This document shows positions 1 to 64,000 of a stretch of DNA of 64,000 nucleotides, one piece after another (within the stretch, counting starts at the first letter, position 1; the number at the start of each line of letters is the position of its first letter). The stretch is from Actinomycetaceae bacterium (lineage in GTDB: Bacteria > Actinomycetota > Actinomycetes > Actinomycetales > Actinomycetaceae). A model generated the notes under the pieces. The model saw only the letters and a list, made by a program, of their open reading frames with translations, was not told the DNA's origin and ran no database searches. Where the stretch lies: positions 62,001-126,000 of the forward strand of contig JAUMUM010000001.1 in NCBI GenBank assembly GCA_030530685.1, written 5' to 3'. A program made the translations under genes and the position numbers.

Positions 1-1653
1 GTTGGCGGGACTCCACTCGACGACCGTACCCCGCTCCGTGCCGGCTCCACCACCGTCGGGGATCTGGCCGCCGGGGCCCTGGCCGCCGAACAGCGGGCGC
101 ACGCCGACGACGCGATCGCCGCGGCCGCGCGCGTTGACCCTGGCCCACTCCTCGGGGCTCGTCACGTTGGCGACGTCCTCGTTGGCCATGCTCTCCTCGC
201 GGACGGCCTCGATCACGTGCGCCAGGCCCAGGCCCCGCGCGCCGGTGGCCAGGAAGTCCTTGATCGCCAGCTTCTTGGCGCGGTCGACGATGGCAGCCAG
301 GAGCGCCCCGGAGACGACGTCGCTGACGTAGAGGGTTTCGCATCCGCCGCCGGCGTAGGTGACCTCCACGTACTCGTTGCCGGGCTTGCGCGCGAAGAAC
401 TCCTCGACGATCGCCTCGCGCAGCGCCGCGGCGGCGGCTTCCGGCCCGCCGTGCGCCTCGACGAGCTCCTGGCGCAGCGGCAACTCGGACGTCAGGTACT
501 TGGAGAGGATATCGAGGCTGCCTTCCCTACTCGGGCGCTCAATGCGGATCTTCACGTCGAGGCGGCCGGGGCGCAAGATCGCCGGGTCGATCATGTCCTC
601 GCGGTTGGAGGCGCCGATGACGATGACGTTGGTCAGAGCCTCGACGCCGTCGATCTCGGCGAGCAGCTGGGGGACGACGGTCGTCTCCACGTCGGACGAG
701 ATGCCCGAGCCGCGCGTGCGGAAGAGCGCCTCCATTTCGTCGAAGAAGATGACGACGGGGATTCCCGCCGCCGCGCGGTCGCGCGCTCGGGAGAAGATGT
801 CGCGAATCTGGCGTTCGGTCTCACCCACGTACTTGTCGAGAAGCTGCGGGCCTTTGACGTTGAGGAAGTAGCTGCGCGCATGGTCCGCGCCATCGCGCTC
901 GGCCGTGCTGGCGGCCAGGGACGTGGCGACGGCCTTCGCGATGAGCGTTTTGCCGCAGCCGGGAGGGCCGAAGAGCAGGACGCCCTTGGGCGGCTTGAGG
1001 CCGTGCTCGCGGTAGAGATCGGGCTGCTCGAAGGGCAGTTCAACCGCGTCCTTGATCTGGTGGATCTGCTCCCCCAGGCCGCCGATGTCCGAGTAGGAGA
1101 CGTCCGGGACCTCCTCCAGGAGCAGGTGTTCAACGTCGGGCCGCTCGACGACGTCGAGGACGATGCCGTCGCGCATATCGGCCACGACCATGTCGCCCAC
1201 GCGCAGGTCGGAGCCGGTAAGGCGGCCTGCGATGCGCATAATGCGCGACTCGTCCTGGTGAATGCGCACGAGCGCCCGCGAGGCGTCGATGACCATCTCG
1301 ACGATGACGATGGCGCCGACCAGATCGTAGCCGCCGGCCTCGACGGCCACGAGCTGCTCGTTGAGGCGCACTTCCTGGCCGAGCTCGAGCTCGCCGATGC
1401 GCAGGGCGGGGGCAGCGGCAAGGTTCATCTTCCTGCCTCCCACGAGGGCGTCGATCGAGTGATCCGCGAGATTGGCCCTGAGGAAAATGGCAAATGAGGC
1501 AGGCGGGCGGGTCAGCGAATCGAGCTGGTCACCCAGCTCCTGAATGCGATCGCGCGCCTGCGACAGAGCCGATGACAGCCTGCCGTTCTTCTCCTGAAGG
1601 GAGATGACATTCTTGCGCAGCTCGACAACCTCGCTGTTATATGGCTGGGACAT
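1..1653 (-). CDS. arc: Proteasome-associated-type AAA ATPase (ARC/Mpa), 3' end off window
   Basis: AAA+ unfoldase of the ARC/Mpa family, which in proteasome-bearing actinobacteria forms a hexameric ring that unfolds tagged proteins for the 20S core. Visible in order are an N-terminal coiled coil (about residues 8-50), an OB-type middle region, and an AAA module with Walker A GPPGCGKT ending near residue 236 and Walker B VVIFFDEME near 300. The ATG at 1653 follows a strong Shine-Dalgarno (GGAGGAAGGA). 551 codons are visible, close to the full family length, but the C-terminus, where a proteasome-docking tail would sit, lies off the window. The order ARC-trmI-RecB-like nuclease matches the M. 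tuberculosis mpa region as I recall it. Whether this organism has a proteasome cannot be told from here. Confidence 0.93.
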   Translation of the reverse strand, partial: MSQPYNSEVVELRKNVISLQEKNGRLSSALSQARDRIQELGDQLDSLTRPPASFAIFLRANLADHSIDALVGGRKMNLAAAPALRIGELELGQEVRLNEQLVAVEAGGYDLVGAIVIVEMVIDASRALVRIHQDESRIMRIAGRLTGSDLRVGDMVVADMRDGIVLDVVERPDVEHLLLEEVPDVSYSDIGGLGEQIHQIKDAVELPFEQPDLYREHGLKPPKGVLLFGPPGCGKTLIAKAVATSLAASTAERDGADHARSYFLNVKGPQLLDKYVGETERQIRDIFSRARDRAAAGIPVVIFFDEMEALFRTRGSGISSDVETTVVPQLLAEIDGVEALTNVIVIGASNREDMIDPAILRPGRLDVKIRIERPSREGSLDILSKYLTSELPLRQELVEAHGGPEAAAAALREAIVEEFFARKPGNEYVEVTYAGGGCETLYVSDVVSGALLAAIVDRAKKLAIKDFLATGARGLGLAHVIEAVREESMANEDVANVTSPEEWARVNARGRGDRVVGVRPLFGGQGPGGQIPDGGGAGTERGTVVEWSPAN

Positions 1654-1774
1654 GTGTTCCTTCCTCCAAACCACACAATTCTAGGCCGCGCCTAAAGGAC
1701 GCAGAGATGGCCTAGCACACAGTGGCGGTTTCTTCCTTGCGTGCTCGGCCCGGTGCGTGCTCGACCGCTGGCGT

Positions 1775-2890
1775 CTACTCGCCTACCGAGCCGGCCCCGT
1801 CCGCCTCGGGCTCACCGCCTCGGCCCTGCTCTGCCGCCTGACGCAGCTCGGCCTCGAGCCTGTCGCTGACGGCCCGGCCGTGGCGCCCGGGCGTAGAGTC
1901 CCCCGTTTCCTCAACGTCGGCGCGGTGGGCCACATCGCGGCGAACCTTGCGAAGCTTGCGCTGCGATATCGTCCGCTCGTCGGCCCACGAGGCGTCGTCC
2001 GCGGCCTCGGCCCACGCGGGGGCCTGCGAATAGGCGGCCTTGGCCGGGCGGCGCTTGCGCATGAGCGGCGGCGAGTCGGCAGCCAGGCGTCGGGCGACGA
2101 CGAGGAAGCCCGTGTGGGCGACCATTCGGTGGTCGGGACGCACCGCCAGGCCCTCGAGGTGCCAGGTGCGCACGAGCGTTTCGCTGGCCTCCGGCTCGGT
2201 GTAAGCCTCGCTATCGCGCAGTTCCTCGACGAAGCGCGACATCTGGGTGGTCGTGGCGACATAGGCGAGGATGACTCCGCCGCTGCGCAGTGCCCGGGCA
2301 GCCGGGCCGATCATCTCCCAGGGAGTGAGCATGTCGAGGACGACGTGGTCGAGCCCTCCGGGCTCCAGGGAGCCGAGGACGTCGGCCGCCTCGCCTATCT
2401 GCACGCTCCAGGCCGGGCAGTTTTCGCCGTACCAGGAGCGCACATTGGCCTGCGCGATCTCGGCGAACTCCGGGCGGCGTTCGACCGAAAGAAGGTGGCC
2501 GTCCTCGCCAATGGCCGCCAGCAGCGATAGCGCCAGCGCCCCGGAGCCCAGGCCGGCCTCGAAGACGCGGGCGCCTGGGAAAACATCGGCCACGTGCACG
2601 ATCTGCGCGGCGTCCTTGGGGTAGACGACGGTGGCCCCCCGGGGCATGGACAGGACGTAGTCACCGACCAGGGGGCGCAGCGCCAGGAAACTCTTGCCGT
2701 CGTCGGTGGAAATGACGCTTCCCTCGTCGCGACCGATGAGTTCGCTGTGCCTGAAGGAGCCTCGCGTGGACTGGAAGTAGCCATCGCGCGTGAGAGAAAT
2801 CGTGTAGCGGCGGCCTTTGGGATCGGTCAGCTGGACGCGTTCGCCCGCCCGGAAGGGGCCGCGACGGCGAGAAGGGTTACTCGGGCTCAT
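1775..2890 (-). CDS. trmI: tRNA (adenine-58-N1)-methyltransferase TrmI
   Basis: SAM-dependent methyltransferase expected to make m1A58 in the T-loop of tRNAs. The 371-residue protein has the actinobacterial TrmI N-terminal beta domain, then a Rossmann fold with the SAM loop FEAGLGSGALAL (about residues 110-122) and a catalytic-region VLDM near 183. After about residue 285 there is a charged, low-complexity tail of some 85 residues that the core fold does not need. The start at 2890 was chosen over an upstream in-frame ATG at 3115, because the longer form would run through the divergent nuclease gene and the MSPSNPSRRRGPF start is typical. A TAGAAT hexamer lies 8 bases upstream, so the mRNA may be leaderless. 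Confidence 0.92.
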   Translation of the reverse strand: MSPSNPSRRRGPFRAGERVQLTDPKGRRYTISLTRDGYFQSTRGSFRHSELIGRDEGSVISTDDGKSFLALRPLVGDYVLSMPRGATVVYPKDAAQIVHVADVFPGARVFEAGLGSGALALSLLAAIGEDGHLLSVERRPEFAEIAQANVRSWYGENCPAWSVQIGEAADVLGSLEPGGLDHVVLDMLTPWEMIGPAARALRSGGVILAYVATTTQMSRFVEELRDSEAYTEPEASETLVRTWHLEGLAVRPDHRMVAHTGFLVVARRLAADSPPLMRKRRPAKAAYSQAPAWAEAADDASWADERTISQRKLRKVRRDVAHRADVEETGDSTPGRHGRAVSDRLEAELRQAAEQGRGGEPEADGAGSVGE

Positions 2891-2898
2891 GGTCTGCC

Positions 2899-2904
2899 AT
2901 TCTA
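2899..2904 (-). promoter_or_regulatory. Putative -10 box of trmI
   Basis: TAGAAT ends 8 bases before the trmI ATG. No convincing -35 and no ribosome binding site are visible, which fits a leaderless or nearly leaderless transcript. It sits back to back with the nuclease promoter. Confidence 0.45.
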
Positions 2905-2932
2905 CGGTGAAAATTCCGTCGGCCCTCCGTTG

Positions 2933-2938
2933 TACGGT
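2933..2938 (+). promoter_or_regulatory. Putative -10 box of the RecB-like gene (leaderless)
   Basis: TACGGT followed by exactly six bases (TGATGC) and the ATG at 2945. No Shine-Dalgarno is present. The same TGATGC spacer occurs in front of hisC. Confidence 0.5.
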
Positions 2939-2944
2939 TGATGC

Positions 2945-3772
2945 ATGAGCAAACACGCAGCGCTTTCGCCTTCCCGAGCCAAGGACTTCAAGCAGTGTCC
3001 CCTGCTTTTCAGGCTTCGGGTCATCGATAGGATCACCGAGCCCCCTTCGCTCGAGATGCTGCGGGGAACGCTCGTCCACTCGGTGCTCGAACACCTCTAC
3101 GATCTGCCCGCGCACCGGCGCACCGAGGCGGCGGCCCAGGAACTGCTACCCGTGAGGTGGCGCGCGCATCTTCAGCGGCGGCCCGCCGACGGCGACCTCT
3201 TCGAAGACGCCAACCACGTCGAGCGGTGGCTCAGCGACGCCAGCGAGCTCATCGGCAACTACTTCAGGATGGAAAAGCCCTCGTTCCTGGAACCGGCGGC
3301 CCGCGAATCCTTCGTCAACGCCAAGCTGCCCTCGGGCCTGGCGATCCGCGGCATCATCGATCGCGTCGACCGTGCGCCCGACGGATCCCTGCGCATCGTC
3401 GACTACAAGACTGGCAAATCGCCCAACCCGCGCTTCCAGGACGACGCGCTCTTCCAGATGCGCTTCTACGCGGCGGCCATCCACTTTTCGCGCGGCATCC
3501 TGCCCCGGCGCACACAACTCATCTACCTCAAGGACGGGCGCACGCTCACCTACGATCCCGTCCCGCAGGATGTCGGCGCGGTGGAACGCGAGCTCGACGG
3601 CCTGTGGTCGTCGATCGAGGAGCGCCTGGACACCGGCGTCTTCGAGCCGAAGGCCTCCCGTCTGTGCGACTGGTGCCACTTCAAGCAGTACTGTCCCGAG
3701 TACGGCGGCTCCACCCCGGAGATGAACGCCGAGGGTGCAGCGGCTTTGCGCACCGCCAAGAACCCGGCCTGA
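2945..3772 (+). CDS. RecB-family PD-(D/E)XK nuclease with probable Fe-S cluster
   Basis: 275-residue stand-alone nuclease domain of the Cas4/RecB C-terminal family, encoded divergently from trmI as in mycobacteria (the Rv2119 type). The catalytic core is visible as IIDRVDR followed by IVDYKTGKSP (about residues 137-158), the D...(D/E)xK signature. A cysteine near residue 18 (KQCPLLF) and three near the C-terminus (LCDWCHFKQYC) have the spacing of a 4Fe-4S cluster that staples the two ends of such nucleases. The substrate is probably DNA ends or flaps, but the cellular role of this family is not well settled. No helicase domain is attached. The transcript appears leaderless. Confidence 0.88.
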   Translation: MSKHAALSPSRAKDFKQCPLLFRLRVIDRITEPPSLEMLRGTLVHSVLEHLYDLPAHRRTEAAAQELLPVRWRAHLQRRPADGDLFEDANHVERWLSDASELIGNYFRMEKPSFLEPAARESFVNAKLPSGLAIRGIIDRVDRAPDGSLRIVDYKTGKSPNPRFQDDALFQMRFYAAAIHFSRGILPRRTQLIYLKDGRTLTYDPVPQDVGAVERELDGLWSSIEERLDTGVFEPKASRLCDWCHFKQYCPEYGGSTPEMNAEGAAALRTAKNPA

Positions 3773-3967
3773 GCCAGGGGCCTGCCGGCCATCCGTCACT
3801 GCGACGGCCCGCAGCTTTGCGCCGTCGGCCGCCTGTCAGTGCGACGCTAACCGTCCGCTGTTGCTGCGGTGGCGTTCTGCCTGCGCGCCGCGGACCGACG
3901 TCGCATACGGCCATCAGCCCCTCGCGCGGCGCTGCCTTCACCCAGTCGGCGAGCCGCGTCCTCGAGC

Positions 3968-3973
3968 TATTCT
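3968..3973 (+). promoter_or_regulatory. Putative -10 box of the PfkB gene (leaderless)
   Basis: TATTCT, six bases (GTGCCC), then the ATG at 3980; no Shine-Dalgarno. The 207 bp between the nuclease gene and this start hold no other clear signal apart from short degenerate repeats of GTCA(C/G)TGCGACG. Confidence 0.5.
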
Positions 3974-3979
3974 GTGCCC

Positions 3980-4825
3980 ATGCGCACACTCGTCAGCGGT
4001 CTGACCACGATCGACCTCATTCAGACCGTCGATCACGCGCCATCGTCCAATGAGAAGGTCACATCCACCTCGGCGCTGCTCGACGTCGGAGGCCCTGCCG
4101 CGAATGCGGCACGCACTGCAGCGGCTCTTTCAGCTTCGCCCATCCTCGCCTCTCCCATCGGGCCGGGACTCTTCGGAGACCTCGCGGCCCGGTGGCTTCG
4201 CCAGGCCGGCGTGGACATCGTCGACCTGGCCTCACAGGGTGACCCGCCCATCTCGGCGATCGCGATAGACGCGGTGGGCAACCGCAGCGTCGTCTCCTCC
4301 AACGCCTCCGGGCGTCCTCACGGCTTCCCTCCCGCCTCCATCTTCGACGACGTCACCGCGCTCCTCGTTGACGGGCACGTTCTTGATGTGCAGATCGCGC
4401 TGGCCCGCACCGCGCGCGGCCTCGGCCTGCCCGTCGTACTCGACGGCGGCTCGTACAAGCGGGGAATCGAAGCTCTCCTGCCGCACGTCACCCACGGCAT
4501 CTTCTCGGCCGACTACCGCATGCCCTCCGGCGAGCCGATCCAGGCGCTGGCGAAGGCGGGGATGATGTTCGTGGCGCGCACCGACGGCGGCCGCCCCATC
4601 ACGGCATACATCGGCGGCCAGGCCCACGAGGTCGAGGTGCCGCACGCAGACGTGGTCGACACGCTCGGCGCCGGCGACGTCCTCCACGGCGCGTTCCTGG
4701 CCGAGCTCGCGGGCGGGCGCAGCGAGCTCGACGCGCTGCGGGCGGCAGCCGAAGTGGCGAGCTCCTCCGTGGCCTTCGCCGGCGCCATGGGCTGGGCCGA
4801 AGCGCGGCAGGCCGGCGGCCAGTAG
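3980..4825 (+). CDS. PfkB-family carbohydrate kinase
   Basis: 281-residue sugar or nucleoside kinase of the ribokinase/PfkB family. The N-terminal substrate-side motif GGPAANAART is at about residues 37-46. The C-terminal signature DTLGAGDVLHGAF, with the catalytic Asp and the anion-hole GAGD, is at about 230-242. ATP-dependent phosphorylation of a small sugar is expected, but the substrate cannot be read from the sequence. The ATG at 3980 was chosen because the longer frame gives low-complexity residues and because a -10 hexamer sits six bases upstream. No operon partner is visible: the next gene is convergent. The last 25 bases around the stop are repeated exactly 49 bp downstream. Confidence 0.88.
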   Translation: MRTLVSGLTTIDLIQTVDHAPSSNEKVTSTSALLDVGGPAANAARTAAALSASPILASPIGPGLFGDLAARWLRQAGVDIVDLASQGDPPISAIAIDAVGNRSVVSSNASGRPHGFPPASIFDDVTALLVDGHVLDVQIALARTARGLGLPVVLDGGSYKRGIEALLPHVTHGIFSADYRMPSGEPIQALAKAGMMFVARTDGGRPITAYIGGQAHEVEVPHADVVDTLGAGDVLHGAFLAELAGGRSELDALRAAAEVASSSVAFAGAMGWAEARQAGGQ

Positions 4826-4876
4826 GCCAGGCTGGAGACCGGTGGCCCGTACGCGGCAGGCCGGCGGCCAGTAGGC
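4803..4876. repeat. Exact 25-bp direct repeat spanning the PfkB stop codon
   Basis: The 25 bases at 4803-4827, which include the end of the PfkB gene and its TAG stop, recur without mismatch at 4852-4876 in the intergenic region. The intervening 24 bp is unrelated. See the finding on gene-end duplications. Confidence 0.9.
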
Positions 4877-4940
4877 GGCAGTGACCAGCAGACGGCGCCC
4901 CGTCGACCGGCAACCGCCGGGTCAGTCGGCAAGCACCGAG

Positions 4941-5777
4941 TCAGCCGACGGCGAGTTCGTCGTCGAAAGCGGGAACCTCGCGCATATCAATCCGTGCCAG
5001 TCCCATTCGCTCGCATATCGCTTCCATGAATAGCTGGGACCAACGGTGGTACCAGGGAGAATTCGGGTGGAACATGTCGGGGGCGTGGTACCGGGCCATG
5101 TAGGTCCACAGCGAAAACTGCTCGGAGACGCTCTGCAGGTCCACCACGCGGTGGCCGCCATCGCGCATCGCCGACGTCAGGTGCTCGGAGAGTCGGCTGG
5201 CGCGCGAGGCGACCGGCAGCGGCTTGAAAGTCGGAATATTGCCGACGAAGGCCGCAGTCGGTAGACGCTCGGCAATGAGGGCTGCGTTGTCCGCGAACTC
5301 CGCCTCGGAGAGGCGGGCCAGGCCGACGTCGTTGCCACCGATGTCGAGCGTGACGAGATCGGGCCGCAGGGGCTCACCGGCCACGCGCAATCCTTCGAGT
5401 TGCGGAAGCTGCGTGACGAGCACGGACTCCGTCGTCGCCCCGGAAAGCGACAGGTTGAGCAGCGTGACCTCACGGCCGAGCACGGCGCGCAGACCGGCGG
5501 CAATGCGCGGGACGTAGCCCTGCTCGATCGACGCCGCCCCGATTCCCTGGGCTGCCGAGTCGCCGAGTGCGACGTAGATGAACGGCCACTCGCCCCCGCC
5601 GACAGCCCGTCGCTCGAGGTCCAAAAGACCCCGGCGCAGATGGAGCTCCCAGGCCCGGCGAAACGGCGTGATCATCTTCGAGACGGACTTCGCCTTCATG
5701 TACGCGGCAGTCGTACCTGCGGCCAGGCTCACTCCCGCGACCTTCCCCGCCATCGATTCGGGCACGTTTCCTCCCAT
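4941..5777 (-). CDS. SGNH/GDSL-family hydrolase
   Basis: 278-residue serine esterase/lipase-like enzyme. Block I GDSAAQG with the nucleophilic Ser, block III GGND with the oxyanion Asn, and block V DMFHPN with the catalytic Asp-x-x-His are all present, so the enzyme should be active on an ester or acyl substrate that cannot be named. The N-terminus has a short, weakly hydrophobic stretch (VAGVSLAAGTTAAY) but no convincing signal peptide, so it is probably cytoplasmic or loosely membrane-associated. It lies downstream of the TrmH gene with a 62-bp gap and may be co-transcribed. An alternative start is the GTG four codons in, which has GGGAGG four bases before it. Confidence 0.85.
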   Translation of the reverse strand: MGGNVPESMAGKVAGVSLAAGTTAAYMKAKSVSKMITPFRRAWELHLRRGLLDLERRAVGGGEWPFIYVALGDSAAQGIGAASIEQGYVPRIAAGLRAVLGREVTLLNLSLSGATTESVLVTQLPQLEGLRVAGEPLRPDLVTLDIGGNDVGLARLSEAEFADNAALIAERLPTAAFVGNIPTFKPLPVASRASRLSEHLTSAMRDGGHRVVDLQSVSEQFSLWTYMARYHAPDMFHPNSPWYHRWSQLFMEAICERMGLARIDMREVPAFDDELAVG

Positions 5778-5839
5778 TGCTTCTACCTAGGCACGTCGAA
5801 CTCGGTGTCTTGCCCCTCGCGCACGGCGCGCGAGCACTG

Positions 5840-6700
5840 TCACGCGCCCGAGCCTGCCGCCTGGGCCATGGCCGTGACGTAGGCGCACACGGAAACGGCC
5901 GCGGCAACGTTGAGTGACTCGGCCTTCCCGTACAGGGGGATGGAGACCACTTCGGCCAGGCGCGTCACGTCATACTCCGAAAAACCCCGGGCCTCGTTGC
6001 CAAATAGCCAGAGGACGGGTCGCGTCAGGTCCGGTCCCGCAGGACGCGTGCCAAGCAGCGCCGCCTCACTTGCCGCCGAGGCCAGGACCGGAAGATCCCA
6101 CTGGCCTGCGCCGTCGGCGGCCAGCACCTGCATTCCGCTGCCACGGGCGGCGCCAACGATCTCGTCGATGGTGAGCCCGTAGCCGCACGGCACGTGAAAA
6201 TGGCTGCCAGCCGCGGAGCGAATGACCTTGGGCGAGTAGAGTTCGGCGCTTCCCTTCCCGAGGAGAACGGCGTCGGCCCCGCAGGCGTCAGCCGTGCGCA
6301 CAATGGTGCCGAGGTTGCCCGGATCCGAGATGTCGAGCGTGGCAATGACCAGGCGCGCGCCGGAGCATAGCTGCCGCGCGTCAAGGGCCTCCGGCATGTC
6401 CGCGACGGCCACAAGCCCCTGCGAGTCGCCCGAAAGGTCGTCCATGTCCCGCTCGTCGAGCGGGTGCGTCCACACCTGGGTCTGCCCCGCCAGCGTGGCG
6501 ATGTCGCCGTGGGTTCGAAGAGCGGCCTCGGTCACGTAGAGGTCGCGCGCCAGGTGCGGTGCACAGGCCAGCAGTTCCCTGACCGCCTGCGGCCCCTCGA
6601 CAAGCATTTGCCGGTGCCTGGACCGCTGTTCGCGTCGGTGCAGTCGCTGCGCGCGCTGAAACTGCGCGCGCGATGCCTCCTTGAGACGCAGCGATGCCAT
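5840..6700 (-). CDS. TrmH/SpoU-family RNA 2'-O-methyltransferase
   Basis: 286-residue SPOUT methyltransferase that adds a methyl group to a ribose 2'-OH in rRNA or tRNA. The three TrmH motifs are visible: motif 1 NLGTIVRTADA, motif 2 LWLFGNEARG, and motif 3 SIPLYGKAESLNVAAA, which form the SAM-binding trefoil knot. The N-terminal 90 residues form the usual substrate-binding extension (RQMLVEGPQAVREL). The start at 6700 follows a purine-rich ribosome binding site (GAGGGGAG). Its position directly after rplT is the classic actinobacterial arrangement (tsnR/rlmB-like). Which nucleotide is modified cannot be decided here. Confidence 0.9.
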   Translation of the reverse strand: MASLRLKEASRAQFQRAQRLHRREQRSRHRQMLVEGPQAVRELLACAPHLARDLYVTEAALRTHGDIATLAGQTQVWTHPLDERDMDDLSGDSQGLVAVADMPEALDARQLCSGARLVIATLDISDPGNLGTIVRTADACGADAVLLGKGSAELYSPKVIRSAAGSHFHVPCGYGLTIDEIVGAARGSGMQVLAADGAGQWDLPVLASAASEAALLGTRPAGPDLTRPVLWLFGNEARGFSEYDVTRLAEVVSIPLYGKAESLNVAAAVSVCAYVTAMAQAAGSGA

Positions 6701-6736
6701 GTCCCACTCCCCTCTCGCGGCGGGCTCAACGCCAAC

Positions 6737-6769
6737 GGACCCCCGGGAGCCGCTCGCTCCCAGGGGTCC
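6737..6769 (-). terminator. Strong hairpin between rplT and the TrmH gene
   Basis: A 14-bp stem with a 5-base loop. The one mismatch on the + strand (C44/A62) becomes a G-U pair in the RNA read from the - strand, which argues that the structure serves the infC-rpmI-rplT transcript. There is no U-run, so it may be a partial terminator or a 3'-end stabiliser. Confidence 0.6.
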
Positions 6770-6781
6770 TCGCACGTGGCG

Positions 6782-7162
6782 TCACTCCTTGGGAGCGTTG
6801 ACGTCCTCGGGAAGAGCCTTCTTGGCGGCCGCGACGACGGCGCTGAAGGCCGCGGGATCATTGACGGCCATCTCGGCGAGCTGACGGCGATCGACTTCGA
6901 TTCCGGCCAGGTTCAGGCCCTGAATGAAACGGTTGTACGTCAGGCCTTCGGCGCGGGCGGCCGCATTGATGCGGGCGATCCACAGCTTGCGGAACTCGCT
7001 CTTGCGGGCCTTGCGATCGCGATAGTTGTATACGAACGAATGGGTGACCTGCTCCTTGGCCTTGCGGTACAGGCGGGAGCGCTGGCCGCGGTATCCCGAT
7101 GCGCGTTCGAGGGTGGTACGACGCTTCTTCGCTGCGTTGACTGCGCGCTTGACGCGTGCCAT
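6782..7162 (-). CDS. rplT: 50S ribosomal protein L20
   Basis: 126-residue L20, an early 23S rRNA-binding assembly protein. The start [10 protein letters not shown] and the basic, helical body with [14 protein letters not shown] are typical; length is slightly above the usual 117-125 owing to an acidic C-terminal end. The ATG follows AAGGAG at good spacing. It is the third gene of infC-rpmI-rplT, 19 bp after rpmI. L20 autoregulates this operon in other bacteria; I see no clear L20-like leader fold here. Confidence 0.97.
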
Positions 7163-7181
7163 AGGTGTTCTCCTTCTAGCT

Positions 7182-7376
7182 TCAGCGGCCCAGCAGGGAC
7201 TTCACGGACTTGAGGTTGGCGCCGTCGACCGGCTGGTCCTTCGCGAGCCTGCGGGTTCTGCGGCTCGACTTGTGCTCGAGCAGGTGGCGCTTGTTGGTCT
7301 GCTCACGCATGAGCTTGCCACTGCCCGTCACGCGAAAGCGCTTCTTCGCACCGGAGTGCGTCTTGTTTTTCGGCAT
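7182..7376 (-). CDS. rpmI: 50S ribosomal protein L35
   Basis: 64-residue L35, an rRNA-binding protein of the large subunit. It begins [21 protein letters not shown], the family hallmark, and has the usual length. A purine-rich site (GAGGGGG) lies before the ATG. It lies between infC (54 bp upstream) and rplT (19 bp downstream) and is certainly co-transcribed with both. Confidence 0.97.
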
Positions 7377-7430
7377 GTTTTGCCCCCTCGGTTGGACCGC
7401 GATCGCTCGCGGCGTTTCATGTGGATGGCG

Positions 7431-8081
7431 TCAGTCGGTCGCGGGCGTCGCGCTGGCGTGGCCGGTTGCCTCCGAACCCTGGGAGCGCGAGGCGCGTTCG
7501 GCTCCACGAGCCTTCCTGCTCTCGCGCTCGGCCTCGCGGCGGCGCCTCTGATCGGACTTGGCCTCGGACTTCTTTCGCAGCGGGGCGAGCACCATGGACA
7601 TGTTGCGTCCCTCCGCCCGCGGCGCAGCCTCAACGGTCGACAGCTCGGATAGTTCGTCCGCCAGCCCCTTGAGCAGGCGCACGCCCAGTTCCGGCCGGGA
7701 CTGCTCGCGTCCCTTGAACCGCAGGTCGAATTTCACCTTGTCACCGCCGTTGAGGAAACGCTCCGCTTGGCTCTTCTTCGTCCTGTAGTCGTTGTCGTCG
7801 ATCTTCAGGCCGATGCGAATGGACTTGACCACCGTGTTCGACTGGTTGCGGCGAGCCTCACGAACCTTCTGGGCGGATTCGTACTTGAACTTCCCGTAGT
7901 CCATGAGCTTGGCAACGGGAGGGTTGGAATTCGGTGCGACCTCCACTAGATCCAGGCCGGATTCCTGTGCGAGCCGCAGGGCGTCCTCTACCCGGACGAC
8001 GCCTACCTGCTCGCCCCCAGGCCCGACAAGGCGTACCTTATCCACGTGGATGCGCTCATTGACTCGTGGTTCGTTGTTGAT
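7431..8081 (-). CDS. infC: Translation initiation factor IF-3, probable AUC start
   Basis: IF-3 prevents premature subunit joining and discriminates against non-AUG starts. The N domain ([15 protein letters not shown]), the linker [15 protein letters not shown] and the C domain with [12 protein letters not shown] are all present, plus an Arg/Glu/Ala-rich C-terminal tail. I place the start at the ATC codon 8081: GAAGGA lies six bases upstream, and homologues begin just before the (E/D)PR(V/I)N(E/D)R motif. The only nearby AUG (8105) lacks a ribosome binding site, and the eight codons it would add include the rare ATA and AGG. A non-AUG infC start is the known basis of IF-3 autoregulation in enterobacteria. 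With the 8105 start the protein would be 224 residues, otherwise 216. Confidence 0.93.
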
Positions 8082-8228
8082 GGCTATTCCTTCATTCCTC
8101 GACATGCGTGCGCACGGAGTACTGACCCGAAGGAACAGGCATTGACCCGTTCGAACCCGGCTCCCCCGTGGGCACCAGGTGGGATGACTCCGCTTGCGTT
8201 CCGGCCACCGGCCGGTCGGTCGCCACAA

Positions 8229-8234
8229 ACTATA
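8229..8234 (-). promoter_or_regulatory. Putative -10 box for infC-rpmI-rplT
   Basis: TATAGT about 150 bases upstream of the infC start. No good -35 is visible at 16-18 bases. It would give a leader of roughly 140 bases, usual for a ribosomal-protein operon. Confidence 0.35.
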
Positions 8235-8269
8235 ACAGGCGCCGGCTTTTCCCGCCAGGCCAGCGTTCT

Positions 8270-9031
8270 TCAGCCGGCGACAGGACCCTGTGAGTTTGCG
8301 CTCACGGGCACGATCTCGACGATGTCGAGGTGGGTGCGCAGGCCGGCCGAGCCCTCGGCAGCCTGCACGACGGTCTCGACGACGGAGTAGGCGGCGCGGT
8401 CGTCCAGGCCGGCCGGAATTTCGACGATCAGGCGCAGGATTCCATTGGCCGTGACGCGGAAGGCGAGCTTCGCCCGCTGCCCGGCCTGCGCCAGGGCACG
8501 CTCGAATTCCGCGAGGATGCCCAGGTCCTCCCACGGGGCGCGCCAGGTCTCGCCCGCGGCGATGGCGGCGACGGCGCCGCGGGCCACGGCGATGGCGCCG
8601 CGGCCGGATGGGTCGTGCGGGTCGAGCGCGAGTGTGCCATTGGACAGGAGTGCCTGGGCCGCGACATTCCGGCCGAGCACCGGGATGGGGCGCGCCTGCG
8701 GGTAGCATGCCGCGAGTCGTTCGACGCAGGAGAAAACGGGGGTGGCGAAGCGTCCGCCGGGGATTCGCACGGAGAGCGTGGAGGCCGCAGCGACGGCGTC
8801 GCCCGTGGGATCCGGCTCGCTCGCGTGGTCGGCCACGGAACCGTCCTCGGCGCGCCCGGGGTGCTCGTGCGCGAGCGCGGGAACCAGGAGCCTGCCGTCG
8901 GCAATGGCCGCGACGATGGCCTTCAGGCGCGGGCCCCGCTCGGGAAGGTCCATGGCGCGGCGCATCGGCTCGCTCATCTGCCCGGTGTCGCCGGCGAAGG
9001 GATTGGGGCGCAGGAGACGGTCAAGGTCCAC
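8270..9031 (-). CDS. SseB-family protein at the end of the his operon
   Basis: 253-residue protein resembling the SseB N-terminal-domain family found between priA/hisA and infC in many actinobacteria. Its biochemical role is unknown to me. Features seen: a central VPALAHEH...[15 protein letters not shown]...[16 protein letters not shown] region typical of the family, and a C-terminal alpha/beta stretch. No membrane segment or signal is present. The GTG start at 9031 overlaps the priA stop (TAGTG), so translation is coupled to priA, but nothing in the sequence ties it to histidine synthesis. Confidence 0.75.
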
Positions 9032-9765
9032 TATCGCTGCTCCCCCGCCACAGCGATGGCCTCCTCCAGCGTGAAGGCCCCGGCGTACAGAGCCTTGCCG
9101 ACGATGGCCGAGTCCACGCCCACGGTGACGAGCTCGCGAAGAGCGCGCAGATCATCGAGGCTCGACACCCCGCCCGAGGCAACGATCGGGGCGTGGCAGG
9201 CCCGGGCCACTGCCGTCAACAGCTCGACATTCGGTCCGCGCAGGGTCCCGTCCTTGGCGACGTCAGTGACGACGTATCGGGAGCAACCCGCGTCTTCGAG
9301 GCGCCGAAGGACTTCCCAGAGGTTGCCTCCTTCACGCGTCCATCCGCGCGCCGCTAGGGTCTCGCCGCGCACGTCGAGACCCACGGCGACGCGGTCGCCA
9401 TATTCCCGTATGACCCTGGCCGTCCACTCGGGATCCTCGAGGGCGGCCGTGCCGAGGTTGACCCGGGCCGCTCCCGATTCCAAAGCCGATCCCAGGCTGG
9501 CGTCGTCGCGAATGCCGCCTGACAGCTCGATCTTCACGTCGGCCGAGGCGACGATGCCCGCGAGGAGTTCGCGGTTGGATCCGCGCCCGAAGGCCGCGTC
9601 GAGGTCGACGAGGTGGATCCAGGTGGCGCCTGCCGCCACGAAGCCTTCCACGGCCTCGGCCGGATCGCCGTAGACCTGTTCCGTCCCGGCCTCGCCCTGA
9701 TGCAGGCGCACCGCCCGGCCTCCCACGACGTCGACGGCTGGCAGGAGCTGAAGTGGTGCGGACAT
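9031..9765 (-). CDS. priA: PriA bifunctional HisA/TrpF isomerase
   Basis: 244-residue (beta-alpha)8 barrel that isomerises ProFAR to PRFAR in histidine synthesis; in actinobacteria the same protein often also serves as phosphoribosylanthranilate isomerase for tryptophan. Seen: the N-terminal [15 protein letters not shown] with the catalytic Asp, the phosphate-binding [12 protein letters not shown] near residues 190-202, and a second general acid/base in [16 protein letters not shown]. The HisA-only and PriA types cannot be separated without knowing whether trpF is absent elsewhere. The ATG has GAAGGAGAA at ideal spacing. Confidence 0.9.
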
Positions 9766-9866
9766 TGTTCTCCTTCGGCTTGTCTAGTTCTTTCGCGAAT
9801 GCCCGGTTTCCCGGCGCGTGCCGGCCATAGGTGCATGCCGGCCACGCTTCGAGCGGCGACCGGCCA

Positions 9867-10502
9867 TCAGCCGAGCGTGTCGAGCCAGTTCTCCAGCAGC
9901 TGCGCCCCGGCGTCGCCGGACTTCTCCGGATGGAACTGGGTGGCGCTCAGCGGCCCGTTTTCCACGGCGGCGACGAATCGCGAACCGTGTTCGGCCCAGG
10001 TCACGAGCGGCGGGGCGGTCGGCCCCCCATTGAGTTGCTGCGCCGGGTCGGACAGCACGGCGTAGGAGTGGACGAAGTAGAAACGCTCCGATTCGATCCC
10101 CCGAAAGAGCCCGGTGCCTGGCGCAGGCTGGACGTGCGACCAGCCCATGTGGGGCACGACGGGAGCATCGAGCGGCTCAACCACTCCCGGCCACTGTCCC
10201 AGTCCCTCGTGCTCGCCACGCTCGACGCCGCGCTCGAAGAGCACCTGAAGGCCGACGCATATGCCGAGAACCGGACGTCCCCCGGCTAGTCGCCGCTCGA
10301 TGAGGCGATCACCGCCGACGGCCCTAAGCTTTTCCATCACGGCCCCGAAGGCGCCGACCCCTGGCACAACGAGGCCGTCCGCCTCGAGCACGGCATCGGG
10401 ATCGGCGGTGAGCTCGACCCTGGCGCCGACCCGCTCCAGGGCTCGCACGACGGAGCGGACATTTCCCGTGCCGGCGTCGAGCACGGCGAGACTACGGCTC
10501 AC
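9867..10502 (-). CDS. hisH: Imidazole glycerol phosphate synthase, glutaminase subunit
   Basis: 211-residue class I glutamine amidotransferase that supplies ammonia to HisF for formation of IGP and AICAR. The nucleophile is Cys82 in GICVGLQ, and the His/Glu pair is in QFHPEKS near the C-terminus. The GTG start at 10502 overlaps the upstream stop by four bases (GTGA), so it is translationally coupled to the preceding unknown gene. hisF is not in this window. Short copies of CCGGCCA(T/C) lie just past the stop at 9819-9867. Confidence 0.95.
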
Positions 10503-11146
10503 TTCTGCTCCCCCGCGTCACTCGGCGCATCGTCCGGCGCCGGCCAGCCCGGCTGCTCCGGCGCTGCCTCTTCGCCACGATCCTTCTTCGCCTTACCCTT
10601 CTTCAGTCGACCCTTCGCGCCGTCGCTTGAGCCCGCCGGCTTTTTCGCGAGGCGGGTGATCATGGAGGTGGTCACCTCGCTGGACGCGATGGCACCGTGG
10701 TCGGCCGGGTCTTCATGCCCCAGGACTATCTTCTCGATGAGCGGATCCACGCTATTGAGCAGCAGGCCGGCCGAGACCTCGTCCCCCGGCTGACCGCCGA
10801 GGAAGCGCCTGGCGCGCACGAGCCCGGAGACTCCGGTCTCAATGCCCACGTCAGAACCAAGGTCGACGTCGATGAGCACGACCCCGTACTTCGACAGGCG
10901 CGAAAGGATGGCGGCCACGGACGGAGCGTTGTCCGATGCGTCAACGTCCTCATCCTCATCCGGGCCGACGATATTGCGGATGTCCCATTCGTCGTACTGC
11001 GGAACCGGTAGTTCACGCACGACCAGAGCGCCGCTCTGCGTGGGGACGACGGAGGCGTCGATGCGCTGGAGCGCGAGTATTCCCGCCACGACCTCCGGCT
11101 TGTCGAAAGGCGTGAGTACCGCGTACCGCTTGATCTTCGTGCTCAC
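10499..11146 (-). CDS. Unrecognised protein embedded in the his operon
   Basis: 215-residue protein I do not recognise. It starts [20 protein letters not shown] and has an acidic patch near residue 62 ([12 protein letters not shown]), a mixed alpha/beta core, and a Lys/Arg-rich tail ([15 protein letters not shown]) after residue 180. It overlaps hisB and hisH by four bases each (GTGA at both ends), so it is translated with them, but it matches no histidine enzyme known to me. It has no signal peptide or membrane segment. The GTG at 11146 was chosen for the coupling and a GAAAGG site; an upstream in-frame ATG would run 47 codons into hisB. Confidence 0.8.
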
Positions 11147-11763
11147 AGCTTGCCTTTCGTAGAAGGGATGCCCGTCACCCGCGGATCGGGTTCGACCGCT
11201 AAGCGAAGGGCGCGGGCCAGGGCTTTGAATTGGGCTTCGACGATATGGTGTGGGTCGCGCCCGCGCACGACGTCGATGTGCAGGCAAATGCCCGCGTTGT
11301 AGGCGATCGCCTCGAAGACGTGCCGCGTCATGGAGCCGGTGAAGTGTCCGCCGATCAGGTGGTACTGCTGACCGTCGGGTTCGCCTTCGTGCACGAGGTA
11401 GGAGCGACCGGAGATGTCGACGACCGCCCGCGCCAGGGCTTCGTCGAGCGGGACGGTCGCCTCGCCGAACCTGCGGATGGCCTGCTTATCGCCGAGCGCC
11501 TCGCGAAGCGCCTGGCCGAAGCAGATGGCGGTGTCCTCCACCGTGTGATGGACGTCGACGTCCACGTCCCCCGTGGCTTCGACACTCAGGTCGATGAGTG
11601 AGTGGCGCGACAGCGCCGTGAGCATGTGGTCATAGAACGGGACGCCGGTGGAGATGCGCGAACGCCCGGTCCCGTCCAGATTGATCTCGAGGGAAATTCG
11701 GCTCTCCGACGTCGCACGCTCAATGCGCGCCACGCGTCCGGCTTTGGCCCCGCTTCGTTTCAT
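11143..11763 (-). CDS. hisB: Imidazoleglycerol-phosphate dehydratase
   Basis: 206-residue manganese-dependent dehydratase for the sixth step of histidine synthesis. Both metal-binding repeats are present: [10 protein letters not shown] / [10 protein letters not shown] near the N-terminal half and its counterpart [13 protein letters not shown] near residue 175. It is a monofunctional enzyme without the phosphatase domain of enterobacterial HisB. The ATG at 11763 is preceded by GAGGAGG with a 7-base spacer and overlaps the hisC stop by one base; a GTG just upstream is too close to the site. Confidence 0.96.
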
Positions 11764-12866
11764 CACATAACCTCCTCGAGCGCGGCCAGGAAGGCGGCGT
11801 TCTCCTGCGGTGTCCCGACGCTGACGCGCAAGCATCCCTGCGGCCCCACCTCGCGTATGAGGACGCCGCGCTGGAGCAGCCCCTGCCACAGAGCGTGGCG
11901 ATCCGCGAAGGTTCCGAAGAGAAGGAAGTTCGCATCCGACGCCGTCACGTCACATCCTAATTCACGCAGGGCCTTGGCGAGATCGTCGCGGCTGTGCCGG
12001 ATGCTCGCGACCTGTTCGCGCAGGGCGGCCCTGTGGGCGAGTGCCGTGCGCGCGGCCGCCTGCGTGAGGGCCGAAAGATGGTACGGCAGCCTGGCCACCA
12101 TGACCTGGTCGACGACCTGCTGCGAGGCCGCCATGTAGCCGAGGCGCAGCCCCGCGGCCCCGAAAGCCTTGGACATCGTGCGCGTGACGACCAGGTGCTC
12201 ATTGCCCTCGATCAGTTCCAGGGCCGAGCCAACCCCCTCGCGTCGGAATTCGGCGTAGGCTTCATCGACGACGACGAGGCTCGCCTTGCCCTCCTGCGGC
12301 CCTGTCTGCCTGGCCAGGTCCACGATGGCCTCGACATGCTCGCGGGGCATGGCCGTACCCGTCGGATTATTGGGTGAGGCGAGAAGGACGACGGCGGGAC
12401 GCTCGGCGCGCATGAGGCGTTCGACCTCCGCCATGTCGAGGCCGTGATCGGCCGCCCGGCGCCCGGCGACCCATCGGGACGAGGTGTCGCGGGCGTACTC
12501 GGGATACATGGAATAGGTGGGGGCAAAGGACACGACGCTGCGACCCGGGCCGGCGAAGGCCGTCAGAAGCTGCGACATGACCTCGTTCGAGCCGTTGGCG
12601 GCCCACACCTGGCCGGCCGGGATCGACACGCCGGATTCTTCGAGCAGGTAGGTGGCGAGGTCGCGGCGCAGATCCACGGCATCGCGATCCGGGTAGCGGT
12701 TCAGGCCGCGGGCCGCCTCGGCGACGGCGCGCGCGAGGTCCGCGACGAGTTCCTCGCTCGGCGCGTAGGGGTTTTCGTTGACATTCAGCCGGATCGGCAC
12801 GTCCAGCTGCGGCGCGCCATACGGATGCTCGTCGGCGAACTCTGGTCTGAGGGCGAGGATGCTCAT
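11763..12866 (-). CDS. hisC: Histidinol-phosphate aminotransferase
   Basis: 367-residue PLP enzyme of fold type I that transaminates imidazole acetol phosphate. Visible: the N-terminal RLNVNENPY, the ASPNNPTG substrate/PLP loop, VVDEAYAEF with the PLP-contacting Asp and Tyr, and the Schiff-base Lys in TRTMSKAFG near residue 228. Length is normal. The ATG at 12866 has no ribosome binding site but has TACGCT six bases upstream, so hisC may start its own leaderless transcript inside the operon, behind the hairpin that follows hisD. Confidence 0.95.
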
Positions 12867-12872
12867 GCATCA

Positions 12873-12878
12873 AGCGTA
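12873..12878 (-). promoter_or_regulatory. Putative -10 box of hisC (leaderless)
   Basis: TACGCT, six bases (TGATGC), ATG. The spacer is identical to that of the RecB-like gene at 2945. Confidence 0.5.
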
Positions 12879-12918
12879 CGATTCGGCTCCGACACTTTCC
12901 GCATCGAGCGACGTTCGC

Positions 12919-12951
12919 GGGCAAGATGTGCGCTGCACCTCACATCTGCCC
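12919..12951 (-). other. Hairpin in the hisD-hisC intergenic region
   Basis: GGGCAGATGTG and its complement form an 11-bp stem with one bulged base and a 10-base loop. There is no U-run. It separates hisD from the promoter-like hexamer of hisC and could be a partial terminator or a processing/stability element. Confidence 0.5.
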
Positions 12952-13014
12952 TGCCGTCGCTCCAGCCTGGCCCGCGCCGGGCTCTCGCACCGTCGCTCCG
13001 CGCCGACCGGCCGC

Positions 13015-14346
13015 CTACCGTTCGATCCTGGCCTGCAGGGCCTCGGCGTGGGCGGGCAGATCCTCGTCGAGCGCGATCGCCCGCAGCGCGCCGTACAGCG
13101 AGGCGCTGGCCTGCGCGCCGTACTCGATCTCCTGGACCGACTTGAGGAAGGCGTGCACGCCCAGCCCCGAGGCGAAGCGCGCCGTGCCTCCGGTGGGCAG
13201 CACGTGGTTGGAGCCCGCGACGTAGTCTCCCAGCGGAACCGGGCTGTGGGGGCCAACGAAGATCGCGCCCGCGTTGCGTATGCGCGCCGCGTGGCCGGCA
13301 GCGTCGCCCGTCTGGATTTCGAGGTGCTCGGCGCCGTAGGCATTGGCCACGTCGATCGCGGCGTCCATCGAATCGACCAGGACGATGCCGGACTGCGGGC
13401 CGGACAGCGCCTGGCGCACGCGCTGGCGGTGCTTGGTGCGCCGCGCGCGCTCTTCGATCCTTTCCTCGACGGCGGCGGCCAGGCGCGGCGAGTCCGTGAT
13501 GAGGACGGAGGCCGCGGCCGGGTCGTGCTCGGCCTGGGAGAGCAGGTCGGCGGCCACGAAGTCGGCGTCGGCCCCGGCGTCGGCGATGATGGCAATCTCC
13601 GTCGTGCCCGCCTCGGCGTCGATGCCGACGGCCCCGCGCACGGCCCGCTTGGCCGCGGCCACGTAAATATTGCCCGGCCCCGTCACGACGTCGACGCGCT
13701 CGCACAGCACATCGCCGTCCGGCGTACCCGGCTGGCCGGCCGCCCCGTAGGCGAACATTGCCACGGCCTGGGCCCCGCCGACCGCGTAGACCTCGTCGAT
13801 GCCCAGCAGGTGGCATGCGGCGAGGATCGTCGGATGCGGCAGGCCGGCGAAGGCGCTCTGCGGCGGCGAAGCCAGGGCGATCCGATCGACCCCGGCGACC
13901 TTGGCCGCCACTGCGTTCATGATGACCGACGACGGGTAGACCGCCAGGCCCCCGGGAACGTAGAGCCCCACCCTCCGCACGGGAATCCAGCGCTGGCGCA
14001 CGAAGCCGCCCGGAACGACCTCGGTGGAGCGCTCGACGGGCAGCTGGGCCTCGTGCCCCGCGCGATTATGGGCGATCGACATCTCCAGGGCCGCGCGAAG
14101 CTCAGGGTCGAGCCGCTCGGCCGCCTCGGCGAGCGCGGACGCCGGGACCCGCAGGTGCTCGGGGCGCACGCCGTCGAAGCGTTCGGCCAGATCCCGCAGC
14201 GCCGCGCCCCCTCGCTCGCGCACATCGTCGATGACGGGGGCGATGGCCGCCATGGCCGCCTCGACGTCGAGCGCGGCGCGCGGCAGGCGCTCCGCCAGTT
14301 GAGCCGGGTCGAGTGCGGTGCCGCGAAGGTCGATACGTTGAAGCAT
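13015..14346 (-). CDS. hisD: Histidinol dehydrogenase
   Basis: 443-residue zinc-dependent NAD enzyme for the last two steps of histidine synthesis. Signature stretches include VIMNAVAAKVAGV, the NAD-site GPGNIYVAAAKR, AGTTEIAIIADAGAD, the zinc/catalytic QAEHDP, and the C-terminal AGSNHVLPTGGTARF. It is first in the his series here. The ATG at 14346 has no clear ribosome binding site but has TAAACT exactly six bases upstream, so the operon mRNA may be leaderless. Confidence 0.96.
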   Translation of the reverse strand: MLQRIDLRGTALDPAQLAERLPRAALDVEAAMAAIAPVIDDVRERGGAALRDLAERFDGVRPEHLRVPASALAEAAERLDPELRAALEMSIAHNRAGHEAQLPVERSTEVVPGGFVRQRWIPVRRVGLYVPGGLAVYPSSVIMNAVAAKVAGVDRIALASPPQSAFAGLPHPTILAACHLLGIDEVYAVGGAQAVAMFAYGAAGQPGTPDGDVLCERVDVVTGPGNIYVAAAKRAVRGAVGIDAEAGTTEIAIIADAGADADFVAADLLSQAEHDPAAASVLITDSPRLAAAVEERIEERARRTKHRQRVRQALSGPQSGIVLVDSMDAAIDVANAYGAEHLEIQTGDAAGHAARIRNAGAIFVGPHSPVPLGDYVAGSNHVLPTGGTARFASGLGVHAFLKSVQEIEYGAQASASLYGALRAIALDEDLPAHAEALQARIER

Positions 14347-14352
14347 GGCCCC

Positions 14353-14358
14353 AGTTTA
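14353..14358 (-). promoter_or_regulatory. Putative -10 box of hisD (leaderless)
   Basis: TAAACT, six bases (GGGGCC), then the ATG. It overlaps the end of uppS (stop at 14356-14358). Confidence 0.5.
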
Positions 14359-15153
14359 CGCGGAAGCTTCGGGCTCGGGCGCATCGATCGCTCCCCCGTA
14401 GCGCCGGTCACGCTCACAGTAGGCACGGCACGCCTTCCACAGCTCGCGCCGGTCGAATTGCGGCCACGGGATGTCGGCGAAGTAGAGCTCGGCGTAGGCC
14501 GACTCCCACATGAGGAAGTTCGAGGTGCGCAACTCCCCGCTGGTGCGGATGAACAGGTCGACGTCGTTCATGTTTGGCGCGTAGAGGTAGCGCGAGATCG
14601 TGTCCTCGTCGATCTGCCGGGGGTCGATTTTCCCCCGGACCGCATCGGTGGCGATGGCCCTCGTGGCGTCGGCGATCTCGGCGCGCCCCCCGTAGTTGAG
14701 GCACAGGTTGAAGGTGAGCTTCGTGTTGTCGGCGGTCAACCGTTCGGCAATGCGCACCTCGCGCAGGACGGAGGCCCACAGGCGCGGCGCGCGTCCCACC
14801 CACCTCACGCGCACGCCCCAGGCGTTGAGATCGTCGCGCTGGGAGCGCAGCACCTGGCGCGAAAAACCCATGAGGAAGCGGACCTCGGCGGGGCTGCGGC
14901 GCCAGTTCTCCGTGGAGAAGGCGTAGGCGGAGACCTCTTCGACGCCGATCTCTATTGCCCCGGCGATCACGTCCAGGAGCGTGGCCTCGCCGATCTTGTG
15001 CCCCTCGATGCGCGTCAGGCCGCGCGCGTTGGCCCACCGCCCGTTGCCGTCCATGACGAGCGCGACGTGCCGGGGAACCGAGTCCAGCTGCGGCGGCCTG
15101 GCACCCGAAGGATGAGCGGGAGGGGGTATCGGCGTCGTTTCCATGGCCCTCAT
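14356..15153 (-). CDS. uppS: Isoprenyl (undecaprenyl) diphosphate synthase
   Basis: 265-residue cis-prenyltransferase that makes the polyprenyl carrier for cell-wall assembly. The active-site VMDGNGRWA (Asp of the first conserved block) and the C-terminal [16 protein letters not shown] substrate block are clear. The 25-residue Pro-rich N-terminal extension is usual for actinobacterial forms. The start at 15153 overlaps the recO stop as ATGA; a second ATG three codons in is possible. Actinobacteria often have two such enzymes with different chain lengths, which cannot be told apart here. Confidence 0.94.
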
Positions 15154-15884
15154 CGTGCCATTTCCATCATCCGCAGGGAATGCACCTGGCGCTCCAACTG
15201 CCACTGCGAGAAGGCGGCCACGAGCGCCGAGCATTCGCGCCGGCAATGCTCGGCCGCGCCGTCGGCGTCCTGCCAGCGGCCCGAGACGAGGGCCCCGAGC
15301 AGTTCGATGGTGGCCGCGGCCGGATGGGCCGAGCCCCGCGGCGCGCACGTCGTGCACACGACGCCGCCCGAGCGCACATTAAAGGCAGTCAGGTCGTCCT
15401 CGCGCCCGCACGTGGCGCACGAGGCGAGTGCCAGGCCCCAGCCGGACAGGGCCATCGCCCTGAGGATGTAGGAGTCGACGACGAGCGACGGGCGGTGCGC
15501 GCGCGTGGCCAGCGCGTGGAGCGCGCCGAGGAGCAGCAGGTACTGGCGGGGGTCGGGCTCGCCCTCGTCGACGGCCAGGTTGTCCGCGACCTCGGCGAGC
15601 GCGCTCGCCGCCGTGTAGGCCTCGTACGAGCCGGCGATCGCGCGCGAGTAGGGGGTGATCGTGATCGCCTCCGTGACGACGTCGAGCGTGCGCCCCTCGT
15701 AGAGCTGGACGTCGATCATGGCAAAGGGCTCGAGCCGGGCACCAAAGCGCGACTTCGTGCGCCTGACACCCTTGGCCACGCACCGGATCTTGCCGTGGTG
15801 GCGGGTCAGGAGGGTGATGATGCGGTCGGCCTCGCCCAGGTCGTGGGTGCGCAGCACGATGGCCTCATCGCGGTAGAGCTTCAC
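15150..15884 (-). CDS. recO: DNA repair protein RecO
   Basis: 244-residue RecFOR-pathway mediator that helps load RecA on SSB-coated gaps and anneals strands. The N-terminal OB fold ([20 protein letters not shown]) and the C-terminal four-cysteine zinc knuckle (CATCGR...CTTCAPRG) are both present. It is coupled to uppS by ATGA. The GTG at 15884 has GATGAT six bases upstream and no ribosome binding site, so it may be leaderless. Confidence 0.95.
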
Positions 15885-15890
15885 CCGGCA

Positions 15891-15896
15891 ATCATC
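15891..15896 (-). promoter_or_regulatory. Putative -10 box of recO (leaderless)
   Basis: GATGAT, six bases (TGCCGG), then GTG. It matches the consensus at four of six positions, so it is weaker than the TANNNT examples. Confidence 0.35.
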
Positions 15897-15977
15897 TCAC
15901 GATCGCCCGCTCGGTGGCATCGCCCGCGCCGGGCCGGCGACCTTTGCCGCACCACCGCGCCGGAAGTCCTTCGGCCG

Positions 15978-16019
15978 GGCGCCGGGTGCCCCTTCGATCA
16001 GACGAGGGCACCCGGCGCC
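15978..16019 (-). terminator. Terminator-like hairpin after leuA
   Basis: Perfect 14-bp GC-rich stem (GGCGCCGGGTGCCC and its complement) around a 14-base loop, 33 bp beyond the leuA stop. It has no U-run, as is common for actinobacterial terminators. Confidence 0.65.
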
Positions 16020-16052
16020 GGGGCCGTCCACGGGAGCGTCCATCGCCCGCGG

Positions 16053-17807
16053 TCAGCGAAGCGCTCGGTTGACGGCCGAGACGATCGCGTCGAAGCTGGC
16101 CCGCATCGTCGAGGAGTCAATGCCGCAGCCCCACAGGACCTGGCCGCCCACGTTGCATTCGACATAGGCGGCCGCCATGGCGTCGCCACCGGAGGACAGC
16201 GCATGCTCCGAGTAGTCGAGGACACCCACGTCCACGCCGATTTCGCGCAGGGCCGCCACGAAGGCGTCGATCGGGCCGTTGCCCGTCGTCTCCACCTCGT
16301 GATGCGCGCTGCCCTCCTCGACGATCACCTTGAGCGTGGTGTGCTCGGCGTCGCCCGCCGTCACCGTGGCGGACGACAGGCGGTACCGGCCCCACGGCTT
16401 GAGGCCGTCGGCCGTCGTATAGGGCAGGTACTCGTCGGCGAAGATCGCCCACAGCTGCTCCGAGGTGACCTCGCCACCCGTGAGGTCCGTGTGCCGCTGG
16501 ATGATCTTCGACAGCTCGATCTGCATGCGCCGCGGCAGGTCGAGGTTGCGCGTCGTCGACAGGAGGTAGGAGACGCCACCCTTGCCGGACTGCGAATTGA
16601 CGCGGACGACGGCCTCGTAGGACCGCCCCACATCCTTCGGGTCGATCGGCAGGTAGGGAACCTCCCAGGCGACAGCGTTCTCGTCTCCTCCGGCGGCCGC
16701 CACCTGGGCGGCCCTGTCCTCGAAGCCCTTCTTGATGGCGTCCTGGTGGGAGCCGGAGAACGATGTGTAGACGAGATCGCCACCGTAGGGCGTGCGCGGC
16801 GGAACCTCCATCTGCGTGCAGTGCTCGACGATCCGGCGCACCTCGTCGATGTCCGTGAGCACCAGCTCGGGGTCGATGCCCTGGCTGAACAGGTTGAGCG
16901 CCACCGTGATGAGATCGACGTTGCCCGTGCGCTCGCCGTGGCTGAAAAGGCAGCCTTCGACCCTGTCGACGCCGGCCAGCATGGCCAGCTCCGTCGTGGC
17001 CACGCCCGTGCCGCGGTCGTTGTGGTTGTGGGCCGACAGGGCGATGTACTCGCGCCTGGACAGGTTGCGGCTCATGTACTCGATCTGGTCGGCGTACACG
17101 TTGGGCGTGCAGCGCTCGACGGTCGTCGGCAGATTGAGAATGATTTCCCTATCAGGGCCCGGCTGCCATACGTCCATGACGGCCTCGCAGACCTCGAGCG
17201 CGAAGTCGAGCTCGGTGTCCACGAAGATCTCGGGTGAGTACTCGAATCCCGCGACAGTGCCCTCGTCCAGAGTCTTCTCCATGTACGCGACGATCTCCTG
17301 GGTCCCGGACACGGCCAGCTGCTTCGTGGCCTCGCGATCGTTGTGGAAGACGACACGGCGGAAGACCGGCGAGGTCGCGTTGTACAGGTGGACGGTGGCC
17401 CGGGGCAGGCCCTGCAGCGCGTCGACCGTCCTATGGATGATCTCCGGGCGCGACTGGGTCAGCACGGAAATGGTCACGTCCTCGGGGACCAGGTCCTCCT
17501 CGACGAGCGAGCGGCAGAATTCCAGGTCCGCGTTCGAGGCCGCAGGGAAGCCGATCTCGATCTCCTTGAGCCCGAGCTTGAGCAGCAGCTCGAACATCTG
17601 ACGCTTGCGGGCGGGGTCCATGGGCTCGATCAGGGACTGGTTGCCATCGCGCAGGTCGGTCGACAGCCAGCGCGGCGCCCTCGTCAGGCGCTTGTCCGGC
17701 CACTGCCTATCGGGCAGCACCACGGGGTTGACGTCCAGGAAGTGACGGTACTTGGAAATGGGCATGCCCGACGAGGTCTGACGATTGATGAATCCTTGGG
17801 TTTGCAC
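16053..17807 (-). CDS. leuA: 2-Isopropylmalate synthase
   Basis: 584-residue first enzyme of leucine synthesis, condensing acetyl-CoA with 2-ketoisovalerate. Seen: the HMGL-type barrel opening WLSTDLRDGNQSL with the metal-binding Asp, the metal-site HNHNDRG, and a C-terminal LeuA dimer domain that carries leucine feedback control. It is the long actinobacterial type (leuA2-like in length). The GTG at 17807 was chosen because CAGGAG lies six bases before it; ATG 15 codons in (MPISKYRHF) is an alternative. A leucine leader peptide and terminator lie just upstream, so transcription is probably attenuated when charged Leu-tRNA is plentiful. Confidence 0.95.
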   Translation of the reverse strand: MQTQGFINRQTSSGMPISKYRHFLDVNPVVLPDRQWPDKRLTRAPRWLSTDLRDGNQSLIEPMDPARKRQMFELLLKLGLKEIEIGFPAASNADLEFCRSLVEEDLVPEDVTISVLTQSRPEIIHRTVDALQGLPRATVHLYNATSPVFRRVVFHNDREATKQLAVSGTQEIVAYMEKTLDEGTVAGFEYSPEIFVDTELDFALEVCEAVMDVWQPGPDREIILNLPTTVERCTPNVYADQIEYMSRNLSRREYIALSAHNHNDRGTGVATTELAMLAGVDRVEGCLFSHGERTGNVDLITVALNLFSQGIDPELVLTDIDEVRRIVEHCTQMEVPPRTPYGGDLVYTSFSGSHQDAIKKGFEDRAAQVAAAGGDENAVAWEVPYLPIDPKDVGRSYEAVVRVNSQSGKGGVSYLLSTTRNLDLPRRMQIELSKIIQRHTDLTGGEVTSEQLWAIFADEYLPYTTADGLKPWGRYRLSSATVTAGDAEHTTLKVIVEEGSAHHEVETTGNGPIDAFVAALREIGVDVGVLDYSEHALSSGGDAMAAAYVECNVGGQVLWGCGIDSSTMRASFDAIVSAVNRALR

Positions 17808-17842
17808 GGTTTTCTCCTGTGTGGAAACGGGTGACCGGCCAT

Positions 17843-17863
17843 GAAAAATCCCCGCGGCGGGGA
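17843..17863 (-). terminator. leuA attenuator terminator
   Basis: Six-bp stem TCCCCG/CGGGGA with a 3-base loop, followed directly by five U residues (17844-17848): a textbook intrinsic terminator 36 bases before the leuA start. The stretch CGACGGGG inside the leader ORF can pair with CCCCGCCG of this stem at 7 of 8 positions, which gives a competing antiterminator. Confidence 0.75.
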
Positions 17864-17869
17864 GCCGAT

Positions 17870-17914
17870 CTAGCAAACCCCGTCGCGGCACATAAGCAGC
17901 ATGAGCCTGAACAT
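17870..17914 (-). CDS. leuL: leuA leader peptide
   Basis: Short ORF of 14 codons plus TAG, reading MFRLMLLMCRDGVC. It has three leucine codons (CTC, CTG, CTT) in the first seven and ends seven bases before the attenuator stem. Stalling at the Leu codons when leucine is short would free the downstream CGACGGGG to block the terminator. The first ATG could also be at 17923 or 17902, all in the same frame. TACCAT lies seven bases before 17914 and no ribosome binding site is present, so the leader mRNA may begin at its own start codon. Confidence 0.65.
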   Translation of the reverse strand: MFRLMLLMCRDGVC

Positions 17915-17921
17915 AGGGACC

Positions 17922-17927
17922 ATGGTA
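17922..17927 (-). promoter_or_regulatory. Putative -10 box of the leu leader transcript
   Basis: TACCAT, seven bases, ATG of the leader peptide. A second option is TATGTT seven bases before the internal ATG at 17902. Neither has a convincing -35. Confidence 0.35.
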
Positions 17928-18056
17928 ATGGCAATGTCACCCGCGCGGCGACATGACCGCACTGCGGAAGCTCGCACCTGCCATCCCGGTGGCCGTCGTC
18001 AGCGGTCTGGCCGACGGCGGCCCGCCCGGACCGGGCACCAGCAAGCGACCTCCACG

Positions 18057-19757
18057 TCAGTGAGGAATCTCCAAATCCGTGGGCTGCTGGCCGGCCGCCA
18101 ACTGCACGCTCTGCAGAGCGCGCCCCAGCTCGGCGGCACTGGCGTGACGATCGGCCGGATCGTGGGCCATGCCCTTGCGCAGGACGTCGACGAGCAGCTC
18201 GAAGCCCGCGTCGTCGGAGGGCCCATCGGAGCCCGGCAGGGTGGGCACGTCGCTGGCCAGAACGCGCTCGATGTACTCGCGGCGCGTGAACTGCTCGTCG
18301 CTCGCGTAGGGTGCCCTCCCGGCGACGGCCGTGTAAACGGTGGCCGCCAGGGAGTAGACGTCGGCGGCCTGCCCGGAGGGGCGGTTGGCCAGCACCTCCG
18401 GGGCGGCCCACGGCAGCGAGGCACCAACGACGTCCTGGTTCGAGGCATTCAGCAGGGTCGCGATGCCGAAATCGCCCAGGACGGGGCGCCCGAACTCCGA
18501 GTAGAGCACGTTTGCGGGCTTGAGGTCGTAGTGGAGGATGCCCATGACGTGGGCCGTGTGCACCGCACCGGCCACCTGGATGCCCATGCGCAGTGCCTCG
18601 GCGACGGGCAGCGGCCCGTTGGCCAGGCGTTCGGCCAGCGAAGGCATCGGGCAGTACTGCATGACGACGTACGGCTGGCCGGAGTCGGAGACGTTGGCGT
18701 CGTGGATCGTCACCACCGAGGGGTGGCTCGAAAGCTGGGCCATGAGGTCGACCTCGTCGCGGAACTGCGAGACTGCCCCGGCGCCCTTGGCGGCCTTGGA
18801 CAGGACCTTGATGGCCACGAGGCGCTTGGGAAGCTGCTCCTCGTAGAGGTAGACGTCGGAAAAGCCGCCCGAGCCGAGGTAGGAGATGAAGTGGAAGTCG
18901 TCGAGCTTGGGCGGGGCGAAATGCGAGCGTCGAGGAGCCGACGTACGCGAGGCGTAGTCGATGCCGAGGGCCTGCAGCCCGTGGGAGCCCGGCACCTGGC
19001 TGTCGGGAATGTCCGGGCCGTCGTCGACGTCGATCTCGGCCATGAGGGTCGGGGGCGAGGCCAGGGAGTTGGCCGTCCGTTCGCTCAGGACATCGACGAC
19101 GATGGCGGCTTGCGCGGACGAGGCCACCCTGCTCGACCGGGCGATAATCGTCGAGGCAGCCCGCTCGGCTCGCTTGAACTCGTGGAGCCCCGACATCAGA
19201 TTCTCGCGGACGGCCTGGGTGGCGATGATGAAGCGCTGCCCCACCTCCATGGGAACCTTCCACAGGTTGCCGGGAATGTCGTAACCGATATCGTCGGCCT
19301 GCGGCAGAAGCGACAGCTCCCCCTCGTCAGAGGCCGACACGATCTCCATGCCACCCGAGGCCAGGGCTATCCACGCGGCCTCGTCTTCAACCCTGGCCGC
19401 GACCAGGCCGGCGATCCTCATGTCTTCGACGGAGTCGAGCGGGCTGGAGCGCAGGATGGTCGCCTCGGCGACGCGCCGGGAGATGCCTCGGGTGATGTCA
19501 CGCCACAGGTTGCGCACGTGCTCGATCCGCGGGCCCGAAGGATGCGCCGCCTGAAGCGCGGCGAAGGCGTCAATGACCATCCAGGAGACCTCCCGGGAAA
19601 GCGGCACGTCGATCCGCGGGTCGGTCACGAGGAATACGGGCATCTGGGCGACGAAGCCCTCGTTCGTGGCGGCGGCGTCACCGGACGCAGCGCTGCCCCA
19701 GCGGACGACCGCATCCCCCCAGGCTCTCGAATTGGCCGAGGCATCCATGCGTGCCAC
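18057..19757 (-). CDS. Ser/Thr kinase fused to a degenerate PP2C-like domain
   Basis: 566-residue cytosolic protein in two halves. Residues 285-545 are a Hanks-type kinase: G-loop GSGGFSDV, VAIK Lys317, HYDLKPAN (409-416; the usual HRD Arg is Tyr), DFG 429-431 and APE near 453. It should phosphorylate Ser/Thr. Residues about 28-225 line up by eye with the neighbouring PP2C phosphatase (TNEGFVAQMPVFLVTD for RNED...IAVADGMGG; MRIAGLVAARVEDEAAWIALASGG for the HIGDSR strand; VGQRFIIATQAVRENL for GDVVLVCSDGLSDQL), but every metal-binding Asp site is altered. I infer a pseudophosphatase domain. No membrane segment or PASTA repeats are present. It is last in a PP2C-FHA-kinase operon, two bases after the FHA gene. 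Confidence 0.85.
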   Translation of the reverse strand: MARMDASANSRAWGDAVVRWGSAASGDAAATNEGFVAQMPVFLVTDPRIDVPLSREVSWMVIDAFAALQAAHPSGPRIEHVRNLWRDITRGISRRVAEATILRSSPLDSVEDMRIAGLVAARVEDEAAWIALASGGMEIVSASDEGELSLLPQADDIGYDIPGNLWKVPMEVGQRFIIATQAVRENLMSGLHEFKRAERAASTIIARSSRVASSAQAAIVVDVLSERTANSLASPPTLMAEIDVDDGPDIPDSQVPGSHGLQALGIDYASRTSAPRRSHFAPPKLDDFHFISYLGSGGFSDVYLYEEQLPKRLVAIKVLSKAAKGAGAVSQFRDEVDLMAQLSSHPSVVTIHDANVSDSGQPYVVMQYCPMPSLAERLANGPLPVAEALRMGIQVAGAVHTAHVMGILHYDLKPANVLYSEFGRPVLGDFGIATLLNASNQDVVGASLPWAAPEVLANRPSGQAADVYSLAATVYTAVAGRAPYASDEQFTRREYIERVLASDVPTLPGSDGPSDDAGFELLVDVLRKGMAHDPADRHASAAELGRALQSVQLAAGQQPTDLEIPH

Positions 19758-19759
19758 CC

Positions 19760-20470
19760 CTAGCTGGGATCGTCGTACGAGGCGGGATCGGCCAGGCGAT
19801 AGAGCATATCCGAGGTGACGAGTCGGGTCGCCACGGCATGCTCGACCAGGCGCGCCCTCCGGTTGACGGCCAGCTTCTCCGGGCCGCCGTGAAGGCCCCG
19901 CACACCGTAGCGCGTCAGGCGCTCGCAGACGTGGTCGAGTTTCCTATTGAAGCGGGTGATGGGCCACCCGAGGCGGTCGGCGGCGTTCTGGGACGACGGG
20001 ATCGAGGATGTCGTCCCCCGCCCCGTGAGGACCGGCTCGGACAGGGCCAGCACGAGCAGCAGCTGGGAGTTTGTCAGCTCGACGGGGCCGATGGTCGTCT
20101 CCCCCGACTCGGTTGTCTCCGAGACAGCCGACGGCAGGTAGGACGGCTGGTCGTTGACCAGGCGCATTTCGTAGGTCGTCCGCCCGGCCGTGAATAGGAG
20201 CGTCGTGTCGGCGTACACGAGGGGTAGGCGCGCACCGGGCTGGAGGTAGGCCTGCGTGACGCCGGCGGCGTCCGCCAGGGTGGCTGGCAGCCTGGCACCG
20301 ATGTTCTCAATCCACCACATGTCGTCGACGTGGGAGATGACGAGAAAACGCCGGTGCAGGTACTGGTTGTCGTCGAGTTCCAACGGTCCCTCGCGTCCAA
20401 TCAGAAAAGGCTCGCCCGGGTCGATGTGAAACCATTCTCCACAGAACTCGAGTGAAAGGCTCATCCTCAT
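19760..20470 (-). CDS. FHA-like protein with C-terminal winged-helix-like region
   Basis: 236-residue protein. The first 105 residues resemble a forkhead-associated domain: FLIGREGPLEL (Gly-Arg of the phosphothreonine loop at residues 25-26), then YLHRRFLVISHVDDMWWIENIG. The usual Ser of the SxxH motif is missing, so phosphopeptide binding is uncertain. The C-terminal part (LGWPITRFNRKLDHVCERL...RGLHGGPEKLAVNRRARLVEHAV) looks like a winged helix and may contact DNA or the kinase. It overlaps the PP2C stop as ATGA and is followed after two bases by the kinase. A likely job is to link kinase/phosphatase state to a partner, but this is inference. Confidence 0.7.
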   Translation of the reverse strand: MRMSLSLEFCGEWFHIDPGEPFLIGREGPLELDDNQYLHRRFLVISHVDDMWWIENIGARLPATLADAAGVTQAYLQPGARLPLVYADTTLLFTAGRTTYEMRLVNDQPSYLPSAVSETTESGETTIGPVELTNSQLLLVLALSEPVLTGRGTTSSIPSSQNAADRLGWPITRFNRKLDHVCERLTRYGVRGLHGGPEKLAVNRRARLVEHAVATRLVTSDMLYRLADPASYDDPS

Positions 20471-21225
20471 TCCCCTATCTTCATGAGTGCCACGGTGACG
20501 TTATCGCGTCCACCGTTGGTCAGTGCCACGTCACGCAGTGCAAAAGCGAGCGCATCAAGGCTGTCCTCCTGCGCCACTTCCACGATAACCGAAGCGATGG
20601 TCTTGTCGTCCAATTGGTCCGAAAGTCCGTCCGAACACACGAGCACGACGTCACCTTCTTCCGCTTCGAAGCTCGACGTGTCGACCGTGCAGGCACCGTA
20701 GGAGCCGATCGCCCGGGTGATGACGGAACGGCGCGGGTGGCAGCGCGCCTCCTCTTCCGTGATGTCGCCCTCGTCAATGAGTTCCTGGACAACGGAGTGA
20801 TCCTTCGTGATGCGCCGCAGCCGTTCATTGCGCCACAGGTAGACTCGGGAGTCGCCGATATGGAACGTGAGCCATTCGGATTCGTCCGAGCAGTAGATGA
20901 CGCCCGCCAGGGTCGTGCCCGCACCCGGTTGGGCGTTGACGCGAGTCTCCGTCGTTCCCTCTTCCACCTCCTCGACGAAGGAGACGATCGCCGATCGAGC
21001 CTCGTCGATGCTCCCCTGCAGCGAGGAGACCATGCTGGCCCGGTCAACGTCTTCCCAGGTGACCTTGGTGAGCGTGTCGATGACCGCTTGCGCCGCCCTG
21101 TCCCCGACGAAGTGCCCTCCCATGCCATCGGCGACGGCGATCATGGGCGGGTGAAGAAGGTATCGATCTTCGTTGCGGAACCGAATTCTTCCCGGATCGG
21201 TCACGCCCGCCACAGAAACTCGCAT
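20467..21225 (-). CDS. PP2C-family protein phosphatase
   Basis: 252-residue PPM-type Ser/Thr phosphatase. All metal-binding signatures are intact: RNED (Asp20), ADGMGGH (Asp33, Gly34), HIGDSRVYLW, CSDGLSDQL and GGRDNVTVAL. It lacks a membrane segment, unlike the PstP of cell-wall operons. It is first of the PP2C-FHA-kinase operon and presumably removes phosphates placed by the kinase at 18057-19757. The start at 21225 was chosen because a promoter with correct spacing ends six bases before it; an ATG at 21255 would add ten residues. Confidence 0.93.
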   Translation of the reverse strand: MRVSVAGVTDPGRIRFRNEDRYLLHPPMIAVADGMGGHFVGDRAAQAVIDTLTKVTWEDVDRASMVSSLQGSIDEARSAIVSFVEEVEEGTTETRVNAQPGAGTTLAGVIYCSDESEWLTFHIGDSRVYLWRNERLRRITKDHSVVQELIDEGDITEEEARCHPRRSVITRAIGSYGACTVDTSSFEAEEGDVVLVCSDGLSDQLDDKTIASVIVEVAQEDSLDALAFALRDVALTNGGRDNVTVALMKIGE

Positions 21226-21231
21226 GGTGTA

Positions 21232-21260
21232 AGAATACGGCAGCGGCCCCTTCATGCCAG
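21232..21260 (-). promoter_or_regulatory. Promoter of the PP2C-FHA-kinase operon
   Basis: -35 CTGGCA (21255-21260), 17-base spacer, -10 TATTCT (21232-21237), then six bases and the PP2C ATG. Each hexamer matches consensus at four positions. No ribosome binding site follows, so the operon mRNA is probably leaderless. Confidence 0.55.
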
Positions 21261-21264
21261 TGGC

Positions 21265-22797
21265 CTAGCGAAGAGAGGGGTACAATCCCCAATAGCCCAG
21301 CGAGAGGAAGAGCACGACCTGCCCCGTCGTGGCCGAGAGAATCGTCAGACGTGCCGGCCACGAAAAGCGCCCGGGCGTGCGCCACAGCGCGAATTGCGCG
21401 CGCACGAACAGCCACGCGGCCAGCAGGGCAACGAACTGGCAGGCCAACCACCCCGACTGCACGACGAAACTATTTCGCTGGTAGGAGGTGGCGTAGTAGG
21501 CCAGAAGGATGATGTAGGCGGTGAATGCGCAGCAGCCCGCGACGATTCCGAGGGAGGCGGCGTTGAGCGACGGGGCGCACCCGCGCAGATCGACGAGTCT
21601 GCGGCCGCGAATGCGCAGGCGGCCGAGCAGCGAGGCGAGCGCGGCGGCGCACACGAGCAGGGCCCCGGCCGCCAGGGTCACGAGCAGCGACATGCCCGAG
21701 GCGAACGCGGGCGCCGAAGCCACCGTCTCGGCCATGTAGGGCTGTGAGGGATTGGCGCCGGCGATGTGCGGCTCGGCGTGCGCCGTCGACGGCATGCCAT
21801 TGACCCAGTCGGACACGTCCTGCATCGGTTGCCTGAGGAGGTCATCGCCGATCTTCAACCCGTGGTCGGCGCCCTCGTAGTAGCGGACCGTGAAGGCCGA
21901 GTTCGACGCCTGCCTCAGGTCGTCGCGCAGGAGGAGCGGCCCCTGGATCACGGGCATCGACATGTCGTTCGTCCCGTAGACCATGAGGACGGGCATCGTC
22001 ATTTCCTGCTGGTATTCGGAGACGTCGAAGTCGATGTACTCGAAGGAGCCGTCATCGAAACGCTGGCCGACGAGCTTGGCGATGAGGTTGGTGATCTGCT
22101 TTGGCGCGCCGAGGTTGCGCAGGTACGTGTCGGCGGCCAGCGCCCCCTGCGTGCGGATCGGCAGCACAGGTGCCGAAACGAAGACGACGAAGGCGACCCT
22201 GCTGTCGCCGGCGGCCACGATGGGGCCGACATAGCACCCTTCCGACACCGTGTAGAGCCCCGTGAGCTTGGGGTCCACGCCGTCGATGCCGACGAGGAAG
22301 TCGAACGCGTCCTCGTAGTCCTTGGCGAGCTCCAGGTAGTCGCGGTGGGTGGTCGTGTAGTTATTCGTGCGCTTATCGGTGACGAGCGTGGCGACGCCGG
22401 TGGAGGCGATGAGGTCGGTCTCGTCTTCGAAGGACGTGTGGGAATCGGTTCCCGTTCCGTGGACGAACACCATCGCCGGGGCCAGCCCATCGAGCCCGAC
22501 CGGGGTCTTGAGGGTGGCGTGAACGGTGGTTCCGTCGCGCATGGGCACCTCGACCTGCCGGACCTCGACCTCGTACGTGCCCAGCGAGGCGGTCGGATTC
22601 GCGCCCTCAATCCGCGTGCTCTGGCTTTCCGGCACGAGCAGCGTGCGCATCGGCTGCGGGTCCCAGCCCGGCCCGGCCCAAGTGCCCCATATGCCCAGCA
22701 GGAGGATCATGGCGATGCACGAGACGAGGCGCGGGTGACGCAGGGAGAGCCGCCTTCCCGCGCGTCGGCCTTCCGAGCTGGAGTGGTCGGCCGACAT
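21265..22797 (-). CDS. Membrane-anchored alpha/beta hydrolase
   Basis: 510-residue protein. An N-terminal membrane anchor (VSCIAMILLLGIWGTW, about residues 27-42) precedes an alpha/beta hydrolase domain: oxyanion-side VFVHGTGTD, nucleophile elbow YTVSEGCY (first Gly of GxSxG replaced by Thr), Asp in YGTNDMSMP and His in EGADHGLK. The last 140 residues hold about four membrane segments separated by short loops. This is unlike secreted esterases, where the domain is simply tethered. The substrate is unknown. The ATG at 22797 overlaps the era stop (TGATG), so it is translated with era; the upstream in-frame extension is era coding DNA. Confidence 0.8.
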   Translation of the reverse strand: MSADHSSSEGRRAGRRLSLRHPRLVSCIAMILLLGIWGTWAGPGWDPQPMRTLLVPESQSTRIEGANPTASLGTYEVEVRQVEVPMRDGTTVHATLKTPVGLDGLAPAMVFVHGTGTDSHTSFEDETDLIASTGVATLVTDKRTNNYTTTHRDYLELAKDYEDAFDFLVGIDGVDPKLTGLYTVSEGCYVGPIVAAGDSRVAFVVFVSAPVLPIRTQGALAADTYLRNLGAPKQITNLIAKLVGQRFDDGSFEYIDFDVSEYQQEMTMPVLMVYGTNDMSMPVIQGPLLLRDDLRQASNSAFTVRYYEGADHGLKIGDDLLRQPMQDVSDWVNGMPSTAHAEPHIAGANPSQPYMAETVASAPAFASGMSLLVTLAAGALLVCAAALASLLGRLRIRGRRLVDLRGCAPSLNAASLGIVAGCCAFTAYIILLAYYATSYQRNSFVVQSGWLACQFVALLAAWLFVRAQFALWRTPGRFSWPARLTILSATTGQVVLFLSLGYWGLYPSLR

Positions 22798-23681
22798 CAG
22801 AAACCGAGCCGCCCCATTTTCTTCGGGTCGCGCTGCCACTGCTTGGTGACCTTGACGTGGAGGTTGAGGTCGACGCGCTGGCCGAGGAGCCGCTCGATGC
22901 TCCTGCGCGAGCGCCTGCGTATGCGCGCCAACTGAGAGCCGCGGTGGCCGATGATGATCCCCTTCTGGGAGTCGCGTTCGACGTGGAGGTTTGCGTGGAT
23001 CGTCGGCCCGTCGATCTCCTCGATCGTGATGGCAAGTGAATGCGGCAGTTCGTCGCGCAGATCTTCGAGGGCCGCCTCCCTGATGAGCTCGGCGATGAGG
23101 GTTTCCTCGGATTCGTCGGTGATGGCATCGCGCGGATAGAGCGGCGGGCTTTCGGGCATGCGGGCCACGAGGAGCCGCGAGAGGAGGCCGATGCCCTCGC
23201 CCTCGGTGGCGCTGACGGGCACGATCTCCTCGAAGTCGGCGAGCTTCGAGACGGCGAGCAGGTGGGACGCCAGGCGCGGGCGGCCGACCAGGTCGCACTT
23301 CGTGACCGCCGCGATAAGCTTGGCGCGGCCGGAGGCGAGGTCGAGGAGGAACCTGTCGCCGGGACCGATGTCGTCATTGGCGGGCAGGCACATGACGACG
23401 ACGTCGACGTCCGACAGCGAGTCGCGGACCATGTCGTTGAGGCGCTCGCCCAGCAGGGTGCGCGGCCGGTGCAGTCCCGGCGTGTCAACGAGCACGACCT
23501 GACCGTCGTCCGCGTTGACGATGGCGCGGATGACGCGCCTGGTCGTCTCCGGGCGACTCGAGGTGATGGCCACCTTGTGCCCGACCAGGGCATTGGTCAG
23601 CGTCGACTTGCCCGTGTTGGGGCGGCCGGCGATACAGGCGAATCCGGCCCTGAAGCCCTCGGGCCACCCGCCATCAATCAT
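22797..23681 (-). CDS. era: GTPase Era
   Basis: 294-residue Ras-like GTPase that binds the 3' end of 16S rRNA and helps assemble the 30S subunit. G1 GRPNTGKST, G3 DTPG and G4 TKCD are present, followed by a C-terminal KH domain with IIIGHRGSQLARI. It begins MIDGGWPEGFRAGFACIAG at 23681, overlapping the upstream stop by eight bases. The order ybeY-CBS protein-era is the usual actinobacterial one. Confidence 0.96.
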   Translation of the reverse strand: MIDGGWPEGFRAGFACIAGRPNTGKSTLTNALVGHKVAITSSRPETTRRVIRAIVNADDGQVVLVDTPGLHRPRTLLGERLNDMVRDSLSDVDVVVMCLPANDDIGPGDRFLLDLASGRAKLIAAVTKCDLVGRPRLASHLLAVSKLADFEEIVPVSATEGEGIGLLSRLLVARMPESPPLYPRDAITDESEETLIAELIREAALEDLRDELPHSLAITIEEIDGPTIHANLHVERDSQKGIIIGHRGSQLARIRRRSRRSIERLLGQRVDLNLHVKVTKQWQRDPKKMGRLGF

Positions 23682-24918
23682 CGTCGCCTCCCTCCTCGTG
23701 CCGTCTGGCAACAATGGTAGCCAGACGACGCCGCCTGCCGTGGAAGCGCTCCGCGGCCAGGTGGATTCCCTCCACGCTCGTTTCCGACCCCGCGATCGGC
23801 ACCCGCCCCAGGAGCTTGGCGAACAGGCCGCCAACGGTGTCGACATCGTCGTCCTCGAGCCTGATGCCGAACAGGTCACCGAACTCGCCGATCGGCAGCC
23901 GCGCCGGGACGCGATACGCACCCTCGCCGAGATCGTCAACCTCCGCGGTGGCGTGGTCGTGCTCGTCGGAGATCTCGCCCACGAGCTCCTCGACGATGTC
24001 CTCAATGGTGACGAGCCCCGCGATCCCGCCGTACTCGTCGACGACGAGCGCGATGTGCACCTGATCGGCCTGCATGTCGCGCATGAGGTCGTCGACCAGC
24101 TTCGTCTCGGGCACGAAGACGGGCTCGCGCATGACGTCGCTCACGCTCAGGGACGCGACATCGCCGTCCAGCTGGCTCCGGCGCAGGACGTCCTTGAGGT
24201 AGACGACGCCCAGCAGGTCGTCGACGGTCTGCCCGATGACGGGCACGCGCGAAAAGCCCGAACGCGTGAACAGCGACATCGCCTCGCGCAGACTCACATC
24301 GGCCTCGATGGAGACCATGTCGGTGCGCGGCACCATGACCTCGCGCACGAGCGTGTGATTGAGGTCGAAGACCGACTGGAGGAGCTCGCGGTCGTTCTCG
24401 TCGAGGACCTCCGACTGCGAGACTCGCTCGACCATGACGGCCAGTTGGCTTTCCTGCTCCTCGACGACCTCGGGATTCGATTCGCGCTCGCGCACGACGA
24501 GGGAGGCGAGCAGGGTCGCGACCCACAGCGGCCCGGACATGACCTTGATGACCGCCTCGGGCCTGCGCACGCCAACCCGGGTGGGCGAGACGAATGCGGC
24601 CACGACGAGCCCGACCAGGGCGACGATGACAACGGCCAGCATCACCTCCCACCACGTCGCGAGCAGCGCCGACAGCGCCAGGGTCGCGCACATCGTGGCC
24701 AGGCACGCGAAGACGATGCGCATGGCGACGAGGGCGAACGTGGCCGCCTGCCGGCGCGAGACAATGGCGACGATCCGCTCGCCGCCGGGCATGTCCGAGG
24801 CCTCGTCCACGGTGATGCGATCGAGGGCCGCGATGCCGCCGCCGCACAGCGCCCCTGCGGCGAAGAAGACGAGCGCGAAGAAGAAGAGGGCGGCTTCGGG
24901 TATGGCGGCAGCGCTCAT
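23674..24918 (-). CDS. CNNM/CorC-type hemolysin-family protein with CBS pair
   Basis: 414-residue membrane protein. It has an N-terminal CNNM-type region with about three to four membrane segments (ALFFFALVFFAAGALCGGG, then LALSALLATWWEVMLAVVIVA in part), the linker motif REVMVPRTDM, two CBS repeats (about residues 205-330) and a C-terminal CorC/HlyC domain. Members bind adenine nucleotides and are tied to Mg2+/Co2+ homeostasis; the hemolysin name is historical. It overlaps ybeY by ATGA and era by eight bases. Confidence 0.9.
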   Translation of the reverse strand: MSAAAIPEAALFFFALVFFAAGALCGGGIAALDRITVDEASDMPGGERIVAIVSRRQAATFALVAMRIVFACLATMCATLALSALLATWWEVMLAVVIVALVGLVVAAFVSPTRVGVRRPEAVIKVMSGPLWVATLLASLVVRERESNPEVVEEQESQLAVMVERVSQSEVLDENDRELLQSVFDLNHTLVREVMVPRTDMVSIEADVSLREAMSLFTRSGFSRVPVIGQTVDDLLGVVYLKDVLRRSQLDGDVASLSVSDVMREPVFVPETKLVDDLMRDMQADQVHIALVVDEYGGIAGLVTIEDIVEELVGEISDEHDHATAEVDDLGEGAYRVPARLPIGEFGDLFGIRLEDDDVDTVGGLFAKLLGRVPIAGSETSVEGIHLAAERFHGRRRRLATIVARRHEEGGDDD

Positions 24919-25409
24919 ATTTCCGTGGGCTCCGGCGCGGTGGCATCGTCGCGGTGCTGGGCGAGGAAGGTCAGCAGGAGCGTGCGCTGCAGGTCGAACA
25001 TTTCCTTGCGCTCGTCGGCCTCGGCGTGGTCGTAGCCGAGCAGGTGGAGGATGCCGTGGGTCACGAGCAGGAGCATCTCCTCGGCCGTCGAGTGGCCCGC
25101 CCGGTAGGCCTGGACGGCGGCAACCTGCGGGCAGACGACGATGTCGCCGAGCATGCCCGGGCGCGGTTCCTCCGTGGGCGGGGCCGGGCGCAGCTCGTCC
25201 ATGGGGAAGGAAAGGACGTCGGTAGGCCCGGGCAGGTCCATCCACTCGACGTGCAGGCGCTCGATGACGGCCTCGTCGACCAGCAAAATGTTGAGCTCCG
25301 CCTGGGGGTGGACGCGCATCTGGTCGAGCACGTAGGTGGCCAGCGCCGAGATCTCCGCCAGGTCGAGGGCCGGCGTGAAGCCCGACTCGTCCGCGATGTC
25401 AACGCTCAT
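24915..25409 (-). CDS. ybeY: Endoribonuclease YbeY
   Basis: 164-residue zinc endoribonuclease for 16S rRNA 3'-end maturation and ribosome quality control. The zinc site HGILHLLGYDH (three His) near residue 120 and the upstream TDVLSFPMDE are diagnostic. The ATG at 25409 lies inside the end of phoH (11-base overlap), so the two are coupled as in most bacteria. Confidence 0.95.
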   Translation of the reverse strand: MSVDIADESGFTPALDLAEISALATYVLDQMRVHPQAELNILLVDEAVIERLHVEWMDLPGPTDVLSFPMDELRPAPPTEEPRPGMLGDIVVCPQVAAVQAYRAGHSTAEEMLLLVTHGILHLLGYDHAEADERKEMFDLQRTLLLTFLAQHRDDATAPEPTEI

Positions 25410-26388
25410 GAGCGGCCGCCTTCTCGTGCTGAACCTCGTCCCACCTGGCGTAGGCGTCGATGATCTCGCTGACGATGCGGTGGCGCACGACGTCGCCCGA
25501 GCCCAGCTCGCAAAAGCGCATGCCCTCAATGCCGCGCAGGATGCGCCGGACGAGGAGCAGGCCCGAGGTGGTGCGCCCGGGCAGGTCGATCTGGGTGATG
25601 TCACCCGTGACGACCATCTTCGAGCCGAACCCCAGGCGGGTGAGGAACATCTTCATCTGCTCGGGCGTGGTGTTCTGGGCCTCGTCGAGCACGACGAAGG
25701 AGTCATTGAGCGTGCGCCCGCGCATGTAGGCCAGCGGGGCGACCTCGATCGTCCCGGCCGCCATGAGCTTGGGAACCGATTCCGGGTCGAGCATCTCGTA
25801 CATGGCGTCGTAGAGCGGCCGCAGGTAGGGGTCGATCTTGTCCGTCAGCGAGCCGGGCAGGAATCCCAGCGACTCGCCGGCCTCGACGGCGGGCCTGGTC
25901 AGGACGATCTTTGAGACCTGCCGGGTGTTGAGTGCGACGACCGCCTTGGCCATGGCCAGGTACGTCTTGCCCGTGCCGGCGGGCCCGATGCCGAAGGTGA
26001 CGGTGTTCTCGTCGATGGCGTCGACGTAGGCCTTCTGCCCGAGCGTCTTGGGGCGAATCGTCTTGCCGCGGGAGGACAGGATGTCGGCGTTCATGACGTC
26101 GGTGGGCCTGGCGATCCCGGTGCGCGACAGGGCGATGGCTCGCTGGACGGCCTCGACGGTCAGGGGCTGACCCGACTGAACGACGTCGACGAGTTCGCCC
26201 ACGAGTGCCTCGGCCACCGAAAGGCGCGGATCCTGGCCGGACAGCGAAATCCTGTGGTCGAGAACGTGTATGGTCACGGGGGCCAGACCCGTCTCGAGGG
26301 CGCGCAGGACCTCGTCCCTGTGGCCGAGGAGGTCGATCATCGAGACCTGGTCGGGAACCACGATCGTTCGCGTTGCTATCGTATTCAT
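25399..26388 (-). CDS. phoH: PhoH-family ATPase
   Basis: 329-residue PhoH-like protein (YbeZ type), an ATPase related to helicase domains that usually works with YbeY in RNA metabolism. Walker [12 protein letters not shown] is near residue 130 and Walker [12 protein letters not shown] near 232. Despite its name, it has no demonstrated role in phosphate sensing here. A TAGAAT hexamer sits seven bases before the ATG, so an internal promoter is possible. Confidence 0.94.
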
Positions 26389-26395
26389 CCCTGCG

Positions 26396-26401
26396 ATTCT
26401 A
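26396..26401 (-). promoter_or_regulatory. Putative -10 box of phoH
   Basis: TAGAAT with seven bases to the ATG at 26388. It overlaps the end of rsmE (stop at 26399). Confidence 0.4.
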
Positions 26402-27121
26402 GCCCGACGTCAGGCGCATGCCGGAAAGGGCGGCGATGGCGAACGGCCCGGCGCTCGACGAGCGCAGCACGTGAGGTGACAGGCTGCACACGCTCGCACC
26501 GGCGTCTTCGAAGGCCTCGATCTCGCCCGGGGTGATACCTCCCTCGGGGCCGACGACGATCCACAGCTCGCCCGCGTCCCGCGCGTCCGGGACCGGGGCG
26601 CTGGCCTCCTCGTGGCAGACGAGGATCCGGGCGCCCTCGCCGAGCGCCGCGTCGATGACCTCGGCCGTCGTCTTAAGGCCGGTCACCTCGGGAACCCACG
26701 CCCGCCTGGACTGCTTGGCCGCGGCCAGGGCGGTGGCCTGCCAGCGGCCGCGGGACTTGGCCTCCTTGCCCTTCCACGTGACGACGGCCCGCTCGCACTG
26801 CCACGGCACGAAGCGCGCGGCCCCGTACTCGGTGGCGGTCTCCACCGCCGCCAGGTCGCGACCCGCCTTGGCCAGCGCCTGGACAAGCGTGATCCTGGGG
26901 GCGGGCGGTGCCTCCCGGACGACCTCGAGGACGGTGGCGCTCACGGCGGTCTTCGCCACCTCGGCCACGACGCAGCGCGCCCGCGTGCCCCGGCCGTCGA
27001 CGATGTCGATCCTCTCGCCGGGCCGCGTGCGCCTGACCGTGGCCGCGTGGTGGGCCTCCGCACCGTCGAGCACGATCGTGGCCTCGCCGATGGCCGCTGC
27101 GACGTAGACGGGAGCGGTCAC
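26399..27121 (-). CDS. rsmE: 16S rRNA m3U1498 methyltransferase RsmE
   Basis: 240-residue SPOUT enzyme that methylates N3 of U1498 in the decoding region. Seen: the N-terminal PUA-like part with HHAATVRR, the Asp-free knot strand ALAKAGRDLAAVETATEYG, and the SAM knot VVGPEGGITPGE followed by LSPHVLRSSSAG. The GTG at 27121 overlaps the dnaJ stop by GTGA. Confidence 0.95.
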   Translation of the reverse strand: MTAPVYVAAAIGEATIVLDGAEAHHAATVRRTRPGERIDIVDGRGTRARCVVAEVAKTAVSATVLEVVREAPPAPRITLVQALAKAGRDLAAVETATEYGAARFVPWQCERAVVTWKGKEAKSRGRWQATALAAAKQSRRAWVPEVTGLKTTAEVIDAALGEGARILVCHEEASAPVPDARDAGELWIVVGPEGGITPGEIEAFEDAGASVCSLSPHVLRSSSAGPFAIAALSGMRLTSG

Positions 27122-28230
27122 GAACGGATCTTCTCCTTGAGCTTGGAGAAGAACGAGCCGCCCTGCTGGACGAGGCGCGCCGCGGGCAGTTCCTCGCCGC
27201 GCATCTCGGCGAGCTGGCGCAGTATCTGCCTCTGGGCGTCGTCGAGCTTGGCCGGTGTCTTGACCTCGACGATGACCCTGAGATCGCCGCGCCCCGAGCG
27301 GTGGAGGCGGCCCGCGCCCAGGCCCCGAAGCTGGACGACGTGGCCCGAGTCGGTGCCGGCGGGGATGTCGATCGTCTGCGGGCCGTCGAAGGTGTCGACG
27401 TCGAGCGAGCATCCCAGCGCCGCCGCGGTCATGGGGACCTCTATCTCGCAGACGAGGTCGTCGCCGTCGCGGTGGAAGGCGGGGTCCTGCCTGACCTGGA
27501 CCTCCACGAAGAGGTCACCAGCTCCTCCGCCCTCGACACCGGCCTCGCCCCTGCCGGGAATGCGGATGCGCATGCCGTCCTCGACCCCGGCCGGGACCTT
27601 GACCTTGACGTTCTTGGTGGCCCGCACGCGGCCCTCGCCGGCGCACTCCGAGCACGGCGTGACGATGATCGTCCCGTGCCCGCGGCAGGCGGGGCACGCC
27701 ATCTGCGTGACCATCTGGCCCAGGATCGAGTTCGTGACCCGCTTGACGGTGCCCGTCCCGGAGCACTCGTTGCACGTGATGGGCTCGGTTCCCGGCGCGG
27801 CGCACGTGCCATGGCATGTCGGGCACTCGACCGGCAGGGTGTGGCTGATCTCGGTCTCCGTGCCGAAGACGACATCGCGCAGGTCGAGCGGCAGCGTGAC
27901 GAGGGCGTCCTGCCCGCGCCGCCCGCGTGGCACCGGCCCGCGCTGGGCCCCGCCCATTCCGAAGAAGGTCTCGAATATGTCCGAGAAGCCGCCAAAGCCC
28001 GGGCCGGCGCCACCTCCGCGCAGGGCATCGTCGCCGCCGAGGTCGTAGAGCCTGCGGCTCTCCTCGTCGGACAGGACGTTGTAGGCCTCATTGACGGCCT
28101 TGAATTCCTCGGCCTTCTCCGGCCCCGCGACGTCCGGGTGCAGTTGCCTGGCGAGCTTGCGGTAGGCGCGCTTGATTTCCTGCTGCGAGGCGTCGCGCTC
28201 CACGCCCAGTGTTTCGTAATGGTTTGGCAC
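27118..28230 (-). CDS. dnaJ: Chaperone protein DnaJ
   Basis: 370-residue type I Hsp40 co-chaperone of DnaK. The J domain has the HPD tripeptide (LHPDV), then a short Gly-rich stretch, the zinc domain with four CxxCxGxG-like repeats (CPTCHGTC, CNECSGTG, CPACRGHG, CSECAGEG) and the C-terminal substrate domains. It is the hrcA-linked dnaJ2 type, distinct from the copy usually in the dnaK operon. The GTG at 28230 follows AGGAAG closely; hrcA ends seven bases upstream. Confidence 0.96.
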   Translation of the reverse strand: MPNHYETLGVERDASQQEIKRAYRKLARQLHPDVAGPEKAEEFKAVNEAYNVLSDEESRRLYDLGGDDALRGGGAGPGFGGFSDIFETFFGMGGAQRGPVPRGRRGQDALVTLPLDLRDVVFGTETEISHTLPVECPTCHGTCAAPGTEPITCNECSGTGTVKRVTNSILGQMVTQMACPACRGHGTIIVTPCSECAGEGRVRATKNVKVKVPAGVEDGMRIRIPGRGEAGVEGGGAGDLFVEVQVRQDPAFHRDGDDLVCEIEVPMTAAALGCSLDVDTFDGPQTIDIPAGTDSGHVVQLRGLGAGRLHRSGRGDLRVIVEVKTPAKLDDAQRQILRQLAEMRGEELPAARLVQQGGSFFSKLKEKIRS

Positions 28231-28237
28231 GTTCTTC

Positions 28238-29242
28238 CTAGTGGTTGCTGAGAATCTCGGAAAGGTAGCGGGAAATGGCGTGAACGGCCGCCATGGCACC
28301 CGGATAGTCCATTCGCGTGGGGCCGACGATGCCGACCCGCGCCACCGAATGATCGGACGCCTCGTAGCTCGACGAGACGACGGAGGCCTCCGAAAGCTCT
28401 TCGTAGTGGTTTTCCTCCCCGATCGTCACGGTCACGCCGTCCTGCATGGCGGCCAGGAGGCGCAAGAGGACGACCTGCTCCTCGAGGACGTCGAGCACGG
28501 GCGAGATCGAGTTGGAAAAGTCGATCGAGTGCCTCGACAGGTGAGCCGTGCCGGCCGTGACGACGCGTTCCTCGACCTCCGCCTCCAGCGCCTCGTCGAT
28601 GGCCACGCCCACGGCGTCGAGCACCTCGTGGGCCGAAGCGGGGACGGAAGACCGGACCCTAGCGATGGCCTCAGAAATAGCGTGTCCGCGCAGGCCGACG
28701 AGCTGGGCGTTGAGCCTGCCGACGAGGGAGTCGAGGTCGTCGTAGGTCCCTTCGAGGGTGCGCTTTTCGACCCGCCCGGCCTGGGTGATGATGACGAGTA
28801 TGACGTGCCTGGCACCGGCGGGAATGAGATCGATGTGGCGCAGCGAGACTCGCTGCAGCGAGGGGTACTGGACGACGGCCGCCTGGCGCGTGATCTGCGC
28901 GAGGGTCCTCACGGCGCGCGCGAGGATGTCGTCGAGGTCGACGGCGCCCGACAGGAGCTTTTCGATCGCCCGGCGCTCGGGGCCCGACAGCGGCTTGACC
29001 TGGTCGATGGAGTCGACGAAGTGCCGGTAACCCTTGTCGGTGGGCACGCGACCAGCCGACGTGTACGGCTGCTGGATGAGCCCGGCCTCCTCGAGGGCGG
29101 CCATGTCGTTGCGGATGGTGGCGGGAGACACACCGAAGTGGTGGCGTTCGACGAGGCTGCGCGACCCAACCGGCTCGCGAGCCGAAACGTACTCGTGCAC
29201 GATCGCACCGAGCACCCTCATGCGGCGCTCTTCCGTTCCCAT
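28238..29242 (-). CDS. hrcA: Heat-inducible transcription repressor HrcA
   Basis: 334-residue repressor that binds CIRCE operators and holds heat-shock genes off until GroEL is titrated. The N-terminal winged helix contains VSPATIRNDMAALEEAGL (about residues 38-55), followed by GRVPTDKGYRHFVD and the GAF-like dimer region. The ATG at 29242 has a perfect GGAGGAGG site. A CIRCE element lies 28 bases upstream, so the hrcA-dnaJ series is autoregulated. Confidence 0.96.
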   Translation of the reverse strand: MGTEERRMRVLGAIVHEYVSAREPVGSRSLVERHHFGVSPATIRNDMAALEEAGLIQQPYTSAGRVPTDKGYRHFVDSIDQVKPLSGPERRAIEKLLSGAVDLDDILARAVRTLAQITRQAAVVQYPSLQRVSLRHIDLIPAGARHVILVIITQAGRVEKRTLEGTYDDLDSLVGRLNAQLVGLRGHAISEAIARVRSSVPASAHEVLDAVGVAIDEALEAEVEERVVTAGTAHLSRHSIDFSNSISPVLDVLEEQVVLLRLLAAMQDGVTVTIGEENHYEELSEASVVSSSYEASDHSVARVGIVGPTRMDYPGAMAAVHAISRYLSEILSNH

Positions 29243-29269
29243 GGCACACCTCCTCCTGCATCGCAGCAT

Positions 29270-29296
29270 ATAGCACTCGACTCGCCAGAGTGCCAA
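29270..29296. promoter_or_regulatory. CIRCE operator
   Basis: ATAGCACTC-N9-GAGTGCCAA, matching the CIRCE consensus (TTAGCACTC-N9-GAGTGCTAA) at 16 of 18 arm positions. On the - strand TTGGCA within the left arm and TATATG 18 bases on could be the hrcA promoter, so bound HrcA would cover it. The + strand -35 region of the DUF3097 gene begins four bases beyond the right arm. Confidence 0.88.
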
Positions 29297-29322
29297 TCCT
29301 ACGCTCAGGGCGAGAGCCGGCA

Positions 29323-29328
29323 TACCCT
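29323..29328 (+). promoter_or_regulatory. Putative -10 box of the DUF3097 gene (leaderless)
   Basis: TACCCT followed by exactly six bases and a GTG at 29335. This supports the GTG over the ATG at 29329, which overlaps the spacer. Confidence 0.45.
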
Positions 29329-29334
29329 ATGCGG

Positions 29335-30168
29335 GTGATCCCCTACGGAAACGATGTGCTCAAAGCCCAGCCCAAGCCCGCCGTCCCCAAGGTCCAGGCC
29401 GTCGCCGGCCTCGTCGTCGAGGATGTCCAGACGGGATTCGTCGGCGAAGTCATGCGCGTGGGGCGTGTGGCGGGAAGCTGGCAGGTCGAACTCGAAGACA
29501 GGCACTTCAAGCGCCGGTCCTTCCCTCTGGGCCGGGGCTTTTGGATCGACGGCCAGGCCGTCGAGCTCGTGCGCCCCGATGTGGCTCGGAGCGCGCCCTC
29601 CCGGCGCCTGACAGCCTCCGGGTCGGTGTACGTCGAGGCCCGGGCTCGGGTGGCCAAGGCCTCGCGCATCTGGGTCGAGGGCAAGCACGACGCCGAGCTG
29701 GTCGCCAAGGTCTGGGGCAAGGACCTGGCCCTGGAGGGCATCGTCGTCGAGGAGCTGCGCGGCGTGGACCACCTGGACGACGTCCTCGCCGACTTCGGGC
29801 CCTCGCAGTCGCGGCGCGCCGGCGTCCTCGTCGACCACCTCGTGCCCGGATCGAAGGAGTCACGCATCGCCGAGCGGGTGGCATCCATCCCCGGCGTCCT
29901 CGTGCTCGGGCACCCCTACGTCGACGTGTGGCAGGCCGTTCTTCCCTCCCGCCTCGGCCTGCGCGCCTGGCCGAAGGTCCCGCGGGGCGAGGACATCAAG
30001 ACCGGCACGCTGCGCCGCCTGGGATGGCCGCACGAAACCGTCGAGGACATTGGCGCGGGCTGGTCGAGGATCCTGGAGCGCGTGCGCACCTACAAGGATC
30101 TGCACCCCAGCCTGCTCGGGCGGATGGAAGAGCTCATCGACTTCGTCACGGCAGAGGGAGCCGCATAG
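29335..30168 (+). CDS. DUF3097-family protein
   Basis: 277-residue protein of the actinobacterial DUF3097 family, whose function is unknown. The central region SRIWVEGKHDAELVAKVWG...RRAGVLVDHLVPGSKESRI resembles a Toprim-like fold (Glu in the first strand, DH in the second), suggesting a nucleic-acid role, but this is inference. It is divergent from hrcA, a conserved arrangement, and may share control by CIRCE. The start was set at GTG 29335 from the six-base spacing to TACCCT; ATG 29329 would add two residues. Confidence 0.82.
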   Translation: MIPYGNDVLKAQPKPAVPKVQAVAGLVVEDVQTGFVGEVMRVGRVAGSWQVELEDRHFKRRSFPLGRGFWIDGQAVELVRPDVARSAPSRRLTASGSVYVEARARVAKASRIWVEGKHDAELVAKVWGKDLALEGIVVEELRGVDHLDDVLADFGPSQSRRAGVLVDHLVPGSKESRIAERVASIPGVLVLGHPYVDVWQAVLPSRLGLRAWPKVPRGEDIKTGTLRRLGWPHETVEDIGAGWSRILERVRTYKDLHPSLLGRMEELIDFVTAEGAA

Positions 30169-30169
30169 T
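30164..30169 (+). promoter_or_regulatory. Putative -10 box inside the DUF3097 stop codon
   Basis: CATAGT contains the DUF3097 TAG stop and lies six bases (GGCACA) before the ATG at 30176, which has no ribosome binding site. Confidence 0.4.
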
Positions 30170-30175
30170 GGCACA

Positions 30176-31321
30176 ATGGCCGACGTGACCGACAACGACA
30201 TCGCGGCCTCGATTGCCGATGACGAGAAGTACTTCCGACGACGCGGACTGCCCACCCTCATTGAGGACTATTCGGCCACGGGCGACATCCTCACGCGGGC
30301 GTGGCCGTGGTTGACCGTGCTCTTCATCATGCAGGTGCTACGATCGATCGCCACGTCGTGGGCGCCGGGACTGAGGACCGTCATCTTCGTCACGAGTGTG
30401 GTGACCGTCGGCGTCGTGTGGGCTCTGGTCAACAGGCGCCTGGGCCGCCCGCTCTTCGCCCCGCCCGAGAGGCTGGGCTGGTGGAGCGCCGCGCTATTCG
30501 TCGTCATCCCTTCGATCATGCGGGCCGACGCGGACAGGTGGGTCATACAGGTGCTCAAGCATGCGGGCTTCAATGTCCTCGTGTGCGCGCTCGTCGTGGG
30601 CATCATCGGGTGGGGGCTCGTTCAGACCGTCGGGTGGGCGATCGTCCACCTCATCACCGAGTTCGGGCGCCAGCTGCTCATCGTCTTTAGGCAGATGGCG
30701 GCCATCTTCCTCTTCTGCTTCCTTCTGTTCTTCAACCAGGAGATATGGCAGTTCGCCGCCATCAGCGACGGCGATCGCTTCGCCTTCCTCCAGTGGACCC
30801 TCACATCCCTGGCGCTGCTCATGCTCCTTGCGGGCACGCCGCGGCTGACGCGCTACCTGGAGCAGGACCTGCTCGACGACGGCGAAGCGCTCACGTGGGC
30901 GCAGCGGATCAACCTCACCTCGCTATTCGCCATTCGTCAGTTCCTCCAGTTGTCGCTCATCTTCGTGGCGAGTTACTTTGTCTTCGCGATCATTTCGATG
31001 GCCGTCGTCAGCCGGCAGCTCATGTCCGCGTGGCAAATCCAGTCGCCGGTGCTCGACAGCTTGACGATAGGAGGCCAGACCTTCATCCTCACCGAAGCCG
31101 CGCTGCGCATGAGCATCCTTCTGGCCCTGGCGGCGACCCTGAACTTCTCCGTCGTGTCGCTGACCTCCCAGGAGGGCCGGGAGAACTTCCTCGAAGGCAT
31201 TGAGGATGAGGTCGACGACATCTTCGAACGACGCCGGTACTACCAGGCGCGCCGCGTCCAGCTCGGCTTGGGCGAGCCGGACGCGAAGTCCGCCGCGCTC
31301 ACACCCACAGATCGCGCGTAA
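30176..31321 (+). CDS. Polytopic membrane protein, function unknown
   Basis: 381-residue integral membrane protein I do not recognise. About eight hydrophobic segments are seen between residues 40 and 330 (for example VLVCALVVGIIGWGLVQTVG and MAAIFLFCFLLFFNQEI), with an acidic cytosolic N-terminus and a charged C-terminal tail (EGIEDEVDDIFERRRYYQARR). No transporter signature is evident. It follows DUF3097 by seven bases and its last 23 bases overlap the end of hemW on the opposite strand. A GTG three codons in is an alternative start. Confidence 0.75.
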   Translation: MADVTDNDIAASIADDEKYFRRRGLPTLIEDYSATGDILTRAWPWLTVLFIMQVLRSIATSWAPGLRTVIFVTSVVTVGVVWALVNRRLGRPLFAPPERLGWWSAALFVVIPSIMRADADRWVIQVLKHAGFNVLVCALVVGIIGWGLVQTVGWAIVHLITEFGRQLLIVFRQMAAIFLFCFLLFFNQEIWQFAAISDGDRFAFLQWTLTSLALLMLLAGTPRLTRYLEQDLLDDGEALTWAQRINLTSLFAIRQFLQLSLIFVASYFVFAIISMAVVSRQLMSAWQIQSPVLDSLTIGGQTFILTEAALRMSILLALAATLNFSVVSLTSQEGRENFLEGIEDEVDDIFERRRYYQARRVQLGLGEPDAKSAALTPTDRA

Positions 31322-32504
31322 CGGAGTCGGCCAGGAGCCGGCCGCGCAGGGTGAGAACGAGCCGGCCGCGCAGAGCCTGCCTGCCGTCGACGAGCCCGTC
31401 GCCCACGAGCCGGGCAACGATGGCCGCGCCGACGCCCGCGGGCACGGCAATGCCCTGCCTCATGCGGATGCCGAGCATGATGTCCTCGCGCTGGCGCTCG
31501 TCCCAGCTCAGGACCTCGCGCGCTGCGGCCGGGCTCGTCGAATCGGCCAGGCGCTTTGCGTAGGCCAGCGGATGCTTGACGTTCCAAAAGCGAGTGCCGT
31601 TGATGTGCGAGTGCGCCCCCGGGCCGTAGCCCCACCAGTTCCCGTTGTCCCAGTAGGCGGCGTTGTGTCGGCACTCGTGGCCGGGCCGCGCCCAGTTCGA
31701 TATTTCGTACCAGCCGTAGCCGGCCTTTGTGAGCGCGGCGTCGGCGACCTCGTACTTGAGCGCCTGCTCGTCGGCGTCGGGAAGGCGGATCTGGCCGCGC
31801 GCGGCCTGCGCGCCCATCTTCGTCCCGGGCTCGACCGTCAGGGCGTAGGCGCTGATGTGGTCGGGCTGGCAGGCGACCGCGCACTCGAGCGAGGCCTTCC
31901 AGTCGGCCATCGTCTCCCCCGGCGCGCCGTAGATGAGGTCGAGGGAAACATCCAGGCCCGCGCTGCGGGCCCACCGAACGGCCCTCTCGACCTGTCCCGG
32001 CGTGTGCTGGCGGTCGAGCGTGGCCAACACCCGCGGCACCGCGGACTGCATGCCGAAGGACACGCGCGTGAACCCGCCGGCGGCCAGCTCGGCCAGCGAG
32101 GCGGCCGTCACCGACTCCGGGTTGGCCTCCGTCGTCACCTCGGCGTCGCGCGCCAGACCGAAGGCCTCGTCGAGGTGGCGCAGGACGGACACGAGTTGGC
32201 CGGGGCGAAGCATGGTCGGCGTGCCGCCACCGAAGAAGACGGTGCGCAGCAGGCGCTGGCCCGGCGCGGGGCGCGGCGTGAGGACCCTCGCGCTCAGCTC
32301 CATTTCGCGCGCCAGGCTCTCCGGGAAGTCCCCGACCGAGGCGCCGAGGCCGATCTGCAGGTTCGTGTACGTGTTGAAGTCGCAGTAGCCGCAGCGCACC
32401 TGGCAGAAGGGGATGTGCACGTAGGCCGACAGCCCGCCGGAGACGTCGCCGTCGGGCAGGCTCCCGTCGGCGGGGGCGGGCTCGCCCTCGGGCAGGTCAG
32501 CCAC
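31299..32504 (-). CDS. hemW: HemW-type radical SAM protein
   Basis: 401-residue radical SAM protein of the HemN/HemW group. The cluster motif CQVRCGYCDF (CxxxCxxC) is near residue 34 and FFGGGTPT follows. HemW proteins bind haem and act as haem chaperones rather than as coproporphyrinogen oxidases; lack of the extra N-terminal Cys typical of true HemN favours HemW. The GTG start at 32504 overlaps the trmB end by eight bases. lepA-(MOSC-trmB)-hemW is a variant of the usual lepA-hemW order. Confidence 0.9.
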   Translation of the reverse strand: MADLPEGEPAPADGSLPDGDVSGGLSAYVHIPFCQVRCGYCDFNTYTNLQIGLGASVGDFPESLAREMELSARVLTPRPAPGQRLLRTVFFGGGTPTMLRPGQLVSVLRHLDEAFGLARDAEVTTEANPESVTAASLAELAAGGFTRVSFGMQSAVPRVLATLDRQHTPGQVERAVRWARSAGLDVSLDLIYGAPGETMADWKASLECAVACQPDHISAYALTVEPGTKMGAQAARGQIRLPDADEQALKYEVADAALTKAGYGWYEISNWARPGHECRHNAAYWDNGNWWGYGPGAHSHINGTRFWNVKHPLAYAKRLADSTSPAAAREVLSWDERQREDIMLGIRMRQGIAVPAGVGAAIVARLVGDGLVDGRQALRGRLVLTLRGRLLADSVTRDLWV

Positions 32505-33294
32505 GGCGCCTGAACACCAGGTCGTGGACCGTCCGGCCCGCCTCGATGCCGCGGCTTTCGAATCGGGTCATGATGCGCTCCTGCCAGCGCGGGGCGAAGC
32601 CGCCGCGGTCGGGCTGAGGGTCCTGCGGGTCGGGACGCTGGCCGGCGTGCTCGTTGTCGAAGAACTCGCTGGCCTCGATCTCGTCACGCATCTGCCACGC
32701 ATAGTCGTCCCAGTCGGTGGCCAGGCGCCAGAGCCCGCCCGGGGCCAGGACAGTCGCGACATCGCTCGCGAAGGCGCGCGTGACCAGACGCCGCTTGCGG
32801 TGGCGCGACTTGCGCCAGGGGTCGGGGAAGAAGGTCCACACCTCGGCCACGCGCGCATTGGCCTGATGGCCGAAGATGACGGCGAGCGCCTGGGCGGCGT
32901 CGGCCTCGACGAGCCGTATATTGTCCACTCCGGCGCGCACGGCGCCGGCCACGCATCGGGCGATCGCCACGTGCCAGGCCTCGAAGGCGAGGATGTCCCG
33001 TTCGGGGTGCGCCTTGGCGTAGGCGACGAGCTGCTCGCCCGACCCCGGGCCGATTTCCACGACGAGCGGCGCCTGCCGGCCGAAGGCCTCGCTCAGGTCG
33101 CACCTCGCATCCTGGGCGATCGTCGTGGGCGAATCCCCCTCGGGAAGGTCGAGTATGTAGCGCGAGCCGTGCGCGTCCAGCACCCCCTGATGCTGGCGGA
33201 CCATGCGCCCACCCCTGCGCGAAAACGACTTGATGCGCGAGGGGTAGCGGTGCGAGGCGGGATTGGTCGTATCGTTGCGCGACGCGTCAGGCAT
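32497..33294 (-). CDS. trmB: tRNA (guanine-46-N7)-methyltransferase
   Basis: 265-residue SAM enzyme that makes m7G46 in the variable loop of tRNAs. Signatures are LVVEIGPGSGEQL (SAM site), VWTFFPDPWRKSRHRKRRL (the PDPWxKxRHxKRR hallmark near residue 165) and LATDWDDYAWQMRDE. The start at 33294 overlaps the MOSC gene stop by eight bases. Confidence 0.95.
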   Translation of the reverse strand: MPDASRNDTTNPASHRYPSRIKSFSRRGGRMVRQHQGVLDAHGSRYILDLPEGDSPTTIAQDARCDLSEAFGRQAPLVVEIGPGSGEQLVAYAKAHPERDILAFEAWHVAIARCVAGAVRAGVDNIRLVEADAAQALAVIFGHQANARVAEVWTFFPDPWRKSRHRKRRLVTRAFASDVATVLAPGGLWRLATDWDDYAWQMRDEIEASEFFDNEHAGQRPDPQDPQPDRGGFAPRWQERIMTRFESRGIEAGRTVHDLVFRRRG

Positions 33295-33970
33295 CCGCGC
33301 CCCTTCGGGCAGCGGCCTCGACGCGTGCGCGCATGTACGTGGCGATCTCGAACCGGCCGCGCGCCTGGCTATCGAGCAGGGCCCGCGCCCTGGCCGGCGA
33401 GGGGTCGACCGACCAATCGCCAACCGTGATGCCGTGGCCGGGCGTGTCGACGACCTCGATGGTCTGACCCGCCTCGATCGTCCCCACCCTGACGACGCCG
33501 AGATACACGCCGGGACACCCCCGCGCGGAGAACTCCTTGACGAAGCCCTCGCGGCCGAGCCACCGCGCGAAGGTCATGCACGGCGTGCGCTGGCCGGTCG
33601 CCACGAGCTCGACGTCGCCCACGCGCAGGCGGGCGCCCAGCTCGAGCGAGTCGACCGGGCCACCCACCCTGAGGTTCTCACCGAACAGCCCCGGCGTGAC
33701 CTCGCGCCCGAGGACGCCCGACCAATAGTCGGCCTCGTCGCGGCTGTAGGCGTACAGCGCCCGGTCCTGCCCGCCGTGGTCCTTGCGGTCGACCTGGAAG
33801 TCGCCACGCAGCCCGAACCTGTGGACCGCCACGGGTCCGGCAACGCTCCGCTTGTCGATCGCCGTCACGCCAAACTTGCCGGCATCGGCGTGGATCTCGG
33901 CCGCCGCGCACACCGCCTCCAGGGTCAGCGTCGCGCCCTGCCGCAGGGCCTCGCGTGTCTCGCCTGTCAT
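33287..33970 (-). CDS. MOSC-domain protein
   Basis: 227-residue stand-alone MOSC protein (molybdenum cofactor sulfurase C-terminal type; YiiM-like). The conserved Cys is in RTPCMTFARWLG, and DHGGQDRALYAY and GENLRVGG are family stretches. Relatives bind molybdenum cofactor and reduce N-hydroxylated substrates; the substrate here is unknown. It lies between lepA and trmB with a 4-bp gap and an 8-base overlap, so it is co-transcribed with both. Confidence 0.88.
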   Translation of the reverse strand: MTGETREALRQGATLTLEAVCAAAEIHADAGKFGVTAIDKRSVAGPVAVHRFGLRGDFQVDRKDHGGQDRALYAYSRDEADYWSGVLGREVTPGLFGENLRVGGPVDSLELGARLRVGDVELVATGQRTPCMTFARWLGREGFVKEFSARGCPGVYLGVVRVGTIEAGQTIEVVDTPGHGITVGDWSVDPSPARARALLDSQARGRFEIATYMRARVEAAARRGADA

Positions 33971-33974
33971 CGCG

Positions 33975-35828
33975 TCACTTCTTTCCCGGTGCATCCGATG
34001 TCAGGGCCGCGACGAAGGCCTCCTGCGGCACGTCGACGCGACCGATGGACTTCATGCGCTTCTTGCCTTCCTTCTGCTTCTCGAGCAGCTTGCGCTTGCG
34101 GGTGACGTCGCCGCCGTAGCACTTGGCCAGCACGTCTTTGCGCATGGCCCGGATCGTTTCGCGCGCGATGATCCGGCTGCCGACGGCCGCCTGGACGGGG
34201 ATCTCGAACTGCTGGCGCGGGATGAGTTCCTTGAGCTTCTTCGTCATCTCCACGCCGTAGCCGTAGGCCTTATCCCTGTGGACGATGGCGGAGAAGGCGT
34301 CGACCGTCTCGTGGTTGAGCAGCAGGTCGACCTTGACGAGGTCTGCTTCCTGCTCGTCGGCCATGTCGTAGTCAAGCGAGGCGTAACCCTTTGTGCGGCT
34401 CTTGAGCTGGTCGAAGAAGTCGGTGACGACCTCGGCCAGCGGCAGCGTGTAGTGCAGCTCGACCCGCTCGGAGGAAAGATAGTCCATGCCCAGCAGGGTG
34501 CCGCGGCGCTGCTGGCACAGCTCCATGAGCGTGCCCGTGTAGTCGGTGGGCGTCAGGACGGTGGCCCGGACCGTCGGCTCGTAGATGCGGGAGACTTTGC
34601 CCACCGGGAACTCGGAGGGGTTCATGACGGCGACCTCCTCCCCCGCGTCGGTGATGACGCGGTAGACGACGGAGGGGGCCGTGGCAATGATCGAAATGTC
34701 GAATTCGCGCTCGATGCGTTCGCGGACGATCTCCAGGTGCAAGAGCCCGAGGAAGCCGCATCTAAAGCCGAAGCCCAGGGCGACGGAGTTTTCGGGCTCG
34801 TAGGAGAGCGCGGCGTCGTTGAGCTTGAGCTTGTCGAGGGCGTCGCGCAGGTCCGGGTAGTCCGAGCCGTCAATCGGGTAGATCCCGGAAAAGACCATGG
34901 GCTTGGGGTCCTGGTAGCCGGCCAGCGGCTGGGTAGCCGGGGACTTGGCGCCGGTGACGGTGTCGCCCACGCGGGACTGGCGCACGTCCTTGACGCCCGT
35001 GATGAGGTAGCCGACCTCCCCCGCTGCTAGCCCGTCGGTGGGCGTGGGCTCGGGCGAGATGACACCGATCTCCAGGAGTTCGTGCACCGCGCCCGTCGAC
35101 ATCATCTGGATGCGCTCGCGGGGCGAAAGGCGCCCATCCTTGACGCGAACGTAGGTGACGACGCCCCGGTAGGTGTCGTAGACGGAGTCGAAGATCATGG
35201 CGCGGGCCGGCCCGTCGGTCTCGCCCTCGGGAGGCAGGACTTCGGTGACGATGCGGTCGAGCAGCTCGGGCACGCCCTGTCCCGTCTTGCCCGAGACGGC
35301 CAGGCATTCCTCGGGCTCGACGCCAAGGAGCGAGGCGAGCTCGGCGGCGTACTTTTCCGGCTGGGCCGAGGGCAGGTCGATCTTGTTGAGCACCGGGATG
35401 ATGGCCAGGTCGCCCTCGAGGGCCATGTAGAGGTTGGCCAGGGTCTGCGCCTCGATTCCCTGGCTGGCGTCGACCAGCAGGATGGCGCCCTCGCATGCCG
35501 CCAGGGAGCGGCTGACCTCGTAGGAGAAGTCGACGTGCCCGGGCGTGTCGATCATATTGAGCGCGTAGGGCTCGCCGTCGACCACCCACGGCAGCCGCAC
35601 CGCCTGGGACTTGATCGTGATGCCGCGCTCGCGCTCGATGTCCATGCGGTCGAGGTACTGGGCGCGCATGAGACGCTCGTCGACGATGCCGGTCAGTTGC
35701 AGCATCCTGTCGGCCAGGGTGGACTTGCCGTGGTCGATGTGCGCGATGATGCAGAAGTTCCGGATTCGCGCGGGATCGGTTGCGGCCGGCCGGATGTCGG
35801 CCGGTACGCCGGAAGATGGGACGGGCAC
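33975..35828 (-). CDS. lepA: Elongation factor 4 (LepA)
   Basis: 617-residue translational GTPase that acts on stalled or initiating ribosomes. G1 [10 protein letters not shown]3 DTPGHVDF and G4 NKIDLP are intact, and the LepA-specific C-terminal domain ends in [22 protein letters not shown]. The GTG at 35828 follows AAGGAG with a 4-base spacer. It heads lepA-MOSC-trmB-hemW. Confidence 0.97.
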
Positions 35829-36061
35829 GTTGCTCCTTCGTCGATACAGTCGCGTCCAGTCTAGTCGCACCGACGCCTGAGGCTCGCCTCGCCGCCGCGC
35901 AGGCGGACGTGAATCCGCTCGCGTGGGTGGCTGCGCGGTCGCGGACCCCAAGTGCGCGGTCGAGGGGGGCGTACGTTCGCTCAGTCGAGGGCACGCGTTC
36001 GCGCGGCTCGGCCTTGAGCGTAAAGAGCGGATTCGGCACGTGCGCAGACAGCCCGAGAGGG

Positions 36062-36067
36062 GATAAT
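36062..36067 (+). promoter_or_regulatory. Putative -10 box of the gene at 36074 (leaderless)
   Basis: GATAAT, six bases (CAGTGC), ATG; no ribosome binding site. Confidence 0.5.
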
Positions 36068-36073
36068 CAGTGC

Positions 36074-36751
36074 ATGTTCTTCTCCTTCTTGTCTCCGGGT
36101 GCGCTCAAGGATGTCCTTCCAGTGATCGAAGGCCTGACGCGTGGGCCGGGCAAGTCGCTCGTGCGTGCCAGCCTCCTGGCCGACGCCTTCCTCATCGTCC
36201 TGGGCCTGGTCGTGGCGCGCTATCAGCCCGGTTTCTTTTCCACGTTCCTGTTCATCGTCGCTTGCCTGCTCACCTGGGCGACGGCGATCTTCGCCGTGCG
36301 CACCCAACTCCTGGCCTCGCGCATCGACCGGTGGCGCGAGCAGGGAGGGGTGACCGTCGTCGAGCAGCCGACCGCTGACTCCGAACCTTCCGATTCCCAG
36401 GACTCTCCCGCAGGCCCCTTCCCCCTGGAGGCTATCGTCATCGACGAGGACGGCCGGCCCTACTCCTCTTCGTCCCAGCGCAGGCCCGCGGGATCGGGCG
36501 ACGAAGACCGCGCCCGGCTCGCCGCCGAACGCGAGCAGGCGGCGCGTCAGGCCGCCCAGCCCCGCGACACGTGGATGCCCGGTCTGGAAGCCGCCCAGCG
36601 CGCCGCCATCGCCGCTGCCGGCGGCCTCGTCAACGCCCCGTATCTCAAGGGCGATTTGCGCATAACCGTCGTCTCGGGGCTCATCTCAGCCTTGGCGATC
36701 CCCCTGGCCGCCTTCTTCTCGATCATCGCCTTCTTCGTTCTGCTTTTTTAG
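36074..36751 (+). CDS. Membrane protein with hydrophilic central region, function unknown
   Basis: 225-residue protein I do not recognise. Two membrane segments lie near residues 35-72 ([14 protein letters not shown] and [18 protein letters not shown]) and one long hydrophobic stretch at the C-terminus ([23 protein letters not shown]). Between them is a roughly 110-residue hydrophilic, Ser/Ala/Arg-rich segment likely to be cytosolic and partly disordered. No enzyme motif is seen. A 6-bp hairpin (36845-36860) lies downstream. The next gene, a bPH membrane protein, starts 128 bp on. Confidence 0.7.
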
Positions 36752-36879
36752 CCCGGCTGATCGCCTCGGCGCGGGTGGCTCGCGCGGATCGGCGGCCCGC
36801 ACGGGCGGCATTGCCGCAAGCAGCACAGTATGTACTTGGATCCCCCGCCCACGCGGGCGGCGTGTGGCACGATAGGTCC

Positions 36880-37389
36880 ATGGCACTTTCACGAAAGCTT
36901 CTCGGCAAAGACGAGAAGATCATCATCCACATGCACGAGCACATCAAAAGACTCATCCCGAATATGGCGCTGTCACTTGTGCTCGTCGTGGCGATGATCC
37001 TCGCCTTCGTCTACCTCCCGGAAGGCTGGCGTCCCACGAGCACCTACGTCATCATCGCCGTCTTCCTCGTTGCCCTCTTCGTGGTCCTCATCATTCCCTG
37101 GCTCGTCTGGCTGACGTCGACGTACACCATCACGAACCGCCGCATCATCACGCGCAAGGGAATCTTCACGAAGACCGGGCACGACATCCCCCTGGCCCGC
37201 ATTTCCAACGTCGCCTACGAGCACGACTTCATCGACCGCTTCTTCAAAGCGGGCACCCTCGAGCTGCAGACCTCGGCCGACGATCCCCTCCCCCTTCACG
37301 ACATCCCCAACGTCGAGCAGGTCCATGTCATGCTCACCGACATGCTCTTCAGCGACCAGGCCCACCGCAACGACCCCCACGACATCTGA
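36880..37389 (+). CDS. Bacterial PH (bPH2/DUF304) membrane protein
   Basis: 169-residue protein with two membrane segments (LSLVLVVAMILAFVYL and YVIIAVFLVALFVVLIIPWLVWL) followed by a bacterial pleckstrin-homology domain: STYTITNRRIITRKGIFTKTGHDIPLARISNV is the hallmark opening. Members of this family are common in actinobacteria and of unknown function; they probably scaffold other proteins at the membrane. The stop shares one base with the start of the next gene (TGATG), so the two are coupled. Confidence 0.88.
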   Translation: MALSRKLLGKDEKIIIHMHEHIKRLIPNMALSLVLVVAMILAFVYLPEGWRPTSTYVIIAVFLVALFVVLIIPWLVWLTSTYTITNRRIITRKGIFTKTGHDIPLARISNVAYEHDFIDRFFKAGTLELQTSADDPLPLHDIPNVEQVHVMLTDMLFSDQAHRNDPHDI

Positions 37390-38120
37390 TGGCAAACTCA
37401 TTGGGCAGATTCGCCAAGGAATTCGCGATGGCACTCGTCAAGTCCGTGGTGGACTCGCGAACGTCGACGCGAGGCTCGGGCAATCGATCGTCGTCGGGTG
37501 GGCAGCGTTCCGACTCGCAGCGATCGAGTGCGGGCTCGAAGCCCGCCACAGGCAAGTCATCGACGCGTTCGACGAAGCCCAAGGCGCCGTCGGAGTCCGC
37601 GAAGCCCACACCCCCGGGCAGGCGTGAGGCGGCCGTGGATCGCGGGGCCGTGGCCGGTGGCACGCAGACGGCGCGCACGACGGCGCAGCTTCCCGGCCCC
37701 GGTGACATCCCCAAGGTCTTCTCGGTCGCTGACCTGGGAATGCCAGACTTCGAGTACGCGCCGGATGCAAACTCCCGCCCCGACCCGGGCGAGGTCGTCT
37801 GGACCTGGGTGCCCTACGAGGAGGACCGTTCTCAGGGCAAGGACAGGCCGGTCGTCGTCGTGGCCGAATGCGAGGGGCGCATCGTCTTCGCCCAACTGAC
37901 GTCCAAGGATCACGACGCCGTCGCGAGCCGCGAGGCCCGTAGCGGACGCATGTGGGTCGACGTCGGTGCAGGATCGTGGGATCGCCAGGGGCGTCCGTCC
38001 GAGGCCCGCATCGACCGCCTGCTGTGTGTGCACCCGGATCAGATGCGCAGGGAGGGCGGGCACCTGGATGAATCGCGTTTCACAGAAGTCATCGCGGCGA
38101 TCCGCGCCTTTCACGGGTGA
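37389..38120 (+). CDS. PemK/MazF-fold protein with disordered N-terminus
   Basis: 243-residue protein. Residues 1-115 are Ser/Arg/Lys/Pro-rich and probably disordered. Residues 125-243 look like the PemK/MazF SH3-like barrel: PGEVVWTWVPYEEDRSQGKDRPVVVV, RIVFAQLTSKDHD, then WDRQGRPSEARIDRLLCVHP. MazF toxins are mRNA interferases, but there is no antitoxin gene beside this one. Instead it is coupled to a membrane bPH protein, so a classical toxin-antitoxin role is doubtful. rpsT follows 150 bp later. Confidence 0.75.
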   Translation: MANSLGRFAKEFAMALVKSVVDSRTSTRGSGNRSSSGGQRSDSQRSSAGSKPATGKSSTRSTKPKAPSESAKPTPPGRREAAVDRGAVAGGTQTARTTAQLPGPGDIPKVFSVADLGMPDFEYAPDANSRPDPGEVVWTWVPYEEDRSQGKDRPVVVVAECEGRIVFAQLTSKDHDAVASREARSGRMWVDVGAGSWDRQGRPSEARIDRLLCVHPDQMRREGGHLDESRFTEVIAAIRAFHG

Positions 38121-38127
38121 GTTCTGG

Positions 38128-38133
38128 TAATCT
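38128..38133 (+). promoter_or_regulatory. Putative -10 box of rpsT
   Basis: TAATCT preceded by TGG (extended -10 like) some 137 bases before the rpsT start. A 6-bp hairpin (38140-38162) lies in the leader, a plausible site for S20 feedback, but that is inference. Confidence 0.4.
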
Positions 38134-38270
38134 CTTTGCCTGGACTTCAGGTGCAGGTCCAGCCAAAGGCGCTTCACGGGAACCCCACTTCCCTCTCCCG
38201 CCGGCGGCGAATCCCTCACCGACCATGAACATTCATCGCCATCGCGGCGATCGAGTTGAAAGTAGAACAC

Positions 38271-38543
38271 GTGGCAAACATCAAGTCGCAGAAGAAGCGC
38301 ATTCTCACCAACGAGAAGCGCCGCCTCCGCAACCAGGCGGTCAAGTCCGAGCTGAAGACCTACGTGCGCAAGACGCGCGAAGCCATCGCCACCGGCGATG
38401 CCGAGGCCGCCGAAGCTGCCCTTCGCGTGGCCGGCAAGAAGCTCGACAAGGCCGTCTCCAAGGGTGTCATCCACAAGAATCAGGCTGCCAACCGCAAGTC
38501 CAAGCTCGCGGTTCAGGTCGCCAAGCTGAGCAAGTCCAGCTAG
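38271..38543 (+). CDS. rpsT: 30S ribosomal protein S20
   Basis: 90-residue S20, a helical 16S rRNA-binding protein. It begins [21 protein letters not shown], the family hallmark, from a GTG at 38271. A weak GAAAG ribosome binding site lies upstream; the ATG at 38256 would add five atypical residues. It is a single-gene transcript closed by a strong terminator, as is usual for rpsT. It lies apart from holA, its common neighbour, because pntAB and two HAD genes intervene. Confidence 0.96.
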
Positions 38544-38560
38544 GCGCGCAGCATTCGAAC

Positions 38561-38590
38561 GAAGGCGGCGGGGCTCTCGCCGCCTTTCGT
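38561..38590 (+). terminator. rpsT terminator
   Basis: Stem AAGGCGGCG/CGCCGCCTT (9 bp, plus a possible G-U) with a 7-base loop, then TTCGTCG. It starts 18 bases after the rpsT stop. Confidence 0.75.
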
Positions 38591-38636
38591 CGTGCCCTCA
38601 TTTCCGCCGGCACGAGTCCGCGAATCGCATAACGGT

Positions 38637-38673
38637 GCGGCCGAAAGACGGCGCGGAGCGGCCGAAAGACGGC
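38637..38673. repeat. Tandem GCGGCCGAAAGACGGC repeat
   Basis: Two exact 16-bp copies at 38637-38652 and 38658-38673, between rpsT and the HAD gene that converges on it. Confidence 0.85.
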
Positions 38674-38682
38674 ACCTTCCCA

Positions 38683-39492
38683 TCAGCTCGGCACCAGGCC
38701 CAGCCCAATCAGCGCCTCGGCCAGGCCGTCATCGTCGACGGAGGAAGTGACGAGGTCGGCCACGGCCTTTACCTCGTCGGCACCGTTGCCCATGGCCACG
38801 CCCAGGCCCGCCTGGCTCAGGATCTGAAGGTCATTGGACGAATCGCCGATCGCAATCGTGTGCTCCACAGGCACGCCCGCGTAGGAGGCCGCCTGGAGAA
38901 GCCCGCTGCCCTTGTCCGCCCCGCGGATGAGGATCTCGCCCGCAGTACCGGAACTCGACTCCGAGGAACCGGCGATGACCTTGAATCTCGCGCCGAAGAG
39001 CCCGGCCAGGTCGCCCACGCTCACGCCGGCGTCGGCCGGAATGACGAAGGTTCCCTTGGAGGCCGAATCCGGCAGTCCGTCCGCCAGCGACGGCCTGACG
39101 AGCCGTTCGTAGTCCCCCCAACGCGATCCGTCGCCGACGAAGACGTCCATGAATCCCGGCGCCTGCCACATGCCCTCCGGAGACTGCCACAACCAGAGCA
39201 CGCCGAGCCGGTCGAGCTCGGCCGACACCTCCTCAATGTCCCGCCGCGCGATCCGCTCGTCGGCCACGACCTCACTGCCCACGCGCACGTAGGCGCCGCT
39301 GCCCGCGATGATCCCGCTGAAGCCGAGATCCCATATCCACGGGTAGATCTCCGGCAGAGATCGCCCCGTCGCGAGCATGAGCCCGTGCCCTGCCCGCGCA
39401 ATGGCCGGCAGGATGTGCCGCGCCGATTCGGGCACACGCTGCCAGCGATCGAGCAGGGTCCCGTCGACGTCAATGAATACGAGGCGCTCCAT
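38683..39492 (-). CDS. Cof-type HAD-IIB phosphatase (copy 1)
   Basis: 269-residue HAD phosphatase. Motif I FIDVDGTLLD at residues 5-14, motif II in LATGRS, motif III Lys in RGADKGSGL and motif IV AIGDSSNDL are complete, with a C2 cap domain between. Such enzymes dephosphorylate sugar phosphates or other small metabolites; the substrate is unknown. It is a close paralogue of the next gene (for example GRSLPEIYPWIWDLGFSGII against GRSLPDVYPWLWDLGFLGII), so the pair arose by tandem duplication. GATAAT lies six bases before its ATG. Confidence 0.9.
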   Translation of the reverse strand: MERLVFIDVDGTLLDRWQRVPESARHILPAIARAGHGLMLATGRSLPEIYPWIWDLGFSGIIAGSGAYVRVGSEVVADERIARRDIEEVSAELDRLGVLWLWQSPEGMWQAPGFMDVFVGDGSRWGDYERLVRPSLADGLPDSASKGTFVIPADAGVSVGDLAGLFGARFKVIAGSSESSSGTAGEILIRGADKGSGLLQAASYAGVPVEHTIAIGDSSNDLQILSQAGLGVAMGNGADEVKAVADLVTSSVDDDGLAEALIGLGLVPS

Positions 39493-39498
39493 GGAGGC

Positions 39499-39504
39499 AT
39501 TATC
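39499..39504 (-). promoter_or_regulatory. Putative -10 box of HAD copy 1 (leaderless)
   Basis: GATAAT, six bases (GCCTCC), ATG at 39492. Confidence 0.5.
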
Positions 39505-39590
39505 CTATAGCCACCGCAGCCAAAGCCTGGCGGCCCGCCATGAGGACCGAAGCGCCAAGACGGCGGGCCTCGGCTCGTGCACGCGGCCCC

Positions 39591-40412
39591 TTACCCCAGC
39601 ACGCCGAGCCGTTCGAGCGCCGCGGCCAGGCCGCCGTCATCGGCGGACGAGGTGACCATGTCGGCGGCGGCCTTGACCTCCTCGGGCGCGTCGGCCATGG
39701 CGATTCCCACGCCAGCTGCCCCGAGCACTTCGAGGTCGTTGATCGAGTCACCGATCGCGATCGTCTGCCCGACGTCCAATCCCAGGTGCGCCGCCGCCTC
39801 GTGCAGGCCGGTTGCCTTGCTGACGCCATCGAGCAGCACCTCACCCACGCAGCCTGCCCTCCCCTGAGTCGTTCCCGGGACGACGCGCAGTCCCCGCCCG
39901 ATATCGTCGGCGAGATCCCGAAGGGTGACGGCACTACCCGCGGGAATGAGGAAGGTGCACTTCGACGCGGACTCGATCGGCCCCCGGCTCACAAAGGCAG
40001 TGACCTGCTCGGCGTACTCGGCCCACGGGGAGCCGCCGCGAAGCCCGCGGCCGGCCGTGAAGACCTCGACGAAGTTGGCCGAGACGGAGAAGGCCTCGGG
40101 GCCTTGCCAGACCCACGCGATGCCGTAACGGTCGAAGTCCGCGTTGATGCGCGCAATGCGCTCGCCGTCGATGCGCCTATCGGTGATGACGTCGGCGCCC
40201 ACTCGTACGTATGCCCCGGCGCCGCCGATGATGCCTAAGAAGCCGAGGTCCCACAGCCACGGGTAGACATCGGGCAGAGAGCGGCCCGTGCACAGCATGA
40301 GCGTGTGGCCTGCGCGCTCGGCCTCGGCCAGCGCCACGCGAGCCGATTCGGGCACCCGGTGCCGGGAATCGAGCAGGGTGCCATCAATGTCGACGAGTAT
40401 CAGTCTCTTCAC
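39591..40412 (-). CDS. Cof-type HAD-IIB phosphatase (copy 2)
   Basis: 273-residue paralogue of the preceding gene. Motif I LVDIDGTLLD, motif II LCTGRS and motif IV AIGDSINDL are intact. The cap domain differs more from copy 1 than the core does, so the two may have split substrates. The GTG at 40412 has TAGGCT six bases upstream and no ribosome binding site, so each copy seems to have its own leaderless promoter even though they run in the same direction. Confidence 0.9.
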   Translation of the reverse strand: MKRLILVDIDGTLLDSRHRVPESARVALAEAERAGHTLMLCTGRSLPDVYPWLWDLGFLGIIGGAGAYVRVGADVITDRRIDGERIARINADFDRYGIAWVWQGPEAFSVSANFVEVFTAGRGLRGGSPWAEYAEQVTAFVSRGPIESASKCTFLIPAGSAVTLRDLADDIGRGLRVVPGTTQGRAGCVGEVLLDGVSKATGLHEAAAHLGLDVGQTIAIGDSINDLEVLGAAGVGIAMADAPEEVKAAADMVTSSADDGGLAAALERLGVLG

Positions 40413-40418
40413 ATGCTC

Positions 40419-40424
40419 AGCCTA
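40419..40424 (-). promoter_or_regulatory. Putative -10 box of HAD copy 2 (leaderless)
   Basis: TAGGCT, six bases (GAGCAT), GTG at 40412. Confidence 0.5.
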
Positions 40425-40717
40425 TTGGCTCGCGGCCCGCCACGGCAGCGTCACGCGGGGTAATTCGGGCAGTCGGCGTCGCGCGGGCACCCGTGTCGCG
40501 CGGGCGTGGCAGCCGCTCTCGGATAATCTCGGCGAGGTTGTCGAGCACGAGCCGCGCTGACGCTCGTTCCGGCTGTGAGGCGGCAGCCACAGACTGGCGC
40601 GCCCACCGGTAACACCAACCACCGGCGGCACCAACCCCATTGCGACACCAACCACCGGCGGCCGCAGGCGTAAACCTGCGGCCGCGCAATGGCGCGCCTA
40701 CCGGCAGCAGCACTCGC
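40425..40717. repeat. Gene-free stretch with degenerate direct repeats and a hairpin
   Basis: No gene is supported between pntB and HAD copy 2. It contains two copies of ACACCAACCACCGGCGG (about 40612 and 40645) and related CACCAACC units. The only structured signal is the hairpin listed next. Confidence 0.6.
40658..40685 (-). terminator. Hairpin downstream of pntB
   Basis: Perfect 11-bp stem GCGGCCGCAGG with a 6-base loop, 33 bases past the pntB stop. It has no U-run; probable terminator or mRNA 3'-end stabiliser for pntAB. Confidence 0.6.
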
Positions 40718-42172
40718 CTACAGGTTGGCGATGATCTCCTCGACGGACTTCTTCGCGTCGCCCAGCAGCATCTGGGTGTTCTCCTTGAAGAACAGCGGGT
40801 TCTGGACGCCCGCGTACCCGACGTTGCCCATCGAGCGCTTGAAGACGATGACGTTGGCCGCCTCCCACACGTGGAGCACCGGCATGCCGGCGATCGGCGA
40901 GCCCGGCTCCTGCGCGGCGGGGTTGACCGTGTCATTGGCGCCAATGACCAGCACGACATCGGTTTCCGCGAGGTCGTCATTGATCTCGTCCATCTCCAGG
41001 ACGATGTCGTAGGGGACTTTCGCCTCGGCCAGTAGCACGTTCATGTGCCCCGGAAGGCGCCCCGCCACGGGGTGGATGCCGAAGCGTACGTCCACACCGG
41101 CCTCGCGGAGCTTCTTCGTCAGGTCCGCCACCGGGTACTGCGCCTGCGCGACGGCCATGCCATACCCGGGCGTGATGACGACGGAGTCGGCGCCCTTGAG
41201 CATCTGCGCGAGGTCGGCCGCACCGATCTCGCGGTGCTCGCCGTAGTCCCTATCGCCGCCCGACGTCGCCGCGCCATCGGAGCCGAAGCCGCCGAGGATG
41301 ACGGAGACGAAGGAACGATTCATCGCCTGGCACATGATGTAGGACAGGTAGGCACCCGAGGAGCCCACGAGGGCTCCCGTGATGATGAGCAGGTCGTTGC
41401 CCAGCGTGAAGCCAGCCATGGCGGCGGCCCAGCCCGAGTAGGAGTTGAGCATCGAGACGACGACAGGCATGTCGCCGCCCCCGATGGCCAGCACGAGGTG
41501 CGCGCCGAGGGCCAGGGAAATGATCGTCAGCAAGATGAGCGGGATAAAGCCGGAGCCGACCGTGCGCGTCGAAGCGAACCAGACGATGAGCACGATCGAA
41601 GCGATGATCGCGCCGAGGTTGAGCCAGTTGCGCCCCGGCAGGGTCAACGGCGAGCCCTTGATTCGCGCCGAGAGCTTGAGGAAGGCCACGATCGAGCCCG
41701 TGAAGGTCACCGCGCCGATGAAGACGGCCAGGCCGACCTCGCCCATGTGGAAGGCGTTGTCCGGCGAGTCGCTTCCGGGTGCGTCGATGAAGGAGTTGTA
41801 GCCGACGAGGACGGCTGCCAGGCCGACGAAGGAGTGCAGGAGCGCAATGAGCTCCGGCATGCCCGTCATCTCGACCTTGCGCGCCCGCCAGATTCCGACG
41901 ACGGCGCCGACTGCCATTGCCAGGGCAATGAGCAGGAAGGTCAGGGCTCCCGCGCCCGCACCGTGTGCCACCGAAACCCAGATCGTCGCGACGAGCGCGA
42001 AGGCCATGCCCACGACGCCCAGGAGGTTGCCGCGGCTCGCCGTCGTCTGCTTGGACAGGCCGGCGAGCGCGAGGATGAAGAGGATCGCCGCCACAACGTA
42101 GGCAAGCGACTGGAAACTCTGCGCGAAATCATTCGATTGCGCGGCCACTGCGGCCACTGTCGTAGGTTCCAT
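40718..42172 (-). CDS. pntB: NAD(P) transhydrogenase subunit beta
   Basis: 484-residue membrane subunit of the proton-translocating transhydrogenase, which makes NADPH from NADH. About nine membrane segments (residues 1-275) are followed by the NADP-binding domain [40 protein letters not shown] and [13 protein letters not shown]. It starts six bases after the pntA stop; both form one operon. Confidence 0.97.
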
Positions 42173-42178
42173 CGTCCA

Positions 42179-43711
42179 TCAGCTCCTCTGGAACATGTTG
42201 AGCATCCGGTGTGTGACCGTGAAGCCGCCAAATATGTTGATCGATGCCACCACCGTGGCGATCATCGCGAGCACCTGGATCCACACGTTGTCGACTCCGA
42301 GCTGGAGCACGGCCCCGACCACGATGATTCCCGAGATGGCGTTGGTCACCGACATGAGCGGCGTGTGCAGGGAGTGGGTGACGTTCGTGATGACGTAGAA
42401 ACCGACGACCACCGCGAGAGCGAAGACGATGAAGTGGCTTTGCATATCGGCGGGCGCCGAGAGGATGAGCCAGGCGAAAACGCCCACGGCCGCCACCTTC
42501 CACAGCAGGCTCTTCCAGTTCCTGCCAGCGGGCGTTTCCTCGGCGGCCGGGGCCTGTTCGGGCTGAGGCTCCGGCGCGGCCGGTGCGGCGGAGACCTTGA
42601 CCGGAGGCGGGGGCCACATGGCCTGGCCGTCCAGGGTGACGGTCACGCCACGGACGATCTCGTCGTCCATGTCGAGCGTGAGGACGCCGTTCTTTTCCGG
42701 CGTCGTCAGCTTGAAGAAGTTGACGACGTTCTGGCCGAAGAGTTGCGAGGCCTGGCCGGGAAGACGGCCCGAAAGATCCGTGTAGCCGATGATCGTCACG
42801 CCATTATCGGTGCGGTGGACCTCGCCGGGGCGCGTGAGTTCGCAGTTGCCGCCGGTGGCCGCACCCATGTCGACGATGACCGATCCGGGCTTCATGGCCG
42901 CGACGGCCTCGGCCGTGATGAGGAGCGGCGCGGCCTTGCCCGGGATCTGGGCCGTCGTGATGACGATGTCGGCCTTTGCCGCCTGCTCCGTGTAAACCTT
43001 GAGCGCGAGCGCCTCCTGTTCGGCCGTCATGGCGCGCGCGTAGCCGTCGGCCGACTCCTGCTTGACGGGGATTTCGACGAAGTCGCCGCCCATCGACTTG
43101 ACCTGCTCGCCCACCTCGGGCCGCACGTCCGTCGCCTTGACGACGGCGCCCAGCGAGTTGGCCGTACCGATGGCCGCCAGACCCGCAACGCCGGCGCCGA
43201 TGACGTAGACGGTTGCGGGCGGGACCTTGCCCGCGGCCGTGACCTGACCGGTGAAGAGCCTACCGAAGACGTTGGCGGCTTCGACCACCGCACGGTACCC
43301 CGCGACGTTGGCCATGGACGAGCGGACGTCGAGCGATTGGGCGCGCGAGATGCGCGGGACGGCGTCCATGGCGAGCGCCGTGATGCCCATCTCGCTAAAG
43401 ACGTCGATGTCGGAGGCCTTGGCCCCCGGGTCCAGGCGTGAAATGAGCGTGGCGCCGGATTTGATCAGCGCTAGTTCCATATCCGAGGGGGTTTCCAGAC
43501 ACGTGACGATGTCCGCCCCCCATGCCTGCTCTTTGGTCACGATCTGCGCACCCGCGTCGCGGTACAGCTCATCGGGGTAGCTGGCCGCGCTTCCGGCGTC
43601 CTTTTCGACGCAGACCGTGTAGCCGAGCTTGATGAGTTTGCCGACGGTGTCCGGGGTGGCAGCAACTAGGGATTCCCCTACGCGGGGCTCCTTGGGTACG
43701 CCGATGAGCAC
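42179..43711 (-). CDS. pntA: NAD(P) transhydrogenase subunit alpha
   Basis: 510-residue single-chain alpha subunit: NAD-binding domain I ([24 protein letters not shown] near residue 170) fused to a C-terminal part with about three to four membrane segments, so PntAA and PntAB are not split. A Pro/Ala/Glu-rich linker (about residues 375-400) joins them. The GTG at 43711 follows GAGGAG at good spacing. A 760-bp repeat-rich stretch lies upstream. Confidence 0.97.
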
Positions 43712-44472
43712 CTTGTCTCCTCACTTAACACTGTGTGCGCAATACTTAGCGCATATGCGGCCTCGCCTCTTATTACGATGGCAGCACGTCCTAGGATAAT
43801 CGTTTTGTCTAGGCGAACGCGATTGGGTACCACGAGGCCCGCTCGTTGGCTCAGGCTGCGCGCCGCTCGTCGGAGCGGTGTGCGCGCCGTCCGTTGCCGC
43901 GGGTTGCGCGCCGTCGACTTCGGTTTGGCACCCGCGTCCGGCTCGAGCGTGATGGCCGCCCGCAGGCACCACAGCTCGGCGTACCAACCGCTTGTCGCGG
44001 CATCGCCCTGATGCGCTGGGCCTGGCACCCAGGCCGGGCACGCCCCGCGTTGAGGTCCGACGCCGTTCATGTCCGCCACCGTCGACGCCCTTCAGGTCCC
44101 GCACGTCCCGCCTACCGGCAACGTCCTGTTTTCGCCCGGCACGCCGACACCGTGGCGATTCGTGGCCGGCAGACGCCGCATGATGAGCAGGCGGGAGCTC
44201 GGCGGACGGCGTCGCATTTTCCCGGCAGCACTGCGCCGATTCACTAGGCAGCCCTGCGCCATGTCGTCGAATGCGGCCGCATCGGGACTTCGGGCTCAGT
44301 GGCACTGTGAACTAGGCAGCCTACCAAGAGCCCGGACAATGCACGGGTGCTGCCGCCAGGCTTCGGGCACTCCCGCGCAGCGGCGCGTGCTGCCGCCAGG
44401 CTTCGATCGGTCCCGTCGGCTGCTTTCAGTCCCTGCCGCGGGCACCCGGCGAGCGCGGCCTTTCCCCGAGCT
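43712..44472. repeat. 760-bp gene-free region with degenerate short repeats
   Basis: No credible gene: the open frames here have no recognisable product and no start signals. The region holds several short degenerate direct repeats: three spaced TGCGCGCCG units (43857-43913), ACTAGGCAGCC twice (about 44243 and 44310), and the two repeats listed next. Near pntA, CCTAG and CTAGG flank ATAATCGTTTTGT (about 43790-43815), a possible operator. It looks like decaying or slippage-prone DNA. Confidence 0.55.
44347..44405. repeat. Direct repeat GTGCTGCCGCCAGGCTTCG
   Basis: Exact 19-bp copies at 44347-44365 and 44387-44405, period 40, just beyond the holA 3' end. Confidence 0.85.
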
Positions 44473-44486
44473 TCAGTCCCTGCCGC
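44422..44486. repeat. Duplicated holA 3' end
   Basis: TTCAGTCCCTGCCGC occurs at the holA stop (about 44472-44486) and again about 47 bp downstream (44425-44439). The copy carries the TCA complement of the stop codon. Confidence 0.8.
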
Positions 44487-45486
44487 ACGCGGCGGCAACC
44501 CTGAGGATCGCTCGCTCGAGGGCGAACTCGGGGTCGCGGGAGGCGCCCTTGACTTCGGCGTCGGCCTGCGCGACGGCCAGGATCGCCCGGGCCAGGCCTT
44601 CGCTCGTCCACGATCGCAGGGCTCGCTGGGCCCGTTCTCGCTGCCACGGTGCCATGGTGGGGTCGCCCTCGCGCGGCGTCTTGCTTCGCTGGCCGAGCAC
44701 GGTTGCCAGCTGGCGGAGCTTGGCCGCCAGGGCCGCGACGATGGGTACGGCCGCGGTCCCGGTGGCCAGTGCGTGCCTGGCCAGAGCGATGGCCTGCCCC
44801 GCTTGACCGGCGATCGCGGCGTCGGCCACGGCGAACTGCGTCGCCTCGATTCGGCCCGCGTAGTAGGTGCGCACGGCAGTCTCATCGATCGCGCCCTCGA
44901 CGTCAGCCAGCAACTGAGACGTGGCGGCGAGCAGTTCACCCGTGTCGCGGCCCAGGGCGTCGACCAGAGCCTCGACGGCGCCGCGGGTCATCTTCCGGCC
45001 GGCCCTGGCGGCGTCGGCGCGCACGAGCTCGGCCTTGTCCGCATCCGACTTGACGGCCGGGATGTCGCAGCGCTGGTAGCCGGCCGCCACGATGGCGTCG
45101 AGGAGTTTCTTGCCGCGGTTGCCGCCCTCGTGCCGGGCGATGAGGACGACGTCGTCCTGCGGGTCCGAGACATAGGCGAGGGCCTCGCTTAAGAAGGCGT
45201 CGTTCATTTTGTTCAGGCGCGTGGCCACGAGGAGGCGGGGCTCGCCGAAAAGTGACGGGCTCGTGAGCGTGGAGATGCGGCCGGGCGCGTAGGTTTCCGC
45301 GTCGATCCTCGTGATGGCGGTTTCGCCGTCGCGCTGCCTGGCCAGGTCAAGGAGGCGCTGCACGGCCCGGTCCCCCAGGATTGGCTCACCCACGACGAGC
45401 AGAACGACGGGGGCGAGTTCGAGCCGATCCCACGCCGGGCCGGTGGGCGTCTTCCGCTTGCTGGATTTGCTCTGCCGCGCAGCCAT
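44473..45486 (-). CDS. holA: DNA polymerase III subunit delta
   Basis: 337-residue clamp-loader delta subunit, which opens the beta clamp. The family core is visible as VLLVVGEPILGDRAVQRLL near the N-terminus, DAETYAPGRISTLTSPSLFGEPRLLV, and the AAA-like domains, followed by the C-terminal collar (AIAGQAGQAIALARHAL). It begins MAARQSKSSKRKTP at 45486. CATACT lies six bases upstream, so its transcript may be leaderless despite its place after comEC. Synteny with comEC/comEA supports the call. Confidence 0.9.
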   Translation of the reverse strand: MAARQSKSSKRKTPTGPAWDRLELAPVVLLVVGEPILGDRAVQRLLDLARQRDGETAITRIDAETYAPGRISTLTSPSLFGEPRLLVATRLNKMNDAFLSEALAYVSDPQDDVVLIARHEGGNRGKKLLDAIVAAGYQRCDIPAVKSDADKAELVRADAARAGRKMTRGAVEALVDALGRDTGELLAATSQLLADVEGAIDETAVRTYYAGRIEATQFAVADAAIAGQAGQAIALARHALATGTAAVPIVAALAAKLRQLATVLGQRSKTPREGDPTMAPWQRERAQRALRSWTSEGLARAILAVAQADAEVKGASRDPEFALERAILRVAAACGRD

Positions 45487-45492
45487 GGGTCA

Positions 45493-45498
45493 AGTATG
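45493..45498 (-). promoter_or_regulatory. Putative -10 box of holA (leaderless)
   Basis: CATACT, six bases (TGACCC), ATG at 45486. The 203-bp comEC-holA gap also holds a duplicated ACGGGCA(C)-x-CCCCGTTT unit. Confidence 0.4.
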
Positions 45499-45689
45499 TC
45501 ACGCGACATCCTCGGCTGAAGGTTCGACCCCGCCCCTATCCGCGGACTCTCCGCATTGTGCGGGGCGGATGTGGCGCGGTTCTAGATGTGCGGGCACTAC
45601 CCCGTTTGTACGGGCACCGCCCCGTTTTTGATGCGCTTGCCCCGCGCATCGCATTGAGCAGGGCGCGCTAGCGCGTCGGTGGCGCGCCC

Positions 45690-47999
45690 CTACCCCACGG
45701 GCCCGTCGCATTGAGAGGTCACCTCGCTTCCGCGGACCACGATGGTCCCGCAGGCGAGCGTGTCGTAGATATCGGCGGCGGCGTACATGTCCATGACCTT
45801 CTTCGACGGGTGACCGTAGGTGTTCTCGCCAACCGATATGAGGGCGATGTCGGGATCCGTATTCGCGGCGAGCCGACGGGACTGGTCGGCGCTTCCGTGG
45901 TGGGAGACGAGCATGACCCGCACGTCGGCCACCTGGGAGGCGAAGCGCGACTGCGCGGACTCGTCCTGGTCGCCCATTGCGAGGAGCCCTCCGGGAATGT
46001 CGACTCTCAGCGCTATGGATTGGGCGTTGGCCTCTTCGTCGCCCTGCGGCGCGTCGGCGCGCGGCCACAGGACGTGCAGGGCGGTCTGGCCATCGGTGCC
46101 GAGAGCCTCGTAGCCCCGGTGGACCGTGACGGGTTCGATTCCGCGCTCTTTGAGCTGCCCGGATAACCACTGCTCGTTGGCGCGAGGGGCCATATTGGGC
46201 GAAACCCACACCTCACCGACCTCCGCTTCCTCCAGGACCGCGGGAATCCCACCGATGTGGTCGGAGTGCGCGTGCGTGAGGACGAGGATGTCGACGCGCT
46301 TGACCCCGGCCGAGCGCAGGCAGCGCGCGGCCCGATCGCCCTCGGGACCGACGTCGACCATGGCCGTCAGCCCGTGGACGCGCACGAGCAGCCCCGCCCC
46401 CTGCCCCACGTCGCACTGAACGATGTCCCAATCATCCGGAATATCGGCGCCCTGCCCCCGCTGGCTCCAGGCGCCGAAGGCCAGCAGGGCGAGCGTCACG
46501 AGCGCGACGGCCCTCTTCCGCAAAGCGATCATGACGGCGAGTAAAGCGAGGCAGGCGGCGGCCGTGGCGAGCAGGGAAATTCCCGAGCCCGGCCAGTGCG
46601 CCAGCGTGAGCGCGACCCTGTCAATCCACCACGTGCACATGGCCGCGGGAACGAGCAGGATCGACGCCAGCACCGGGGCGAACGGGGCGAGGACCGCCGC
46701 GCCCAGCCCGGACACGGTCAGCGGAGCGACGACGGGCGCCACGAGGGCGTTCGCCAGCACACCCCAGACCGACCCGGTGTCGGTGAACAGTGCCAGCACC
46801 GGCAGGCAGGACAGCTGTGCGGCCAGCGGGATCGCCAGGGCCTCGGCCAGCAGCCGGGGCATGCGGGGCACGCGCGACGTGAGGTGATCGGCGAGGGGGC
46901 CTCCAAACACGACGATTCCCAGCGTCGCACTGGCCGATAGGAGGAAGCCGTAGCTCGTGGCGAGCCACGGGTCGATCGCGGTCACGGCGATGATGGCGAT
47001 CGACAGGGACGCGACCGCCTGGGTCGAGCGTCCCCGCGCCAGAGCCGCGAAGACGACGGCGGCCATGCCGACCGCCCGCATGACCGACGCCTCGGGGCCG
47101 ACGAGCACGACGAGCCCGCAGACCAATAGGCACGCGAGCCCGGCCGTGACCAGGACGTTGCGCCTACCTACAAGGACGACGACGATCGCCAGAAGGATGG
47201 ATACGTGCCCGCCGGATACGGCGATGAGGTGGGTCAGCTGCGTCAGGCGCATCGCCACCTCGAGGTCGGAGGAGATCTTCGCGGTATCCCCGAGGGCGAC
47301 GCCGGGCACCAGCCCCCTGGCGTGAGACGGCAGGCCCTCCAGCCGCTCGGCCAGGGCCCTGTCGACGGCGGACACCATCCGCGCGAGGGGCGTTCCCTCG
47401 CCCGAGATCTCGACCTGGCGGGCGTTGATGGATGCGGCGGTGCGCTCGGCTGCCGTCGAAGCTCTGAGCGTTCCGGCCACCGCCACCTCCTGGCCGACGA
47501 GCGCCGCGCAGTCGCCTTTCCAGACGCGGATGCGCAGGCGCGGGCTCACCGGTAGGCTGCTCCCTCCGGCTTCAAGGCTCAGCGGCCGGACCTCGTTGAC
47601 GCAGGTCTCCCCCAGCGTTCTGGGGCGAGCCGTCACAGTCCCGCGCAGCCGGGCGTGCTTTCCTGCCTCGGCCGCGGCGACGATGGCCTCGTCGGTCGCG
47701 TGGGACACGTGCTCGCAGGCGACCCACCAGCCCGAGGTCACACCGACCAGGCAGGCGGCCAGAAGGCCGGGTGTCGCCCTTTCGCCGGCTCGCCCGCCGC
47801 CACCGCTTTCGTCCTCCCGCTGCCCGTCGCGCACGCGGCGCCGTCGAGCACCGATCAGGGCGATGCCCACCGCCAGCAGCAGCGGTCCGACGGCGCGGCT
47901 GCCGGAAGCCCCGAAGTGCAGCGCGGCCGCAGCGCCACCGAGCATGGACAGTGCCAGGGGAAGGAGCCTGTAATCCTGACCGGCCACGCGAAGCGCCAC
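45690..47999 (-). CDS. comEC: ComEC/Rec2 DNA-uptake channel
   Basis: 769-residue competence membrane protein. The N-terminal region has two membrane segments and an OB-like domain, the ComEC core follows with about ten segments (HLIAVSGGHVSILLAIVVVL is diagnostic), and the C-terminal metallo-beta-lactamase domain has LTHAHSDHIGG. It should pass single-stranded DNA across the membrane and may degrade the other strand. The GTG at 47999 overlaps the comEA stop (TAGTG). Confidence 0.94.
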   Translation of the reverse strand: MALRVAGQDYRLLPLALSMLGGAAAALHFGASGSRAVGPLLLAVGIALIGARRRRVRDGQREDESGGGGRAGERATPGLLAACLVGVTSGWWVACEHVSHATDEAIVAAAEAGKHARLRGTVTARPRTLGETCVNEVRPLSLEAGGSSLPVSPRLRIRVWKGDCAALVGQEVAVAGTLRASTAAERTAASINARQVEISGEGTPLARMVSAVDRALAERLEGLPSHARGLVPGVALGDTAKISSDLEVAMRLTQLTHLIAVSGGHVSILLAIVVVLVGRRNVLVTAGLACLLVCGLVVLVGPEASVMRAVGMAAVVFAALARGRSTQAVASLSIAIIAVTAIDPWLATSYGFLLSASATLGIVVFGGPLADHLTSRVPRMPRLLAEALAIPLAAQLSCLPVLALFTDTGSVWGVLANALVAPVVAPLTVSGLGAAVLAPFAPVLASILLVPAAMCTWWIDRVALTLAHWPGSGISLLATAAACLALLAVMIALRKRAVALVTLALLAFGAWSQRGQGADIPDDWDIVQCDVGQGAGLLVRVHGLTAMVDVGPEGDRAARCLRSAGVKRVDILVLTHAHSDHIGGIPAVLEEAEVGEVWVSPNMAPRANEQWLSGQLKERGIEPVTVHRGYEALGTDGQTALHVLWPRADAPQGDEEANAQSIALRVDIPGGLLAMGDQDESAQSRFASQVADVRVMLVSHHGSADQSRRLAANTDPDIALISVGENTYGHPSKKVMDMYAAADIYDTLACGTIVVRGSEVTSQCDGPVG

Positions 48000-49333
48000 T
48001 AGAGGGCCACCCGGTCGCGAAACTTGTCGAGTGTGGCCTCACCAATGCCGGAGACTTCCAGAAGGTCGTCAACGCTCTCGAAACGCCCGTTCTCCTCACG
48101 CCATTCGACGATGGAGGCGGCCGTGACCGGTCCGACGCCCGGCAACTCCTGGAGTTCCTGCTCGCTCGCCGTATTAACGTTGATCTGGCCGTCCGCCTGC
48201 CCGGTGCCCGCCGCCGATTGACCGGCCGGATCGGTCACGGGCTGCTCGCCCGTCGCCACGACGTGGAGGTGGTCGCCATCGGCGACAGGAGCCGCGAGAT
48301 TGACCAGCGAAGTGTCTGCTTCCGGCGTGAGACCTCCGGCCGCGGCGACGACATCGCCGATGCGCGCGCCCGCGGGAAGAGTGTAGACGCCTGGCTGTGC
48401 CACGTGCCCCGAAACATAGACGACGATCTCGCCGCCCTCCTCGCCCGAGGCTGCCGGAGCCGGTTCATCGGAGGCCCGGGGCGCCGAGGCCAGCGGGGCG
48501 CTGCGGGACGAGGAACCCTCGTCCTTCAGTTCCGAGGCACCGGCTCCCGGATCTTGAAAGACCATCCATCCCCACACCGCGAGGCATATGACGGCCATGA
48601 GGGCCGTCAGCGCCGTGACCGCCTGCCTGTCGAGACGCCATCTCGGCCTGGGGGCCGCGTCCGCGAGCGCGGCCACGTCCTCGCCCGTACCCGACGCCAG
48701 GGCCAGACTCGCCATGCTTCTGCGCGTCGGCACTTGCCCGGTCCGGCGGCCGGTCCCCTCCACCAGCCGGCCGTCATCTGCCGCCGTCGCAGGCTCTGGG
48801 GACGGCGGGGACGCGGCGTGAAAGGCGAGGGACGCGGGTGAGGCGGACGGTGGCAGGGCCGGTGCGGATGAGGCAGACATAAGTGTGGCCGGCGCCAGTG
48901 AAGCAGGCACAGGTGAGACCGGCGCGGACGAGGCCGACGCTGACGTAGCAGGCGTCGGCGAAGCTGACGCCCACGGAGGACCGACCGGCCCGGAAGGAGC
49001 AGCTCGCCCGGGAACATCACCTGGCACGTGAGAGTCGAGCGATCCGGCGACGAGGCGTGATGCTCGGCCGCCGGCCTCTCCCGGGGTTCGCGACCGACGG
49101 GCGGAATCGTCGCGGCTCCCGCCCCCATCGGCATGTCGTCCGCGGCCACCCGACGCCGGCACGGCACCGCGCTGGCCCTCCGGCCGACGCCCACGACGGC
49201 GCTCGGCCGACCCGACAAAAGCTCGCACACCCGCGTGACCGGCATGAACGTACTCGCCGCCAACGGTTCGGTCGCCTGCCGCTCCAGATGCGGGTATCTC
49301 GGCCGTCGGCTGCCCGTCGCGTTTGTCTTCCAT
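47999..49333 (-). CDS. comEA: ComEA-family DNA-binding protein with long linker
   Basis: 444-residue form of the competence DNA receptor. A membrane segment (TALTALMAVICLAVWGWMVF, about residues 240-260) precedes an SLBB domain (IVVYVSGHVAQPGVYTLPAG) and a C-terminal helix-hairpin-helix pair (INVNTASEQELQELPGVGPV, GIGEATLDKF). The cytosolic N-terminal region is about 240 residues long and dominated by Ala/Ser/Pro repeats. ComEA is usually 200-300 residues, so this region is an expansion. The ATG at 49333 has a GA-rich site; a later start just before the membrane segment cannot be excluded. Confidence 0.88.
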   Translation of the reverse strand: MEDKRDGQPTAEIPASGAAGDRTVGGEYVHAGHAGVRAFVGSAERRRGRRPEGQRGAVPASGGRGRHADGGGSRDDSARRSRTPGEAGGRASRLVAGSLDSHVPGDVPGRAAPSGPVGPPWASASPTPATSASASSAPVSPVPASLAPATLMSASSAPALPPSASPASLAFHAASPPSPEPATAADDGRLVEGTGRRTGQVPTRRSMASLALASGTGEDVAALADAAPRPRWRLDRQAVTALTALMAVICLAVWGWMVFQDPGAGASELKDEGSSSRSAPLASAPRASDEPAPAASGEEGGEIVVYVSGHVAQPGVYTLPAGARIGDVVAAAGGLTPEADTSLVNLAAPVADGDHLHVVATGEQPVTDPAGQSAAGTGQADGQINVNTASEQELQELPGVGPVTAASIVEWREENGRFESVDDLLEVSGIGEATLDKFRDRVAL

Positions 49334-49636
49334 CCCCCTCTCCCCGTGCCGGCGTCGCCTTCGCGGCACGGCGGGATCCGAAGGCGACAGGTGGGCGGCT
49401 GAGCCGCGCACCGGCTGGGCCTGCGCTCGGGAGGGTCGGATTCTGGGAGGTGGCTGTCGCATGTCACGAGTCTGACCGCCTTCCGCTCCTACCCGACGAA
49501 CAGAAAGAAACCATGTGCAATAGATTCACGCGGCCCCGGCCTGTGGACCCGAACTCGATAACCACCGCCCCGGCAAGATCGCACTGCCCACGAGCATCGT
49601 TGAACTTCTGTCGGAGGCACCCAGTAGACTTCGAAC
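49334..49636. other. Divergent intergenic region comEA / HerA-like gene
   Basis: 303 bp with no supported gene. It holds an 8-bp inverted repeat (CGCCTTCG...CGAAGGCG, about 49349-49388) and the promoter of the + strand gene at its right end. Upstream in-frame codons of comEA continue here but lack family features. Confidence 0.5.
49625..49630 (+). promoter_or_regulatory. Putative -10 box of the HerA-like gene (leaderless)
   Basis: TAGACT, six bases (TCGAAC), ATG at 49637. TTGAAC lies 19 bases upstream, a long but possible -35 spacing. Confidence 0.5.
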
Positions 49637-51664
49637 ATGACTACTTCAGATGCCGAGATCGCAAAGTTGCGCGCCCAGGCAGCGCAGGCTGCCGCCGAAG
49701 CAGCCGAGGCCAAAGCTCAGGCTGCCCAGGCAGAGCTCGACGCGGCACTCGCCGCGCAGACGGGCGATCGGAGCGAGGAGCACCCACCCGCAGAGCAGGC
49801 CGGCCGGGCCCCTGCGGTCGATGCGCCTGCCGGCAAGATCGACACCTCGGCGCCCAGCCCCGAGCCAGCTGAACAGGCCGAGCCGAATGAGGACGGTAAG
49901 TCGGCAGATGGGCCGGAGCCGGCAGAAGTAGCAGAAGAGCCGGAGTCGACCGATTCGGCATCGAACGGTGGCAAACAGACAGCGAACGGTGGCGAAGGGG
50001 CCGCGGACGAGGAGCCAACCGCACTGTCCGAATACGGCGAGGCAATCAGGCAGGCCTACTCCTTCGAGACCGCCTCAATGACGCTCGGCGTCTACCTGGA
50101 AGACGGCACTCCGCGTCCGGCCGCCCCCGTGGCCGTGCCGCTGTCGATGTTCAACCGCCACGGTCTGGTGGCCGGCGCGACAGGAACGGGAAAGACCCGC
50201 ACGCTCCAACTCATCGCGGAAGGCCTGTCAGCCTCCGGCGTCCCCGTGTTCGTCACGGACATTAAGGGCGATCTCACCGGCCTCCTCGAGCCGGGCGCCA
50301 CCTCGGAGAAACTTCTTGACCGCGCCGGAGCGCAGGGCCAGGACTGGGCGCCAGCCTCCTTCCCGGTCGAACTGCTCAGCCTCGGCGGCCAGGGGGACGG
50401 TGTTCCCGTGCGCACGTCGGTCACGGACTTCGGCCCCATTCTTCTATCCAAGGTCCTCGGCCTGAACGAAACGCAGGAGTCCGCGCTGGCCCTCATCTTC
50501 TCGTGGGCGGACTCCCAGGGTCTGGCCCTCGTCGACCTGACGGACCTGCGGGCCACCGTCAACTACCTCGTCTCCCCTGAAGGCAAGGACGAGCTCCAGG
50601 GAATCGGAGGCGTCTCTTCGGCCACGGCCGGCGTGATCCTGCGCAAAATCTCGGCCCTGCAATCTCAGGGGGCGGATTCCTTCTTCGGTGAGCCCGGATT
50701 CGAAACGCAGACCTTCCTGCGCAACGGGCCGGACGGTCGCGGCATCATCTCCTGCCTCGAGCTTCCGGATGTGTCCTCCCAGCCGGCACTATTCTCCACG
50801 TTCGTCATGTGGCTGCTCGCCTCCCTGTTCCAGGACCTGCCGGAGGTGGGCGACCTCGACAAGCCGCGCCTCGTCTTCTTCTTCGACGAGGCCCACCTGC
50901 TTTTCAATGGGGCCAGCAAGGAGTTTTTGAACCAGGTCGTCCAGACGGTCCGTCTCATCCGTTCCAAAGGAGTTGGCGTCTTCTTCGTCACCCAGTCGCC
51001 GAAGGACGTTCCCGACGACGTCCTGGCTCAGCTCGGCGCGCGCGTCCAGCACGCGCTCCGGGCCCACACCCCGGCCGACCACAAGGCGCTCAAGGCGACG
51101 GTCGAAACCTTCCCGACCTCGCCCCTTGACCTTCTTGAAATCCTACCCTCCCTGGGAACTGGCGAGGCCGTCGTCACCGTCCTCGATCCAAAGGGCCGCC
51201 CCACGCCCGTGGCTCCGACGCGCCTGTGGGCACCCGCCGCCGTCATGGGGCCGGCCTCGCCCGAAGCCGTCCAGGGCTGCATCTCCCAGTCGCCGCTCAT
51301 CGACAGGTACAGGGACGCCGTCGATCCGGAGAGCGCGTTCGAGCTCCTGGCCAAGAGAGTCGAGGACGAAGCCAAGGCCAGCGAGGAAGCGAAGGCCGCC
51401 GAGCAGGCCGCCAAGGAAGCGGCGGCGGAAGAAAAACGGCGCCTGAAGGAACTCGAAGCCGAGGCAAAGGCTGCGGCCAAGGAGGCCGAGCGCGAAGAGC
51501 GGGAAGCCCTCAAGGAGCTCCAGCGCAAGGAGCGCGAGGCGGAGCGTCAGGCTGAGCGCCAGCGCAAGCGTCGCGAGGCCGCGGTGGATTCCTTCGTCCG
51601 CTCCGCCGGCCGGTCACTCGGCACCGCCATCACCCGTTCCATCTTCGGATCCAGGCGCCGCTAA
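49637..51664 (+). CDS. HerA-like DUF853-family ATPase
   Basis: 675-residue ATPase of the HerA/FtsK superfamily, DUF853 group. Residues 1-130 are Ala/Glu/Pro-rich with a short coiled coil. The motor follows: Walker A GATGTGKTR (about 180-188), VFVTDIKGDLTGLL, Walker B LVFFFDEAHLLF (about 413-424) and the sensor-like FFVTQSPKDVPDDVL. The last 110 residues are a highly charged Ala/Glu/Lys/Arg helix, probably coiled coil. Relatives are predicted hexameric DNA translocases, but the biological role of DUF853 proteins is unknown. No NurA-like nuclease is adjacent. The end of the gene with its stop is repeated 41 bp downstream. Confidence 0.87.
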   Translation: MTTSDAEIAKLRAQAAQAAAEAAEAKAQAAQAELDAALAAQTGDRSEEHPPAEQAGRAPAVDAPAGKIDTSAPSPEPAEQAEPNEDGKSADGPEPAEVAEEPESTDSASNGGKQTANGGEGAADEEPTALSEYGEAIRQAYSFETASMTLGVYLEDGTPRPAAPVAVPLSMFNRHGLVAGATGTGKTRTLQLIAEGLSASGVPVFVTDIKGDLTGLLEPGATSEKLLDRAGAQGQDWAPASFPVELLSLGGQGDGVPVRTSVTDFGPILLSKVLGLNETQESALALIFSWADSQGLALVDLTDLRATVNYLVSPEGKDELQGIGGVSSATAGVILRKISALQSQGADSFFGEPGFETQTFLRNGPDGRGIISCLELPDVSSQPALFSTFVMWLLASLFQDLPEVGDLDKPRLVFFFDEAHLLFNGASKEFLNQVVQTVRLIRSKGVGVFFVTQSPKDVPDDVLAQLGARVQHALRAHTPADHKALKATVETFPTSPLDLLEILPSLGTGEAVVTVLDPKGRPTPVAPTRLWAPAAVMGPASPEAVQGCISQSPLIDRYRDAVDPESAFELLAKRVEDEAKASEEAKAAEQAAKEAAAEEKRRLKELEAEAKAAAKEAEREEREALKELQRKEREAERQAERQRKRREAAVDSFVRSAGRSLGTAITRSIFGSRRR

Positions 51665-51708
51665 GCGCATGGCAAAGCGTGCTGCCCGGATCCAGGGGCC
51701 GCTAAGCG
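51646..51708. repeat. 22-bp repeat spanning the HerA-like gene stop codon
   Basis: Positions 51646-51667, which include the TAA stop, recur at 51687-51708 with one mismatch in 22. The second copy runs into GCTAA-GCG-TTAGC, a short palindrome (51701-51713). Confidence 0.88.
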
Positions 51709-51996
51709 TTAGCAGTCTGGACCGGCAGAAACGTTCCGGGCCGGCAGGGGCAATCCGGGCCGATAGCGCGCACCCGCCGTATGCCCGCGGCCGCGACCCG
51801 ATACCGCGCACCGCGGGTCATACCCACGGCCGTGACCCAGGAACGCATACCGGGTACCTCTCTCTTCGCAATATGGCGAGCAAGAGAGTTAGACTGCCTA
51901 CGTGCCGTCCACTGGGCCGACGTCGAGCGGCGCCAGAATCGTCGGCGTGATCCATGCGCGAGGATCACTCATAATGCGAGCACCGAACAGCGCCCG
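51709..51996. other. Intergenic region upstream of the binding lipoprotein
   Basis: No gene is supported. GC-rich degenerate repeats fill the first half. Near the end, GTGATC and CATAAT (about 51970-51975) are 17 bases apart and could be a weak promoter, giving a leader of about 16 bases. Confidence 0.4.
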
Positions 51997-53667
51997 ATGA
52001 GGGGAAAGCCATTGAATAAGAAGCTGGCGGCGGCCCTTGCCGTGGTGAGTCTTGCCCTGGCAGCATGCGGCGAAGCGGAAGAAACCCACACGGGAGCCGC
52101 AACGGCGGGCAGGATCTCCGACTTCACGGAGGCGGAGTACGACGACCTCAAACAGGGCGGAACCGTCACGACGGCGGTCGACGAATTCCCCGCTCAGCAC
52201 ATCCCCTTCCACGAAAGCTCTTCGCCAGTCAGCGACGAGCTGTGGGTCTGGTACAACCCGCAGCTGACTCTCATGGATCCCGATGGCACGTGGCACTATA
52301 ATCCCGCCTACTTCGACAATGTGCGCTCCGAAGAAAAGGCCGGCAACACCGTCGTGACGTACAAGATCACCTCCGAGGCGGTCTTCAACGATGGCACGCC
52401 CATAGACATCGCGGCGTTTCGCAATACGTGGACGGCTCTCAATGGCTCGGACCCCTCCTACCCCGTCAAAGATATCGAGGGCTACGAACGTATCGTCTCC
52501 ATCGAACCGGGCGCGTCGAACAAAGAGGTGGTCGTCACCTTCGACGGCGCCTACCCGTGGTGGCAAAGCCTCTTCCCCTACGTCATACATCCGGCCATCG
52601 ACACCCCGGAAGCATTCGCGACGGCCTACCAGGGTCAGATACCCGCCCAGTACGGCGCCGGCCCCTACACGATCGATAGCGCCGACATAACGGCCGGCCA
52701 GATCGTCTTTGTGCCCAACTCGGCGTGGTGGGGAAACGACGGTAAGCTCGACAAACGCATTTTCAAGACCATGGACGACGACGCGGCCTTCGAGGGACTC
52801 ATGCAGGGCCAACTCGACGTGGCCGACGTTCAGGACGCCGCCGCACTGGCCGAGGCGAAGAAGGCCTCGGGCATCGACATTTACCGTGGCCGCAAGACCG
52901 AGCTGTCCTTCCTCGTCCTCAATAGTGCCAATCCGATTCTCGCCGACAGCCAGGTGCGCGAAGCCATCGCCGCCTCCATCGACCGGAGCAACCTCGCGTT
53001 CGTGCTGTTCAAAGACACCGAGTACTCCGAGGACGCCCCCGGCTCGATGATGACTATGCCCCTTCGCTCCGGCTACTCGGACAACTACTCCAAGGCGGTC
53101 AGGTTCAACCAGGAAAGGGCCGCCAACCTCCTCGAGGAGGAAGGGTGGACTGAAGGATCCAACGGCATCCGCGAAAAGGACGGGCAAAGGCTCGAGTTCG
53201 TCTTCATCATCGACGAGTCGGACCCTGTCGCCGAGGCGCAGGCGGGTGCGATACGTGAAGATCTCAAGGGAGTGGGTATCAACCTCATCGTCGACAAGCG
53301 CAGCCCGAGCGACGTCGCCCAGGCGCTCGATGACAGGCAGTTCGACATCGTTCCTCTGACAATGGACTACGAAGACCCGTACGGCGTCGAATACCTCGAA
53401 CGCTTCTACGGGACCTCGTCAACACTCAACGTCTCCGGGACGAGCACCTTCGAACTCGACACGAGGATCGCGGACCTTGACAAGCTCGAAACCGTCGACG
53501 AGCAGACCAGGCGGGCCAACGATATTGAGCTCGAGGCCTTCAAGCGCTTCGGGGTCATCCCCCTCGTCAACGGGCAGGATACCGTCGCGGCCAAAGACGG
53601 GCTGGCCAACATGGGGATCATGGGTTTCGCTTCGATCGCCGTGGAGAACATCGGCTACGTCAAGTGA
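51997..53667 (+). CDS. ABC-transporter family 5 substrate-binding lipoprotein
   Basis: 556-residue extracytoplasmic binding protein (DppA/OppA type) with a lipoprotein signal peptide: KK, a hydrophobic core, and the lipobox LAACG with Cys near residue 24. The SBP_bac_5 body shows ITSEAVFNDGTPIDIAAFRNTW, LFPYVIHPA and QVREAIAASIDRSNLAFVLF. It should bind peptides or similar oligomeric solutes. No permease or ATPase genes lie beside it, so it is an orphan receptor here. A TTG at 52012 preceded by GAGGGGAAAG is a good alternative start and shortens the signal peptide by five residues. Confidence 0.9.
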   Translation: MRGKPLNKKLAAALAVVSLALAACGEAEETHTGAATAGRISDFTEAEYDDLKQGGTVTTAVDEFPAQHIPFHESSSPVSDELWVWYNPQLTLMDPDGTWHYNPAYFDNVRSEEKAGNTVVTYKITSEAVFNDGTPIDIAAFRNTWTALNGSDPSYPVKDIEGYERIVSIEPGASNKEVVVTFDGAYPWWQSLFPYVIHPAIDTPEAFATAYQGQIPAQYGAGPYTIDSADITAGQIVFVPNSAWWGNDGKLDKRIFKTMDDDAAFEGLMQGQLDVADVQDAAALAEAKKASGIDIYRGRKTELSFLVLNSANPILADSQVREAIAASIDRSNLAFVLFKDTEYSEDAPGSMMTMPLRSGYSDNYSKAVRFNQERAANLLEEEGWTEGSNGIREKDGQRLEFVFIIDESDPVAEAQAGAIREDLKGVGINLIVDKRSPSDVAQALDDRQFDIVPLTMDYEDPYGVEYLERFYGTSSTLNVSGTSTFELDTRIADLDKLETVDEQTRRANDIELEAFKRFGVIPLVNGQDTVAAKDGLANMGIMGFASIAVENIGYVK

Positions 53668-53755
53668 CAGCCCGACCCGCTCGGCTCTGACTCGGCCGGC
53701 CATCCATGCGACCAACTGGCCACAAGCTCCAAACCGGCCCCCCACCTCTGCGCAC

Positions 53756-54742
53756 TCAGCCGGCCGCGGGCTCGATGTACGTGAGGGTGGCCGTCAACGA
53801 ACGCGTCTCACCGACGGCCAGTGGCAGGTGCGCCGCCGAGTCGGCGCGATTGTAGGCGTCTGACAGAGCCGAACAGGGCTCGATGGCGATGGACTGGCGG
53901 GCTCCGCGCGGCAGACCGTCCCCGGTGAACACGTGGACGACGGGGGCCTCGCTCGGCTCCTGGGTCATGACGATCCTCGTGCCGCGGGCGGGGTCGCGCA
54001 ACTCCGTGGCAACGACGCCGTCGTCGTCCGGGACGAGGTACGTGTAAGAGCCGTCGATCTTGAGCGAACCGAGGTAGTCGTGGCGCACCGGGGCCGATAC
54101 GCCGGCGAAGGCCGAGTCGCCGGGAAGTGGGATGACGCGCGAGTCCGCGAGCACCTTGGCCCTGGCCGGGATGACGAGCGACAGATTCGAGATCCCCGTG
54201 ACCCCGGGCACCCTCAGGTACGGGTGCCACCCCAGGGTCACCGGAGCAGGCTCGCCCGACGTATTCTCGACCTCGATGACGACCGAGAGGTGCTCCTCCC
54301 CCTTGCTCCCCCGTTCGAGGGAGAAAATGACCGTGACCTGCGAGTCCCACGGGTAGCCTTGGTCACCGGGAAGCTCACCGCGCAAAACCAGCGGGTGTTT
54401 GGCCCCCACACGGTGGAAGTCGACGTCCGCCACGCGCCCGCCGAAGTTCGCCGTCTCGTCCGTGCCGGGCAACTCGTACCTCTGCCCGTCGAAGGAGTAG
54501 GCTCCTCCGGCAATCCGCCCGGCCCAGGGCGCCATGACCAAGCTCCGATTGCCTACGTGGCCAGCGAGCTCGTCGCCGTCCGCGTACCCATCGATCACCT
54601 CGCGCTGCGGACGCGGCTGCCACGACAGCAGCGTGGCCCCGCGCTCGGCCACCACGGCGCTCGCGCCACTCGGCGTGGTGATGCGCCACGTGGGCATGCC
54701 GAAGAAGTCGTACGGCTCAACTTTCGTGGCGTGGGCACGCAT
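53756..54742 (-). CDS. Aldose 1-epimerase family protein
   Basis: 328-residue galactose-mutarotase-like protein (YeaD/D-hexose-6-phosphate epimerase-like fold). Seen: WRITTPSGASAVVAERGATLLSW at the N-terminus, the substrate-side HPLVLRGELPGDQGYPWDS, the conserved VTLGWHPYLRVPG with His, and the catalytic-Glu region in IVMTQEPSE/AIEPCSA. It equilibrates alpha and beta anomers of a sugar or sugar phosphate. GGAGGAA precedes the ATG. It lies 15 bp downstream of leuS and is probably co-transcribed with it by readthrough. Confidence 0.85.
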   Translation of the reverse strand: MRAHATKVEPYDFFGMPTWRITTPSGASAVVAERGATLLSWQPRPQREVIDGYADGDELAGHVGNRSLVMAPWAGRIAGGAYSFDGQRYELPGTDETANFGGRVADVDFHRVGAKHPLVLRGELPGDQGYPWDSQVTVIFSLERGSKGEEHLSVVIEVENTSGEPAPVTLGWHPYLRVPGVTGISNLSLVIPARAKVLADSRVIPLPGDSAFAGVSAPVRHDYLGSLKIDGSYTYLVPDDDGVVATELRDPARGTRIVMTQEPSEAPVVHVFTGDGLPRGARQSIAIEPCSALSDAYNRADSAAHLPLAVGETRSLTATLTYIEPAAG

Positions 54743-54757
54743 GCGAGTTCCTCCCGA

Positions 54758-57688
<2,931 letters not shown>

Positions 57689-57750
57689 CGTGCTCCTTCG
57701 TAGATTCTTGCTATGCCAAGGTTAGCTCAGGCGTTCGCACCTGGCATTCC

Positions 57751-57815
57751 TGTCCACCCCGGCCCCTGTCGGTCCGGCCCCTCGTCCACTCCCGCCCCTT
57801 GTCCGCTCGGCCGGC
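57751..57815. repeat. Degenerate tandem repeat between leuS and the HIT gene
   Basis: Four roughly 16-bp units of the form T(G/C)GTCC(A/G)CTCCCGCCCC lie head to tail in the 147-bp divergent intergenic region. Confidence 0.6.
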
Positions 57816-57823
57816 TAGCCCCG

Positions 57824-57829
57824 TAGAAT
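57824..57829 (+). promoter_or_regulatory. Putative -10 box of the HIT gene (leaderless)
   Basis: TAGAAT, six bases (CGTGGC), ATG at 57836; no ribosome binding site. Confidence 0.5.
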
Positions 57830-57835
57830 CGTGGC

Positions 57836-58273
57836 ATGAGCGTATTCTCACAAATCATCGCCGGCGACATCCCCGGCCGCTTCGTGTGGGCCGACGACGT
57901 GTGCGTGGCCATCGCCACCCACGAGCCGATCACCGACGGGCACGTGCTCGTCATCCCGCGCGAGGAAACGAGCCGTTACACAGATCTGGACGACGTGACC
58001 TTCGCGCACATCTCCGTGGTCGCCAAGCACATTGGCAGCGCGCAGATCCGGGCCTTCGACGTGCCCCGCGCCATGACGGTCATCGCGGGCCTCGAGGTCC
58101 CCCACGTGCATATCCACGTCATCCCCGCGCGCTCGGAGGCCGACATCCACTTCGCCAACGCCCGTTCCGGCCTGCCGCCCGAGGAGATCGACGCCGCCAT
58201 CGAGCGCCTGCGCGATGCCCTACGCGCCGACGGCTGGGGCGACTTCGTCCCCGCGCAGATGTCCTCGCCGTGA
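57836..58273 (+). CDS. HIT-family nucleotide hydrolase
   Basis: 145-residue histidine-triad protein. The active-site HVHIH (His90, 92, 94) is within VPHVHIHVIP. Members of the HINT/Fhit group hydrolyse AMP-linked or phosphoramidate substrates; the true substrate is unknown. Length is typical. It is divergent from leuS and convergent with the next gene, so it is transcribed alone. Confidence 0.92.
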   Translation: MSVFSQIIAGDIPGRFVWADDVCVAIATHEPITDGHVLVIPREETSRYTDLDDVTFAHISVVAKHIGSAQIRAFDVPRAMTVIAGLEVPHVHIHVIPARSEADIHFANARSGLPPEEIDAAIERLRDALRADGWGDFVPAQMSSP

Positions 58274-58325
58274 CGTGATGCCGCGGCGCACCGGCCAGCC
58301 CCGCACGGGCCTTTGACCGGGCGTC

Positions 58326-58414
58326 GCCCTCACTCGTCCGTCGCGCTCTCTCGAGCACGGCGCCTACTCGTCCGTGGCGCTCGCTCGGCCACCGGCCCTC
58401 ACTCGTCTGTGGCC
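58326..58414. repeat. Three degenerate copies of the end of the siderophore-interacting gene
   Basis: GCCCTCACTCGTC(C/T)GT-type units at 58326-58348 and 58362-58382 match the gene's own 3' end at 58395-58414, where the unit contains the stop codon. Confidence 0.75.
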
Positions 58415-59250
58415 TTCTTACCCCTGCGCCAGTATCCGCAAAAGTCGATGGCGGACTTCGGCACGCCCCGCTCGCGCAGGTCCGCCCGGGCTGTGAGGAC
58501 GAAGTCGGACTCCCCCGTGATGTATGCGCGCACGCCCGCATCGACGTCGGCCGAGCGCAGTGCCTCGAGCGCGGCGCCGCCGGGAGCCTGGTCCGGGTGC
58601 CTGAGCACCCATTCGACGTCGACGCAAGCCAGTTCACGGACGTCCGCCTCGTCGTCGACCTCGGCAATGGCTCGCACGGCCCAACCGCCGTACTGCGGCG
58701 TTCGCGCCAGCGTGCGCACAATGGCTTCGAGCCCCGGAATTCCGGTCGGGTCGGTGACGATCAACTGCGGCCCGGGCTCCGGCCGGAAGAGCGGCCCCTG
58801 GTCGAGGAAAGCGATTCTATCGCCCGGCCGGGCATCGACCGCCCACGCTGCCGCGGTGTAATCGCCCCCGCGATGCCCGCCCGTGGGCTCGCTCGCCTGG
58901 CGCCCGTCGGCAGGTGCTCCGCCCGCCTCGCCGCCCGTCCCGTGGAGCACGAAGTCGACGTCGATCTGCCAGCTGCGCCCCACCCGCCGCCTGGCGCGGA
59001 TCGTGTAATTGCGTATGTGCGGCGCGTCTTCCTCGGGCATGGCCCGCAGCCGCTGGTACCACCCTTCGACCGGGCCGTACGGCGGATGGAGCTCGCGGCC
59101 GGGAGGAGCGAAGAACATGCGGAACCACTGATCGAAACCGGAGTCGTCCAGCTCGGCTGCGGCGTCGACGGGCTGCAGCGTCACGCGTTGGAATCCCGGC
59201 GAAATTCGGCACGAGCCCACAACTTCCAGGTCGAGCACCCTCGCCTGCAT
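58399..59250 (-). CDS. Siderophore-interacting flavoprotein
   Basis: 283-residue FAD-binding/SIP protein, a NAD(P)H-dependent ferric-siderophore reductase that releases iron in the cytosol. The flavin site is visible as IRNYTIRARRR (RxYT type, about residues 79-89), HRGGDYTAAAWAVDARPGD follows, and the C-terminal SIP domain has IVTDPTGIPGLEAIVRTL and YITGESDFV. The ATG follows GAGGAGGGGGAG. No siderophore transporter is adjacent. Confidence 0.9.
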   Translation of the reverse strand: MQARVLDLEVVGSCRISPGFQRVTLQPVDAAAELDDSGFDQWFRMFFAPPGRELHPPYGPVEGWYQRLRAMPEEDAPHIRNYTIRARRRVGRSWQIDVDFVLHGTGGEAGGAPADGRQASEPTGGHRGGDYTAAAWAVDARPGDRIAFLDQGPLFRPEPGPQLIVTDPTGIPGLEAIVRTLARTPQYGGWAVRAIAEVDDEADVRELACVDVEWVLRHPDQAPGGAALEALRSADVDAGVRAYITGESDFVLTARADLRERGVPKSAIDFCGYWRRGKKATDE

Positions 59251-59380
59251 CTCTCCCCCTCCTCTTCAGCCCGATACCCTCTTTGGCCCCAGCCACGTCG
59301 CCCGCGGCGACCAGCGGGCCGACCGGCGCGCTAAGTCCACGCCGCGGCCAAGCACTTCACGCCCGCACCCGGCACATCGG

Positions 59381-59434
59381 CGCCAGAAGAGCCGCACCAG
59401 AAGACCCGTCAGAAGAGCAACACTAGAAGACCTG
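59381..59434. repeat. Tandem 14-bp repeat at the end of the VKOR gene
   Basis: Head-to-tail units CGCCAGAAGAGCCG, CACCAGAAGACCCG, a shorter TCAGAAGAGCAA, and CACTAGAAGACCTG. The last spans the VKOR stop codon (59423-59425), so the others are copies of the gene end placed downstream of it. Confidence 0.85.
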
Positions 59435-60109
59435 GGGCCACTGCTCCCAGAACCGGACGACGGCGATGAGCGCGATGATCACGTAGATCGCGACGACGGC
59501 GTACCACCTGCCCCCAACGATGACCTTCCGCAGCCCATCGCCCACCGGCACATGCCCGGCCTGCGCACTGCGCACGAGCACGTGAATGACCAGCGGTATT
59601 GCCACGAACCACGTGACAAGGCAGTACGGGCACAGCGATCCTTCGACGACGAACGCCTGGTACTGGAACCACACGAGCCACGCCGCGGCTGCGAGCATTC
59701 CACCGCACAGCAGGCGCCAGATCCAGGGGTGCAGCCTGCCACCGAAGACCAGCACGAGCGCCAGGGCCGTGATGCCGCTAAAGAACATGAGGCCAAACAG
59801 GGCATTCGACACCCCGAAGAAGAGCTCGTTGGACTGGGACCTCAGGAAGGACGAGCACCCGACCAGCGGATTGATATCGCAGGACAGCGCGGCCGTCGGA
59901 TCTTTCAGGAGCGTCCTCTCGGCGAGGATGAGGCTCAGGGACGCCCACATGCCGACAACCCCCGCGACCAGCATGACGATCGACAACTCGCGGGGGGCGG
60001 CGCCCTGCTTCTGCTCCTGGCTCGGCAGGGCCGCCCGGTCCCCGTCGGCTGCCGCTATGTACCGCTCCAGCTCCTCGTCGCTGAGCGAATCGACATCAAT
60101 CCTTGCCAT
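59423..60109 (-). CDS. Vitamin K epoxide reductase (VKOR) family protein
   Basis: 228-residue membrane protein with about five hydrophobic segments. Both cysteine pairs of VKOR are present: Cys77/Cys85 in the loop and Cys160/Cys163 in the CPYC active site. In actinobacteria VKOR replaces DsbB, passing electrons from a DsbA-like oxidase to quinone so that disulfides form in exported proteins. The start at 60109 was chosen because GGAGG sits five bases upstream; an ATG at 60121 would add four residues and overlap that site. Confidence 0.92.
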   Translation of the reverse strand: MARIDVDSLSDEELERYIAAADGDRAALPSQEQKQGAAPRELSIVMLVAGVVGMWASLSLILAERTLLKDPTAALSCDINPLVGCSSFLRSQSNELFFGVSNALFGLMFFSGITALALVLVFGGRLHPWIWRLLCGGMLAAAAWLVWFQYQAFVVEGSLCPYCLVTWFVAIPLVIHVLVRSAQAGHVPVGDGLRKVIVGGRWYAVVAIYVIIALIAVVRFWEQWPQVF

Positions 60110-60175
60110 GCTAGCCTCCACGTTTCAGGGCGGGCTTCAACACGCGTGAAACCCGCCCTACAGACTACATGAGTC

Positions 60176-60208
60176 AGTCGCTTCGCAGCCCTAGTCGCCT
60201 CGCAGCCC
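60176..60208. repeat. 16-bp duplication at the PMM-like gene end
   Basis: AGTCGC(T/C)TCGCAGCCC occurs at 60176-60191 and 60193-60208. The second copy is the end of the coding sequence next to its stop codon. Confidence 0.85.
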
Positions 60209-60952
60209 GGCGGCGTACCCCTCGACGAAGTCGGCGGTATCCTGCCAGTCGGACACCGCGCGAGTGTCAATGCCTAGCCGAAGCACCGGGAAGTCGTTAC
60301 CCCCCTCGTCGAGCCGGTCGCCGACGAAGAGCATGTCGCCGATGGCGATCCCGGTCTGCTTGGAAAGCTCGGCGATCCCGTACGCCTTGTCGATGCCCTT
60401 GCGCGTGATGTCGACGGACGTCGACCCTCCCGAGCGGACCTCGAGGCCGGGCAGGCGCTCCTGGCAGGCGGCCCTGAGGAGTTCCTTCTTCGCGCCGTCT
60501 GGGTCCCAGGCCTTCTTCGCCTCGAGGGGCGCCTGTTGGCCGAGGGCGGAGAAGGTGATCTGGGTTGCCCGATCTTCGAGGATCGGCCCCCAGGTCTCCT
60601 CCTCCCACAGCCCGAGCATGCGGGCCTCGTCCTCGACGACGGCGAGGGCCTCGCGCCGGACCTCCTCGGGCAGCTCGTGGACGTAGACGTCCGTCCACTG
60701 CCCGCCGCGGTGCACCATGTATCGCGTGCCGCACGTGGGCATGAGGTGGAGCTTGGCGAGCTGCTCCTGGCTCGCGTCGAGGTTGGCCAGCAGCTGCGAC
60801 TCGAACTGCCCGTACTGGCCGCCCGAGATGACGCAGACCAGGCTGACGTCGAGCAGGCTCCTCAGCGCAGCGGCCATCCTGCCCGGCAGCGGCGACTTGG
60901 ACGGCGCGAGGGTGTCGTCCAAGTCGAAGGCGACGAGCGCGTATCGGCTCAT
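60191..60952 (-). CDS. HAD-IIB phosphatase / phosphomannomutase-like
   Basis: 253-residue HAD protein. Motif I VAFDLDDTLA (residues 7-16), the Ser/Thr motif in CVISGG, Lys in TRKGIDKAYG and FVGDRLDEGGNDF are complete. The cap stretch EDRATQITFSALGQQAP and the overall layout resemble eukaryotic-type phosphomannomutases, so it may be a mutase or sugar-phosphate phosphatase. It is unlike the two Cof-type HADs at 38-40 kb. The start overlaps the DUF4282 gene by ATGA. Confidence 0.85.
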   Translation of the reverse strand: MSRYALVAFDLDDTLAPSKSPLPGRMAAALRSLLDVSLVCVISGGQYGQFESQLLANLDASQEQLAKLHLMPTCGTRYMVHRGGQWTDVYVHELPEEVRREALAVVEDEARMLGLWEEETWGPILEDRATQITFSALGQQAPLEAKKAWDPDGAKKELLRAACQERLPGLEVRSGGSTSVDITRKGIDKAYGIAELSKQTGIAIGDMLFVGDRLDEGGNDFPVLRLGIDTRAVSDWQDTADFVEGYAAGLRGD

Positions 60953-61443
60953 GCCCGCGGCTGCTCGTCGGACTTGAGCGAGCCTTCGAGGATCACCCGG
61001 GTGATCGCGGGAATGAAGAGGCCCAGCGCGATGTTGCTGAGGAACTGGATGATGGCGGTGAACGTTGCCATGGCCGTGCTGTATTCGGCACTTGCCACGC
61101 TGATCATCTGGAAGAGCCCCGCAACCATGAACGCCGCACCGGCGACGAGCGCGAGAATCTGGACGATCTTGGCGATCGCGGGCGTGGCCCTGAAGGAGAA
61201 GTTCGTCGAGAAGATGCTTCCGAAACCCGCGGGCTGCTGTTGCTGGGGGACGGCGTACCCCTGGGGGGCGTACCCACCCTGGGGTGCGTACCCGTAGGGT
61301 TCCTGGCCCGGCGCCGGAGCGGAGTATGCCGAGGGTGCCCAGCCCTGCTGGGGGGCCTGCTGGTAGCCGCCGGCCGGCTGGTCGTTGAAGCCGGGCTGAT
61401 CGCCACCGTAGCCGTGCGCGCCAGGATTGTTAGGGACAGTCAT
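60949..61443 (-). CDS. DUF4282-like membrane protein
   Basis: 164-residue protein. Residues 1-75 are a Gly/Tyr/Gln/Pro-rich low-complexity stretch with APQGGYAPQG-type repeats. Residues 76-164 hold the DUF4282-like part with FSTNFSFRATPAIAKIVQIL and two membrane segments (ALVAGAAFMVAGLFQMI, FLSNIALGLFIPAITRVIL). The function is unknown; it is likely a small membrane component with a flexible cytosolic head. AAAGG precedes the ATG. It is coupled to the HAD gene downstream. Confidence 0.78.
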   Translation of the reverse strand: MTVPNNPGAHGYGGDQPGFNDQPAGGYQQAPQQGWAPSAYSAPAPGQEPYGYAPQGGYAPQGYAVPQQQQPAGFGSIFSTNFSFRATPAIAKIVQILALVAGAAFMVAGLFQMISVASAEYSTAMATFTAIIQFLSNIALGLFIPAITRVILEGSLKSDEQPRA

Positions 61444-61612
61444 GTCTTACCTTTCAGATCATTCGATATGTCATCGAGACGCGATGCGCGTCGATACGGG
61501 TCATTGTGGTTGACGTTGCGGGCAGATGCCAGCCGCATGCACATATTGGGAACTTCTCCATGCATGCGCAACTGGGCCCTGGCGGGCGGCGCCTGCCGAC
61601 GTCGTTCAGTCT

Positions 61613-62212
61613 TCAGGCAATTTGTTTGAGCAGCTGGCGAGCCAGTTCGCGCACGTCACGGCCCTCGGACAGCGCCGAGACTGCCGCACCATCGACGATC
61701 GCGACTATCAACTGGGGCGAGACATCGAGGCCGACGCGCGCCAGCACCCTGGCGATGGCGGCGTCCAGGTGGGTGCGCCCCACGGCGTAGGCACGCGCGA
61801 CGGGCTTGGCCCGTGCCGCTTCCAGGAGCTGGAGGTAGTGGTTCTCCAGGGCATCCGTTGGAGGAAGGCAGGCGCGCAAAATAATGTCGATGATCTCATC
61901 GCGGGACTCCGGTACGTCGGAGCGCTCGACCTCGGAGGCGACACGCTCGGCGCGCCTGGCCCACAGTCGGATGTTGACCTTGCCGGCCTCGGCCAGCAGC
62001 TCGTCCAGGCCCGAAAAGTAGTACGTCGTCGCGGAAAGGGAGCACCCGCACCGTCGGGCCACCGCTCGGTGCGTGACGGCCACCGGCCCCTCCTCACGGA
62101 TTATCTGCGCCGCAGCCTCAACGATCGCGGCGCGCCTGAGTTCACCGCGCATGCGCCTGGTGGGCTGTGTGGATGACGCTGATTTCTGGGCCTGTTCCTG
62201 GTCAATGGGCAT
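61613..62212 (-). CDS. TetR-family transcriptional regulator
   Basis: 199-residue regulator. The N-terminal helix-turn-helix is clear (IVEAAAQIIREEGPVAVTHR, then AVARRCGCSLSATTYYF), and the C-terminal ligand domain is helical. GAGGAG lies seven bases before the ATG at 62212. It is downstream of the BCCT transporter on the same strand and may be its regulator in the manner of BetI, but that is inference from position; the two are separated by a terminator and a promoter. Confidence 0.9.
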   Translation of the reverse strand: MPIDQEQAQKSASSTQPTRRMRGELRRAAIVEAAAQIIREEGPVAVTHRAVARRCGCSLSATTYYFSGLDELLAEAGKVNIRLWARRAERVASEVERSDVPESRDEIIDIILRACLPPTDALENHYLQLLEAARAKPVARAYAVGRTHLDAAIARVLARVGLDVSPQLIVAIVDGAAVSALSEGRDVRELARQLLKQIA

Positions 62213-62298
62213 TGGCCAACTCCTCGATTGCCTTTCGGCCTGCGTACTGCTCGACTGCGTGAGGTCGCCGCTCTCGTGACGGCGATTGCCACGCGCTC

Positions 62299-62327
62299 AC
62301 GCTATCGCTCAAGCCTGGAAGCTTCAA
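62299..62327 (-). promoter_or_regulatory. Putative promoter of the TetR gene
   Basis: -35 TTGAAG (62322-62327), 17-base spacer, -10 TAGCGT (62299-62304). It would give a leader of about 80 bases before the TetR start. A direct CGATTGCACGATTG repeat just upstream might be an operator. Confidence 0.4.
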
Positions 62328-62399
62328 TCGTGCAATCGTCACAGGACGCCGCCGCGGTACTGGCGGTCGCTCGAACCGGCGGACCAGGGGCCAACAAGC

Positions 62400-62439
62400 A
62401 AAAGGCTGGCCGCGGATCGACGTCCGCGACCAGCCCTTT
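62400..62439 (-). terminator. BCCT gene terminator
   Basis: About 13-bp stem GGCTGG(T)CGCGGA/TCCGCG(G)CCAGCC with a 6-base loop and a U4 run. The single mismatch on the + strand becomes G-U in the - strand RNA, so it serves the BCCT transcript, ending about 20 bases after its stop. Confidence 0.8.
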
Positions 62440-62457
62440 GATACTTGCGGCCCCGCG

Positions 62458-64000
62458 TCAGACCTTTGCCTTAGGCGCGAACTTCTCGTCGCGCCCACCG
62501 CCGGCCTGGTCGCTGCCCGCCTCACCCGGGCCTTCTTCGGCGGCGTCCACAGAACCAGCCTGCCCACCGTCCGGGCCTTCGGGCAGAGCCACGTCCAAGC
62601 GAGCGGTGTCCGCCCGCAGCCTTCGCAGCAGGTTGGTCACCAGGATCATGACGACGATCGTGAACGGCAGGGCGCCGATGATCGTCCCCGTCTGGATCGT
62701 TGACAGGGCCTCTTCTCCTCCAATGAGCAGGAGGTTCAGGGAGATGCCGACGATCATGGCGACCAGAATCGCGCGGAAGATGGCCGAGGGCCTCGCCCCC
62801 ATCGTCACGAAGGACGACAGCGCATGCACGCCAGCGTCGAGCGACGTGATGAAGTAGGTGGCCACGAGCACCGTCGCCAGAATGACCACGAAACTTCCCA
62901 CGAGCGGGATGTGCTCGGCCATGGCGAACAATCCCTTAGAGACGTCATCGTTCACGGCTTCGGAGATGGCTCCGTCGGTCTGGGGGTCGTACCTCAGGGC
63001 GGTTCCGCCAAGGATGGCAATCCACACGACGACGATGACCGAGGGGATGGCAATGACGCCCAGGATGAACTCGCGAAGCGAACGCCCGCGCGAGATCGAG
63101 GCGATGAAGGAGGCGACGAACGGCGAGAACGCGAACGTCCAGCACCAAATGAACACCGTCCACGTCCCATTCCACGTGTCACCCATCCCTGCCGTTGCGG
63201 GGTCAGTGTAGAAGGACATGTTGAGGAATCGGTCGATGTATTCCCCGAAGGACTGCGGCAGCAGGTGCAGCAGGTACACCGTCGGGCCAAAGACGAAGGC
63301 GACGACGATGAGCAGGATCGACAGGATCGAGTTGGCCTCCGATACCCGCTTCATCCCCTTGTTCACACCGTAGAACACGGAGACGCCCGTGATGAGACCG
63401 ATGACGGCGATGACCGTCGCCTGCACGGCTCTTGAGGACTCTATTCCGGTCGCTGCCTCCAGTCCGGACGTGAGCTGGAGGGAGGCGAATCCGAAGGACG
63501 TCGACAGCCCGAACACCGTCGTGATGATGGCGATGAACTCAATGACGACGCCGGCCGGACGGCGGGCCTTGTCACGGAAGAGGTCCTCGCACGCCCCGCG
63601 GAACGTCGGCTTCTGATTGCGATTGTGAGTCGAGTAGGCGATGCACACCGCCACGATGCAGTAGATGGCCCAGCCGGTGATGGCCCAGTGGAAGTAGGAC
63701 CACCCCAGCGCACCGTCATCGGTACTCCGGTCTGGCGTCAGCGGGTCGCCACCGTCTTTGATCATGATCGGCTCGGCGACCGACCAGAAGATGAGCGCCA
63801 CCCCCTGCCCGCAGGCAAAGAGCATCGAGTACCACGCGAACCGCGAGTACTGCGGCCGCGCACTCGGCCCGCCCAGCCGGACGCCACCAAAACGGCTGAA
63901 CGCGAAGTACAAGCAGAAGACCAGCGCAAGCAGGGCCATGACCACGAAGTACCACGTCGTGTACTGGTTGACCCACGCTCGCACACCCCTGATGATGTCA
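62458..64000 (-). CDS. BCCT-family transporter, 5' end off window
   Basis: Secondary transporter of the betaine/choline/carnitine family; 514 codons are visible and the first membrane segment(s) lie off the window (the frame stays open to 64000). Recognisable stretches include MLFACGQGVALIFWSVAEP, WSYFHWAITGWAIYCIV and the TM8 region WTVFIWCWTFAFSPFVASF, with SISRGRSLREF after it. The TM8 signature departs from the usual (F/Y)WxWW: here it is IWCWT, and a later Trp is Phe, so the substrate may not be glycine betaine. The C-terminal tail (about 50 residues) is hydrophilic and could be regulatory. A GTG at 63984 is not the true start. Confidence 0.9.
   Translation of the reverse strand, partial: DIIRGVRAWVNQYTTWYFVVMALLALVFCLYFAFSRFGGVRLGGPSARPQYSRFAWYSMLFACGQGVALIFWSVAEPIMIKDGGDPLTPDRSTDDGALGWSYFHWAITGWAIYCIVAVCIAYSTHNRNQKPTFRGACEDLFRDKARRPAGVVIEFIAIITTVFGLSTSFGFASLQLTSGLEAATGIESSRAVQATVIAVIGLITGVSVFYGVNKGMKRVSEANSILSILLIVVAFVFGPTVYLLHLLPQSFGEYIDRFLNMSFYTDPATAGMGDTWNGTWTVFIWCWTFAFSPFVASFIASISRGRSLREFILGVIAIPSVIVVVWIAILGGTALRYDPQTDGAISEAVNDDVSKGLFAMAEHIPLVGSFVVILATVLVATYFITSLDAGVHALSSFVTMGARPSAIFRAILVAMIVGISLNLLLIGGEEALSTIQTGTIIGALPFTIVVMILVTNLLRRLRADTARLDVALPEGPDGGQAGSVDAAEEGPGEAGSDQAGGGRDEKFAPKAKV

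Follow-up and report, generated by a model that had tools for sequence, protein, structure and literature searches.

The phosphatase-kinase locus

The locus lies on the minus strand of the window, the 64,000-nucleotide stretch of Actinomycetaceae DNA that was analysed as a whole. All three genes announced in the preliminary description were found there, tightly packed: an active-type PP2C gene, an FHA-like gene and a gene for a Ser/Thr kinase with a PP2C-like N-terminal domain (NTD). The array and its neighbours are as follows.

18057-21255, minus strand: whole PP2C / FHA-like / kinase array
20467..21255, minus strand: active-type PP2C gene (P0003, 262 aa; PF13672 4.1e-12, NCBIfam Stp1 2.6e-59)
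19760..20470, minus strand: FHA-like gene (P0002, 236 aa; likely start ATG at 20464, from start context)
18057..19757, minus strand: entire fusion gene (P0001), predicted pseudo-PP2C domain, linker and Ser/Thr kinase
19083..19721, minus strand: predicted pseudo-PP2C domain, kinase residues ~13-225
18909..19082, minus strand: linker, kinase residues ~226-283
18090..18908, minus strand: kinase domain, residues ~284-556 (PF00069 5.2e-40)
21265..23298, minus strand: alpha/beta-hydrolase-like gene, upstream context (the listed ORF extends 5' beyond the real start)
16053..17891, minus strand: leuA-type gene, downstream context

The stop and start of the PP2C and FHA-like genes overlap by 4 nt and the kinase GTG follows the FHA-like gene after a gap of 2 nt; judged by this spacing, the three genes form a tight operon and are presumably co-transcribed. 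The fused kinase comprises 566 aa when read from GTG 19757 and 563 aa from ATG 19748. The ATG, three codons inside the GTG, is the more likely start because it is preceded at 8-9 nt by the Shine-Dalgarno sequence AGGGG and because the N-termini of the orthologues have the form MDxS..W. According to the synteny table, the hydrolase-like gene adjoins both the fused cluster and the canonical four-gene cluster of related genomes, and the leuA-type gene is kept adjacent to the fused cluster.

P0003 retains all metal ligands, as seen in the ligand table. Within the operon, P0002 is the best conserved protein (91% to the related locus L019), with conservation in its C-terminal half, and has homologues in 131 of the 297 genomes of the order. 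Support for its earlier designation as FHA-like is weak: two of 14 homologues matched NCBIfam FhaB, at E 0.006, none of the 14 had a Pfam FHA match, and a comparison of P0002 with the FHA domain of the canonical scaffold protein yielded an hhalign probability of 0.2.

The N-terminal domain of the kinase

Residues ~13-225 of the kinase almost certainly constitute a PP2C (PPM) domain, a pseudo-PP2C, since four independent lines of evidence agree. A phmmer search of every ORF in the retrieved loci, with residues 1-270 as query, recovered the orthologous fusions and then only PP2Cs, from E 2.6e-6. Profile-profile alignment with hhalign of nine NTDs against 44 cluster PP2Cs gave a probability of 99.2 and E 3.2e-19 over 206 columns. 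PP2Cs were also on top in a PDB profile search with the NTD, the best being tPphA at E 0.026, and a Foldseek search with the AlphaFold model of the NTD returned 48 PDB matches at E<0.001 that are PPM-type by description. The same search with the full-length model was uninformative on the NTD, as the best 50 matches listed were kinases only. The original reading of the first 225 residues as PP2C-like is thereby confirmed, and the structure prediction and fold search that had been suggested as a check revealed a PPM fold and not an unrelated one. Descent from some other known domain was rejected: Pfam and NCBIfam profiles produced no significant match to the NTD, and among the homologues no different known domain was found in this segment. 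Derivation from the N-terminal domain of the scaffold encoded by the middle gene of canonical clusters was likewise rejected (hhalign probability 0.1).

The active site of this domain appears dismantled. Active PP2Cs carry the Asp residues of the NED, ADG, SDG and RDN motifs, which the 44 cluster PP2Cs retain apart from a single row with a gap at SDG and RDN; the window protein keeps D46 alone. D46, the sole conserved metal Asp of the NTDs, aligns with D43 in the ADGMGG motif of P0003 and is followed by Pro47 in place of the Gly that neighbours the ligand Asp in PP2Cs; this D46-P47 pair, the bridging Asp and the Pro, is invariant in 9/9 NTD homologues. The NED position is occupied by T31-N32-E33 or N32-E33-G34, both without Asp, and the SDG Asp position varies among Q, G, E, K, D and R. 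The phosphate-binding Arg of GDSR is gone, and the flap/KDHS stretch of PP2Cs is largely deleted in the hhalign alignment. The proposal that all metal-ligand positions have changed thus holds for the other metal Asps but not for the ADG Asp, and the change of RDN to AQA had to be corrected, the profile alignment placing S213-S214-A215 there. The residues required for a two-metal centre are, by alignment, missing from the NTD, and with its fold kept, its catalytic residues lost and its sequence constrained, it has the properties of a PPM-type pseudophosphatase that is predicted to be inactive. The ligand table and the kinase alignment together support the central idea of the preliminary description, a PP2C-derived domain with a dismantled site fused to an intact kinase and encoded beside an active-type PP2C.

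A non-RD kinase without a membrane segment

The second half of the fusion is a Ser/Thr protein kinase domain in which K317, E335, D411, N416 and D429 (the VAIK Lys, the helix-C Glu, the HxD Asp, the Asn and the DFG Asp) are invariant in 9/9 fused kinases. All nine are of the non-RD type, with HYD (the window protein) or HHD, and no membrane segment was found in any of them, the maximal 19-residue hydrophobicity mean being 1.45 or less, whereas the canonical kinases have HRD (RD) and a membrane segment in 38/38 cases. The fused protein ends after the kinase domain, without the C-terminal region of its relatives, and it is not a PASTA membrane kinase of the PknB/Stk1 type, as NCBIfam PknB_PASTA scored 143 bits against a cut-off of 450. 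The fused kinase is thus predicted to be soluble. All three features (fusion, non-RD motif and missing membrane segment) may go back to one event, in which case their association counts as a single evolutionary observation.

The linker (~226-283) is mostly predicted to be disordered, with pLDDT below 50, and in the alignments T237, E241 and L264-G265 are invariant. The full-length model, with a pLDDT of 70, contains no trustworthy interface between NTD and kinase. A role in defence (MADS, PD-T4-6) was considered and rejected: the PADLOC matches of P0001 cover the kinase domain alone, and the neighbours are Era, the hydrolase and leuA.

Origin of the pseudophosphatase domain

An HMM built from the NTDs scored 48-68 bits with the PP2Cs designated cluster A, 11.5 bits or less with those of the P0003 type and 10.8 bits or less with PstP; the means were ~59 bits for cluster A vs 3.8 bits for the P0003 type. 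In hhalign comparisons with the NTD, the corresponding probabilities were 99.4 and 19. This ranking is not a mere effect of conservation because a generic Stp1 model, used as control, ranked PstP above both cluster A and P0003. In the tree, the NTD joins the cluster-A PP2Cs with an SH-aLRT of 99. The profile scores and the tree together place P0003 in a different PP2C lineage from the source of the pseudophosphatase domain. The profile scores strongly disfavour the NTD as a recent copy of P0003, although an AU test does not formally reject a single clade of NTD and P0003-type proteins (p 0.119). Era-hydrolase-PP2C synteny is common to fused and canonical loci, and in the tree of FHA-like proteins the fused operons fall among cluster A; the fused kinases form a well-supported clade of their own whose sister group is not well supported. 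The cluster PP2C, not P0003, is the probable ancestor of the NTD. Since the likeness is to the PP2C of the ancestral, canonical four-gene cluster at this locus and not to the active PP2C next door, the locus has probably had its original phosphatase turned into the NTD, with the operon now relying on a PP2C of another kind.

Distribution and selection

A search of related genomes, proposed with the original description, revealed the same fusion in 10 species of five genera within one family. The family has a sharp boundary: these 10 genomes scored 297-407 bits and the next matches 47 bits or less. At the class level (395 genomes), a search with the NTD profile, which could miss more divergent kinase fusions, yielded, outside the window's genome, only weak matches of 35 bits or less, and those that were read were PP2Cs.

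The NTD is under purifying selection. In the close pair L021/L022 dN is 0.013 vs a dS of 0.25, and between the window and L019 the values are 0.31 vs 0.85; the domain is full length in all ten fusions and has 24 invariant columns across 26-59% identity. It is less conserved than the kinase domain (59 vs 76% identity to L019), and this faster evolution is compatible with a weaker role. In one relative (G101, locus L052), the PP2C and FHA-like genes are kept while the fused kinase is absent from the locus.

Proposed function

The best explanation of these findings, to which we assign a probability of about 0.6, is a soluble non-RD kinase in which a regulatory or docking domain of the pseudophosphatase kind has taken the place of the former membrane sensor. 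That the NTD is a cis-regulatory or docking module for the kinase is, taken by itself, slightly favoured. The original cluster phosphatase would have been fused to the kinase and have become catalytically inactive, with its fold, and probably some of its binding surfaces, retained. The NTD would act in cis, by restraining or freeing the kinase domain or by bringing the kinase to the old partners of the phosphatase. Human TAB1, a PP2C-fold pseudoenzyme dedicated to the TAK1 kinase, acts in trans; the action proposed here may be likened to that of TAB1 on TAK1, or to that of the pseudo-PP2C adaptor domain of RssB. Control of the kinase probably proceeds through the NTD, since RD-type control by a phosphorylated activation loop was given up in the same lineage. 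The neighbouring PP2C (P0003) would remove the phosphates, and the FHA-like protein (P0002) is a probable partner or reader. The complete scenario is more tentative: a cluster phosphatase would have become the in-cis regulator of the kinase it formerly opposed, with its metals lost, the membrane sensor replaced, RD control abandoned and dephosphorylation taken over by a PP2C of another lineage. If true, bacteria would have a counterpart of TAB1-TAK1 in which the two partners are covalently linked.

In a rather unlikely alternative, the NTD leaves kinase activity unaltered and uses the recognition surface of the ancestral phosphatase to bind that enzyme's phosphoprotein substrates, so that the kinase is directed to them or the active PP2C is kept away from them. 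Partner specificity would have been inherited along with descent from the phosphatase of the cluster, and pseudophosphatases have been described as regulators and scaffolds (PMC8622459, PMC13358185); arguing against such docking or decoy binding are the loss of the phosphate-binding Arg and of most of the flap/KDHS stretch, which is tied to substrate choice in PP2Cs (PMC13358185). A recent duplicate of P0003 that was fused to the kinase and then decayed is improbable. The proximity of the genes and the AU test would accommodate it, but the NTD matches P0003-type proteins at background level only and the fusion is common to five genera. This alternative concerns the origin of the domain and would permit the same function.

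That the NTD is a tolerated, functionless fossil of the fusion is less probable still. No other part of the fusion is so poorly conserved, and in one relative the entire fused gene is missing from the locus, but a decaying remnant would hardly persist at full length with invariant positions in all ten fusions, and the dN/dS values well below 1 already disfavour it. Most improbable is residual or altered hydrolysis of phosphate at a metal site rearranged around D46, which would make the protein a bifunctional kinase/phosphatase. The invariance of D46 and the putatively bifunctional PP2C-kinase fusions of other bacteria (PMC1262709, PMC12088040) speak for it; against it, D46 is the single carboxylate ligand position still conserved, its neighbouring Gly has become Pro, and the SDG Asp has drifted.

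Relation to known systems

A PP2C-kinase fusion was reported for Pseudomonas in 2005 (PMC1262709), so the supposition that the fusion was not known as a characterised system fails for the architecture but stands for the pseudophosphatase version. The Pseudomonas/Deinococcus proteins likewise tether an N-terminal PP2C-like domain to a C-terminal Ser/Thr kinase, and their phosphatase domain (gi|9947763) is recognised as PP2C and is 35% identical to Stp1 (PMC1262709). By description, the window fusion is set apart by its lost active site, its lack of Pfam matches to the NTD, its actinobacterial host and its operon with a separate active-type PP2C. The C-terminal pseudo-PPM domain of E. coli RssB is also a bacterial PPM without catalysis that serves as a regulatory or adaptor module in cis (PMC12143880), but it is joined to a response-receiver domain instead of a kinase, and nothing indicates that the two fusions share an ancestor. 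TAB1/TAK1, being eukaryotic and acting in trans, is an analogy only.

Closer to the window are two actinobacterial arrangements. The PFNA operon of bifidobacteria (pkb2, fn3, aaa-atp, duf58, tgm, prpC, fha; PMC8430577) combines a membrane kinase, a PP2C, an FHA protein and a transglutaminase, and resembles the second cluster of this genome (L051); no pseudophosphatase fusion is described for it, and Pkb2 has a transmembrane segment and an extracellular region (PMC8430577). The canonical Actinomycetales cluster (PP2C, FHA scaffold, membrane kinase, FHA-like; L028, L051 and others) encodes a homologous kinase and FHA-like protein, and its L028-type loci share the Era/hydrolase neighbourhood with the fused loci. 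It differs in that its kinase is of the RD type and has a transmembrane segment and a C-terminal region, that a scaffold with FHA domain is encoded by a separate gene, and that its active PP2C belongs to another lineage.

Pseudoenzymes have mostly been studied in eukaryotes, and bacterial cases with a traceable ancestor are few. PP2C-kinase fusions and pseudo-PP2Cs such as RssB and TAB1 are known separately, and their combination appears to be new; the novelty lies in the pseudophosphatase version and its origin, not in the PP2C-kinase architecture. Since Pfam and NCBIfam profiles are blind to the NTD, kinases of this kind are probably annotated with an unknown N-terminus. Related genomes contain the likely active ancestor (a PP2C of cluster A) and the canonical kinase as well as the converted form, so that lost catalysis, gene fusion and altered kinase control are testable in parallel.

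Gene arrangement and start of the kinase

Three minus-strand genes occupy the region, in the order of PP2C, FHA-like protein and kinase reported in the preliminary description:

20467-21255, minus strand, PP2C phosphatase
19760-20470, minus strand, FHA-like protein
18057-19757, minus strand, kinase

The start and stop codons of neighboring genes overlap or nearly touch, and on the basis of this spacing the three genes are likely to be carried on a single transcript. An ATG follows three codons after the GTG of the kinase gene, and the GTG falls within the apparent ribosome-binding site of this ATG (TAGGGGTGGCACGCATG). The N-terminus of several orthologues also coincides with the ATG, which, at 19748, is therefore the more likely start. 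The window comes from a 2.4-Mb genome that shares its genus group with Peptidiphaga gingivicola (L020) and Actinobaculum sp. oral taxon 183 (L019).

Identity of the N-terminal domain

In the fused protein Pfam and NCBIfam detect the kinase domain alone, and no homologue of the N-terminal domain (residues ~13-225) has a significant match in Pfam. The proposal that the N-terminus derives from a PP2C is supported by sequence, profile and structure comparisons. When residues 1-270 were compared by phmmer with all ORFs of the loci examined, the orthologous fusions came first, followed down to E 0.003 by PP2C phosphatases only, collinear across the domain. Profile-profile alignment of nine N-terminal domains with 44 cluster PP2Cs yielded a probability of 99.2 (E 3.2e-19, 206 aligned columns), with the main gap removing the KDHS/flap stretch. 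Among PDB sequences the best matches of the domain profile were to the PP2C tPphA (E 0.026). An AlphaFold model based on the nine-sequence alignment (pLDDT 77, pTM 0.76) matched PP2C structures in the PDB, including PppA (1.9e-7), tPphA and PstP, and all 48 matches with E <0.001 were PPM-type as judged from their descriptions. The TM-scores were moderate (about 0.4-0.57 by query length), as expected if the domain is degenerate and its tail disordered.

In the 44 cluster PP2Cs, except for one row with gaps at SDG and RDN, the NED, ADGMGG, SDG and RDN motifs retain their Asp and GDSR its Arg. The active site of the operon's PP2C is intact. In the N-terminal domain of the window kinase the NED, SDG, RDN and GDSR positions are gone. 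The postulated loss of every metal ligand holds for NED, SDG and RDN but not for ADG, whose Asp alone is conserved among the nine domain sequences, as an invariant Asp-Pro (D46-P47). From established PP2C chemistry, a two-metal centre cannot be expected without the lost ligands.

Distribution and constraint

A search of related genomes for the same fusion, as envisaged in the preliminary description, revealed ten in five genus groups: among 213 genomes of the family, the domain profile gave ten matches at 297-407 bits and otherwise scores of 47 bits and less. Where the loci were examined, the best matches under this gap were PP2Cs. The profile found no further fusions in a class-level sample of 395 genomes. 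The domain is complete in all ten fusions; the homologues share 24 invariant columns and are 26-59% identical to the window sequence. For the close pair L021/L022 its dN/dS comes to about 0.05. Between the window and L019 the value is about 0.37, compared with 0.28 in the kinase half; pairs further apart approach saturation. The domain thus evolves faster than the kinase, yet does not drift freely. In the L021 assembly (genome G079) the fused kinase is frameshifted directly after DFGIATLV (7895-7988), which is either a real mutation or an assembly error; its close relative L022 has an intact gene.

A 2005 study (PMC1262709) described PP2C domains N-terminal to kinases in Pseudomonas and Deinococcus, and one from 2025 (PMC12088040) described PP2C proteins, mainly of Pseudomonadota, that contain kinase domains; in both studies the domains were taken as phosphatases. 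Pseudo-PP2Cs are known from RssB (PMC12143880) and from TAB1 and PHLPP (PMC13358185). The literature search, with most subscription papers outside its coverage, found no account of a bacterial kinase fused to a pseudo-PP2C. PP2C-kinase fusions and pseudo-PP2Cs are each known already, and the novel part would be the predicted pseudo-PP2C on a bacterial kinase.

Related clusters and origin of the domain

A homologue of the FHA-like protein occurs in 131 of 297 genomes of the order. The family (window 19760-20470 and homologues) is strongly conserved and actinobacterial, with an N-terminal half marked by GR...LHR...NxGSR and a conserved C-terminal RLGW..TRFNRKLDNVC..RRARLVE; no model in Pfam or NCBIfam covers it. 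At most loci read, the gene order is PP2C, a scaffold gene, a kinase with a transmembrane segment and the FHA-like gene. The scaffold protein consists of its own N-terminal domain and a C-terminal FHA domain. The former is conserved over ~140 residues (L028 6253-6687 and about 20 other loci), and no relation to PP2C or to the N-terminal domain of the fused kinase was detected. The window genome has a second, canonical cluster (L051, G000:C9) of transglutaminase, PP2C, scaffold, membrane kinase and FHA-like genes, which resembles the bifidobacterial PFNA operon. One cluster version adjoins Era and the same hydrolase as the window (e.g. L028, L030, L144, L145, L150). The hydrolase/leuA-linked cluster is variously dismantled in L052 (G101), L059 (G284) and L141-L143 (G105, G102, G110), to PP2C and FHA-like genes without a kinase, an FHA-like gene alone or a PP2C alone. 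The fused version has lost the scaffold gene; its FHA-like gene precedes the kinase, and the kinase stops directly after its catalytic domain.

In the FHA-like tree the fused operons group with L052 (support 1.0), and together these join the Era/hydrolase-linked version (0.954). With an HMM of the N-terminal domain, the PP2Cs of that version score 48-68 bits, 59 on average. Other cluster PP2Cs average 36 bits, whereas PP2Cs of the operon's type and PstP both score 4; reverse comparison and hhalign agree with this ranking. It does not reflect general conservation, because PstP comes first under a generic Stp1 model, with the operon's PP2C about level with the hydrolase-linked ones. The PP2C tree, which is affected by long branches, joins the domain to the hydrolase-linked PP2Cs (SH-aLRT 99) and PP2Cs of the operon's type to PstP (97). 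A clade of the domain with PP2Cs of the operon's type is still allowed by the AU test (p 0.119). It is likely from these comparisons that the original phosphatase of the cluster became the N-terminal domain of the kinase, with loss of catalysis, and that a different PP2C now stands in its place.

The kinase and its possible regulation

The catalytic residues K317, E335, D411, N416 and D429 are invariant in the fused kinases. HRD, present in 38 of 38 canonical kinases, is replaced by HYD or HHD in nine of nine fused kinases, and a hydrophobic, membrane-type segment follows the kinase domain in all 38 canonical and none of the nine fused proteins. Activation-loop phosphorylation is linked to kinase activity through the RD Arg; the fused lineage has therefore probably dropped activation-loop control along with the membrane sensor. 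The co-change suggests that control was taken over by the pseudophosphatase; it may be one event, and alone is no proof. Most likely the pseudophosphatase would regulate or dock the kinase in cis, the neighboring PP2C would undo the kinase's phosphorylation and the FHA-like protein would serve as its partner or reader. An invariant Thr in a disordered stretch of the linker, T237, is a candidate autophosphorylation site.

In most canonical kinases the kinase domain is followed by an acidic stretch and then T-R-V-R-like motifs, such as DDDRTRVRA and GLTRVRGVVSIDP (L028 7932-9461, L051 6615-8222, L063, L066, L081 and others). The fused form lacks such a motif after its kinase domain, and likewise has no scaffold FHA gene. 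Several cluster PP2Cs have DDTxP or TTLP-like C-terminal tails. The T-R-V-R-like motifs and these tails are candidate phospho-Thr ligands of the cluster FHA domain.
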